Under the pieces are notes generated by a model, which saw nothing but the letters and a program-made list of their open reading frames with translations, was not told the DNA's origin and ran no database searches. Position numbers and translations under genes: made by a program. A stretch of DNA of 42,141 bases from Hyphococcus sp. (GTDB lineage: Bacteria; Pseudomonadota; Alphaproteobacteria; Caulobacterales; Parvularculaceae). Positions within the stretch are counted from its first letter, which is position 1; the number at the start of each line of letters is the position of its first letter. The stretch lies in NCBI GenBank assembly GCA_021776245.1, contig JAJFGF010000034.1, positions 1-42,141 of the forward strand. The letters are read 5' to 3'. Shown in pieces: positions 1-42,141 of this stretch.

Positions 1-108
1 CTTTGTCCCGTTGCCCTTGGCAAGCTCGAACTGCTCGAACAGGATTTCCTGAATGCGCGCCAGCTCACGCTGCTTTTTCCCGGGCAGGTGATCAAGATCG
101 GTTTTCAT
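1..108 (-). CDS. Nucleotidyltransferase/HEPN-domain protein, N-terminus only (partial)
   Basis: The reverse strand reads MKTDLDHLPGKKQREL followed by an amphipathic helix (ARIQEILFEQFEL) and leaves the window at base 1. This opening is what I remember for the fused MNT-type nucleotidyltransferase plus HEPN proteins, where it precedes the GSxxRG nucleotidyltransferase motif; that motif lies outside the window, so the assignment rests on about 36 residues. An in-frame ATG six codons upstream (126) would add MPPLNF; I prefer the inner ATG because family members begin at MKT. Proteins of this type occur singly or as MNT/HEPN toxin-antitoxin-like systems, and nothing here shows which. Confidence 0.55.
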   Translation of the reverse strand, partial: MKTDLDHLPGKKQRELARIQEILFEQFELAKGNGTK

Positions 109-194
109 GAAATTCAATGGCGGCATGACGCGCCGTGTCTAGCCCGATGCGCGTGATTTGCCAAACCCGTCCACGGCGCTGCGCAGCGTCGGTC

Positions 195-1448
195 TCACCC
201 CAGCTGCACCGTCACCTCATCGCCCTCAACTTTGGTGTCGTACAGGCGCACTTTCTTCAGGGTCTGACAGGCGCTGGCGCCGGTTTTTGGATCGAAGCGG
301 AGATTGTGCCAGGGGCATGTGACCTCGCCGTCAATGACAACGCCAAGGGCGAGGTCGCCGCCCCCATGGGGGCATCTGCGATCAAGGGCGACGATTTTAT
401 CCTTGCCGATGCGCGCCACGCAAACATCGTCGGTAATCGCGTGCAGCGAATTTTCCGGCAGGGATGAGAGGCTGAAACTGCGCGTGCCGCCCAGGGGTTT
501 TTTGTCGGCGCTTGCGTGACTTGCATTTTGCCGCTGCGCTTCTTCTTTTTTAAGGCCGAGCTTTCTGGCGGCGCCGCCAAGGCGCGTTTCCACATAGCTC
601 CACGCCATATTCGCGGGCACGCCCGCAAGCGCATCGAGAGGCCCGCCCGCAAGAGAAGAATGAAGGTAATGATGATAATGGGTGTTTGGAAAATTGGGTT
701 TTTCCGTGACGATGCGAAAGCTGATCGCGTGGCGCGTGCCCCCGGTGCGGTTCAGCACCGACGAATGCACATGCTCGCCGTGAAAGACGATCGCATCGCC
801 CGGCGCGAGATTGAAATTGAGCGGCTCGCCGGGGTTTTCGTCAAACGCAATCGACGCGCCGACGCGCGCGACGTCGCGCTTGAACGCATCGGGAAAGATG
901 GTGAGGCCATTGCCTTCGGGGATCGGGCCAACCGCGGCCCAGACATTAATCAGATTATCGGGGCAGCCGACCCAGCTGTCGCGATGGTTGGGGTGCGGCG
1001 CCAGCTTGCCGCCGCCGGACTTTGCGGCAAAGCGCTTCATGACCGCTGCATCGCTCGCCATCACATCATAGGGAACGTGAAAACGGACATTGGGGCCGCG
1101 CTCGAAAAAATAGGGACCGGTAACGCCAAGCAAGCCCGGCGCGATTTGCGCCACCCATTCCGGCGCCATGTCGGTTGCGCGTTTATGGATCAAATCCGTT
1201 GCGGCTTCGATCTGGTCGAGGCTGACAAAGCGGTGGATCGCGTCAAAGCCTCCGCGCTCGATGTTTTCCGCCGCCTCGGCGCCGGCGACCTGACGAATGG
1301 CGTCAAGGCTTGTTTCGGCGATATGGTCAAAGACGCCGAGCCGCTGCAGACAGCTGCGAATGACGAATACTTCGCCTTCAATGACTTTTTCAGCCAATTG
1401 CGCCGGAATGGGCTGGTCTTCGGCAATCTCTTTATAGCTTGCTGGCAT
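195..1448 (-). CDS. Phytanoyl-CoA dioxygenase (PhyH)-like domain fused to a C-terminal Rieske [2Fe-2S] domain
   Basis: The protein has 417 residues. The first ~290 form a PhyH-type Fe(II)/2-oxoglutarate oxygenase: HRDSW supplies the H-x-D iron ligands (about residues 155 and 157), HGEHVHSS the distal histidine, and the Arg in the following GGTRHAISFRI stretch is the expected 2-oxoglutarate contact. After a ~30-residue charged linker rich in Lys, Gln and Ala, the last ~95 residues are a small ferredoxin-like Rieske domain with C-P-H and, 16 residues on, C-P-W-H cluster ligands. The ATG at 1448 is chosen over an in-frame start at 1481 because AGGGGAGG lies just upstream. Substrate is unknown; there is no signal peptide, so it is cytosolic. 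It is transcribed alone, and a perfect FNR-type box lies ~135 bp upstream. PhyH enzymes normally need no Rieske donor, so the fusion is odd. Confidence 0.85.
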   Translation of the reverse strand: MPASYKEIAEDQPIPAQLAEKVIEGEVFVIRSCLQRLGVFDHIAETSLDAIRQVAGAEAAENIERGGFDAIHRFVSLDQIEAATDLIHKRATDMAPEWVAQIAPGLLGVTGPYFFERGPNVRFHVPYDVMASDAAVMKRFAAKSGGGKLAPHPNHRDSWVGCPDNLINVWAAVGPIPEGNGLTIFPDAFKRDVARVGASIAFDENPGEPLNFNLAPGDAIVFHGEHVHSSVLNRTGGTRHAISFRIVTEKPNFPNTHYHHYLHSSLAGGPLDALAGVPANMAWSYVETRLGGAARKLGLKKEEAQRQNASHASADKKPLGGTRSFSLSSLPENSLHAITDDVCVARIGKDKIVALDRRCPHGGGDLALGVVIDGEVTCPWHNLRFDPKTGASACQTLKKVRLYDTKVEGDEVTVQLG

Positions 1449-1582
1449 TTCCTGGCGCCTCCCCTTGCAGATATCGCGCACCTAAATCCCGCCGGCCAGG
1501 CAAACAAAAACCCCTGCGCGGCAAGATGACAATCTGCAGCGTTTGTATTGATCGAATGATGCAAAAAATACGCAGACGGTTT

Positions 1583-1596
1583 TTGATGCAGATCAA
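1583..1596. promoter_or_regulatory. FNR/CRP-family operator (TTGAT-N4-ATCAA)
   Basis: TTGATGCAGATCAA is a perfect match to the FNR consensus dyad. The only gene start downstream on either strand is the dioxygenase-Rieske gene at 1448 on the minus strand, about 135 bp away. An FNR-class regulator carrying the matching E-x2-S-R recognition residues is encoded at 3220-3930. Binding and the direction of control are inferred. Confidence 0.6.
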
Positions 1597-1599
1597 TTG

Positions 1600-1927
1600 C
1601 GCGGATTCAGTACGTCACCCACACAGATAACAATAACGAAAGAGAATTTTCCTCCGCTCTTTCCGGCGAACGCCGGAATCCAGATAGCTGTGCGCCATCA
1701 ACAAATGGAACTTACGTATTGATGCGCCAGATGTGCCGCTTCTATCCGAGATGATGTGACGGCTTCAGACTCACGGCAGCCTGGATTCCGGCGTTCGCCG
1801 GAAAGAGCGGATAGATGAGGTGTTCTCTTCAGTCAATGAAACATCGATGCGCCTCAGCGCATTACGCCGAGTTTTATTGCTGGTCGCGTTCGGCGTTATC
1901 GCGTCTGTCGCGGATTCAGTACGTCAC
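1600..1927. repeat. 19-bp direct repeat pair (1600-1618 and 1909-1927) bounding a 290-bp spacer
   Basis: CGCGGATTCAGTACGTCAC occurs identically at both ends, period 309 bp. The right copy abuts the nnrS stop codon. The 290 bp between the copies hold the REPIN-like element below. The rest of the 481-bp gap 1449-1929 shows no convincing gene: a 35-codon plus-strand frame at 1847-1954 (MRLSALRRVLLLVAFGVIAS...) looks like a signal peptide but has no ribosome-binding site and ends inside antisense nnrS. Confidence 0.8.
1653..1811. repeat. REPIN-like element: two inverted 31-bp palindromic repeats
   Basis: The arm at 1653-1683 is the exact reverse complement of 1781-1811, with 97 bp between. Each arm is itself palindromic around TTCCGGCGAACGCCGGAA, so each can form its own hairpin and the pair can form a long cruciform. 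GGATTCCGGCGTTCGCCGGAA-type units are common dispersed intergenic repeats in proteobacteria (recollection). No transposase is present here, so the element would be non-autonomous. Confidence 0.8.
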
Positions 1928-1929
1928 GC

Positions 1930-3111
1930 TCAGGACCTCGGCGCCAGGAGATAACGCCCATAGACCGCGGCAAAGAGTGCGAAGGCGCCCGACCAGATGA
2001 GGCTTGAGACCGTGATGGCGCTTGTATAGGGCATCGGCAGAAACGGCGCAGCGACACGCAGCGCCGCGCCGAGATTGACCAACCCGTAAATCACCAGCGT
2101 CGGCGCATCGGCGCTTAAGGCGCGGCCCGTATGACCCAGCGTCGCGCGGGTCATCACCGCAAGGGTCATCACGCCCATGGCCCCGGCGGTTAAAGCGTGC
2201 AGCGCGGCGGTCGCCGGCAGTGTTGCGGGCGCCAGAACCGAGATCCCCAACAGCACAATGCCGAACGCCAGCCAGAAATATCCCATATGCAGGATGACAA
2301 CGAGCGGTTCGGCGGCGCAGCGCCAGCCGCGCCAGCGCAACAGGCGAATGAAATGCAATGCGCCGGCGCCAAGAAGCGCAAATCCCGTTGCTGCGTTTTC
2401 CGGCATGAACAGCCACAACACAACGCCGATCACAAGCGCACCGACAGCGAGTTTGTCCAGCATGGCAAAAGGCGCGATGCCCGCCTCCCGGCCCGCTTTC
2501 GCCAGCCAGTTTCGCGTAAAGCTCGGCGTGACGCGGCCGCCAATAAGCGCCAGCATCACGGCCATGACGGCAATCCCGAAATGAAGACCAAGGACGCCGC
2601 CGCCATTAATCATTTGCACATGCCAGACGGCGTTGCCCACTGCGAGCAGCAAGATCAAAATGCAAACCGGCGCATTGCGCCAGTTCTTTCCCGCCAGCAC
2701 CTCGCGCCACAGGAATAAATCGAGAGCAAACAGAAACGATGCGTCGATTAACGCGACCGCGACGCCGCCAGGCATATCCGAGACGAGCATCGCGAGACGC
2801 CCCGCAAGCCACAGCCCGGCCAGAAATCCGAGGCGCGCGCCCGTCATCGGCAAGCGCCCGGTCCAGTTCGGCACAGCGGTTAAAATAAACCCGGCGGCGA
2901 TTGCGGCAATAAAACCATAAATCATTTCATGGCCGTGCCAGGCAATGATATTGACGCCGCCGTTCCAGGGAATGCCGCCGGCGAGCGCCAGCGCCGTCAC
3001 CAGCGGCAGCACCGCGGCAATGATCGACCCGCCAAGAAAAAACGGACGAAAGCCGAAGCTGAAAAGCGCCGGTCCGCGATATTGCCGCATCTGTTCTGCT
3101 GAAGAAATCAT
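1930..3111 (-). CDS. nnrS: NnrS family membrane protein (nitrosative-stress/denitrification associated)
   Basis: The product has 393 residues, is almost entirely hydrophobic, and has about 12 predicted membrane segments, the usual NnrS length and layout. The N-terminal FSFGFRPFFLGG, AWHGHEMIYGF and GFILTAVPNWTG segments are hallmark NnrS motifs; the His residues in WHGHE are the likely metal/haem ligands. NnrS proteins are haem- and copper-containing inner-membrane proteins that ease NO stress and are usually controlled by FNR/NnrR-type regulators. The gene follows the fnr-type regulator on the same strand with a ~108-bp gap and no FNR box in that gap. The start ATG has AAAGG just upstream. 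Confidence 0.93.
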   Translation of the reverse strand: MISSAEQMRQYRGPALFSFGFRPFFLGGSIIAAVLPLVTALALAGGIPWNGGVNIIAWHGHEMIYGFIAAIAAGFILTAVPNWTGRLPMTGARLGFLAGLWLAGRLAMLVSDMPGGVAVALIDASFLFALDLFLWREVLAGKNWRNAPVCILILLLAVGNAVWHVQMINGGGVLGLHFGIAVMAVMLALIGGRVTPSFTRNWLAKAGREAGIAPFAMLDKLAVGALVIGVVLWLFMPENAATGFALLGAGALHFIRLLRWRGWRCAAEPLVVILHMGYFWLAFGIVLLGISVLAPATLPATAALHALTAGAMGVMTLAVMTRATLGHTGRALSADAPTLVIYGLVNLGAALRVAAPFLPMPYTSAITVSSLIWSGAFALFAAVYGRYLLAPRS

Positions 3112-3219
3112 AGGCCTTTCATGTGGTTCTCAATCGCGCCGTGCATTGCCAGGAACACCGATCCGGAAACATAAGAACATCAGCGTCAGCCCGCCAAGGC
3201 AAAATGCGGCGCGCGCCGT

Positions 3220-3930
3220 TCAGATGTTCATCACAACATGGTTTCGGGAAATCGCTTCAATGAACCCTATTTTCTTCAGCGTCGCCAGCGCGCGGCTCAA
3301 TGTTTCAAGACGCAGGCCCAGATAGTCGGCGATATCCTGCCGCGACATTGAAAGCGGCGCCTCAATGCGTCCATCGCCGGGATCTGTTCCCACCGATTTC
3401 GCCAGCAGCATGAAGAAACTGCGCACCCGTTCATCCGCCGTTTTTTTGCCGAGCAGCACGATGTGATCCTGCGCGCGATGATATTCGGTTTGGCCGCGCG
3501 CAATCAGCCGGTCCTTGACCCCGGGCGCCGATGTCGCGACTTCATTGAGATAATGGTGAGAGAACGTGCAGACCAGACTGTCTTCGAGCGCCTCGGCGGT
3601 ATAGGCGCTCTTGTCCGTCGGCCTTACGCCCATCAGATCGCCTTTAAAAATGAACCCCGTGACCTGCCGGCGGCCGTCTTCAAGATATTTGCTGAGCAGA
3701 AAACTGCCATCCACGACAACGAAAAGGCTGTCATTCGGCTCGCCTTCGGACATGATCGCGTGCTTTCGCGCCACGGCGCGGCGCGCCATGGTGCTTTCCG
3801 CCTGCGCCATTTCACGGGGCCCGAACTCCTGACAAATTGAGACGCCGCGTATGTCGCAAATATCGCAAAGGCCGACGCGTGCGCCGCCGGTCCTGCTCGA
3901 TAATTGATCCGTTTCGACAATCGCCGCCAC
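3220..3930 (-). CDS. Crp/Fnr family oxygen-responsive transcriptional regulator (FnrN/FnrL-like)
   Basis: The product has 236 residues. The N-terminus has C22-x2-C25-x7-C33 and a further C121 in LVCTFS, matching the four [4Fe-4S] ligands of FNR with the wider spacing seen in rhizobial FnrN. A cyclic-nucleotide-type beta-barrel follows (~45-130), then a dimer helix, then a helix-turn-helix (SRQDIADYLGLRLETLSR) whose E-x2-S-R residues read TTGAT half-sites. The protein should therefore bind DNA when oxygen is low. The start is a GTG directly after a small stem-loop that holds AAAGG in its loop. It lies between hemN (upstream, 82 bp) and nnrS, a typical low-oxygen grouping, and is the obvious candidate to bind the four FNR-type boxes in this window. 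Confidence 0.93.
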   Translation of the reverse strand: MAAIVETDQLSSRTGGARVGLCDICDIRGVSICQEFGPREMAQAESTMARRAVARKHAIMSEGEPNDSLFVVVDGSFLLSKYLEDGRRQVTGFIFKGDLMGVRPTDKSAYTAEALEDSLVCTFSHHYLNEVATSAPGVKDRLIARGQTEYHRAQDHIVLLGKKTADERVRSFFMLLAKSVGTDPGDGRIEAPLSMSRQDIADYLGLRLETLSRALATLKKIGFIEAISRNHVVMNI

Positions 3931-3955
3931 GCTGCAACCCTTTGCCAGTTGCAGC
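3931..3955 (-). promoter_or_regulatory. Stem-loop at the fnr-type start codon
   Basis: GCTGCAAC (3931-3938) and GTTGCAGC (3948-3955) are perfect 8-bp arms around a 9-nt loop. In the mRNA the loop reads TGGCAAAGG, so the likely Shine-Dalgarno AAAGG sits in the loop and the GTG start follows the stem at once. It could tune translation or be an operator; both are inference. Confidence 0.45.
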
Positions 3956-4012
3956 CAAGTCTACGGGACGCCGCCTGGTATTGGCAATCATTCGGCGGCG
4001 CGAAAGATTGCC

Positions 4013-5365
4013 TCAGACAGCTTTGGCGGTCTCCCGGGTCGCCTTTTGGGCGGTGTGCGCCCAGGGATCGATCGACGCTGCGACAACACGGCACAGAGAC
4101 CGGGCGCCGTCATTGATGCGCAGGACGGCGCCGCGGCGGCGGATGACATCGTCGCGCTCCAGCGCCGCCAACGCCTGATCGATGCGCCGTTGCTCGGCTT
4201 CCGGCGTCAGTTCGAACATGGCGCCGAGATCGGTCTCAAAATCACAAAGCAGGCGCGTAATCGCTGCGGCGCATCGCTCATCGCGCGCCGTTCGCATAAT
4301 GCCCCTGGCGACCGGCAGGGTTCGCGCTGCGATCTTGCGCTGATAATCGCCGATGTCCTTGTCATTCTGGGCGTAGACGCCGTGGACAAAACTGATCGCC
4401 GAGGCGCCAAAACCAATCGTGGTCTCTGCGACATCATCGGTGAACCCCTGAAAATTCCGGTGCAGGCGGCCTTCACCCATGGCGGCCGCCAGCGCATTGC
4501 CGGGCCTGGCGTAATGATCAAAGCCGATTTGCAGATAGCCCGCAGCCGCCAGCCGTTCGTCGGCGAGCGCCGCCAATTCCGCCCGCATCTCCACGCCGGG
4601 CAATTCATCGTCGCAAATCATCCGCTGCCGGGGGATCATCCGCGGCAGATGCGCATAGCCAAAAACAGCAAAGCGGTCCGGCGCGAGGGAAATGGCTTTG
4701 TCGATTGCGTCACTGAAACTCTGCGGCGTTTGTTTGGGAAGCCCGTATAAAAGATCGAAGGAGATATCATCGACGCCGGCTTCGCGCATATCGCTGACGC
4801 ATTCGGCGACCATCTCAAATCGTTGCATGCGGTTGATCGCCCATTGCACGCCAATGTCAAAATCCTGAACGCCGAGGCTCATGCGGTCAAAGCCAAGTTC
4901 CGCCAGCATGCGGGCGTCACCCTTGCGCATCAAACGCGGGTCAAGCTCAATCGCGAGGCGCGCGTCATCGGTCAGACCCAGTTCGCGTTCGATGGCGTCG
5001 AGAATGCAGGCAAGATCGTCAGCGACCAGAATGTTCGGCGTTCCACCGCCGAAATGCACATTTGCGATGCGTCCCTTGCCGCCGACCACGCCGCCGACAA
5101 TGCAAATCTCATCGAGCAGCGCGTCCACATAAGCGCGAACGCGGTCATAATTGTTCTCAACGCGCATATTGCACCCGCAATACCAGCAAAGCTGGCGGCA
5201 AAAGGGAATGTGCACATAGATTGACAGCGGTTCATAGAGATCGACGGCGCGCAGTTTTTCCGAATAAAGCGCCGCATCGACGCTGCCGTCAAAGCGCAAG
5301 GCTGACGGATAGCTGGTATAGCGCGGCGCCTGGCGGTCGAGATATTTCAACCATTGTTTTTTCAT
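4013..5365 (-). CDS. hemN: Oxygen-independent coproporphyrinogen III oxidase (radical SAM)
   Basis: The product has 450 residues, near the 457 of the E. coli enzyme. It oxidatively decarboxylates coproporphyrinogen III to protoporphyrinogen IX without O2 in haem synthesis. The radical-SAM cluster motif C56-x3-C60-x2-C63 is followed by C65, the extra Cys typical of HemN. IYVHIPFC, FGGGTPN, LGVQDF and GLPKQT blocks follow in order. The ATG giving MKKQWLKYLDRQ is preferred over one 20 codons upstream because family members begin at this point and the longer start would place the FNR box inside the coding region. The box TTGACTTGAGTCAA is 34 bp upstream. It is the first gene of the hemN-fnr-nnrS row. 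Confidence 0.96.
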   Translation of the reverse strand: MKKQWLKYLDRQAPRYTSYPSALRFDGSVDAALYSEKLRAVDLYEPLSIYVHIPFCRQLCWYCGCNMRVENNYDRVRAYVDALLDEICIVGGVVGGKGRIANVHFGGGTPNILVADDLACILDAIERELGLTDDARLAIELDPRLMRKGDARMLAELGFDRMSLGVQDFDIGVQWAINRMQRFEMVAECVSDMREAGVDDISFDLLYGLPKQTPQSFSDAIDKAISLAPDRFAVFGYAHLPRMIPRQRMICDDELPGVEMRAELAALADERLAAAGYLQIGFDHYARPGNALAAAMGEGRLHRNFQGFTDDVAETTIGFGASAISFVHGVYAQNDKDIGDYQRKIAARTLPVARGIMRTARDERCAAAITRLLCDFETDLGAMFELTPEAEQRRIDQALAALERDDVIRRRGAVLRINDGARSLCRVVAASIDPWAHTAQKATRETAKAV

Positions 5366-5398
5366 TGGGTTATGGAACGTAATTAGCCGGAAAGGTTT

Positions 5399-5412
5399 TT
5401 GACTTGAGTCAA
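5399..5412. promoter_or_regulatory. FNR-type box upstream of hemN (TTGAC-N4-GTCAA)
   Basis: TTGACTTGAGTCAA is a fully symmetric 14-bp dyad, extending to TTTGAC...GTCAAA. It is centred 40 bp upstream of the hemN ATG in the hemN/desaturase divergent region. TTGAC half-sites are tolerated by FNR/FixK-class proteins. Activation of hemN under low oxygen is the expected outcome. Confidence 0.65.
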
Positions 5413-5473
5413 ATACGCATGACAAAATACGGCAGCCGGGATTTGCCGGACGCCATCGAATTATCCTGAAAGC

Positions 5474-5487
5474 TTGATCTCGATCAA
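5474..5487. promoter_or_regulatory. FNR-type box between hemN and the desaturase (TTGAT-N4-ATCAA)
   Basis: TTGATCTCGATCAA matches the FNR consensus exactly. It is 109 bp from the hemN start and 179 bp from the desaturase start. Together with the 5399-5412 box it puts two FNR sites, 75 bp apart, in one divergent control region. It may serve hemN, the desaturase, or both. Confidence 0.65.
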
Positions 5488-5665
5488 AAATACGCGCCGG
5501 GACTGTTCTATTGCCCGGTTTGAGCCTGGTTTTGGCGGCAGATTACCGGGCCGGTGCATTGACGGTGAAAAATTGCGTGCGCCGCGAGGCGCAAAAGAAG
5601 GCGGCGCTGCATGCATATATCCCTCTGCATGCAGCGCGCACATTTCAGGAAAAACGGAAAAACGA

Positions 5666-6781
5666 ATGAACGCCAATGCAGCGCAGGATCCAAACGGTCG
5701 CGGTTTTCCGATTGCCGAAGCGCGGCTGATTGCCCGGCGGTTTTCGAAACCAAAACCGGTGATTTACTGGACGGACTTTCTGGTCAGCATTTCGATTGCG
5801 TGGAGTTTCTTTTTTCTTGCTGTAGCAGCGCCGGCGTTTTCCGCGCTGCAAATTTCGGCCGTCGTCATCTCAGCTCTTGCGCATTACCGCGCGGTAATTT
5901 TTATCCATGAGCTGGCGCATCTGAAACGGGGAACATTTACAATTTTCCGCGCTGTCTGGAATGTGCTGAGCGGCATCCCGCTGATGGTCCCGTCATTTTC
6001 CTATACCGGCGTTCACATCGATCATCATCGTCCGGGCATCTATGGTTTTAAGGAAGATGGCGAATATATACCGTTTGCAACCGGCAGGCCCTGGCGCATT
6101 GCCGGATATTTGCTGCAGATATTTGCATTGCCGCTGTTGATGGCGGCGCGATTTATCATCCTGACGCCCCTGTCTTATCTCTACCCGCCTTTGCGGCAAT
6201 TACTGTGGCGCCGCCTTTCGTCGCTGGTGATCGATCTCAATTACAAGCGCCCGCCGCCGGCAAAGCAGGATGACGAGAGCTGGCGATTGCAGGAATTTGG
6301 CGCGTTCATGCTCGGCGCCGGCGTCATCATTCTGGTCGCCACAAACATCCTGCCGATTGCGGTGATCGGCGTTTGGTATGCCGTCGCGCTGACAATCTTT
6401 CTTCTCAACAGCCTGCGCACGCTCGCAGCGCATGCTTACCGGAACCCCGGCGACCAGCTGATGACGCGCAGTGACGAATTTCTTGATTCTGTGAACGTGC
6501 CCGGCATTGCGTTTGTGACAGCGCTTTGGGCGCCCGCCGGTTTGCGGTTTCACGCCACACATCACCTTTTTCCAAGCATGCCCTATCATGAATTGAAGAA
6601 AGCGCACGAAGCGCTGATTGATGAATTACCGGATAATACGGCGTATCTGTCAGCGTCGCGCAAGAGCCTCCTTGATGCGCTGTCAAGGCTTTGGCGCGAG
6701 GCGCGCGCGGCCGAATTGAGCCGCAAAGGCGCGGTCCAGCGCGGCGCCGATTTTGGCCCGCCTCACAAGACGCACGGGTAA
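5666..6781 (+). CDS. Membrane fatty-acid desaturase family protein
   Basis: The product has 371 residues with about four to six membrane segments and the three histidine boxes of the di-iron desaturase/hydroxylase superfamily: HELAH (81-85), HIDHH (117-121) and HATHH (296-300). These enzymes use O2 and an electron donor to desaturate or hydroxylate acyl chains or other lipids in the inner membrane; the substrate is not evident. The reading frame stays open 64 codons upstream, but the ATG at 5666 begins a plausible cytosolic N-terminus, and a longer start would put the FNR box at 5474 in the coding region. It is divergent from hemN. Control of an O2-consuming enzyme by an FNR box suggests membrane-lipid adjustment to oxygen. 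Confidence 0.88.
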   Translation: MNANAAQDPNGRGFPIAEARLIARRFSKPKPVIYWTDFLVSISIAWSFFFLAVAAPAFSALQISAVVISALAHYRAVIFIHELAHLKRGTFTIFRAVWNVLSGIPLMVPSFSYTGVHIDHHRPGIYGFKEDGEYIPFATGRPWRIAGYLLQIFALPLLMAARFIILTPLSYLYPPLRQLLWRRLSSLVIDLNYKRPPPAKQDDESWRLQEFGAFMLGAGVIILVATNILPIAVIGVWYAVALTIFLLNSLRTLAAHAYRNPGDQLMTRSDEFLDSVNVPGIAFVTALWAPAGLRFHATHHLFPSMPYHELKKAHEALIDELPDNTAYLSASRKSLLDALSRLWREARAAELSRKGAVQRGADFGPPHKTHG

Positions 6782-6979
6782 AACCGCGCATAGCTGTTGA
6801 TCTTTCTGGGCATTTCGCAGCGCAATATTTTCACGGCGTAAGGCGCGTTAAACATAACAGACCGGGCAGGCCGCCAAAAACACCGCATACGGTGCGTTGA
6901 ATCTGCTTCAGGCGTATTTTTGTTAACCCTGTCTTCGTTTCACGTGCACAAATGCAGTAAATAAAATTAAACGAATATC

Positions 6980-7049
6980 GACCTAAGGTTGCGCGAATGC
7001 AGGACTTCCAACCATAGGTCTGACGCTTTGCGTCCCCGGGTTGGACGTC
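6980..7049 (+). promoter_or_regulatory. 5' leader with two mutually exclusive hairpins ahead of the GGDEF gene
   Basis: Hairpin A pairs GACCT(6980-6984)/GGTTG(6987-6991) with CAACC(7009-7013)/AGGTC(7016-7020). Hairpin B pairs GAC+TCCAACC(7003-7013, one mismatch) with GGTTGGA+GTC(7039-7049), enclosing GACGC-TTT-GCGTC (7022-7034). Both need CAACC at 7009-7013, so only one can form. The Shine-Dalgarno AGGGG (7056-7060) and TTG start (7067) follow directly. The layout is switch-like; ligand and function are unknown. The rest of 6782-7066 shows nothing recognisable. Confidence 0.4.
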
Positions 7050-7066
7050 GATGACAGGGGCTGAGT

Positions 7067-7999
7067 TTGACACAACCCAAACGGGCGCTATTGCTCGAAG
7101 ATAATGACATCGACGCGGCGATCACATGCCGGTTGCTTGAAAAATGCAGCCATCAGCATTTTGACGTTGTGCGGTGCACCTGTCTGGCGGAGGCTGTCGA
7201 GAAATTAGCGCATAGCGATTTCGAAGTTGCGCTGATCGATTTAAATGTGCCCGACAGCGAGGGGCTGGACACGGTGCGCGAAACGCTGCGCGCCGGGCCG
7301 AATACGGCGATGATTGTATTGACCGGCGCAAGCGAAACTGAACTTGCGATCGAAGCGCTGGAGATGGGCGCCCAGGATTTTCTGCCCAAATCGGCGATCA
7401 GCGAACATGTGCTCGACCGCGTGATTCAATATTCCGTACGCCGTAAAAACAAGGAAAATGCGCTCGCTGAAAAAGCCTATATCGACAATCTTACGGGGCT
7501 CGGCAATCGCGCGCTGCTGGTGGAACAATGGGAACGTTGCCTTGGGCGTTCGTCGCGCTCAATGCGCAAGACCGGCGTGCTGCTGATCGACATTAACAAG
7601 TTCAAACAGGTGAATGACGAATTTGGCCATAATGCCGGCGACATATTGCTAAAGGACGTCGCCGAACGGCTTAAAACATTTGTCCGCAAAAACGATCTTG
7701 TCATCCGTCTCGGCGGCGATGAGTTTGTGGTCATTCTGGAAAATGTCCGCGCCAAAGCCGAGGTCGATGCGCTGCGCGATCTTTTGATGACAAAATTTGG
7801 CGGGCACATCCGCGTGGACGAAGACCATATCGACTATACGCTGAGCGCCGGCAGCGCGCTTTCGGCGCCTGTGGATCACGAAGAGCTGACGGCGGCGCTG
7901 CATCGCGCCGACCTTGAAATGTATGCGTTCAAAACCGGCGCGCTCAAACCTGCGGACAGCAAAGACATCGAGCAAACGCCGCGCCGCGCCGCCAGCTGA
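7067..7999 (+). CDS. Response regulator with GGDEF output (diguanylate cyclase)
   Basis: The product has 310 residues. Residues ~5-120 form a REC domain with the acidic pair E11/D12, phospho-acceptor D58 and K108. Residues ~135-290 form a GGDEF domain with an intact GGDEF signature (216-220) and an RKND inhibitory I-site (207-210) five residues before it, so it should make cyclic di-GMP and be product-inhibited. It therefore resembles PleD/WspR-type signalling proteins, with a single REC. The start must be TTG at 7067: an in-frame TGA lies at 7052, and AGGGG sits six bases upstream of the TTG. No partner kinase is adjacent. The leader can form alternative hairpins. Confidence 0.93.
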   Translation: MTQPKRALLLEDNDIDAAITCRLLEKCSHQHFDVVRCTCLAEAVEKLAHSDFEVALIDLNVPDSEGLDTVRETLRAGPNTAMIVLTGASETELAIEALEMGAQDFLPKSAISEHVLDRVIQYSVRRKNKENALAEKAYIDNLTGLGNRALLVEQWERCLGRSSRSMRKTGVLLIDINKFKQVNDEFGHNAGDILLKDVAERLKTFVRKNDLVIRLGGDEFVVILENVRAKAEVDALRDLLMTKFGGHIRVDEDHIDYTLSAGSALSAPVDHEELTAALHRADLEMYAFKTGALKPADSKDIEQTPRRAAS

Positions 8000-8042
8000 C
8001 GGCGCGATTTCGGGCTCACTCGATCGTGCATGTGCAGGAGAC

Positions 8043-8116
8043 CGGAGCGGGTAGCGGGAATCGACCCCGCATCCTGAGCCTGGAAGGCTCCGACTCTGCC
8101 ATTGAGCTATACAGGC
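8043..8116 (-). pseudogene. Degenerate tRNA-Gly(TCC) copy
   Basis: These 74 bases align without gaps to the intact tRNA-Gly(TCC) at 20422-20495, with 7 differences. The changes are damaging: acceptor positions 3 and 4 no longer pair (GCCTGTA against TACCCGC), the T-loop start GTTCGA is GGTCGA, the base after the anticodon run is altered, and the encoded CCA end is CCG. The anticodon TCC is kept. It is most likely a decayed duplicate, although low-level function cannot be excluded. The remainder of 8000-8324 contains no gene that I can support. Confidence 0.75.
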
Positions 8117-8324
8117 TGACTTTTGGCAAAATAACGAAAACCGTTGTCTGTTCAGGAAACTGGTGAATCATTTTCGATTCCCATTGATCCGAAGGATACT
8201 CAAAAATTTCCATAAAATCTCATAATCTTCCCGCTATTTTCTGGCCGGAATTTTCCAGCCAGAGCGCCGGCTTTGGATCGCGCCGGTTGACAGCCGGGGC
8301 GCGCAGCGCAACGGATAAGACCGT

Positions 8325-9710
8325 TCAGCGTTTCTCATTTGAAAATAAAACCTCTGCCCGCAAGCCCGGCGCATTATCGACAAGGGTCAAACGCGCCTCA
8401 TGCAAATCCGCAATCGCTTTCACCAGCGACAGGCCGAGCCCGGCGCCTTTCGTGGTCCGGCTTTTGTCGAGTCGGTAAAAACGCTTCACGACATTACCTC
8501 TTTCCGCTTCGGGTATGCCGGGGCCGTTATCGGAAACGCTCGCGATGACGCCGGTCGGTTGATGCGCGATGTCAATCGCGATGGTCGATCCCGGCGGGCA
8601 GTGATTGAGCGCATTCTCGATCAGATTTGCAAAAAGCTGGGTCAGCAAATCGCGATCGCCGAAGATTGTGTCTTCGTCATCGGACGAAAACTGTGCGATC
8701 AGCTTTTGGTCATGTTCTTCTGCAACTGGAAGATACGCCTCATGCAGCGTTTCCAAAATCTCGCGCAGCGCAACGGATTTGAACCGGGCTTTTCGGGCGC
8801 CGGCTTCGATTTGGGATATCCGCAACAAGGCGTCGAAACTCTGTGAGATGCGCCGGATTTCCAAATCGGCTTCGTCGAGCTTGGCCTCCACCAGCGCGCG
8901 GTCTCCGGTGTGATCGCGGGCTGTCTCGAGAATTATACCGAGACGATTGATGGGCGTGCGCAAATCATGGGCGATATCGGTGCTCACCTGCCTGATAGTT
9001 TCGACTGTCTGTTCAAGCCGTACCAGCGCCTTGTTGACGCCGTCCGCCATGCTATCGATGTCGTCGCCCGAGGCGCCGACGACAATGCGTGACGACAGAC
9101 GCCCGGTTGAAACTGCTTCCAATGTGGTTGTGATAGCAGCGAGCCGGCGTTGCGAGCGCCGCGCCAGCACGACCCCCGCGGCGATCGCAAGCGACAGAAT
9201 AAGGACGGTGGCCCAGGCGTAGGCGCCGAGCACCGCGTCGCGAATGTCGTCGGTTTCTTCATAACTTCGCCCGGTGATGAGTCGCATGTCATCGCCAAAC
9301 TCACGAACAACAAGATGATAGAGATCATCTTCTTCTCCGCCAAACGCCGCGCCCATGGCGTCACCAGTCTTCAATTCACGGGCTAACGACAATTGCTGAC
9401 CCGCAATGCGCGCGCCCGAAAGGTCCCCGAGCCAAATGAAATCATCTTCCGGATCGAACGATCTTGCGCGCGCCTCGACTGCGGCGATCAGAGCGTCCTT
9501 TCCTTCCAGCTCGTAAACGTCGTGAAGGCGCGCCGCTGTCAGTTCGACCGATTGCATCACCCGTTCATCAAGATCGCGATTGACCACGCGGTAGGCAAAT
9601 GCGCCCGCAACCAGATAGGCGACGAGAAACACCATCGTAAGCAATATGACCAGACGAAACGACGTGCTGCGGATTAACTCAGCGGGGCGCATGCAGGCTG
9701 TATCCGACAT
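8325..9710 (-). CDS. Sensor histidine kinase of an OmpR/PhoB-type two-component system
   Basis: The product has 461 residues. TM1 (~18-42) and TM2 (~162-184) flank a ~120-residue periplasmic sensor rich in Asp and Glu (e.g. FGGEEDDLYH), followed by HAMP (~185-235), HisKA with phospho-acceptor H248 in DIAHDLRTP, and an HATPase with N366, DNGPGIP (394-400) and GAGLGLSLV. An acidic periplasmic domain fits sensing of cations or cationic peptides, but this is inference. The start overlaps the response-regulator stop by 32 nt (ATG 9710) or 14 nt (ATG 9692). It is the third gene of the PepSY-regulator-kinase row, and divergent RND genes are the likely target. Confidence 0.93.
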   Translation of the reverse strand: MSDTACMRPAELIRSTSFRLVILLTMVFLVAYLVAGAFAYRVVNRDLDERVMQSVELTAARLHDVYELEGKDALIAAVEARARSFDPEDDFIWLGDLSGARIAGQQLSLARELKTGDAMGAAFGGEEDDLYHLVVREFGDDMRLITGRSYEETDDIRDAVLGAYAWATVLILSLAIAAGVVLARRSQRRLAAITTTLEAVSTGRLSSRIVVGASGDDIDSMADGVNKALVRLEQTVETIRQVSTDIAHDLRTPINRLGIILETARDHTGDRALVEAKLDEADLEIRRISQSFDALLRISQIEAGARKARFKSVALREILETLHEAYLPVAEEHDQKLIAQFSSDDEDTIFGDRDLLTQLFANLIENALNHCPPGSTIAIDIAHQPTGVIASVSDNGPGIPEAERGNVVKRFYRLDKSRTTKGAGLGLSLVKAIADLHEARLTLVDNAPGLRAEVLFSNEKR

Positions 9711-10356
9711 TGCGTACGGTGTTCAAAAGTTGCACGTCAAAAGGTCTGTCTATCTTCGCCCTGAGGCGGCTGATATGCGTTTCAACAACCGTTGTCTGTG
9801 GATCAAAGTGAAAATCCCACACCCGTTCAAGCAGCATTGTCTTGCTCAAGACCCTGCCCTCATTGCGCATCAGCGTTTCGAGCAGCGAAAACTCCTTGGG
9901 GAGAAGATCAATCGAAACGCCGTCGCGGGTAACAGACCGTCGGACAAGATCCATTTCGAGATCGGCGACGATGAGTTTGACCTGCTCGGCGACCAAAGCC
10001 GGACGCCGGCCAATCGCGGCGAGACGTGCGGCAAGCTCCGAAAAAGCAAAAGGCTTTACAAGATAATCATCGGCGCCGGCTTCGAGCCCTTCCACGCGAT
10101 CATCGACGCCGCCAATTGCTGTCAGGAATAAAACCGGGGTCGTGACGCCGCCGGCGCGCAGTGCTTTCAAAACCGAAAGCCCGTCCATGCCGGGGAGCAT
10201 CCTGTCCATGATGATGGCGTCATGGCCGCCCCGGAGCGCCAGCGCCAATCCATCGACGCCGTCAAAGGCCGTGTCGGCGTTATGCCCGGCGGCTTTCAAA
10301 CCATCAACGACATAGTCGGACGTCATGGCGTCATCTTCAATGATGAGGATTTTCAC
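9679..10356 (-). CDS. OmpR/PhoB-family DNA-binding response regulator
   Basis: The product has 225 residues from the GTG at 10356, which gives the standard opening VKILIIEDD; a TTG eight codons upstream is also possible. The REC domain carries D51 as phospho-acceptor, T79 and K101. The C-terminal winged helix (~125-222) has the typical LLPKEFSLLETL, VWDFHFDP and VETHISRLRAKID blocks. It should bind direct-repeat operators as a dimer when phosphorylated by the overlapping kinase. The PepSY gene lies 99 bp upstream on the same strand, and the divergent RND operon starts ~700 bp away. Confidence 0.94.
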   Translation of the reverse strand: MKILIIEDDAMTSDYVVDGLKAAGHNADTAFDGVDGLALALRGGHDAIIMDRMLPGMDGLSVLKALRAGGVTTPVLFLTAIGGVDDRVEGLEAGADDYLVKPFAFSELAARLAAIGRRPALVAEQVKLIVADLEMDLVRRSVTRDGVSIDLLPKEFSLLETLMRNEGRVLSKTMLLERVWDFHFDPQTTVVETHISRLRAKIDRPFDVQLLNTVRNVGYSLHAPR

Positions 10357-10455
10357 GAGCGCCAATTCCCGGGCCGGCAAACAACATAACGCCCGGCGGC
10401 ATAACGCCGCCGGGTCAGCCCTGCAGGCAAATTGCCGGGAAACGCCGGATGCGCG

Positions 10456-10827
10456 TCAGCCGTCGTCGCCTTTGCCGTCATCATCGTCCATTTCATGTTC
10501 ATCATCTTCCTGTTCGACTTTGGTCGCCGCGCCGCTGTCGATATCAACATAAGCTTCCCATTCAGCGCCATCAGCGTCGATCAACTCTACTTCATAAACG
10601 AATGCGCCGTCCTCGTCTTCAAATTCTGCGGCGATCGCCTTGGCGCCGGTTTTGGCTTCGGCAGCGTGGATGGCGTCTGTGAGACTGACGGACGCCGAAT
10701 TAAAGGCCGCGATCTCAGCTGCGTCGCCGTCATCATGAGAGGACTTCCTGGCGAAGGCCGCGCCGGCCGCCGTCGCCAGGATTAAACCAGCGCCAGCGGC
10801 GGTAAGCAGCAGTTTCTGTTTGGTCAT
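10456..10827 (-). CDS. Secreted PepSY-domain protein
   Basis: The product has 123 residues, with a signal peptide (TKQKLLLTAAGAGLILATAAGAAFA), one PepSY domain (~38-105, VSLTDAIHAAEAKTGAKAI then EVELIDADG) and a very acidic tail (EQEDDEHEMDDDDGKGDDG). PepSY domains are often encoded beside two-component systems and are thought to bind or modulate periplasmic partners; the acidic tail could bind metal ions. The ATG at 10827 has GGAGA seven bases upstream, which decides against longer in-frame starts. It is the first gene of the operon leading to the regulator and kinase, and likely autoregulated with the divergent efflux operon. Confidence 0.85.
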   Translation of the reverse strand: MTKQKLLLTAAGAGLILATAAGAAFARKSSHDDGDAAEIAAFNSASVSLTDAIHAAEAKTGAKAIAAEFEDEDGAFVYEVELIDADGAEWEAYVDIDSGAATKVEQEDDEHEMDDDDGKGDDG

Positions 10828-11064
10828 GTGTTTGGTCTCCATGATTGGTTTACGGAAAATCGCTCCCAGTGTTGAACAATAGATAAGCGTTGCCGATGAC
10901 GCTGCGCGGGCGCTCGATATACATATATGTAAATTGGCGTTGTTTCCCGCATCGCCATATAAGGTTGGTTTTTGGGGAACCTCTCCACGAATTTCGAAAA
11001 CGCTGATTAGACACGCCCGCACCATGCGGGTAGTTTCAGATGACCGTTAAAATCAGGGTGATTC
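10828..11064. promoter_or_regulatory. Divergent control region of the PepSY/two-component and RND efflux operons
   Basis: This 237-bp region is AT-rich around a 12-bp perfect dyad TACATATATGTA at 10920-10931. Both operons must start here, so it is the natural place for the response-regulator site. I could not define -35/-10 boxes with confidence. Confidence 0.45.
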
Positions 11065-12396
11065 ATGCCTGTCCGCCATTATGTGCTTGCCGCTCTGCTC
11101 TTCAGCGCTTCAGCCGGATGCGCGACCTATGCGCCGGCGCCGTTGGACAGCGCATCGATCGATCGATCGTCCAGCGCCGGAGAGAAGTCCGAAGCCGGAC
11201 GTTCAATCGACATCGACATGTCACAACCGCTATCCGCAGACGACCTTGCCGTCATTGCCGTGTTGACCAATCCGGACCTCATGGCGATGCGGGCGCGGCA
11301 GGGCGTTGGCGAGGCGCAGATCTTCGCGGCGGGACTTCGTCCGGACCCGACCTTTTCGTTCGGCGCCGACGCGGTCCTGTCCGGCGGCGCTGGCCTCGTA
11401 ACGGCTTTGGCGTCGAGCCTTGCAGTCGATCTTGCACCGTCAGGGCAACGCCAGGCGAAGGTCCGCGTGGCGCAAGCCGATCTCGCATCGCTCCGAAAAG
11501 ACATCGCCTGGGCTGAATGGCTGGCGGGTGAGCAAGCCCGATTGTTGGCTGTCAGAATTATCCATCTCGATGATCTGGTTGCGATGGCGACGGAACTACA
11601 AAAAATCACCGAGGCGGAACTCGGTCATGTTTCCCACGCGGTTTCCACCGGCGATCTTTCAGCATCGGAACTTGAGGCCCGCCGCCTTGCCGACGCCGAT
11701 GCAACCAGCCGTCTCCTAACGTTTCAACAACAGAGACTCGCGGCAAAGCAGGATCTGAACCGCGTGTTGGGGATTGAGCCCGGCGCGGCCGTCGCCATTG
11801 CAGCGAGCGATCCTCTTGTTCCCGACAATCTTGACGCATCTCAATTGTTTGAGCGCGCCGTCGAAGAGCGGACAGACCTTCAGGCGTTGCGCAGCGCTTA
11901 TGAAAGTCAGGAAGCAAAACTCCACGCCGCCGTGCTCGGGCAATATCCGGCGCCAAATCTCGCCGTCAACGCCGCGCGCGATACTGGCAATGTCAAAACC
12001 CTTGGACCGGCGGTCTCGTTTACCCTGCCCCTGTGGAACCGCAATCGCGGTGCGATCGCCGTGGAAACTGCAACCCGGGATCAACTTCGCGCCGAATATG
12101 AGGCGCGCCTGCAAACAGTGCGTGCAGATATTGCAAGCGCCCTTGGCGCGCTGCAATTGCTGAAACGCCAGCACGACGAGTTGAAGCGCGAATTGGCGCC
12201 GTTAAAACCGCAGGCCGAGGCGGCGGCGCGCGCTGCTGCGCGCGGTGATATTTCGGCGTCAGCGGCTGCGGCGACACATCTTGCGGTGCTCGATAAAAAC
12301 ATCGCCCTTGGCGACCTTAACCGAACCTATGCAGAACAAATAATCGCCCTTGAAATTACGATCGGTCAGCCGCTGACCACAGGAAAAACAAACTGA
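11065..12396 (+). CDS. TolC-family outer-membrane efflux lipoprotein (RND system)
   Basis: The product has 443 residues. The signal peptide ends in the lipobox SAGC19, giving an outer-membrane lipoprotein as in OprM/CusC-like channels. The mature part has long Ala/Leu/Gln-rich helices and two OEP repeats, e.g. LTNPDLMAMRARQGVGEAQ and the later ALRSAYESQEAKLHAAVLGQ with VSFTLPLWNRNRG. It forms the outer-membrane duct of the tripartite pump. Its TGA overlaps the next gene's ATG (TGATG). A GATC run at 11154-11169 lies inside the coding region. The substrate class cannot be read from this subunit. Confidence 0.9.
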   Translation: MPVRHYVLAALLFSASAGCATYAPAPLDSASIDRSSSAGEKSEAGRSIDIDMSQPLSADDLAVIAVLTNPDLMAMRARQGVGEAQIFAAGLRPDPTFSFGADAVLSGGAGLVTALASSLAVDLAPSGQRQAKVRVAQADLASLRKDIAWAEWLAGEQARLLAVRIIHLDDLVAMATELQKITEAELGHVSHAVSTGDLSASELEARRLADADATSRLLTFQQQRLAAKQDLNRVLGIEPGAAVAIAASDPLVPDNLDASQLFERAVEERTDLQALRSAYESQEAKLHAAVLGQYPAPNLAVNAARDTGNVKTLGPAVSFTLPLWNRNRGAIAVETATRDQLRAEYEARLQTVRADIASALGALQLLKRQHDELKRELAPLKPQAEAAARAAARGDISASAAAATHLAVLDKNIALGDLNRTYAEQIIALEITIGQPLTTGKTN

Positions 12397-13463
12397 TGCA
12401 TTTAATTTACCCCGCCGCGATTGGCTTAATCGCCTTCGCGACCGCCTGTTCCGGACCGGCTGAGCAAGTCGCCGACGAACCTGTCGCGGAAATCACCGCG
12501 ACGCCGGTAATTGTCACTGACCTCAAGGAAGTGATCGAGGGTTTTGGCGTCGTGGAATTTGAACCGTCCGGTCAAAACACTATCGCCGCAGAGATTGAAT
12601 CTCATGTGGTGGAAATTCTTGCATCGCCCGGCGACGCTGTCAGCGCCGGCGCACCGGTCATGCGCATCAGCCCGTCATCAGGCGCCGGGCTTGAGATCGC
12701 CACCGCCGTTCGCGACGCCAGCAATGCGGAAGCTGCGGCAGCCCGGTCGCGCCGCTTGCGCGCCGACGGCCTCGCCAGCAACGCCGATGTCGAAGCGGCT
12801 GAAACGAATGCGCGCGATCTCTCCGCTCGCGCCGCCAACTTGCAGTCACGCGCAGACGCAATATCGACCGTATCAGCGCCAGCTGCAGGCGTCATTGACC
12901 AGATCTTTATCGCCCAGGGCGATCTTGTTCCGGCAGGCAGCCCGCTGGCGCGCATCGCCTCACCCGATTCCATCCGCGCCCGGATCGGCGTTGAAATCGA
13001 GGATGCGTTGCGCTTGAAAGCGGGAGACGCTGCGTCCCTGAACGCCCTCGATAAGGGCGGCGCCGCCGACGAGGGCCTCATCCGCAATGTCGATCGCCGC
13101 GTCGATCCGGCGACGCGGATGGCGACGGTTCTGGTTGACCTCCATGCCGGCCACGGCTTTGCCGCCGGGGAGGCCATCCGCGCCGAGCTCGCCGTTGATA
13201 TAAAAACAAATGCGATCGCCGCCCCGCGCAAGGCAATTTTCTATGATGAAAACGGCGCCCATGTTTTTGTTGCTGTGAATGGCGCCGCGGAAAAGCGCGC
13301 GATTGATCTCGGCATCATTTCCGGCGATCTTGTGGAAGTCACTAGAGGACTTGCCCCGACCGATCGTGTCATCGTCGAAGGCGGCGCGGTGCTCAGCGAC
13401 GGCATGAAAATTCGCGAGACAGCAATGACGGACTCAGTCGGGGCTGCGGATAAATCTCAATGA
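12396..13463 (+). CDS. RND efflux periplasmic adaptor (membrane fusion) lipoprotein
   Basis: The product has 355 residues. The lipobox ATAC18 suggests inner-membrane lipid anchoring. A biotinyl/lipoyl-like half (VVEILASPGDAVSAGAPVM) precedes an alpha-helical hairpin (~105-150) and the second lipoyl half (STVSAPAAGVIDQIFIAQGD), then beta-barrel and membrane-proximal domains. The adaptor links the TolC-type duct to the permease. It has no extra His- or Met-rich metal-binding segment of the kind found in some CusB/CzcB proteins. It overlaps the channel gene by 1 nt and the permease by 4 nt (ATGA), so the three are translationally coupled. Confidence 0.92.
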   Translation: MHLIYPAAIGLIAFATACSGPAEQVADEPVAEITATPVIVTDLKEVIEGFGVVEFEPSGQNTIAAEIESHVVEILASPGDAVSAGAPVMRISPSSGAGLEIATAVRDASNAEAAAARSRRLRADGLASNADVEAAETNARDLSARAANLQSRADAISTVSAPAAGVIDQIFIAQGDLVPAGSPLARIASPDSIRARIGVEIEDALRLKAGDAASLNALDKGGAADEGLIRNVDRRVDPATRMATVLVDLHAGHGFAAGEAIRAELAVDIKTNAIAAPRKAIFYDENGAHVFVAVNGAAEKRAIDLGIISGDLVEVTRGLAPTDRVIVEGGAVLSDGMKIRETAMTDSVGAADKSQ

Positions 13464-16400
13464 GCGACTGGATCGCGAAGCAGTCGCGTTTCATCATCGC
13501 AATCTTTCTGGTGCTCGCGCTCGCCGGCGGGTTCGCGCTCATCCGATTGCCGGTCAGTCTTTTTCCGCAAATCAATTTCCCGCGCATTGCCGTTTCGCTT
13601 GACGCGGGCGAACGGCCCGTCGAACAGATGGCGGCGCAAGTCACACGGCCCGTTGAAGAAGCGTTGCGCTCGGTTCCCGGCGTCAGGAATATCCGCTCAT
13701 CGACCAGCCGCGGCTCGGCGGAAGTTTCGGTCAGCTTCAACTGGGGCCGCGACATGGCGACCGCCGAATTGCAGGCGCAGGCTGCGCTCGCCAGTCTCAC
13801 CCCGGACATGCCGCAAGGCTTCCGGTTTTCGGTCCGGCGCATGGACCCGACCATCTTTCCAGTGCTCGGCTATTCCCTGACGTCGGATACGGACAGTCTC
13901 GCCGATATCAAGAACTTCGCGCTTTATGATTTGCGCCCGCTTCTCGCCTCCGTCGATGGCGTTGCCGAAGTCTCCGTCCTTGGCGGGCGCGAGATCGAGT
14001 TTCAGGTGATCGCCGATCCGGTGCGCTTGCAGGCCATCGGTTTGTCTCTCGCTGACATTGAAGCAGCCCTGACGGCTGACAATCTTGTCGCCGCCGTCGG
14101 CCGCATTGAAGACCGGTCGCGGCTGTTTCTCACGGTCGCCGACGACCGCTTGTCAAGCGTTGACGAAATCGGCGCCATTGTCCTCAAATCTGCTGGCGGC
14201 AGTATTGTCACTGTCGATGATGTTGCGGAAATCAAAACCAGCCTGGCGCAGGAATGGACGCGTGTCACCGCTGACGGTCACGATGCGGTTCTGATCAACA
14301 TCCGGCAGGCGCCGGACGCGAACTCGGTATTACTCACCGATACAATCAAGCAGCGCCTGACAACGGAGGCGCCGCGTTTTCCCAAGGGTCTCAAACTGAC
14401 GCCCTATTACGATCAGAGTGAACTTGTGAAAAACGCCGCTGGCAGTGTGCGCGATGCGATCCTGATCGGCATGGGCATGGCGGCGATCGTCCTGTTCATT
14501 TTTTTGCGCTCCATCCGTTTTGTCCTCGTTGTCGCTATTTTGTTGCCCGCCGTGCTCGCTGCAACAGCGCTATTGATGACGGTGCTCGGCATGAGTCTCA
14601 ATATGATGACATTGGGCGGCATGGCGGCGGCAGTCGGTCTCGTTGTTGATGATTTTGTCGTGATGCTTGAACATGTGACGCGCCGGCTGGCGGATAAAAG
14701 CGCGAGCGCGCTTGAAGCCGCCGCCGAATTATCTCGGCCTTTGATAGGCTCATCGCTGGCGACGATTGTCGTCTTTACACCGCTTGCATTTTTGAGCGGC
14801 GTTTCCGGCGGTTTCTTCAAGGCGCTCGCCGTCACCATGGCGTCGGCGCTTGTCTTTTCGCTTGTCTTTACCCTCGCCATCGCGCCATTGGCGGCGCGCC
14901 GCTTTGCAACCGCTGACGACGCCGCCCGCGCCGAACGCGCCAATGGTTGGCTGCGCGGCCTGACGAACGGTTATGCAGCGCTAATGAAACATTTGCTGCG
15001 AGCGCCCCTTACCGCAGCGCTGGTTATTGTCACGATCGCCGCTGTCATTGGCGGGGTCGCCTCAATGCGCGTTGCGACCGGCTTCATGCCGCATATGGAT
15101 GAAGGCGGTTTCGTTCTTGACTATCAGGCCCCGCCGGGAATGTCCCTGACTGAAACCGACCGGCTGTTGCGCCAGACCGAAGCGATCATCCGGGCGACGC
15201 CGGAAGTTGCGAGCTATTCGCGCCGCACCGGATTGCAACTCGGCGGCGGATTGTCGGAAGCCAATGAAGGCGACTTTTTTATTCGCCTGAACCCGCCGCC
15301 GCGCCGCGGCATCGATGAGGTGATGACGAACATCCGCACCCAGATAGAAGCCAGCGTGCCGGGCCTTGTGATCGAGACGGTGCTGTTGATGGAGGATTTG
15401 ATCGGCGACCTCACCGCAGTGCCTCAACCGATTGAAGTGAAACTCTTTGGCACGGATCGAGGAGCCCTCGCTGCGGCGGCGGACGCCACAGTTGCGCAAA
15501 TCGAAAACATTCGCGGCGTCGTTGAAGTCCAAAAAGCTGATCGCATCGCCGGAGACAGCATTGTCATCATCCTTGACCGCAACTTGCTGGCGCTGGAAGG
15601 ACTCGATCCCGCGCGCGCCGCCGCACAACTCGGCACACTGGTTGGCGGCTCTAATGTCGGCGTCATCCAGTCGGGCGAACGCACGATCAACATCAAGGTG
15701 TGGACGCCGGATGTGATCCGCGACCGGGTGGAAGCGCTCCGACGCCTGCCGCTTGCTGCTCCCGATGGTCATGTCCTGCCCCTGTCGCGGGTCGCTAACA
15801 TTGAAATTGCGCAAGGCCAGGCGCAGCAAAGCCGTGAAAACCTCCTGCCATTTTCGGCTGTCACCGCACGGCTTGAAGGCCGCGATCTCGGCTCCGCAAT
15901 GAAGGATGTGCGCAAGGCTATGTCCACCGCGACGTTGCCCGCTGGCGTTCGCGTCGCCTTTGGCGGGCTATATGCAGAGCAACAAAAATCGTTTTCCGAT
16001 CTGATGATGGTGTTCGCGTCGGCGTTTGTTCTGGCCGGGCTGTTATTGATCTTTTTGTTCAGAAGCGTTGCCAAAGCCGTCGCGGTTCTCGGCGTTGTCG
16101 GCTTATCTGTCGCCGGCGTTTTCGCCGCACTGCTTGTCACCGGGACGGAACTCAACATTTCAGCAATGATGGGCCTCACCATGGTGATCGGCATTATCGC
16201 CGAGCTCGGCGTGTTTTATTTTGCAGAACTGGCCGACGGTCACGCTACTGCGGAACATCATATTGAAGCCGGGCGTGCGCGGTTGCGGCCGATCATGATG
16301 TCGGCGCTGATCGCTGTCCTCGCCCTTTCCCCGCTCGCACTCAAGCTTGGCGAGGGCGCAGCGCTGCTCGCGCCCATGGCGACAGCTATTATCGCCGGTC

Positions 16401-16480
16401 TGATCGTCGGCGCGCCGCTGGTCCTGATCGCAGCGCCAGTATTGCATGCGGCAATGACGCTGCGCCATGCGCAAGTATAA
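13460..16480 (+). CDS. RND superfamily efflux permease
   Basis: The product has 1006 residues, with 12 membrane segments in the usual 1+5 / 1+5 layout and two large periplasmic loops. The opening FPQINFPRIAVSLDAGERP and VTRPVEEALRSVPGV are standard RND pore-domain signatures. TM4 reads GGMAAAVGLVVDDFVVMLEHV; the paired Asp are the proton-relay residues, and the sequence is closer to the HAE (drug/solute) class than to the VDFGxxVDG pattern of metal-exporting CzcA/CusA. It is therefore a proton-driven exporter of unassigned substrate. It is the last gene of the operon; a terminator lies 140 bp downstream. Confidence 0.94.
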   Translation: MSDWIAKQSRFIIAIFLVLALAGGFALIRLPVSLFPQINFPRIAVSLDAGERPVEQMAAQVTRPVEEALRSVPGVRNIRSSTSRGSAEVSVSFNWGRDMATAELQAQAALASLTPDMPQGFRFSVRRMDPTIFPVLGYSLTSDTDSLADIKNFALYDLRPLLASVDGVAEVSVLGGREIEFQVIADPVRLQAIGLSLADIEAALTADNLVAAVGRIEDRSRLFLTVADDRLSSVDEIGAIVLKSAGGSIVTVDDVAEIKTSLAQEWTRVTADGHDAVLINIRQAPDANSVLLTDTIKQRLTTEAPRFPKGLKLTPYYDQSELVKNAAGSVRDAILIGMGMAAIVLFIFLRSIRFVLVVAILLPAVLAATALLMTVLGMSLNMMTLGGMAAAVGLVVDDFVVMLEHVTRRLADKSASALEAAAELSRPLIGSSLATIVVFTPLAFLSGVSGGFFKALAVTMASALVFSLVFTLAIAPLAARRFATADDAARAERANGWLRGLTNGYAALMKHLLRAPLTAALVIVTIAAVIGGVASMRVATGFMPHMDEGGFVLDYQAPPGMSLTETDRLLRQTEAIIRATPEVASYSRRTGLQLGGGLSEANEGDFFIRLNPPPRRGIDEVMTNIRTQIEASVPGLVIETVLLMEDLIGDLTAVPQPIEVKLFGTDRGALAAAADATVAQIENIRGVVEVQKADRIAGDSIVIILDRNLLALEGLDPARAAAQLGTLVGGSNVGVIQSGERTINIKVWTPDVIRDRVEALRRLPLAAPDGHVLPLSRVANIEIAQGQAQQSRENLLPFSAVTARLEGRDLGSAMKDVRKAMSTATLPAGVRVAFGGLYAEQQKSFSDLMMVFASAFVLAGLLLIFLFRSVAKAVAVLGVVGLSVAGVFAALLVTGTELNISAMMGLTMVIGIIAELGVFYFAELADGHATAEHHIEAGRARLRPIMMSALIAVLALSPLALKLGEGAALLAPMATAIIAGLIVGAPLVLIAAPVLHAAMTLRHAQV

Positions 16481-16496
16481 TTTACAATATTGTAAA
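16481..16496. promoter_or_regulatory. 16-bp perfect palindrome abutting the RND permease stop codon
   Basis: TTTACAATATTGTAAA begins on the base after the TAA. It is AT-rich with no T-run, so it is not a standard terminator. It could be a protein-binding dyad or an mRNA 3'-end structure. Function is unknown. Confidence 0.4.
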
Positions 16497-16620
16497 GCAG
16501 CCTCGCGTCTAATGTAATCCGCGCTTCCTATCTCATGTCTGTAGAAAGCCGAGGCGAACAGCGCCCCGACCCCCTCGGCCCCCACATCGTCAGGTTCTCC
16601 TTTTCTTATCCTGATTGATG

Positions 16621-16690
16621 GCGCCGCTGCGGAGCAAGAGCCCGTCTCTCTCCCCCTTGAGGGCTCTTCTTCGCAGCGGCGTAATTTTTT
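16621..16690 (+). terminator. Rho-independent terminator of the RND operon, with a C-rich apical loop
   Basis: The outer stem CGCCGCTGCG (16622-16631)/CGCAGCGGCG (16672-16681) is a perfect 10 bp. The inner stem AAGAGCCC (16636-16643)/GGGCTCTT (16661-16668) is a perfect 8 bp. The apex is a 17-nt loop rich in C and T (CTCTCTCCCCC), and TTTTTT follows at 16685-16690. The T-run is only on the plus strand, so it serves the RND operon and not the convergent acvB-like gene. Confidence 0.85.
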
Positions 16691-16712
16691 CTGTGCGCGT
16701 CAGTGGCGTCAT

Positions 16713-17327
16713 TCAAGCACCAACGCGCGCAACAATCTCACGGATGATCCGCTCATAATCCTTTCCGAGATCATGACCGCCGGGCAGCTCCAGAACATCC
16801 GCGTCTTTAGCGGATGGCTGCGCTCTTCTGAGGTCTTTCGCGCCATAGACCAGCAGGGTCGGCGTTCCCTCCGTAATCAGCTGATCCAGTTCAGCGCCCA
16901 CATCAAGCGCATCCTTCCCGGATATATTCAGCCAGCTAATTAACTTGAATTCAAAATCCGCGCGCGACGCGGGCGCTGCGAGTACGACAAGCGCTATAGC
17001 CTGCCTGAGTTCTGCCGGCAGCAACCGCACGGCAAATGGAAGCGCCGCGCCGCCGAACGAGTAACCGACAAGAACAAAGCGATCGCCGCCATGCTTGCGC
17101 AGTTGTGTTTCGAGGCGGGCTTCAAGGTGGTGGGCGAATTCTTCCGGCGTGCGGCGTTTCCAGAAATATCGCGCCGACGGAATAACCGACGCGGCGACGC
17201 CGCGCCTGACAAACGCCCGCGCGAGTCCACGGGCAAAAAATGGAAGCGGGCCATCGCCGGATACGATCAATGCGTAAAGGTTGCGCCGTTTTTCAGGCGC
17301 GGGGAACTCTTCAGACTGTAACGGCAT
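16713..17327 (-). CDS. AcvB/VirJ-family alpha/beta hydrolase (putative lysyl-phosphatidylglycerol hydrolase)
   Basis: The product has 204 residues, the size of the single VirJ domain. The opening ALIVSGDGPLPFF corresponds to the VirJ signature SGDGG. The catalytic triad is visible as S90 in GYSFG, D165 in YGAKD and H185 in LPGGHD. AcvB of Agrobacterium and relatives hydrolyses lysyl-phosphatidylglycerol and is encoded with the synthase LpiA/MprF; here the mprF gene is directly upstream on the same strand, which supports that role. No signal peptide is evident in the chosen frame, whereas full-length AcvB is periplasmic, so localisation is uncertain. The 273-bp gap to mprF holds no gene that I can support. 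Confidence 0.8.
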   Translation of the reverse strand: MPLQSEEFPAPEKRRNLYALIVSGDGPLPFFARGLARAFVRRGVAASVIPSARYFWKRRTPEEFAHHLEARLETQLRKHGGDRFVLVGYSFGGAALPFAVRLLPAELRQAIALVVLAAPASRADFEFKLISWLNISGKDALDVGAELDQLITEGTPTLLVYGAKDLRRAQPSAKDADVLELPGGHDLGKDYERIIREIVARVGA

Positions 17328-17600
17328 AATCCACGGTCCACGATGTTTCTACGACAGTCCGGAGCTGTTTGCTTCCGGGCGGCCAACAGACTGCAAAAAA
17401 AGTGGCGCCGCCCTGCAGAACGAGCGCAATTTTCTCGCTGGTTCTTTTATCCGGTTTTGGCATCGATTCCGATCTTCTCAGGTGAACGGATTATCTGATT
17501 TAGGCGCCGGAACGGCTCTGATCACATTACATATTTGTCTGGAATTTGCAGTCTCGGGCAGAGATAGCAATACTGGCTGCGCGTTGCTTGCGAAAGGCCA

Positions 17601-20222
17601 TCAGCCGCTCTTTTTCAAAAGACCGATGATGCCGCCGCTGGTCAGGAGCGCGACATCGCCAAGCGCAATCGGAACCGTGAGTTGACCAGGCGCGGCGATA
17701 TAGAGCGGCTCCCATGCAGGGTCGAATTTGTCTTTATAGTCTCGCAGGCCCTCAAACCCGTAAAGCTTCTCACCATGTTCGAAGATGAACGCGCCGAGCT
17801 TTGTCATCATTGGCGAAAGCCGCCGCGCTTCAAGACCTGACAAGGGCGCCATGCCAAGATCAAAATGACGGAAGCCTTGCGCCTTGCCCCAGAGCATCAG
17901 TTCCGTGAACAGATAATCCATCACGCCCCTGGGGGCGTTGTCGCCATAGCGCATAAGGTCAATGGAGAGTTCCGACTTGTCGCCGGTTGTCCAAATATTG
18001 GCGAAGGCGACAATCTCGCCGCCGCGGCGGACAATCGCCGTCGGAAAGTTTCTCAAATAGGCGTTGTCAAAGCGGCCAAGCGAAAAACCTTTTTCAACGC
18101 CCTGATGGCTTTCAAGCCATTGGTCGGATATCGCCCCCAGGCTTTCCAGGTTTTGTTCTGTTTCTTGAGGCGTGAGGATTGCAAACTGGCTGCCTTCCTT
18201 GAGGTGACGGCGCTGGGCTTGACGAAGTTTCGCCCGCGCTGATCCGTCAAGCGAGAATGTCGTGAGCGGCACAAGCGCCGTCTCGCCGATCTTTTGCGCC
18301 GTCAGGCCGATCTCCAGCGCGAATGGTAAAAACTCTTTTCTGACAGAGTAGAATATCGGCGTGGCGCCCGTGACATCGGCAAGTTCGCGGAATTTCCAGA
18401 GCAGCGCTGTTTTTTCATCCGGCTGTCCGACCGGCTCTCCCATGGCGATCCAGTTTCGCCCGCGCACGCCATACATGATGAAGGACTTGCCGCTGTCGCT
18501 TAATAAAAATTGTTTGTCGCCGAGCAAAGCGAGATTTGCGTCCGCATGCGCCTCTTTCGAATTCTCAATGATCGCTTGCACGGCGGCTAAATCGGGCGCA
18601 GGCGTTTGCACCAGGACATCATGACCGCCGGGCCGCAGCCAACGCGCCGCCAGAAACAAAATGAGGATTGATGCGGCGCCGGCTGATGCGCGCAGAAAAC
18701 GCGAGGCTTCGCCATCAAGCGAAAATGACCACCAGAGCTCATCCTTATAATCGACATGGGCATAGGAGAAAAAGCCGAGCCAGATAATGGCGCCGATCGC
18801 AAGCAGGAACGCCGCCGCCCAGGGCGGCGTCAGTTCGGCGGCGGCAAGCGGCGTCTTGCGGTAAAAGGCGCCTTTCGAGATACCGAGCAACCCGGCCGCA
18901 ATGGAGAGCGTCACAGCCTCGTGAATTCCTGCGCTTTTGGCCAGGGTCAGGACAATGCCCGCCGCGAGAAGGACCATCGCGAATGTCCATGCGTGATCGA
19001 GCCTGCGCCGCAATCCCATGGCGACGATCAGCAACAAGGCGCCAATAATCGACGCCAGAAAATGTGACAGTTCTATCGCCGCGAGCGGTAACATTTTGCC
19101 GATTGTTCCAAGCGGCTCAGCGAGTGATGGCGTCACTGCGGAGATCAACATGAAAAGGCCTGCAAAAAACGCGATGATCGAAAAAACCGTTGGCGCAAGG
19201 GTTTCTGAAAAATCCTGCGCCCGCGCCGCAGCGCCCTGGATTTGGGGACCGGCGCGGCGCGCCTGATGAACCGCCAGCAACGCAGCGGCGATAAAGAGCG
19301 GAAGGAGATAGTAGATCGCGCGGTAAGCGATCAGCGCCGCGGCGACCGCGCCGCTATTGTCGGTCGGCGCCGCAACAAGAACGATCGCGTCAAATACGCC
19401 AACGCCTCCCGGCAATCCGCTCAATGCGCCGAGGAGACTGGCGACAACAAAGATTGGCAGGAATGCGAGAAAATTAAGCTGCAGATCGGCCGGAAGCAAA
19501 ATGAACAGAACAAAAGCCGAGGCTGACCAGTCAATTACGCTAAAAAATATTTGCGCCGACGCGTTGCGCCAACCAGGCGCTGTAATCTCCACCTCGCGCA
19601 CTTTCCATTGATGGGACGATGAACGCGCCTGAAATAAAAAGAACGCTAACGCGGTAAAACAAATGAGGCCGCCAATAAGCGTCAAGGGCGCCGGAACATG
19701 GAAGACGGACTCAAAGCGCGGCGCCTCAAAAACAAGCCCCGCCCCGGTGATCGCAACAGCGCCGAGATAGAGCGCTGCGCTCGTCACCAGCGCTATAATT
19801 GCAATCTCTCGGGCGCCAAGTCCCCAGGAACTATAGAGCCGATAACGCACTGCGCCGCCGGTCAGAAAAGGAAGCCCGAGGCTGTTGGAAAGCGCATAGC
19901 TGGTAAACGATGCGAACACCGTTTTCGAAAACGGAAGAACCTTTCCTGCATAACCTAGCGCCAGCCGATCGTTGAATGTCAGCGCCGCATAGCTGGCCAT
20001 TGTCGCTGCTGCGGCAAGCCCAAACTGCACCGGCGCCAGCGAACTCAGCTCGGCGTAAATTTTTACGATGGAAAGTTTTTCAAGCTCGAAATGAATAACG
20101 GCAATAGCCGAAACGAATACGGCGCCGATGAATATCAATCCGAATAAAATTGGTCTCTTGTGAAAGTTCTCAGGGCGCGCAGTCGCCATGCTCTCAATTT
20201 CTACAGGCGCCGCCTCAACCAT
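17601..20222 (-). CDS. mprF: Phosphatidylglycerol lysyltransferase/flippase
   Basis: The product has 873 residues. The N-terminal ~530 hold about 14 membrane segments forming the flippase (UPF0104-like LGLPFLTGGAVRYRLYSSWG near the start, then SGLPGGVGVFDAIVL). The C-terminal ~330 residues are the cytosolic DUF2156/GNAT-like synthase (FIMYGVRGRNWIAMGEPVG, HFDLGMAPLSGLE). MprF/LpiA moves lysine from Lys-tRNA to phosphatidylglycerol and flips the product, lowering surface charge and raising resistance to cationic peptides and acid. The ATG at 20222 has GGAGA nine bases upstream; the preceding TTG is not needed. It is followed by the acvB-like hydrolase. Confidence 0.95.
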   Translation of the reverse strand: MVEAAPVEIESMATARPENFHKRPILFGLIFIGAVFVSAIAVIHFELEKLSIVKIYAELSSLAPVQFGLAAAATMASYAALTFNDRLALGYAGKVLPFSKTVFASFTSYALSNSLGLPFLTGGAVRYRLYSSWGLGAREIAIIALVTSAALYLGAVAITGAGLVFEAPRFESVFHVPAPLTLIGGLICFTALAFFLFQARSSSHQWKVREVEITAPGWRNASAQIFFSVIDWSASAFVLFILLPADLQLNFLAFLPIFVVASLLGALSGLPGGVGVFDAIVLVAAPTDNSGAVAAALIAYRAIYYLLPLFIAAALLAVHQARRAGPQIQGAAARAQDFSETLAPTVFSIIAFFAGLFMLISAVTPSLAEPLGTIGKMLPLAAIELSHFLASIIGALLLIVAMGLRRRLDHAWTFAMVLLAAGIVLTLAKSAGIHEAVTLSIAAGLLGISKGAFYRKTPLAAAELTPPWAAAFLLAIGAIIWLGFFSYAHVDYKDELWWSFSLDGEASRFLRASAGAASILILFLAARWLRPGGHDVLVQTPAPDLAAVQAIIENSKEAHADANLALLGDKQFLLSDSGKSFIMYGVRGRNWIAMGEPVGQPDEKTALLWKFRELADVTGATPIFYSVRKEFLPFALEIGLTAQKIGETALVPLTTFSLDGSARAKLRQAQRRHLKEGSQFAILTPQETEQNLESLGAISDQWLESHQGVEKGFSLGRFDNAYLRNFPTAIVRRGGEIVAFANIWTTGDKSELSIDLMRYGDNAPRGVMDYLFTELMLWGKAQGFRHFDLGMAPLSGLEARRLSPMMTKLGAFIFEHGEKLYGFEGLRDYKDKFDPAWEPLYIAAPGQLTVPIALGDVALLTSGGIIGLLKKSG

Positions 20223-20421
20223 CAATAAGTTCTCCAGTTTATCTGTTTTTTATAAGCGGTTTCATCCAACCGAAAAGCGAATAGAATTTGCGCGCTCTTC
20301 GCCTGACGAAACCAAGCGTCAATACATGTCCATGAAACCCCGTCATCTTCCAGCTGGCGCAAAAATTCTGGATGGAAATTTTTCCACAGAATTTCAATTG
20401 ATTGTTTTTATTTGATTATTC

Positions 20422-20495
20422 TGGAGCGGGTAGCGGGAATCGAACCCGCATCTTGAGCTTGGAAGGCTCCGACTCTACCATTGAGCTATACCCGC
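20422..20495 (-). tRNA. tRNA-Gly (anticodon TCC)
   Basis: The 74 bases fold as a cloverleaf: acceptor GCGGGTA/TACCCGC, D arm GCTCAATGGTAGAGT, anticodon loop CTTCCAA, T arm GCGGG-TTCGATT-CCCGC, and encoded TCCA 3' end. It is the intact counterpart of the decayed copy at 8043-8116. In the 401-bp gap 20223-20623 the only other thing seen is the FNR-type box at 20553. Confidence 0.95.
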
Positions 20496-20552
20496 CTGAG
20501 CCGCTCTAAATAGCGAGTTTTTACGCCCGTGCAACCCGGCGCGGATAGCGTT

Positions 20553-20566
20553 TTGACCTCGATCAA
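20553..20566. promoter_or_regulatory. FNR-type box upstream of the ydcH-like gene (TTGAC-N4-ATCAA)
   Basis: TTGACCTCGATCAA pairs a TTGAC with an ATCAA half-site and is centred ~65 bp before the ATG at 20624. Its spacer CTCG equals that of the box at 5474. The divergent neighbour is tRNA-Gly, so the ydcH-like gene is the likely target. Confidence 0.5.
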
Positions 20567-20623
20567 TTCATGTTACGCCAAAGCGGGAATATTGTCCCGG
20601 TAACAACAGGAAGGATGCTGTCC

Positions 20624-20860
20624 ATGGTTCATACGCCGCACGAACTTGCCGATGAATTTCCGGAATTTGCCGCGAAAATTCATGATCTCAAGCAAAGCGA
20701 TGCGCACTTTTCCCGCCTTGCCGATGAATATCACGCAGCAAATCGCGAGATTCACCGGATCGAGACCGGCGTCGAACCTGCAGGCCAGAGGCGCGAGGAG
20801 GACCTTCGCAAGCAGCGTATACACCTCAAGGACGAAATTGCGGCGATGTTGGCGCGGTAA
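20624..20860 (+). CDS. YdcH family (DUF465) small coiled-coil protein
   Basis: The product has 78 residues: a charged helical hairpin with HTPHELADEFPEF at the start, LKQSDAHFSRLADEYHAANREIHRIE in the middle and LRKQRIHLKDEIAAML at the end, the full DUF465/YdcH pattern. Function of the family is unknown; members are small cytosolic alpha-helical proteins. The ATG at 20624 is chosen because AGGAAGG is ~9 bases upstream; nearer in-frame ATGs leave too little spacing. A possible FNR box lies upstream, hinting at low-oxygen control. Confidence 0.88.
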   Translation: MVHTPHELADEFPEFAAKIHDLKQSDAHFSRLADEYHAANREIHRIETGVEPAGQRREEDLRKQRIHLKDEIAAMLAR

Positions 20861-20938
20861 AACGATTCCGGGCTTCCCGGCTGCCGGATTCCGAAGCCAA
20901 AGCGACCGCGCAAAACGGCGCACCAAGCCGGGCCGTCC

Positions 20939-21571
20939 CTAAAGTTCATTTTTGCGGGGCCGTGTAAATTTCGGTGACGGTATTTGGAACAGGATAGCCG
21001 CGCCGCGGATTGCAAATGTCGAAAATGCGGCAAAAATTGCCGCGGCGCCGGACGGCGCACCGACCTCAAGCAGCCCGACATAGACGCCAGCGCCGATCAG
21101 GGCCGCCGTTGCGTAGATCTCCTGCTTTAAAATCAGAGGCGGTTCATTCAAAAGCACGTCACGAACGATGCCGCCGAAGGTTGCTGTCACTGCGCCCATA
21201 AAGATCGCGATCAAAACCGGCGCATCAGCTGCAAGCGCCGCCTGCGCGCCGAGAATGGCGAATACCGATAATCCCATCGCGTCGGCCCAGATGAGCGCTT
21301 TGAGGCGAGAGTCAATGAACGGTTGCGCCGCCGTCGCGACGATTGCGCCGGCCAGACAAATCCAGACGGCGGACGGCGCCGCAATCCACCAAACCGGAAA
21401 CGAGCCGAGCAGAACATCGCGGATCGTACCGCCGCCGACGCCGGTGACAAACGCAATCAGCGCCACACCGAAAAGATCCATATCGTTACGCAGCGCGGTC
21501 AATGCGCCTGAGACGGCGAAAACAAACAGACCGAGGGCGTTGAGAACCGAGAAAACTTCGATTGGATTCAT
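20939..21571 (-). CDS. TRIC cation channel/UPF0126 family membrane protein
   Basis: The product has 210 residues, with about seven membrane segments built from two repeats, each carrying the signature Gly-rich plus Arg-Asp motif: TGVGGGTIRDVLLG in the first and ATFGGIVRDVLLN in the second. This is the YicG/UPF0126 family, prokaryotic relatives of TRIC channels that conduct monovalent cations; some bacterial members have been linked to glycine uptake. The inner ATG giving MNPIEVFSVLNALG is preferred over a frame extended 40 residues upstream that is Cys/Arg-rich and unlike the family. It stands alone on the minus strand. Confidence 0.9.
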   Translation of the reverse strand: MNPIEVFSVLNALGLFVFAVSGALTALRNDMDLFGVALIAFVTGVGGGTIRDVLLGSFPVWWIAAPSAVWICLAGAIVATAAQPFIDSRLKALIWADAMGLSVFAILGAQAALAADAPVLIAIFMGAVTATFGGIVRDVLLNEPPLILKQEIYATAALIGAGVYVGLLEVGAPSGAAAIFAAFSTFAIRGAAILFQIPSPKFTRPRKNEL

Positions 21572-21736
21572 GGCGAATAAAATGCGCCGATTCAGGAGCG
21601 CCTGAAAGAGCAAATGACGGCTTTTGTCGCCGCGCCCGCATTTACACATTCGCGCCGCCGCCCCATCAGCGGCGCAGACCGGTCTTGTCAAAGGACCCGA
21701 AATGGACGGTCAATCGTTCACCATAAACCATCCCGG

Positions 21737-21755
21737 CAAATCCGAACCGGATTTG
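21737..21755. other. Short perfect hairpin between the acyl-CoA dehydrogenase and TRIC genes
   Basis: CAAATCCG and CGGATTTG are perfect 8-bp arms around AAC. There is no T-run on the minus strand, so termination of the acyl-CoA dehydrogenase transcript is possible but not typical. Nothing else is seen in 21572-21814. Confidence 0.4.
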
Positions 21756-21814
21756 TTGATGTTTGCTCTACTATTCAAAAACCATTGAATTGACCAGCTG
21801 GACGACTGATCCGT

Positions 21815-22972
21815 TTAAAGCGTCCGCGCAATCAGCAATTTCATGATCTCATTCGTGCCGCCATAGATGCGTTGAACACGCGCGTCCGCATACATCCGGC
21901 TGATCGGATATTCATCCATATAACCATAGCCGCCAAATAGCTGCAGACATTCATCGACAACTTCATTTTCAAGATCCGAGAGCAGCATTTTTCCCATTGA
22001 CGCCGTCGCCGCATCAAGCTTGCCGGCGATCAATTGCCCGGTGCAATAATCGACAAAGACCCGCGCCATGGTTGCTTTGGCTTTGCATTCGGCAAGTTTG
22101 AACTGGGTGTTCTGGAATTTGATGATCGGGCGGCCGAAGGCCTGGCGTTCCTTGGTGTATTCAATCGTCAGTTCCAGCGCGCGCTCAATCACCGCCATGC
22201 CCTGAACAGCAATTTCGTGGCGCTCCTGTGGGAGCTGTTCCATCAGCTGGAAAAATCCCTGACCCTCTTCCGTCCCGAGGAGGTTTTCCGTCGGTATTTT
22301 GACGTCGCTGAAAAATAATTCCGACGTGTCCTGGGCCTTGTTGCCGAGTTTTTTCAGATTGCGGCCGCGTTCAAAGCCGTCGGCGCCGTCTGTTTCCACG
22401 ACCATCAATGAGACGCCTTTGGCGCCCTCGCCCGGATCTGTCTTTGCGACGACGATGATGATGTTCGCCGTCTGGCCATTGGTGATGAATGTCTTCTGGC
22501 CGTTGACGACATATTGATTGCCCTCTTTCAGCGCCGTCGTCCGCACGGCCTGAAGATCCGAACCGGCGCCCGGTTCAGACATGGCAATCGCGCCGATCAA
22601 CTCGCCGGTCGCCATTTTCGGCAGCCATCGCCGCTTTTGTTCATCGGTGCCGTAGTGATTGATATAGGGCGCTACGATCGTGTTGTGCAGCGGCGCGCCA
22701 AAACCTTCGATGCCGGCCTTGATCTGCTGTTCGATGGAGATTTGTTCATGAGCGAATGTGCCGCCGAGCCCGCCATATTCTTCCGGCATGGACATGCATA
22801 AAAGGCCCTCCTCGCCGGCCTTTTCCCATGCCCAACGATCGACGCAGCCCTGATCGCGCCATTTCTCCACATGTGGCGCCAGCTCACGCGTGTAAAATTT
22901 CGCGACTTCTTCTTCAAAGAGAACAAGCTCATCGGTTTTCCAGGAGGGCGTGGCGGTTTGAACGGCGGACAT
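21815..22972 (-). CDS. Acyl-CoA dehydrogenase, long-chain (LCAD)-like
   Basis: The product has 385 residues, full length for the family: N-terminal helical domain, middle FAD/substrate beta-domain (AMSEPGAGSDLQAV, KTFITNG), and C-terminal helices. The end reads RIYGGTNEIMK with Gly where MCAD-type enzymes have the catalytic Glu; as in mammalian LCAD and isovaleryl-CoA dehydrogenase, the base is then the Glu of LPQER (about residue 250), which is present. It oxidises acyl-CoA to the 2-enoyl-CoA with electrons to ETF. The ATG at 22972 has GGAG nine bases upstream. It follows the hydroxyisobutyrate-dehydrogenase-like gene by 75 bp. Confidence 0.92.
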   Translation of the reverse strand: MSAVQTATPSWKTDELVLFEEEVAKFYTRELAPHVEKWRDQGCVDRWAWEKAGEEGLLCMSMPEEYGGLGGTFAHEQISIEQQIKAGIEGFGAPLHNTIVAPYINHYGTDEQKRRWLPKMATGELIGAIAMSEPGAGSDLQAVRTTALKEGNQYVVNGQKTFITNGQTANIIIVVAKTDPGEGAKGVSLMVVETDGADGFERGRNLKKLGNKAQDTSELFFSDVKIPTENLLGTEEGQGFFQLMEQLPQERHEIAVQGMAVIERALELTIEYTKERQAFGRPIIKFQNTQFKLAECKAKATMARVFVDYCTGQLIAGKLDAATASMGKMLLSDLENEVVDECLQLFGGYGYMDEYPISRMYADARVQRIYGGTNEIMKLLIARTL

Positions 22973-23047
22973 TGAGGGCTCCAAAATATATAGATTGCCC
23001 GCCTAATGTGAAATCAGCGAGCGCACAGCGCAACCGATTTACGCAGC

Positions 23048-23911
23048 TCAATCAACGTCTGACAGCCGCCGGATCAGGCTCGACGTATCCCAGCGCCCGC
23101 CATCCATCGCCTGAACGTCCGCATAGAACTGATCGACCAGCGCGGTCAGCGGCAGGCGTGCGCCATTTTCCCGCGCTTCGCCAAGTGCAATGCGCAAATC
23201 CTTACGCATCCAGTCAACCGCAAAACCAAAATCAAATTCGTCAGCGGCCATCGTCTTGGCGCGGTTTTCCATTTGCCAGCTTTGCGCGGCGCCGCCGGAA
23301 ATCGCCTCGAGAACGCGTTCAATATCGAGACCTGATCGCGCGGCGAAATGCACGCCTTCGGCGAGACCCTGCAAAACGCCGGCAATGCAAATCTGGTTGA
23401 CCGCCTTTGCAAGCTGTCCGTGACCGGCCGGGCCGATATGGACGATGCGCGCGCCATAGGCTTCCATCACCGGACGCGCCAGTTCCACATGGACGGCATC
23501 GCCGCCGCACATGATGGAGAGTTTTCCGTTTTGCGCACCGGCCTCGCCGCCGGAAACCGGCGCGTCAATAAAACCGACCCCGTGCGCGCCCAGCTGATCA
23601 TGCAGCCGCCGCGCCAGCGCAGGTGACGCCGTTGTATGATCGACAAGGATAACACCGGTACTTAGCGATTGCGCCGCTTCATCAACAACCGCCGACACAT
23701 CGGGATCGTCGCCAAGACAGGTAAACACAATGTCTGCGTCCTTTACCGCTTCGCCGATCGTCGCGGCGGCGCGCCCATTAAAGATTGACGCCCATTTTTC
23801 GGACTTTGCCGCACTGCGATTGTAAACCGTCAGATCAAAATCGCGCTTTGCCAAATGGCCGGCCATCGGAGCGCCCATGACGCCAAGGCCCAAAAATGCA
23901 ACTTTGTCCAT
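23048..23911 (-). CDS. 3-hydroxyisobutyrate dehydrogenase-like NAD(P)-dependent beta-hydroxyacid dehydrogenase
   Basis: The product has 287 residues. The Rossmann motif FLGLGVMGAPMAGHL opens the protein; YNRS after beta-2 has an Arg that favours NADP(H). DAPVSGGEAGA (116-126) is the substrate-binding signature, and K169 in GQLAKAVNQ is the catalytic lysine. The family oxidises 3-hydroxyisobutyrate, tartronate semialdehyde or related beta-hydroxyacids. The pairing with an acyl-CoA dehydrogenase suits valine or other branched-chain catabolism, but GLYR/GarR-type roles remain possible. Its ATG overlaps the stop of the flavin reductase gene by one base. Confidence 0.88.
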   Translation of the reverse strand: MDKVAFLGLGVMGAPMAGHLAKRDFDLTVYNRSAAKSEKWASIFNGRAAATIGEAVKDADIVFTCLGDDPDVSAVVDEAAQSLSTGVILVDHTTASPALARRLHDQLGAHGVGFIDAPVSGGEAGAQNGKLSIMCGGDAVHVELARPVMEAYGARIVHIGPAGHGQLAKAVNQICIAGVLQGLAEGVHFAARSGLDIERVLEAISGGAAQSWQMENRAKTMAADEFDFGFAVDWMRKDLRIALGEARENGARLPLTALVDQFYADVQAMDGGRWDTSSLIRRLSDVD

Positions 23912-24390
23912 TATTCCTTTGCACCCGTGTGATAGTTGCTGGCGAAATAGATCAACGGCGCGCCCTTGGCGCTGTCAAACCGAATGACTTCGCCAACAAG
24001 AATAACATGATCGCCGGCTTTGTGCCGCGCTGAAATTTTGCAATCAAAAGCCGCCAGGCGATCCTTCAAAACCGGTGCGCCGGTCGTCCAGATCTCTACT
24101 TCTTCCGCTAATAACGGCCTTGGCTGATAGCGCGCGAAGCGTTCGGAAAGCGCCTGTTGATCGGCGCGCAGAAAGCTGATGCTATAGCTGTCGCCCGACA
24201 TGAATGACGGATAGGCGGACGCCCGGTTTTCGATGCACCACAAAACCAGCGCCGGATCGAGCGACACCGATGTGAAAGAATTGATCGTAATCGCCGAAAA
24301 TGAACCGTCCTGATTGCGACAGGCGGCGACGCCGATCCCGGTTGCGAAACGGCCAAATGCGTCCTTAAGGGGCCTGAATTTATCAGTCAT
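23911..24390 (-). CDS. Flavin reductase-like (FMN-binding split-barrel) protein
   Basis: The product has 159 residues with the family pattern: FRPLKDAFGRFATGIGVAAC, AITINSFTSVSLDPALVLWCI, SISFLRADQQALSERFA, and a C-terminal GDHVILVGEVIRF block. These proteins supply reduced FMN/FAD to two-component monooxygenases or act as small flavoprotein reductases. No partner monooxygenase is in the window. It is first in a three-gene minus-strand row with the hydroxyacid dehydrogenase and acyl-CoA dehydrogenase, suggesting an oxidative catabolic unit whose oxygenase may be elsewhere. Confidence 0.9.
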   Translation of the reverse strand: MTDKFRPLKDAFGRFATGIGVAACRNQDGSFSAITINSFTSVSLDPALVLWCIENRASAYPSFMSGDSYSISFLRADQQALSERFARYQPRPLLAEEVEIWTTGAPVLKDRLAAFDCKISARHKAGDHVILVGEVIRFDSAKGAPLIYFASNYHTGAKE

Positions 24391-24559
24391 AATTGAAGGT
24401 TTCTGGGCGCTGAAGACTGTTTCGATAGCGTATTGAGTAACTTAGGGCTTGTGCGGTTACCACCAATCCGGGAAAATAAAAAGCGCCGGACGCCATCCCG
24501 TCGCCCCATCATGGGGAAAATCGTTCACAACAGAGCCGGTTCAGGTCACTCTTGAGGTA

Positions 24560-26416
24560 ATGGAAACACTACTCGCAGCCCCGTGGCAGATGTGGGCGAC
24601 GCTGTTCATTATTGGCGTCACCATCGTCTTTTACACGCTAGACCGTTTCCCTATCGAACTGATCTCGGCAGGGGCGATCAGCGGGCTGTTGTTTTTGTTT
24701 CTGCTGGCGCCGATACAGTCGAACGGCGAAAATCTCCTGACGACCGAAACATTGTTGTCAGGATTCGCCAGCCCCGCTTTGTTCGCCATTCTTGGCCTGT
24801 TGATCATCGGCCAGGGGATGTTTCAGTCGGGGTCTCTTGAACAGCCAACGGAGTTGCTTTTACGGGCTTTCGAAAAGCGGCCGATCATCATCACCGGCGC
24901 GATTTTTGTCTTCATCATGATAATCAGCGCGTTTTTGAACAATACGCCGGTTGTCGTGATGTTCATTCCGATCATGGCCGCCATGGCTCAACAAAGTAAA
25001 ATCCCCGTCGCGCGCTTCATGATGCCCTTGTCGTATCTGTCGATCTTCGGCGGCATGACGACAGTCATCGGATCGTCAACGAATCTTTTGGCCGCAGAAT
25101 CCTATCGTGCGACGACCGGCGGCGAGATCGGTTTTTTCGAGCTGACGCCAATGGGCCTCATTCTTGCCGGCGTGGGCATGGCCTATATGGCGACGGCCGG
25201 GCGCTGGCTGATGCCGATTCGCGAAAACCCAAACAAATATGCGATATCGGAACGAGAAGGAAAGCATTTCATCGCTCAGATTGAAATCAATCGCGGCCAT
25301 CCCTTGATTGGCAAGGGGCCGGTGGCTGGATTGTTTGTCGATCTTCCGGACATCACCGTTCGCATGGTGCAGCGCCGGGAAAAAGCAATCCTGCCGCCGT
25401 TTGATAATTTTTCCTTTATGGCGGGTGACTTTGTCATCGTCGCTGCGACGCGATCGTCTTTGACGGCGCTGTTAAAATCAAACCCCGATATTCTCGAAGG
25501 GTTGATGGCGGAGACATCCATCGCCGATGAAGAAGACGGATCGGTACAACGATCGACCCAATTGACTCTTGTCGAGGCGATCGTTGCGCCCGGGTCGCGT
25601 CTCATTGGCCGTTCAATTGCGCAGATAGGCTTTAACGCGCAAACAGATTGCGTTATTTTGGGGATTGAGCGGCGCAGCCGAATGATCCGGACACAAATGA
25701 ACACAATCCGGCTTGAGGCGGGAGACGTTCTCCTTATCCTGGGCGACATCAATGATGTTCGCTCTTTGCGCGCGGACCGGGATATATTGCTGCTTGAATG
25801 GTCGATGCAAGGCCTGCCCGATCAGCGCAATGCTCGTATTGCAGCATCAATTTTTACCGCTGTCGTGACGCTGACAGCGACCGGGTTTTTGCCGATCGCC
25901 GTCTCGGCAATGGCCGGCGCAACGGCAATGGTCGCCAGCGGCTGCCTTAATGTAAGGCAGGCGGCGCGTGCGCTGGACCGGCGCATTTATCTTTTGATCG
26001 GCGCATCACTTGCCATGGCGGCGGCGCTGGAGCGAACCGGCGGCGCTGCTTTTATTGGCGAAGGTCTTGCTGCATCCGCAGGCAGCTTCGGCTCGGTCGC
26101 ACTGATTTCTGCGTTTTTTATCCTGTGCGCCGCGCTCACCAATGTTTTGTCCAACAACGCTACGGCGGTGCTTTTTACGCCGATCGCCGTATCCGCAGCG
26201 CATCAGCTCGGCATTGATGAGCATATTCTCGTTTTGACCGTTATTTTTGGATCGAACTGCTCCTTTGCAACGCCGATCGCTTACCAGACAAACCTTCTTG
26301 TGATGACGCCGGGTCATTACAAATTTAGAGACTTTTTAATTGTCGGCGGACCGCTGATTGTCCTGCTATGGATGGTTTATACGGCGATTGCGCCATTTTA
26401 CTTCGGGCTCACTTGA
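24560..26416 (+). CDS. SLC13/DASS-family permease with two RCK_C (TrkA-C) domains
   Basis: The product has ~618 residues. The N-terminal membrane half includes the SNT-type motif FLNNTPVVVMFIPI and IGSSTNLLAAES; two cytosolic RCK_C domains follow (~210-300 and ~310-390, each with the GSRLIGRSI/GHPLIGKGP pattern), then the second membrane half with TNVLSNNATAVLFTPIA. This is the sodium/anion symporter layout with central TrkA-C inserts, often linked to sulfate or carboxylate uptake; the substrate is not evident. The start is uncertain: GAGG is only three bases before the ATG at 24560, and the frame is open to 24449. Confidence 0.88.
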   Translation: METLLAAPWQMWATLFIIGVTIVFYTLDRFPIELISAGAISGLLFLFLLAPIQSNGENLLTTETLLSGFASPALFAILGLLIIGQGMFQSGSLEQPTELLLRAFEKRPIIITGAIFVFIMIISAFLNNTPVVVMFIPIMAAMAQQSKIPVARFMMPLSYLSIFGGMTTVIGSSTNLLAAESYRATTGGEIGFFELTPMGLILAGVGMAYMATAGRWLMPIRENPNKYAISEREGKHFIAQIEINRGHPLIGKGPVAGLFVDLPDITVRMVQRREKAILPPFDNFSFMAGDFVIVAATRSSLTALLKSNPDILEGLMAETSIADEEDGSVQRSTQLTLVEAIVAPGSRLIGRSIAQIGFNAQTDCVILGIERRSRMIRTQMNTIRLEAGDVLLILGDINDVRSLRADRDILLLEWSMQGLPDQRNARIAASIFTAVVTLTATGFLPIAVSAMAGATAMVASGCLNVRQAARALDRRIYLLIGASLAMAAALERTGGAAFIGEGLAASAGSFGSVALISAFFILCAALTNVLSNNATAVLFTPIAVSAAHQLGIDEHILVLTVIFGSNCSFATPIAYQTNLLVMTPGHYKFRDFLIVGGPLIVLLWMVYTAIAPFYFGLT

Positions 26417-26495
26417 CCGAAGAAGAGAACGGATTCACGGATTCATTGCAGGTTTGATAATCGCCCGCTAAGATTCTGCCGCTAGGATGCATATC

Positions 26496-27254
26496 ATGAG
26501 TAATGAAGATTTTGCCCGGCGGCTCGGTCTTGAAGGCGGTGAATTTTATATCACCGCCCCGGCCGCCTGCCCCTATCTGACCGATCGCAAAGAGCGCAAG
26601 ATATTTTCATATCTCGGCGGCGATGCGGCGTCATCGACCAATGCGTTATTGACGCGCCGTGGATTTCGCCGGTCGCAAAACATCATCTATTTGCCCGCAT
26701 GCGAAGGATGCAGCGCGTGTGTTCCGGTGCGCATTGTCGTTGATGATTTCGATCTTTCAAAATCGCGCCGCAGAACACTAACGAAAAATGCGGATATCAT
26801 CCGGCGCATCCGCGCCCCGCGCGCATCCGGCGAACAGTTTTCGGTTTTGCGCGGCTATCTCGACGCGCGCCATGGCGAGGGCGGCATGGCGGATATGACG
26901 GTTCTCGACTACGCCTCAATGGTCGAAGAAACTGCTGTTGACACCATGATCATCGAGTATCGTCTGCTGGACGAAAAGTCCGGCGAAGAACGTCTTATTG
27001 GCGTCGCGCTGACGGACCGTCTGACCGACGGCCTTTCCATGGTCTACAGCTTTTTCGAACCCGAGGAAGAAGCGCGCGGCCTCGGCCGTTTTATGATTCT
27101 CGATCATGTGGCGCTCGCCCGTGAATTAGACCTTCCCTATGTCTATCTCGGTTATTGGGTCGAAGGCTCGCCGAAGATGGAATATAAGACGAATTTCCAG
27201 CCGCTTGAAAAACTCACCGGCGGCGGCTGGGTCCGCATGGACCGGCAAACCTGA
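26496..27254 (+). CDS. bpt: Aspartate/glutamate leucyltransferase (arginyltransferase-like)
   Basis: The product has 252 residues. CPYL near the start, the C-x2-C pair in LPACEGCSACVPVRI, and the C-terminal YLGYWVEGSPKMEYKTNFQPLE are signature segments of the bacterial Bpt/ATE family, which transfers Leu from Leu-tRNA onto N-terminal Asp or Glu of proteins and so marks them for N-degron turnover by ClpS/ClpAP. The second ATG is chosen because AGGA is nine bases upstream; an ATG three codons earlier is too close to it. It is transcribed alone between the SLC13 permease and a lipoprotein gene. Confidence 0.95.
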   Translation: MSNEDFARRLGLEGGEFYITAPAACPYLTDRKERKIFSYLGGDAASSTNALLTRRGFRRSQNIIYLPACEGCSACVPVRIVVDDFDLSKSRRRTLTKNADIIRRIRAPRASGEQFSVLRGYLDARHGEGGMADMTVLDYASMVEETAVDTMIIEYRLLDEKSGEERLIGVALTDRLTDGLSMVYSFFEPEEEARGLGRFMILDHVALARELDLPYVYLGYWVEGSPKMEYKTNFQPLEKLTGGGWVRMDRQT

Positions 27255-27378
27255 TCTCCTGGCCTGATCTCCGCCACCCATTCCTGATATTTTCGTTTTC
27301 TCAACGCCGTTGATCGGCGCACCCGGCCTATTGTAGCCTGCGGCTGCAGCGGGGCGTTGTAACGGACATGGAGGAAAA

Positions 27379-27765
27379 GTGCCAAACGGAAAATCCCAAA
27401 TTCAAATTGCCCTGATAACCACCCTCGCAGCGCTGGCGTCAGGATGTTCGCTGCCGCCATTTGGATATGCTCAGGATCGCTGCGTCGGCGCCTATAACCA
27501 GTGCCGCAACTCATGCAAAGATATGCCCTTCGGCGGCGCGCAATCCTCATGTTACGATCGTTGCCTTGACCGCGAAACACAATGCTATGCGACTGGAGAT
27601 GACGGCGCCGGATCGTCGCTGTCACAGGAAAGCCTGATGGGCGTGAGCCGTTCCGAAGCAGAAAAACAGGCTGACTATGAACGATGGAAAGCGCAAAAAG
27701 AACGCGAAGGCGAGGAAAGCGACGCGCCTGAGAACAACAGCGACGCTGAAGCGGTTGAAGACTAG
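27379..27765 (+). CDS. Small lipoprotein with mirror-symmetric cysteine spacing
   Basis: The product has 128 residues; I do not recognise the family. A signal peptide ends in the lipobox LASGC23. The mature part has six Cys at 35, 42, 46, 58, 62 and 69: C-x6-C-x3-C-x11-C-x3-C-x6-C, a palindromic spacing expected of a helical hairpin closed by nested disulfides. A second charged helix (SRSEAEKQADYERWKAQKEREGEE) and an acidic tail follow. The start is GTG with GGAGGAAAA just upstream; an ATG at 27368 is in another frame. It lies 46 bp before the TRAP operon in the same direction and could be co-transcribed with it. Confidence 0.8.
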   Translation: MPNGKSQIQIALITTLAALASGCSLPPFGYAQDRCVGAYNQCRNSCKDMPFGGAQSSCYDRCLDRETQCYATGDDGAGSSLSQESLMGVSRSEAEKQADYERWKAQKEREGEESDAPENNSDAEAVED

Positions 27766-27811
27766 CCTCCCCGGAAAATAACAACACAACGCACAGAAAC
27801 GGAAAAGCCTC

Positions 27812-28918
27812 ATGATTAAGCGACGGCAGCTGTTAACCGGCGGCGCGGCGGGACTTGCAGCGGGGTGCGATTGCGGCGTGCCGGCCGGCATCGACGGCGT
27901 CGCGAGCGCCATCCAGTCCCGCGAGCTGAAAATGGTCACCACCTGGCCGAAGGATTTTCCCGGCCTTGGCACGATGGCGGAACGTACAGCCCAGTTCATT
28001 ACGGAAATGTCCGGCGGCGCCATGCGCGTCCGCGTCTTTGCGGCGGGCGAACTCGTGAGCGCATTTGAGAGCTTTGACGCGGTCTCAAACGGCGCTGCCG
28101 ATCTTTATCATGGCGCTGAATATTATTGGGTCGGCAAATCTCCGGCTTTCGCGTTTTTCACCGCTGTGCCGTTCGGCATGACTGCGCCGGAAATCATGGC
28201 ATGGACAGAATTTGGCGGCGGCCAGGAATTGTGGGACGAACTTTCCGCCGGTTTTAACATAAAACCTTTTGCCGCCGGCAATACCGGCCATCAGCTTGCC
28301 GGCTGGTATAAAAAAGAGATCAAGAGCCTTCAAGATATGCGAGGCTTGAAAATCCGCATGCCGGGCCTCGGCGGCGAAGTCTTGCGCCGGATTGGCGCTT
28401 CTGCTGTCGCGCTGTCAGGCGGCGAAATCTACCAGGCGCTGCAATCGGGCGCGATAGACGCCACCGAATGGGTGGGCCCGTGGAACGATCTTGCTTTCGG
28501 CTTTTATCGCGAAGCGAAATATTATTACTGGCCAGGCATCCACGAACCGGGCGCGCAACTTGGCGTCGGCGTCAATCTCAGCCTGTGGGAAGGGATGACG
28601 CTGCAGGAAAAATCAATCATTAAAGGCGCCTGTCACCGGGCAAATCATTTGTCCATCGCCGAATATGTTCACCATAACGCCACTGCGCTCGATCAGCTCG
28701 TCAATAACCATGGCGTTGAATTACGCCAGATGCCGGACGACGTTATGGCGGCGCTGGCGCGGGAATCCAAAAATGTCCTCGAAGAAACCGCAGAGACAGA
28801 TGATCTCACGGCGCGCGTTTTTGAAAGCTATAAAAAATCGCTTGAACGTTCCATGGCCTGGAGCCGGATCTCCGACGAGGCGTTTATGAATAAGCGCCGC
28901 GAAGTGTTTGCGCTGTGA
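27812..28918 (+). CDS. dctP: TRAP transporter substrate-binding protein (DctP/TakP-like), Tat-type lipoprotein
   Basis: The product has 368 residues. The leader KRRQLLTGGAAGLAAGC19 combines a twin-arginine motif with a lipobox. The body matches the TakP subgroup for 2-oxo or hydroxy acids: MVTTWPKDFPGLG, AEYYWVGKSPAF, the ligand-binding Arg in KIRMPGLGG, and the ATEWVGPWND block. It captures an organic acid in the periplasm and delivers it to the DctQM membrane unit. Its stop overlaps the dctQ GTG by four bases, so all three transporter genes are coupled. Confidence 0.93.
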   Translation: MIKRRQLLTGGAAGLAAGCDCGVPAGIDGVASAIQSRELKMVTTWPKDFPGLGTMAERTAQFITEMSGGAMRVRVFAAGELVSAFESFDAVSNGAADLYHGAEYYWVGKSPAFAFFTAVPFGMTAPEIMAWTEFGGGQELWDELSAGFNIKPFAAGNTGHQLAGWYKKEIKSLQDMRGLKIRMPGLGGEVLRRIGASAVALSGGEIYQALQSGAIDATEWVGPWNDLAFGFYREAKYYYWPGIHEPGAQLGVGVNLSLWEGMTLQEKSIIKGACHRANHLSIAEYVHHNATALDQLVNNHGVELRQMPDDVMAALARESKNVLEETAETDDLTARVFESYKKSLERSMAWSRISDEAFMNKRREVFAL

Positions 28919-29799
28919 CGATGCTGTCACTTGCCGGTAATATCCTGAACTGGATTGCCGCGGGTGTTCTTTTCCCGCTGATGCTCTTGCCCTTGGCGGC
29001 GCTTCTAGAGCATTTCCGAGCGAAGTGGGAATCGGTTCGCGTGAAGGAAATGCGACCAAACAATAACTTAAAGCCGGTCCGCGATTCAGTTAAGATCGGA
29101 ACGGCTCTAGCACACAGCAAGTATTCAGCGTTGATCTGGTTTTCGACCGTCGCGGCTGTTGTTCTCGCGGGCGTTCTCTTTGCCACGCTTGCGCCGATCC
29201 TCTCGGTGACGCCGTCAATGACGCAGGCCGGAATCTTCATTGTGATCGTGATCATCATCAGCGCTTTAATTTTCACAAGCGGCGGCGCCGGACCTCTCAT
29301 CGCCAGGTTGTCGCCGATAATCGAGAAACTCGTCAGCGCTTCGGCCCAGGCTGTGATGTGGCTGTTGCTCGCGATGGCGCTTATTCAATTTGGCATTGTG
29401 GTTTTGCGTTATGTCTTCGGCATCAATTATATCTTCATGCAGGAATCGATCACTTACATGCATGGCGCGGTATTCCTGCTGGCTGCGGGTTACGCGCTCC
29501 TGACCGACGATCATGTGCGCGTCGATATTTTCTATCGCGAGGCGCCGGCGAAGCGCAAAGCGCTGATTGATCTTCTCGGGACCTATCTTCTGTTGTTTCC
29601 CGTTTGCCTTTTATTGCTGTGGACCGCATCGCCCTATGTCGCAAATTCCTGGGCGGTGGGCGAAAGCTCCGCAGAAGCCTCAGGCATCGCCGGCGTGTTC
29701 ATTTTGAAATCGTTTATCCCCGCTTTTGCTGTGCTGCTGGCGATGGCGGGCTTTAACATCGCGGCGCGCGCCGGCGACGTGTTGCGAGGGCGCAGCTGA
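28915..29799 (+). CDS. dctQ: TRAP transporter small permease (DctQ) with an extra N-terminal membrane region
   Basis: The product has 294 residues; DctQ proteins are usually ~160-200. The core DctQ domain begins near residue 128 (EKLVSASAQAVMWLLLAMAL) with four membrane segments, including VVLRYVFGINYIFMQE and the HVRVDIFY motif. The first ~125 residues add about three membrane segments. Residues 32-65 (EHFRAKW...KIGTAL) are not membrane-like and are encoded by a 106-bp palindromic repeat. The start is GTG at 28915 (GTGA overlap with dctP); an ATG two codons on is possible. Together with dctM it forms the sodium-coupled membrane unit. The frame is open throughout, so the repeat does not break the gene. 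Confidence 0.88.
   Translation: MTMLSLAGNILNWIAAGVLFPLMLLPLAALLEHFRAKWESVRVKEMRPNNNLKPVRDSVKIGTALAHSKYSALIWFSTVAAVVLAGVLFATLAPILSVTPSMTQAGIFIVIVIIISALIFTSGGAGPLIARLSPIIEKLVSASAQAVMWLLLAMALIQFGIVVLRYVFGINYIFMQESITYMHGAVFLLAAGYALLTDDHVRVDIFYREAPAKRKALIDLLGTYLLLFPVCLLLLWTASPYVANSWAVGESSAEASGIAGVFILKSFIPAFAVLLAMAGFNIAARAGDVLRGRS
29005..29110. repeat. Palindromic repeat element (CTAGAGC...GCTCTAG) inserted in frame in dctQ
   Basis: The 106-bp unit is bounded by CTAGAGC (29005-29011) and GCTCTAG (29104-29110). It holds two hairpins: GCATTTCC (29010-29017)/GGAAATGC (29046-29053), with inner GCGAA/TTCGC; and AGCCG (29072-29076)/CGGCT (29102-29106), with inner TCCG/CGGA. I recognise the type from memory as a dispersed intergenic repeat of Rhizobiales-like genomes. 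If CTAG is a duplicated 4-bp target, the net gain is 102 bp, exactly 34 codons, which keeps dctQ in frame. Confidence 0.75.
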
Positions 29800-31421
29800 T
29801 GGACATCGCGATCGGCGACGCTACTTTCTGCCTCTGCGCCTTTGCCGGCTGGCTCGATATTGCGATGGTTCTTGTGCTGTGCGCACTCCTCATGGCGGGC
29901 TATCCCGTGGCGTTCAGCCTCGCTGGCACAGCGCTGCTCTTTGCGGTTCTCGGCATGACTTTCGGTGTTTTTGACATCAGCTATTTGCGGCCATTTCCCC
30001 AGCGCATATTCGGCGCGGCGACAAACACAACATTAATCGCTGTACCGATGTTCATCCTGATGGGGGTAATCCTTGAAAAATCAAAGATTGCCGAAGAACT
30101 GCTGGAGGCGATGGCGAAACTCTTCGGCAGTTTGCGCGGCGGGCTTGGACTTTCGGTCACCATCGTCGGAGCACTTTTGGCCGCCTCGACCGGCATTGTC
30201 GGTGCAACAGTCGTCACCATGGGATTGCTCAGCCTGCCGACCATGTTGCGGCGCGGTTATGACCCGGCGTTTGCATCCGGCTCTATCGCCGCCGCCGGTA
30301 CGCTGGGCCAGATCATCCCTCCATCGATCGTCCTGATCCTGCTCGGCGATGTGATTTCCAACGCCTATCAAAAGACGCAACTGGAACAGGGCGTGTTCGC
30401 GCCAGAAACCGTATCGGTCGGCGATCTTTTTGCCGGCGCGCTGATTCCCGGCCTCATGCTGGTGGGTCTTTATATCGTCTGGCAAATAATTGTCGCCGTC
30501 ACGCAGCCGCATAAGGCGCCGGCGATACCCGCCGCTGAAATGGGCAATCGCCGCGACGTCTGGATTGCCGCGCTGAAGGTTTTGCCGCCGCCATTGCTCC
30601 TCATCATCGCCGTGCTTGGGTCCATTCTGGCGGGCATTGCAACGCCGACCGAAGCCGCCAGCGTCGGCGCCATCGGCGCACTTTTTATTGCAGGCGCACG
30701 CATGGCGCCGAAAGGATCCTTGTTGGCCGGGCGGCCCGCGATATTTGCCGCCGCTGCTTCAATCATCGGTCTGATGCTGCTCACCGCCTTTCTGGATTTG
30801 CGATTGGGCCGCGACAATATTGCGCTCATCGAAACAGCAGGGATCGCAATCGCATTCTTATTGTTTGCGCTAACGCCCTGGGGTATCATCGCGAGCCTGG
30901 CGCAATTGCGCCGTGAGAAAACCCTTGCTCCGATCCTCGACCAAACGGCGCGCGTTACGACAATGGTCTTTACGATCCTGATTGGCGCAGCTTTGTTTTC
31001 ACTCGTCTTCAGAGGTCTCGGCGGCGACGACACAGTGCGCACAGCGCTTGCGGCTGCGCCCGGCGGCAAGGTCGGCGCAGTCATCACGGTCATGCTGGTG
31101 ATGTTTGTCCTCGGCTTTTTTCTCGACTTTATCGAGATCACCCTCGTCGTCGTCCCGTTGGTGGGCCCACCCCTCCTCGCTCTCGGTCTTGACCCGGTCT
31201 GGCTTGGCGTGATGATGGCGATTAACCTGCAGACATCTTTTTTAACCCCGCCTTTCGGCTTCGCGCTGTTCTATTTGCGCGGCGTCGCGCCGCCGGAAGT
31301 TTCCACCGGACAAATCTATCGCGGCGCCATTCCGTTCATTGCCATCCAATTGCTGGCGCTGGGTCTGTTGGCGGCGTTTCCGCAATTAGCAACATGGCTG
31401 CCGGGGGTTTTGTACCAGTAG
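29799..31421 (+). CDS. dctM: TRAP transporter large permease (DctM)
   Basis: The product has 540 residues, longer than the usual ~430 because of a hydrophobic insertion around residues 300-370, as seen in the 2-oxoacid/mannitol-type subgroup. The signature blocks are FPQRIFGAATNTTLIAVPMF, AASTGIVGATVVTMGLLSLP, GSIAAAGTLGQIIPPSIVLI, and near the end DFIEITLVVVPLVGP and FLTPPFGFALFYLRG. It is the sodium-driven elevator-type transport subunit. Its ATG overlaps the dctQ stop (TGATG). It is the last gene of the operon and converges with the phosphoesterase gene 29 bp away. Confidence 0.94.
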   Translation: MDIAIGDATFCLCAFAGWLDIAMVLVLCALLMAGYPVAFSLAGTALLFAVLGMTFGVFDISYLRPFPQRIFGAATNTTLIAVPMFILMGVILEKSKIAEELLEAMAKLFGSLRGGLGLSVTIVGALLAASTGIVGATVVTMGLLSLPTMLRRGYDPAFASGSIAAAGTLGQIIPPSIVLILLGDVISNAYQKTQLEQGVFAPETVSVGDLFAGALIPGLMLVGLYIVWQIIVAVTQPHKAPAIPAAEMGNRRDVWIAALKVLPPPLLLIIAVLGSILAGIATPTEAASVGAIGALFIAGARMAPKGSLLAGRPAIFAAAASIIGLMLLTAFLDLRLGRDNIALIETAGIAIAFLLFALTPWGIIASLAQLRREKTLAPILDQTARVTTMVFTILIGAALFSLVFRGLGGDDTVRTALAAAPGGKVGAVITVMLVMFVLGFFLDFIEITLVVVPLVGPPLLALGLDPVWLGVMMAINLQTSFLTPPFGFALFYLRGVAPPEVSTGQIYRGAIPFIAIQLLALGLLAAFPQLATWLPGVLYQ

Positions 31422-31450
31422 CAACCGGAAAGTCGTTCCTTCCCGATAGT

Positions 31451-32500
31451 CTACCGACACCCATTCTCTGCAGGCTTGAGCTTCGAAACAATGCCTTCCG
31501 CCTGAAACGGAACCGATGCTTCCGGGCTAACGATTATTTTCACCGCATCGATCAACATATAATCGCCTGCCGCATTGAGGCGCCAAAGATTGGGCGCCGA
31601 AGCGCCGCCGAACGATCGGTCCCAGCAATAGGGCGATGTATCGCCATGCACAAAGAGAACCGGCTTTTCAAACGCCGCCGTCTCAGCCGCTATCAGTTCC
31701 CGGATTTCCTTGTAGCCGTCGCAATCGGCCTGGCCCGGCGTTGCGCAAATCTTGCCCGCATCGCGAACAGCAGTGACGTCGCCCTGGGTCGCGATCACAA
31801 GTGCTGCGGCGTTCTCGGCCCGCGCTTTTGCGAACGCAGATGCGACCCACGCAGCGTTATTGCTGTCGCGCATGGCAACCGCTGCTGCAATCGCGGCGGG
31901 CGTATCGCAATCGGACGGATTTGCGCTTTCACACGGGCCAAGTGTATCCCTGCCATTATTGCCGCCGACCAGATGGATCGTCACGAAACGCACATTTTCA
32001 TAAATCCAGCTGGCGTTTTCCGGCATCGTCGCCTGCCATTCCGCTCGCCATGATTGCGGCGGTGAAATCGGGGCGGGATTAAAAAACTTCGCGCGCAATT
32101 TTTCGAGACGCAACAACTCACGCACAACCGGCGTATTCGACGCCCGATCACAATCGGTCCACTCATTGTCTCCGGGTGTATAAAAAACCGGTGCGCCGAC
32201 GGCGTTCATCCAATTCAGATGTTCTTCATCCAGCGCATCGGTGCACGGCGCATTGCTGCCACGCTTTGTATCGCCCACATGGACGACAAACGGATAGACT
32301 TTCAATTCCGGTGTTATGTTATTTTTCAGCGCCCATTTTTGATCATTGTTGTAGGGAATATCGCCGATCACTGCGAAGCTGAAGCTGCCGCCGGCTGAAT
32401 CTTTTTTGTCTTCGCCAGGCGCCTGCCCGCTATTAGATGCGCAGGCAGCCATCGCAATGGCAAGAAGCGAAATTCCGGTCGCGCATAAAGGATTGGTCAT
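31451..32500 (-). CDS. Calcineurin-like metallophosphoesterase lipoprotein
   Basis: The product has 349 residues. The signal peptide ends in the lipobox AMAAC20, so it is a lipid-anchored envelope protein. Metallophosphoesterase motifs occur in order: FAVIGDIPY (GD 46-47), HVGDTKRG (76-81), GDNEW (110-114), and a C-terminal VHGDTSPY. The usual GNHE is replaced by GDNEW, as in a subset of periplasmic members. It has six or more Cys in the mature part, which may pair in the periplasm. The ATG at 32500 has GGAGG eight bases upstream. Substrate is unknown. It lies 98 bp after the M48 protease gene. Confidence 0.82.
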   Translation of the reverse strand: MTNPLCATGISLLAIAMAACASNSGQAPGEDKKDSAGGSFSFAVIGDIPYNNDQKWALKNNITPELKVYPFVVHVGDTKRGSNAPCTDALDEEHLNWMNAVGAPVFYTPGDNEWTDCDRASNTPVVRELLRLEKLRAKFFNPAPISPPQSWRAEWQATMPENASWIYENVRFVTIHLVGGNNGRDTLGPCESANPSDCDTPAAIAAAVAMRDSNNAAWVASAFAKARAENAAALVIATQGDVTAVRDAGKICATPGQADCDGYKEIRELIAAETAAFEKPVLFVHGDTSPYCWDRSFGGASAPNLWRLNAAGDYMLIDAVKIIVSPEASVPFQAEGIVSKLKPAENGCR

Positions 32501-32598
32501 TGGGGCCCTCCACATTTTTGCGGGCGGTGACATCGGGTGTAAGCCATGAATTCAGAATTAGTAACGCAGAAAACCCAGTCGATGACAATCCGCGACGG

Positions 32599-33588
32599 CT
32601 ATGGCGCGCCGGTGCTGGCCTGGAGTTCAACGCCGCCAGCATAATTCACCAGCGCCTCGATGCGTTTGTCGATTTTCGGATGGGTTGCAAAAACGCCGGC
32701 GAAAGGATGCGTATTTTCAATCATCATCTGCTGAATGTCATTGGGCGCGTCGATCTCGCTGTGGCCGGATATTTTTTTCAAAGCGGAAATCATCGCGTCG
32801 GGGCTGCGGGTCAATTCAACCGCACCGGCGTCGGCCAGAAATTCGCGTTTGCGCGATAGAGAAAACCTGATCACCAGCGCCAATAGATAGGCAGCCACAA
32901 TCATCGCAATTGCAATCAGGATCAAGACGCCGCCGCCGCGGCTGTCGCCCTGGCGCGAGCGCGTATGGCCGCCAACGCGCACACCAGTGCGAAACATACT
33001 GCGAAACACGAGCTCCCCGAAAAACGAAAATATGCCCACGAAGATCACGGCAATAATCATAAGCCGCACATCACGATTCATAATATGCGTCAGCTCATGG
33101 GCGAGCACCGCCTCAAGTTCGCTCTTGTCCAGCGTCTCAACAAGCCCGCGCGTGACCGTCACTTTATAGCTTTTTTCCGTGAGCCCGCTGGCAAAGGCGT
33201 TGAGCGCGGGCGTTTCAATAATGTTGAGTGTCGGCATGGTAAGGCCGCGAGACACGCAGAGATTTTCAAGAAGATTATATAATTCCGGCGCTTCCTTGCG
33301 CGACAACCCGCGCGCACCCACAGCGCCCTCAATCATCGCCTGATAGGTAAGCCATGCGATCAGAAACCAGACGCCGGCGCCGAGAAATGCAAATGGCCAA
33401 ATCCGGCCCATATGCCCTAGCGCCAGAATAAGCCCGTCTCCGACGCCGCTAATATTTTGCGTCAAAGCCACGTAACCGACCGACAACCCATACATCAACA
33501 AGAGCAGGAGAACCGGAAATCCCGCGAGCAACATCACAGATTTGAAATTATTGTTCCAGATGTGGGTTTGCAGGCCGAAGGCGCCCAT
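32599..33588 (-). CDS. M48-family (HtpX-like) membrane zinc metalloprotease
   Basis: The product has 329 residues. Two N-terminal membrane segments (~15-45 and ~60-85) precede the protease domain with zinc site HELTH (164-168) and the third ligand Glu in KREFLADAGA (~249); two more membrane segments sit between them. HtpX-type enzymes degrade damaged inner-membrane proteins. The ATG overlaps the racemase stop by one base. LemA is commonly paired with M48 proteases; here lemA is three genes upstream in the same coupled operon, with GNAT and racemase genes in between. Confidence 0.92.
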   Translation of the reverse strand: MGAFGLQTHIWNNNFKSVMLLAGFPVLLLLLMYGLSVGYVALTQNISGVGDGLILALGHMGRIWPFAFLGAGVWFLIAWLTYQAMIEGAVGARGLSRKEAPELYNLLENLCVSRGLTMPTLNIIETPALNAFASGLTEKSYKVTVTRGLVETLDKSELEAVLAHELTHIMNRDVRLMIIAVIFVGIFSFFGELVFRSMFRTGVRVGGHTRSRQGDSRGGGVLILIAIAMIVAAYLLALVIRFSLSRKREFLADAGAVELTRSPDAMISALKKISGHSEIDAPNDIQQMMIENTHPFAGVFATHPKIDKRIEALVNYAGGVELQASTGAP

Positions 33589-34286
33589 CACACGTCCTCA
33601 AACGCAAATGCACTGGCGGCCGCCGCATGAAGGCCGGTGGTGTCGAATAATGGTAAAGCGGCGTGTTCCTGCGCCAGGATCATGCAGAGTTCCGTGCAGC
33701 CAAGAATGACGCCGTCAGCGCCTGAATCAGCGTGCTCATCGATAATCGCCAGCAATTTGTTGCGCGAAGCGTCGAACACATCGCCGCGCACCAGTTCACC
33801 AAGAATGATCTGTCCAATGACCGCCTGTTCTTCCCGGTTCGGCACAGAAACCTCTCCGCTATAGCGTTTGGAGAGCTCATCTCGATAATGCGCCTCGCCC
33901 ATCACCACTGGCGTACCCAGCAGCAACGGTTTTTTCACGCGCGCCTCATCCATGGCGCGTGCAAGGCAATCAAGCAAATGGATCACCGGCAAGCCCGTCG
34001 CTTCTGCGACGGCATCCGCTGCAACATGCGTTGTGTTTGAACAAATAAACAGCGCGTCAACGCCAGCGGCCGCGAGATGTTTGCCGCCTTTTACCACCTC
34101 GTCGATAAAGCACGGCCAGTTGCGGTCGTCATAATGTTTGATCATGACGCCGTAATCGAGGGCGAAAAGAAGGAGGTTAGCCGAATGCTCGCCGCCGAGA
34201 CGCGCCTGCGCCGCTTCGTTTAGCAGCCGGTAATAGATCGCTGTCGATTCCGGACTAACGCCGCCGATAAGGCCGATAAGTTTCAT
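33588..34286 (-). CDS. Aspartate/glutamate racemase family protein
   Basis: The product has 232 residues. MKLIGLIGGVSPESTAIYY is the family opening. The two catalytic cysteines are C82 in ICSNTTH and C197 in GCTEL, consistent with PLP-independent two-base racemisation of aspartate (or glutamate or a related amino acid). It overlaps the GNAT gene by four bases upstream and the M48 gene by one base downstream. A role in D-amino-acid supply to the envelope would fit the lemA/M48 context, but that is inference. Confidence 0.92.
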   Translation of the reverse strand: MKLIGLIGGVSPESTAIYYRLLNEAAQARLGGEHSANLLLFALDYGVMIKHYDDRNWPCFIDEVVKGGKHLAAAGVDALFICSNTTHVAADAVAEATGLPVIHLLDCLARAMDEARVKKPLLLGTPVVMGEAHYRDELSKRYSGEVSVPNREEQAVIGQIILGELVRGDVFDASRNKLLAIIDEHADSGADGVILGCTELCMILAQEHAALPLFDTTGLHAAAASAFAFEDV

Positions 34287-34897
34287 GATGCCGCGCCGCC
34301 TTTATGAAGCATGCCGAGCAACGGCGGCGCGTCTTGCGGCAATCGCAAGGGCGCTATCGCGCGAAACCCAAGCCGCTCATAAAGCGGCGTATTCATCGGA
34401 TTGGAATTTTCCAAATAGCTAAGCGCTTCGGACTGCGCCGCGCGTTCCAGCCCACCGCGAATCAGCTTGCCGCCGACGCCTTTGCCTTTCATGTTCTTGC
34501 GCACGCCAACGGCAAAAAGATAATAATGCGGCGCCGAGGGATGGCTGGCTTTCATGATCTCTCCAGTCTTTTTGGCCCGCATAACGGCGCCCGCGCCGCC
34601 CGCTGGTAATGCAGCGCCAAGAATACGCAACTCGTTGGCAAAAGGCAGCGTCGCTTTTTCTCCCGCCGGCAGCCAAAGCGTAGCGCCGCAACCTTCGACA
34701 ATATGGCCAAAGCCTGATTTCAAATAAAGACCGCGCGCCAATTCAAAAAAAATCGTGCGAAACGGGCGGCGGCTGCCAAACATCCAGTTCATTACCGGAT
34801 CATCTGCAAATGCATCCGCGAGTATATCCGCCACGCCGCCTGCATCGTCCAGCCGCGCAAGCCGCACCGGCGCAAGCGTCGCGGACGCGGCGCGCAT
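34283..34897 (-). CDS. GNAT-family N-acetyltransferase
   Basis: The product has 204 residues. The acetyl-CoA binding motif A is at 129-145 (AVGVRKNMKGKGVGGKL, the R/Q-x2-G-x-G/A type), followed by a helix and the motif B-like YLENSNPMNTPLYERLGF, close to acyltransferases that acetylate small amines or amino acids. The N-terminus has DILADAFADDPVMNWMF, typical of this subgroup. The start lies five bases after the lemA stop, and the ATGA overlap with the racemase implies coupling. The substrate is unknown; a D-amino acid made by the neighbour is a testable guess. Confidence 0.87.
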   Translation of the reverse strand: MRAASATLAPVRLARLDDAGGVADILADAFADDPVMNWMFGSRRPFRTIFFELARGLYLKSGFGHIVEGCGATLWLPAGEKATLPFANELRILGAALPAGGAGAVMRAKKTGEIMKASHPSAPHYYLFAVGVRKNMKGKGVGGKLIRGGLERAAQSEALSYLENSNPMNTPLYERLGFRAIAPLRLPQDAPPLLGMLHKGGAAS

Positions 34898-34902
34898 CTT
34901 CT

Positions 34903-35466
34903 CTAAAACTTCACATCCGGCGCAGCTTCGATGGCCGCACGGCTCGCTTCCGGCACTTCGAAAAATTCCTTGGCGGTGAAATTGCCGAGCGGCGCCACGA
35001 GATTGCCCGGGATCTGCTGGATCGCGGTGTTGAATTCCTGCACAGCGTTGTTGAAGAAGCGCCGTGCTGCGGCGATTTTATTTTCAACATCGGACAGCTC
35101 GCGCTGCAGTTCGAGAAAATTCGTATTGGCTTTAAGGTCCGGATAGGCTTCGGCGAGCGCGAACAGTTTACCTAAGGCAGCGCCAAGCATGCCTTCGGCC
35201 TGACCCTGCGCCGCCGGTCCATGCGCCGACTGCGCCGCGTTGCGCGCTGTAATGACCGCATCGAGCGTTTCCTTTTCGTGGCTGGCGTAACCCTTTACTG
35301 TTTCCACGAGATTTGGAATGAGATCATGGCGCTGTTTCAGCTGAACATCGACATCCGCGAAAGCCTGGCCCGTGCGCTGGCTCAATGCGACGATGCGGTT
35401 GTAGATCGTGATCACGAAAATCGCGAGCACAACAATCAGGCCAATAATAATCAATAAACCGGACAT
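34903..35466 (-). CDS. lemA: LemA family membrane protein
   Basis: The product has 187 residues: one N-terminal membrane segment (GLLIIIGLIVVLAIFVITIYN) and an extended helical domain with the LemA signature AFADVDVQLKQRHDLIPNLVETVKGYASHEKETL, then NFLELQRELSDVENKIAAARRFFN. LemA proteins are envelope proteins of poorly known role, often encoded with M48 proteases. The ATG at 35466 follows GGAGG by six bases; an in-frame start ten codons earlier is rejected. It is the first gene of the lemA-GNAT-racemase-M48 row. Confidence 0.95.
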   Translation of the reverse strand: MSGLLIIIGLIVVLAIFVITIYNRIVALSQRTGQAFADVDVQLKQRHDLIPNLVETVKGYASHEKETLDAVITARNAAQSAHGPAAQGQAEGMLGAALGKLFALAEAYPDLKANTNFLELQRELSDVENKIAAARRFFNNAVQEFNTAIQQIPGNLVAPLGNFTAKEFFEVPEASRAAIEAAPDVKF

Positions 35467-35713
35467 GCCGCCTCCTTCATCCGTCTGGGCGCACAACCAT
35501 TGCTATAGCCAATTTCCGGTTGCCCGCATGGGTCGCTAAGGCGCTTATACGCAGTTCGCCATGGCGCGGCAATCTACGGGATCGGCGCCTGGATCATCGG
35601 CGTTTAAAACGAATCGCCCGCTGATCTCATTCGCTACTGTGCGCCGGATTTTGCGAAGGTTTGGCGGCGCAGGCGCTAAGCGGTTCCCGGTTTTTCGCCC
35701 GGCGTTCGGGCGC

Positions 35714-36487
35714 CTATTGCGCGGTGATCCCGCCATCAATCTTGAATTCCGCCGCTGTGATAAAACGCGACTCGTCCGAGGCCAGATAAAGCACGCAATA
35801 GCCGACATCCTCGGGTTCGCCGAGGCGGCCCAGGGGGATCTGGCGCACCAGCTTTTTCTCGCCTTCTGCGCCGCCGCCGCCAAGCTGGATCAATGGGTCC
35901 ACAATCGGCGTACGGGTAAATACGGGATGCACGGAATTGGACCGAATATCGTAGCCGGATTTGGCGCAATGCAATGCGATGGATTTTGACATCATCCAAA
36001 CCGCGGATTTCGCCGCGTTATAGGACAGCATCATGCCGTCAGCGACCATACCCGCGACCGAGGAAATATTAATGATCGACGCTGGTTGCGATTCTTTGAG
36101 ATAAGGCATCGCAAGCTGGGTGCCGATAAAAATTGAATCAACATCGATTTCCTGGGTGCGCCGCCAGTTCTCATAAGTCTCTGTTTCAATGTTGCCCCAG
36201 GTCCCGATCCCGGCATTGTTGATCAGAACACTGATACCGCCCAAATGCTCAGCAGCTGCGTCAAGGGCTTCTTCCCAATCTTTTTTGCTGGTGACGTCAT
36301 GCTTGATCGCCAGCGCTGCGCCGGGGTGTTTTTTGTTGATTTCATCCGCGGTTGCTTCAGCGCCTTCAAAATTGACGTCGCTGAGCGCAACGCGCGCGCC
36401 TTCATCAGCCAGCATTCGTCCAAAGCAAGCGCCAAGTCCTTGTGCGCCGCCTGTGATCAATACTTTTTTTCCGTCTACGCGTCCCAT
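35714..36487 (-). CDS. SDR-family oxidoreductase (classical, 3-oxoacyl/hydroxysteroid type)
   Basis: The product has 257 residues. The NAD(P) motif TGGAQGLG is at 12-19, NNAG at 90-93, and catalytic S142/S143, Y156 and K160 (YNAAK). D37 after beta-2 (SDVN) favours NAD(H). SVHPVFTRTPI replaces the common PG motif. Many close relatives are annotated as glucose 1-dehydrogenase or cyclohexanol/2,5-dichloro-diol type; the substrate is not evident. It stands alone, about 250 bp from lemA; that gap holds no supported gene. Confidence 0.9.
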   Translation of the reverse strand: MGRVDGKKVLITGGAQGLGACFGRMLADEGARVALSDVNFEGAEATADEINKKHPGAALAIKHDVTSKKDWEEALDAAAEHLGGISVLINNAGIGTWGNIETETYENWRRTQEIDVDSIFIGTQLAMPYLKESQPASIINISSVAGMVADGMMLSYNAAKSAVWMMSKSIALHCAKSGYDIRSNSVHPVFTRTPIVDPLIQLGGGGAEGEKKLVRQIPLGRLGEPEDVGYCVLYLASDESRFITAAEFKIDGGITAQ

Positions 36488-36559
36488 CGCCAGCTCCTGA
36501 TTTTCGATAAATCATTGCCACAGGAGCGGCAGTCCCGCCAGCTTGTTGTGCAGCAGCGC

Positions 36560-37183
36560 CTAAAGACTATTGGTGAGCAGCAAACGAAATCCGATGATCG
36601 TAAAGAGAATGGCAGTCGCCACATTCAAGCCGATTTTGATGGCTTTGGTGTCCTGAAGCATATTGCGCACAGCGCTGGCGCCAACTGCAACGCCGGACAA
36701 AACGACAAAACTGGTGAGGCTGAAAACACCGCCAAGTAATAACATCTGCTTCCAAATCGAGCCCAACTCTGGATTTGTGAAGCCCGGCAAAAACGCCAGA
36801 AAAAACAACCCAACCTTTGGATTGAACAAATTGGTAAATACGCCAAGGCGGAATGCTTCGCCCACCGGGGCCGAGCCCTGAGCCTCAATCGGCGCATCAA
36901 GCTTGGCGATGATGCGCACTGCAAGATAAAAAAGATATATCGCGCCAATCATCCGGATAATTGCCAGCGCATTCGATGATGCGGCAAGCGCGACCGCGAG
37001 GCCCGTGGTTGCGATCAATGACCAGGCCAGCGACCCGGCGCCAACGCCGCCAGCTGCGGCGAGGCCCGAACCGCGACCGCCGCGCGCCGCCGACGCCAGC
37101 GTATAGGCCATGTCCTGTCCCGGCGTGATGTTGAGGAGCAGCGCGCCGCCAAGAAAAATCCAGAATTCACTTAGCGCGATCAT
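36560..37183 (-). CDS. LysE-family amino-acid exporter (first of two paralogues)
   Basis: The product has 207 residues with six membrane segments. The LysE/RhtB signature LLLNITPGQDMAYTLASAARGGRGSG opens it and FTNLFNPKVGLFFLAFLPGF is central. These exporters expel amino acids or homoserine lactones in exchange for protons. The inner ATG (MIALSEFWIF) is chosen; a frame open 37 codons upstream has a Cys/Arg-rich N-terminus unlike the family. It is 67 bp downstream of a second, same-length paralogue on the same strand. Confidence 0.93.
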   Translation of the reverse strand: MIALSEFWIFLGGALLLNITPGQDMAYTLASAARGGRGSGLAAAGGVGAGSLAWSLIATTGLAVALAASSNALAIIRMIGAIYLFYLAVRIIAKLDAPIEAQGSAPVGEAFRLGVFTNLFNPKVGLFFLAFLPGFTNPELGSIWKQMLLLGGVFSLTSFVVLSGVAVGASAVRNMLQDTKAIKIGLNVATAILFTIIGFRLLLTNSL

Positions 37184-37250
37184 CCGTGTGCATGGCCCTT
37201 CTGATCGTTCATCGTCCGCAATGCCATATGCCTTGTTTTGGGCTGCGTAT

Positions 37251-37874
37251 TCAATCCGTACGCGCCAAAAGCAAACGCAGCCCGAGCGCGCCAAACACCG
37301 TCGCCGCGATCATATTCATGGCGACCCGGACTTTTTCCGATTGTGCGAGCGCTGTCCTCGCCGACCCTGCGACGACGGCCACAAGCGCCAAAACAAGCGC
37401 GCCCGTGAAACTGAAAATTGCGCCAAGGATCAGGATTTGAAGCCAGACGGGTCCCGCGGCGGCATTCGTAAAGGTCGGCAGGAACGCCAGGTAAAAAAGA
37501 CCGACCTTCGGGTTAAACAAATTGGTCAAGGCGCCGCTCCGAAACGCATGCCAGACATTTGTCCCGCCCCGCGATTGCGGCATGGCGCGGCGGCGGCGAA
37601 ATGTCTGCACCGCGAGAAAAACAAGATATGCGCCGCCGCCGATGCGGATAATCGTCAGCGCATGTTCGGACGCCGCTAACAAAGCTGCAAGACCAGCCGC
37701 TGTTAGCACCGCCCAGCCGAGCGATCCGGCGCCGACGCCAACCGCAGCGGCCAGGCCAGCCGATACGCCCGCACGGGCGCTCGTCGCCAAAGTGAACGCC
37801 ATATCAGGGCCCGGTGTAAAATTCAGGACCAGCGCGCCCGCCAGAAACAAAGGAAACAACGCGGCGTCGATCAT
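37251..37874 (-). CDS. LysE-family amino-acid exporter (second of two paralogues)
   Basis: The product has 207 residues, the same length as its neighbour, with the same six-segment layout: LVLNFTPGPDMAFTLATSAR and ALTNLFNPKVGLFYLAFLPTF. The two share the NLFNPKVGLF block exactly but differ across much of the rest, so the duplication is old. The ATG at 37874 is preferred to a TTG two codons upstream. The pair may have split substrates or may form a heteromer; neither is shown by the sequence. Confidence 0.93.
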   Translation of the reverse strand: MIDAALFPLFLAGALVLNFTPGPDMAFTLATSARAGVSAGLAAAVGVGAGSLGWAVLTAAGLAALLAASEHALTIIRIGGGAYLVFLAVQTFRRRRAMPQSRGGTNVWHAFRSGALTNLFNPKVGLFYLAFLPTFTNAAAGPVWLQILILGAIFSFTGALVLALVAVVAGSARTALAQSEKVRVAMNMIAATVFGALGLRLLLARTD

Positions 37875-37919
37875 CGGCAAAAAGCGTTCATATGATTAAC
37901 CGCCGCACCGGTTACCGGT

Positions 37920-38243
37920 TTATTTATCGTTGGCGATCTGCTGCATCGCCGTTTCCATGCATTCATCCATATGCCGGCGGATCTGATGGTCGGACTGCTC
38001 GACGCCCGCAGCATCGAAATCGCCCCTGACTTTCCGGAAGACATCTTCATCGCCGGCTTCTTCAAGGTCGGCTTTGATGACTTCCTTGGCATAGGCGTCC
38101 GCCGCCTCACCCTCTTTGCCCATTAGTCCTGCAGCCCAAAGCCCCAGTAGTTTGTTGCGGCGCGCTTCGGCCTTAAACCGCAATGTTGCGTCATGGGCGA
38201 ATTTCTTTTCATATTTATCTTCGCGGTCGTCAAAACTGGTCAT
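37920..38243 (-). CDS. DUF1476 / F1-ATPase inhibitor zeta-subunit family protein
   Basis: The product has 107 residues. FDDREDKYEKKFAHDATLRFKAEARRNKLLGLWAAGLMG is the diagnostic N-terminal half, and the C-terminal helices carry DAYAKEVIKADLEEAG. Paracoccus zeta, the founding characterised member, inhibits ATP hydrolysis by F1 through its N-terminus. The family is largely confined to Alphaproteobacteria and is commonly beside purC, as here, in divergent orientation. The acidic C-terminal four-helix region is intact. Confidence 0.94.
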   Translation of the reverse strand: MTSFDDREDKYEKKFAHDATLRFKAEARRNKLLGLWAAGLMGKEGEAADAYAKEVIKADLEEAGDEDVFRKVRGDFDAAGVEQSDHQIRRHMDECMETAMQQIANDK

Positions 38244-38511
38244 TTAGGGCGTCTCCAAACTGGGCCGCCGGCAGGCGGTTTAGGGGCTACTTATTACGCC
38301 TTCGCCGCCTTCGCAATGGATGTCAAAGCGGCCCCAAATAAGGGCTTTCCAAGCTGGTGCGGAAGGCGTACACCCCCTCGCTTCTCCCACTGCTCAAGGC
38401 GTGCTAGCGAGACAGGGCAAGGTTGCGATCTGAGTCGCGGCGCCGCCGTCCGGCAACCCTTTGCCGCCGCCTGGGAAAACGCCCGCAAGGCATTGAAAGG
38501 ACAACGTAAAA

Positions 38512-39288
38512 ATGGCTCGCCGCAAGCAGATTTACGAAGGCAAGGCGAAAATCCTGTTCGAAGGTCCCGAGCCCGGCACCATCATTCAATATTTCAAGGA
38601 TGATGCGACAGCGTTCAACAATCAAAAACACGCGGTCCTTGAGGGCAAAGGCGTCCTCAATAACCGCATCTCAGAATATATCATGATGGGGCTGGAACGG
38701 ATCGGCGTCACCACCCACTTCATCCGGCGCCTTAATATGCGCGAGCAGCTGGTCCGGCATGTGGAAATTGTGCCGATTGAGGTTGTGATGCGCAATATCG
38801 CCGCCGGTTCAATCTCCAAGCGGCTCGGCCTGGAGGACGGCGCCGTCCTGCCGCGGTCAATCATCGAATTTTATTATAAGGACGACAAGCTCGGCGATCC
38901 GCTGGTCTCCGAAGAGCACATCACAGCTTTCAACTGGGCCAATCCCCAGGAGATCGATGACATGATGGCGATCTCGCTCAGGATCAATGATTTCCTCTCC
39001 GGTCTTTTCGCTGGCGTCGGCATCAAGCTCGTCGATTTCAAAGTCGAATTTGGCCGCCAATATGAAGGCGACATGATGCGCCTCATCGTCGCCGACGAGA
39101 TCAGCCCTGACAGCTGCCGTCTATGGGATATGGAATCCGGCGACATTATGGATAAGGACCGCTTTCGCAAGGATCTGGGCGATGTAACGGACGCCTATCG
39201 CGAAGTCGCGCGGCGCCTCGGCGTATTGCGTGAGAGCGAAAATCCGGGTCAGTCCGGCCCGGTGCTGGTAAGCGACAACGGCGACTAA
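38512..39288 (+). CDS. purC: Phosphoribosylaminoimidazole-succinocarboxamide (SAICAR) synthase
   Basis: The product has 258 residues. [13 protein letters not shown] at the start, then [33 protein letters not shown] and LVDFKVEFG are PurC signatures; the ATP- and CAIR-binding residues are in place. It joins CAIR with aspartate in step 8 of IMP synthesis. AAAGGA is nine bases upstream of the ATG. The 268-bp gap to DUF1476 contains a possible leader hairpin GGTTGC (38421-38426)/GCAACC (38453-38458), but no recognised riboswitch. It is the first gene of the purine row. Confidence 0.97.
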
Positions 39289-39305
39289 ATTCGAAGGGGA
39301 AACCG

Positions 39306-39548
39306 ATGCGAGCCAAAATCACGATCACCCTCAAAAACGGTGTGCTCGATCCTCAGGGCAAAGCCATCGAAGGCGCCCTTTCCGGTCTTGGATTTGAGGG
39401 CGCAAGCGATATCCGCCAGGGCAAAGTCATCGAGTTAAAACTCGACGAGGCTGACGAGGCCGCGGCGCGGGCAAAAGCCGAAGAGATGTGCAAAAAGCTT
39501 CTCGCTAATCCGGTGATGGAAAATTACGCCATCGAGTTGCTGGCGTGA
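39306..39548 (+). CDS. purS: Phosphoribosylformylglycinamidine synthase subunit PurS
   Basis: The product has 80 residues, the usual PurS length: AKITITLKNGVLDPQGKAIEGAL, IRQGKVIELKLDE and the C-terminal MCKKLLANPVMENYAIEL. PurS bridges PurQ and PurL in the FGAM synthase complex, passing ammonia from glutamine. Its TGA overlaps the next gene's GTG by four bases (GTGA). In many alphaproteobacteria purQ follows directly; here two other genes come first. Confidence 0.96.
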   Translation: MRAKITITLKNGVLDPQGKAIEGALSGLGFEGASDIRQGKVIELKLDEADEAAARAKAEEMCKKLLANPVMENYAIELLA

Positions 39549-40501
39549 CGGACCGCGCCTCCGGCCGCGCTTTTGGCAAAGGCGGATGGACTCCTGACAG
39601 CCTTACCGACCTCAGCGGCAAAAATTACGTTATCACCGGCGGCAATAGCGGCATCGGGTTTGAAGCGGCGCGGATGCTCGGCGAAAAGGCGGCGAAGGTA
39701 ACAATTCTTTGCCGCAGCGAAGACAAAGCCCGCGCGGCAGTTCAAGATCTGAGCCGAATGGCGCCTTCAGGCGCATTTGATTATGTGCTGACGGATTTGA
39801 GCGACCTTGCGTCAGTGCGCGAAGCGGCAGGGCGGGTCCGTGACAGCCGCGCCTCTATTGACGGACTTGTCAACAATGCGGGGATCATGATGATCCCCAA
39901 ACGCGAACTGACCAAAGACGGCTTTGAAACGCAATTCGGCGTCAACCATCTGGGCCATTTCGTCTTGAACGCGGAACTATGCAACCTTGTGGAAGCCGCC
40001 TCCGGCCGTTTTGTCAGCGTCGCCAGTATTGCTCATAAATATGCTCACGGGTTTCATTTTGACGATTTGATGTTTGCTGCAGGATACAATCCCATCCGAG
40101 CCTATGCGCAAAGCAAGCTCGCCAATCTGGTTTACGCGCTGGAATTGAACCGCAAGCTGGCGGACAATAATTGCGCAGCGCGCGCCTTTGCCTGTCATCC
40201 CGGCTATTCCGACACAAACCTTCAATCTACGGGACCCGGCGGGCTTGCCGCCCTGCTGATGAAGCCGCTCACAGCAATGCTTTCTCAACCGGCAGGAAAA
40301 GGCGCGGTCCCGACCGTTTTGTGCGCGGCCGGCGCCGAAGCTGAACCCGGCGGTTATTACGGACCTACAGGTTTTCGGGAATTTTCCGGCCCTGTTGATC
40401 GCGCGTCGATCAGTCCATTTGCCAAAAACCGCATCGACGCCGAGCGCTTATGGCTGGAATCAGAAAAACTCACCGGCGCCAACTGGCCAATCTTCCGGTA
40501 G
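39545..40501 (+). CDS. SDR-family oxidoreductase (retinol-dehydrogenase-like) within the purine operon
   Basis: The product has 318 residues. TGGNSGIG (31-38), NNAG in LVNNAGIMMIPKRELTKDGFE, NHLGHFVLNAEL, and a Y-x3-K in AYAQSKLANLVYALEL identify the atypical/retinol-dehydrogenase-like SDRs; CRSEDKA after beta-2 has an Arg that favours NADP(H). The gene begins with GTG overlapping the purS stop, and no other start lies near with a better site. Its role in a purine operon is unclear; it could be a passenger gene using purS translation. Confidence 0.9.
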   Translation: MTDRASGRAFGKGGWTPDSLTDLSGKNYVITGGNSGIGFEAARMLGEKAAKVTILCRSEDKARAAVQDLSRMAPSGAFDYVLTDLSDLASVREAAGRVRDSRASIDGLVNNAGIMMIPKRELTKDGFETQFGVNHLGHFVLNAELCNLVEAASGRFVSVASIAHKYAHGFHFDDLMFAAGYNPIRAYAQSKLANLVYALELNRKLADNNCAARAFACHPGYSDTNLQSTGPGGLAALLMKPLTAMLSQPAGKGAVPTVLCAAGAEAEPGGYYGPTGFREFSGPVDRASISPFAKNRIDAERLWLESEKLTGANWPIFR

Positions 40502-40545
40502 CCCCCTATGGAACCTTCAAATAAGGCATTGGGAGAATAGCGCTT

Positions 40546-41256
40546 GTGTTCGGCAGTTCCGAAATGACGCCTCATTATCTTCGTGAATATCGCGCATTGC
40601 TAAAACATTTGCGCCGGAAATATGGCGATGACGGCAAAGCGCGCGAAAAAGCCGTTGGCGTCAATTATGAAGAGCAAGGCCGCAAGCAGGCGGCAATGGT
40701 TCTCGAATACGCGCCGGACGGTCCGTTTTCCCTCCTCGATATTGGTTGCGGATCAGGACGCGCATCGACTGCACTGCGCGATGTCCGGCGCCTGAATTAT
40801 ACAGGCGTCGATATATTGCCGGAGCTTTTGGAATATGCGCAAAAAAAAGCAGCGCGCCCGGACTGGCGATTTATTGCAATTGAAGACATCGCGCTGCCAG
40901 TTGACGATGCGTGGGCCGATACAGTGCTGGTGATGTCGGTGTTCACGCATCTTAGGACAGACGAGATCAAACAATATATTGATGAAATCTTTCGGGTCAC
41001 GAAACCCGGCGCGACGGTTATTTGCTCCTATCTCGACCGAACCTTTCCGGCACATGTAGAGGCTTTCCGGCCGAAGCCGTTACAATTGCTCCTGCGCGCG
41101 ATTGGCCGCGATGTCATGCTTTCCTTTACCTCGCGTGACGAACTTTCCGGATTCTTTGAAGGCGCTGGATTTGCCATCCATGATGTCAAGGCCGTTGAGA
41201 CAACCGCTCAGCATGTTATGATTGCCCGCAAGCCAAAAGATGCAGCGCCCGCATGA
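40546..41256 (+). CDS. Class I SAM-dependent methyltransferase overlapping purQ
   Basis: The product has 236 residues. Motif I is [12 protein letters not shown] (63-74), with the acidic loop VDIL, post-[27 protein letters not shown], and [18 protein letters not shown]. It is a type-11/25 methyltransferase for a small molecule or lipid; the substrate is not evident. The start is GTG at 40546 with GGGAGA about ten bases upstream. Its final ATGA overlaps the purQ start, so purQ translation is linked to it. Confidence 0.88.
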
Positions 41257-41915
41257 AACCTTCGATCATTGTCTTTCCCGCTTCGAATTGCGACCGTGAC
41301 GCCGCCATGGCGCTGGAACAGGCGACCGGTCAGAAAGCTGCGATGGTGTGGCATGGTGAGGCGAGCCTTCCAGACACAGATTTCATTGTCCTTCCCGGCG
41401 GGTTTTCCTATGGCGACTATCTTCGCTCTGGCGCCATGGCCGCAAAATCGCCGATCATGCGCGACGTAGCAGCAAAGGCAAAGGCTGGTACTCCGGTCAT
41501 CGGCATCTGCAACGGGTTTCAAATCTTATGCGAAACTGGCCTCTTGCCGGGCGCGCTGTTGCGCAATGCAGGTCTGAATTTCGTATGTCGCTCCGTGACA
41601 TTGCGCGTTGAAAACAGTCAATCGATGTTCACAAGCGGTTTTGAAAAAGGCCGTTATGTGGAATTTCCGGTCGCCCATCATGACGGTAATTATTTCGCCG
41701 ACGACGCCACGCTGGACCAGCTTGAAGGCGACGGACGCATTGCCTTTCGCTATGTGGACAATCCTAACGGTTCGGCGCGCGACATTGCCGGGCTGTTAAA
41801 TGATGCGGGTAATGTGCTCGGCATGATGCCTCATCCGGAACGGGCAATTTCCGCCCTGCTTGGCGGGGTAGATGGCGCTGCGTTCTTCAAAGGAATTTTT
41901 GACGCCGCCGCCTGA
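41253..41915 (+). CDS. purQ: Phosphoribosylformylglycinamidine synthase glutaminase subunit PurQ
   Basis: The product has 220 residues. It is a class-I glutamine amidotransferase with nucleophile C86 in GICNGFQIL and H194/E196 in MPHPERAIS; the oxyanion loop [13 protein letters not shown] is intact. It hydrolyses glutamine and feeds ammonia to PurL through PurS. It starts on the methyltransferase stop (ATGA). purL, usually next, is not within the 226 bases remaining; a tandem repeat array begins ~60 bp after the stop. Confidence 0.97.
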
Positions 41916-41976
41916 ATTATCAGGCCGTTCCTTTAATCGCCTGATGATCCTGGTTCATTGCTGCGCGCCAGCTCGC

Positions 41977-42141
41977 GCGCGAAGGCGCGCTTACTAAAAT
42001 CTCGACCGCCTTCGCGGTCGGGGCGCGAAGGCGCGCTTACTAAAATCTCGACCGCCTTCGCGGTCGGGGCGCGAAGGCGCGCTTACTAAAATCTCGACCG
42101 CCTTCGCGGGCGGGGCGCGAAGGCGCGCGTACTGAAATCTC
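41977..42141. repeat. 46-bp tandem repeat array after purQ (continues past the window)
   Basis: Units begin at 41977, 42023, 42069 and 42115 (the last is cut by the window end). Each unit has two hairpins: GCGCG-AAGG-CGCGC, and CGACCGC-CTTC-GCGGTCG, joined by TTACTAAAATCT. Units 1 and 2 are identical; unit 3 has one change (GCGGGCG) that breaks the second stem, and unit 4 has changes in the linker. There are no variable spacers, so it is not CRISPR. 46 is not a multiple of 3 and every frame meets stops, so it is not coding. Confidence 0.85.

Follow-up and report, generated by a model that had tools for sequence, protein, structure and literature searches.

An in-frame insertion of a likely CIR-type palindromic repeat element in dctQ of Hyphococcus sp., with further cases in the family Parvularculaceae

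How can a gene for a membrane protein take up a complete, hairpin-forming repeat and still be read from start to stop? The question is raised by dctQ of Hyphococcus sp., investigated here in a window of 42,141 nucleotides (the whole stretch of DNA analysed), which is contig 28 of a 4.14 Mb genome (76 contigs, 100% complete). The gene encodes the small membrane subunit of a TRAP transporter (28915..29799, + strand), as identified from its open reading frame, its match to PF04290 and its orthologues. It is located between dctP for the solute-binding protein (27812..28918, + strand; PF03480) upstream and dctM for the large membrane subunit (29799..31421, + strand; PF06808) downstream, in an operon that by Pfam is intact around the insert. 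From a GTG start at 28915 the gene gives a product of 294 aa, 34 of them belonging to the insert, with the PF04290 DctQ domain at residues 154–280 (E 3.4e-15), and the frame is open throughout the element. Taken as a whole, the locus is best explained by a non-autonomous CIR-type mobile element that inserted in dctQ at a CTAG, duplicated these 4 bp and was tolerated; the probability of this reading was set at roughly 85%.

The full-length element of 106 bp covers 29005..29110 on the + strand. Its termini, CTAGAGC and GCTCTAG, are terminal inverted repeats with CTAG at both ends (29005..29008 and 29107..29110), each a presumed copy of the target site. Folded as single-stranded DNA, the unit formed two hairpins at −21.5 kcal/mol (z −4.1), and none of 200 shuffled sequences folded as well. 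Hairpin A (GCATTTCC...GGAAATGC) occupies 29010..29053 and is joined through a linker (29054..29071) to hairpin B at 29072..29106, which in the fold of the genome consensus reached from 29069 to 29109. A first-pass annotation had described the 106-bp unit, its ends, the two internal hairpins and the open dctQ frame, all of which were confirmed by sequence, fold and ORF. At the apex of hairpin B, a GATTC (29083..29087) corresponding to the methylation motif GANTC lay in the loop when the dctQ copy was folded as DNA, and was partly paired when the consensus was folded as RNA. It was present at the same place in all of 17 well-kept copies. Among the 30 full-length copies, GANTC was found in 22, namely 13 of 16 in the own genome and 9 of 14 in G024, another genome of the genus, and the misses were diverged copies. 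A C to T difference of the dctQ copy created an extra GAATC in hairpin A (29029..29033), which in the 17 copies compared was found only here and in one copy of G024 (L061).

The consensus is open in only two of six frames, + frame 0 and − frame 2, and a net length divisible by three is therefore not enough by itself to make the element readable. Of the full-length copies, 20/30 were open in + frame 0 and 23/30 in − frame 2. The peptide inserted in DctQ is read without a stop as L-EHFRAKWESVRVKEMRPNNNLKPVRDSVKIGTA and is basic, with 8 K/R and 4 D/E in 35 residues.

A BLAST search of the own genome (E ≤ 10) gave 39 pieces, which were reduced to 27 places (E ≤ 3.1e-5) by joining the pieces of split copies and leaving out a few weaker places at chance level. 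Eleven of these, the dctQ copy included, were at least 94% identical. The unit is thus a dispersed repeat; an absence of other genomic copies, which would have refuted the first-pass reading, is not the case. Matches at E ≤ 1e-5 occurred in 10 of 28 genomes of the genus, the own genome counted, and more distant copies were present on plasmids of Bradyrhizobium, Sinorhizobium, Xanthobacter and Methylobacterium (10 records). These plasmid copies, together with a CIR-like anatomy, substantiate the kinship to intergenic repeats of the Rhizobiales type that had been proposed in the first-pass annotation. By a codon-usage gene model and comparison with relatives, two of the 27 own places were inside genes in frame, in dctQ and in a gene for a TPR protein. 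The 24 matches of G024 correspond to 23 places, of which 21 were examined and yielded one clear in-gene case, in a gene for a TonB-dependent receptor, and one ambiguous one. Copies within genes are rare exceptions, and most copies are intergenic. The ambiguous copy (L082, G024:C168) is crossed in full length by a P-type ATPase-like frame that ends 25 nt past it, and the element may supply the C-terminus. Two copies of G024 (L089, ~2195–2339; L096, ~1913–2035) carried a second repeat-like sequence (GGGTCCTTCGAGG... and GGGCCCTTCGACAGG..., respectively) nested in hairpin A at the same point, and three broken copies (L017, L022 and L024) abutted another repeat with GTTGAAAGC...GCTTTCAAC, which suggests nested or mosaic elements.

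Orthologues of dctQ were searched in 60 genomes and the best 30 loci were fetched, giving 29 relatives, all of the same family. The 34 residues, which the first-pass annotation had proposed to look for in such an alignment, were found in none of the 29; 28 of them aligned on both sides of the insertion site, and one (L060) was without the loop region. A second alignment comprised 35 of 67 named loci (all 28 of L153–L180 and 7 more distant ones), and here the insert was absent in 26 of 26 family-group loci covering the site. The two counts are not independent, since they include partly the same assemblies. The closest named DctQ loci were from Marinicaulis, currently listed under Hyphococcus, and from Parvularculaceae assemblies, which places the genome in the Parvularculaceae. 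In the nearest orthologue, that of Marinicaulis sp. OFTM294, the gene has 780 nt against 882 nt for dctQ, a difference of exactly 102. When 102 bp were removed (29005..29106, + strand; 34 codons, residues 31–64) and one CTAG was kept, the two aligned without gaps at 77% amino acid identity, in full agreement with the net insert that had been deduced by collapsing one CTAG. The dctQ copy differed from the genome consensus in 3 of 106 bases, one of the differences being common to other own copies and another to a copy of G024; two of the dctQ-copy differences were absent from the 11 other own copies compared, and both change an amino acid. The earlier suggestion of a recent in-frame insertion is supported by the insert-free orthologues, by the existence of a repeat family and by the closeness to the consensus.

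In the orthologues the insertion site is a short loop, often basic and varying in sequence and length. An AlphaFold model of DctQ (pLDDT 80, pTM 0.78) predicted that the insert continues the first helical hairpin, with a helix at 25–46, a turn at 47–55 and a helix at 56–92. Mean pLDDT over residues 31–40, 41–50, 51–60 and 61–70 was 91, 82, 67 and 73, a dip in the middle of the insert, and the insert region of the model was covered by no aligned row. Alignment and model agree in placing the insert between the first two membrane helices, where a loop between membrane segments had been anticipated. That there is an insertion, that it is a repeat and that it lies in a loop is firm, the loop position being shown by the alignment and predicted by the model. 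The DctQ proteins of this family have a long N-terminal membrane extension of about 120 residues without the insert (28915–29370 of the window).

The insertion could have inactivated or weakened DctQ, with a frame that is open only because the event is young. The two differences absent from the other own copies fit a young copy, and as the copy is young, the absence of stops in it says little. A dN/dS of 0.14 relative to the nearest orthologue (dN 0.157, dS 1.145) is no proof of present DctQ function either, since it mostly reflects the time before the insertion. Damage to the protein is nevertheless unlikely given that the site is a variable loop, that residues invariant in the alignment are kept, that the model retains the helices and that the operon has remained intact.

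The insert might instead have been recruited for a positive role, for example by giving the transporter an additional element in the cytoplasm or at the membrane surface. It is basic, the loop that holds it is frequently basic in relatives, and it is predicted to be helical. Against this, only one of the 30 genomes aligned has the insert, and among the 11 other own copies the differences from the consensus, counted by codon position 1/2/3 in the element frame, were 10/14/2, the opposite of what constraint on the protein would give. Constraint on the element at the peptide level was accordingly rejected, the third codon position changing least; the split gives no sign of selection on the inserted peptide, and recruitment appears quite improbable. 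Of the earlier alternative "tolerated or recruited", the first half holds and the second found no evidence: the insert looks recent and tolerated, not recruited.

A very improbable third reading takes the open frame as accidental, with an intergenic element and a dctQ that starts downstream of it. It could draw on the Pfam DctQ domain, which begins only at residue 154, and on seven aligned Halomonas-type homologues, whose matched parts begin only near residue 120–144, past the N-terminal extension. Yet the 26 named family-group loci covering this stretch recognisably share the 30 residues that precede the element (MLxLxGDILNWxAAGVxFPLMxLPLAAL), which there pass directly into the next helix, and the match to the nearest orthologue sets in at the same residue. 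The element therefore has the conserved first membrane helix on one side and the second on the other and does not precede dctQ; this conserved N-terminus on its far side refutes the accidental frame. An assembly artefact joining two loci at the repeat, conceivable for a short, repeated unit in a genome of 76 contigs, deserves next to no credence, since the flanks are two halves of one gene, in frame and between dctP and dctM, as no chance join would give, and three other genes show the same kind of insertion.

The reading of a tolerated insertion of a mobile element is extended by these three genes, which encode the malonyl-CoA synthetase MatB of G031 (another genus of the same family), the TonB-dependent receptor of G024 and the TPR protein of the own genome. 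In MatB, the element interrupts the AMP-binding C-terminal domain, so that PF13193 was matched only to position 37 of 76. Against the solved enzyme 4fuq, MatB aligned on both sides of the element, with 52 residues of the query and 15 of the chain in between; the net gain suggested by this comparison is about 37 residues, and is not fixed to 34 by relatives. None of the 28 relatives covering the site (29 aligned) had the insert. In the TonB-dependent receptor, the element splits the leader, which without the 34 residues measures 26 residues, as in the 81% identical protein of G017, and the insert was found in 0 of 11 relatives. The leader of the TPR protein (contig 32) is also split by the element, here read on the other strand; once the 34 residues are subtracted, 43 remain up to the first conserved Cys, the same number as in the 64% identical protein of G006, and the insert peptide was in none of the eight N-termini of relatives that were read. 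The TPR case is the weakest of the four, because only G006 is close enough for a comparison of lengths. Each of the four insertions is read in one or other of the open frames, and three share a frame. Where a close relative allowed the comparison, which it did three times, the net length was exactly 102, or 106 − 4. The phenomenon is wider than the first-pass annotation saw, comprising four genes, and is well supported by relatives; it also brings a testable stop-codon target rule.

Candidates in other families of the order were taken from long open frames around element-like peptides, 20 stretches being chosen among the matches listed. None was a convincing insertion, and of 16 frames submitted to Pfam, 14 were without a domain in frame. 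In the frames of a fumarase and an EamA transporter, the best domain stretch was downstream of the element, and these were not counted as insertions. Judged by eye, the element lies before the real start in a RelA/SpoT-like gene of G021 (L084), a methyltransferase gene of G019 (L063/L101, half element), a GspH-like frame (L102, half element) and one further frame (L095). In the GspH-like case (G021:C8:531892) the half element, consisting of hairpin A only, is in frame directly before the prepilin-like N-terminus.

The full-length copies were examined for their relation to gene ends. Into 30 full-length copies (16 own, 14 in G024), 36 gene 3′ ends pointed within 300 bp, and 13 of them stopped at the element edge, 12 at the identical base and one a base off, with TAG in 11 cases and TAA in two. 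At three copies (L006, L009 and L070) both neighbouring genes end at an element edge, one at each, the left gene of L070 being a weak call of 84 aa. Truncation by the element would likewise put a stop at the edge in one of three phases, and natural ends therefore needed testing. For two of the 13, a comparison with relatives was made, and both proved natural: BtuR, which stops at the edge of one copy (L002), aligned to the last residue of solved homologues, and a neighbour of L009 has the same end position as its relatives in all 11 loci fetched, which carry TAA, TGA or TAG at that place. A Xanthobacter copy also has the annotated end of a gene in its edge.

Edge sequences were compared in 37 rows, in which L013 repeats L006: the left edge was CTAG or TTAG in 25 and the right edge CTAG in 19, and several copies had unlike edges, such as TTAG...CTAG and CCAG...CTGG. 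CTAG is depleted in the window, where 10 were found against 158 expected from base composition, two of the ten being the element's own ends. TTAG (20 against 115 expected) and CTAA (37 against 122) are also low in the window. Of the ends of the 38 genes modelled there, one was CTAG, one CTAA and three TTAG. At the aligned dctQ site, none of the 29 relatives has CTAG; the nearest reads TTTT, and one has CTAG further downstream. The target duplication that had been assumed for CTAG is favoured by the net 102 bp and by the gene stops at element edges, but not by the relatives at the dctQ site nor by the unlike edges of several copies, and a duplicated CTAG-like target of 4 bp is supported indirectly, not proven.

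The events behind the dctQ allele may be depicted as follows. A palindromic element of the CIR type, probably mobilised by a transposase acting in trans, would have entered dctQ at a CTAG and left a second copy of these 4 bp; the 106-bp unit minus the 4-bp duplication leaves a net 102 bp, and the frame is therefore kept. The element would have landed in an orientation and phase that are read without a stop, and its peptide would have come to lie in the short loop that follows membrane helix 1 of the N-terminal extension, forming the predicted helix-turn-helix that lengthens two membrane helices, in a DctQ that presumably still functions. In copies at stop codons, a duplicated CTAG would preserve the stop of the gene, and the dctQ copy would be one of the rare tolerated insertions in a gene interior.

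CIR repeats reportedly go back to Chen and Shapiro in 2003. As characterised in the relevant parts of the account by Delihas (PMC2229807), they are Caulobacter CcrM-associated intergenic repeats, present in many copies of ~110 bp, in which a linker joins two inverted-repeat arms; one arm carries GANTC at its loop or partly within it, and the termini have TA. According to the same account, genes are free of them and each of the six frames contains several stops. Strict confinement to intergenic DNA is also what a 2024 review ascribes to them in its passage on these repeats (PMC10969869). The present element is similar in length (106 bp), in its two arms and linker, in being multi-copy, mostly intergenic and alphaproteobacterial, in the GANTC that the copies conserve in the loop region of one arm, and in the TA at both termini within the CTAG edges, though not in every copy. 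It differs in that two of 27 own places are inside genes in frame, with four in-gene insertions overall, and in that two consensus frames are open as against stops in all six. Membership in CIR is likely by anatomy, CIR1–CIR4 having been compared by description only.

The RPE of Rickettsia are, in the sections of two papers that treat them, palindromic, 105–146 bp long and inserted in frame in unrelated conserved genes (PMC2229807, PMC10969869), nearly half of them being in genes (PMC10969869). The present element shares with them the in-frame insertion in four unrelated genes whose relatives are without the insert. Likened to them by description, it differs in belonging to Parvularculaceae and not to Rickettsia, and in having two of 27 own places, not nearly half, in genes. 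By analogy, it would work like an RPE, through in-frame fusion at tolerant places.

The RIME of rhizobia reportedly go back to Osteras in 1995, and RIME and the Bru-RS of Brucella have lengths of about 103–108 bp. Compared by description, the element resembles both as a multi-copy palindromic repeat of Alphaproteobacteria, and element-related copies are present on plasmids of Sinorhizobium and Bradyrhizobium. The Brucella sRNA family BASRCI27 of Rfam matched it weakly (E 0.042; 21.6 bits against a cut-off of 59.8). The portion of the literature on RIME and Bru-RS that was consulted makes no mention of in-frame gene insertions (PMC2573895), and no report of CIR, RIME or Bru-RS insertions inside genes was found among titles and abstract openings of the open-access literature. 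For ERIC and the 107-bp Correia element, in-frame gene fusions are reported in the part of Delihas that deals with them (PMC2229807). The present element, compared by description, is like these small non-autonomous elements in having open frames fused to genes, and unlike them in its host, theirs being enterobacteria and Neisseria.

Rickettsia is the best-known host of in-frame palindromic insertions, and CIR are described as intergenic only in the pertinent passages of the two reviews cited above. The four insertions, backed by insert-free relatives, show that a repeat of CIR build can enlarge proteins outside Rickettsia, and they add to a known phenomenon a kind of repeat that had been said to keep out of genes. 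We incline, at somewhat better than even odds, to the general view that the CIR-type repeats of Parvularculaceae are protein-coding palindromes like the RPEs of Rickettsia: a 106-bp unit that duplicates a CTAG-like 4-bp target, adds exactly 34 codons net, has one open frame per orientation and has repeatedly inserted into genes in frame, the frame being kept by its net length of 102 bp, with the stop codon itself as the favoured target. If so, insertion at CTAG, TTAG or CTAA stops would duplicate the stop, both of two convergent genes would keep their exact ends, and a mobile element would have a way to enter gene-dense DNA without harm. Gene stops exactly at element edges provide a testable explanation for the way in which such elements select their sites and spare them.

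Among the matches to two transposase families in the own genome (five to DDE_Tnp_1 and one to Y1), none had ends matching those of the element. An insertion sequence with ends CCTAAGGTCTGTGG (L284) was rejected as parent, its ends being unlike those of the element, and outside its inverted repeats only weak matches of 14–15 nt to the element occurred nearby (E 0.06–0.25). This insertion sequence (G000:C50), of the DDE type and with ends GGTCTGTGGACAAT, has CTAA on one flank and TTAG on the other, which resembles the presumed target of the element. The RAYT-type Y1 transposase (L288) was rejected as source, being flanked by unrelated palindromes of its own. This single Y1 match (G000:C2, ~1364–2271) has on its flanks a near-perfect inverted repeat of 31 nt starting GTAGGGTGCATT, and two more perfect palindromes of 22–23 nt are located near it, a separate REP-type system.
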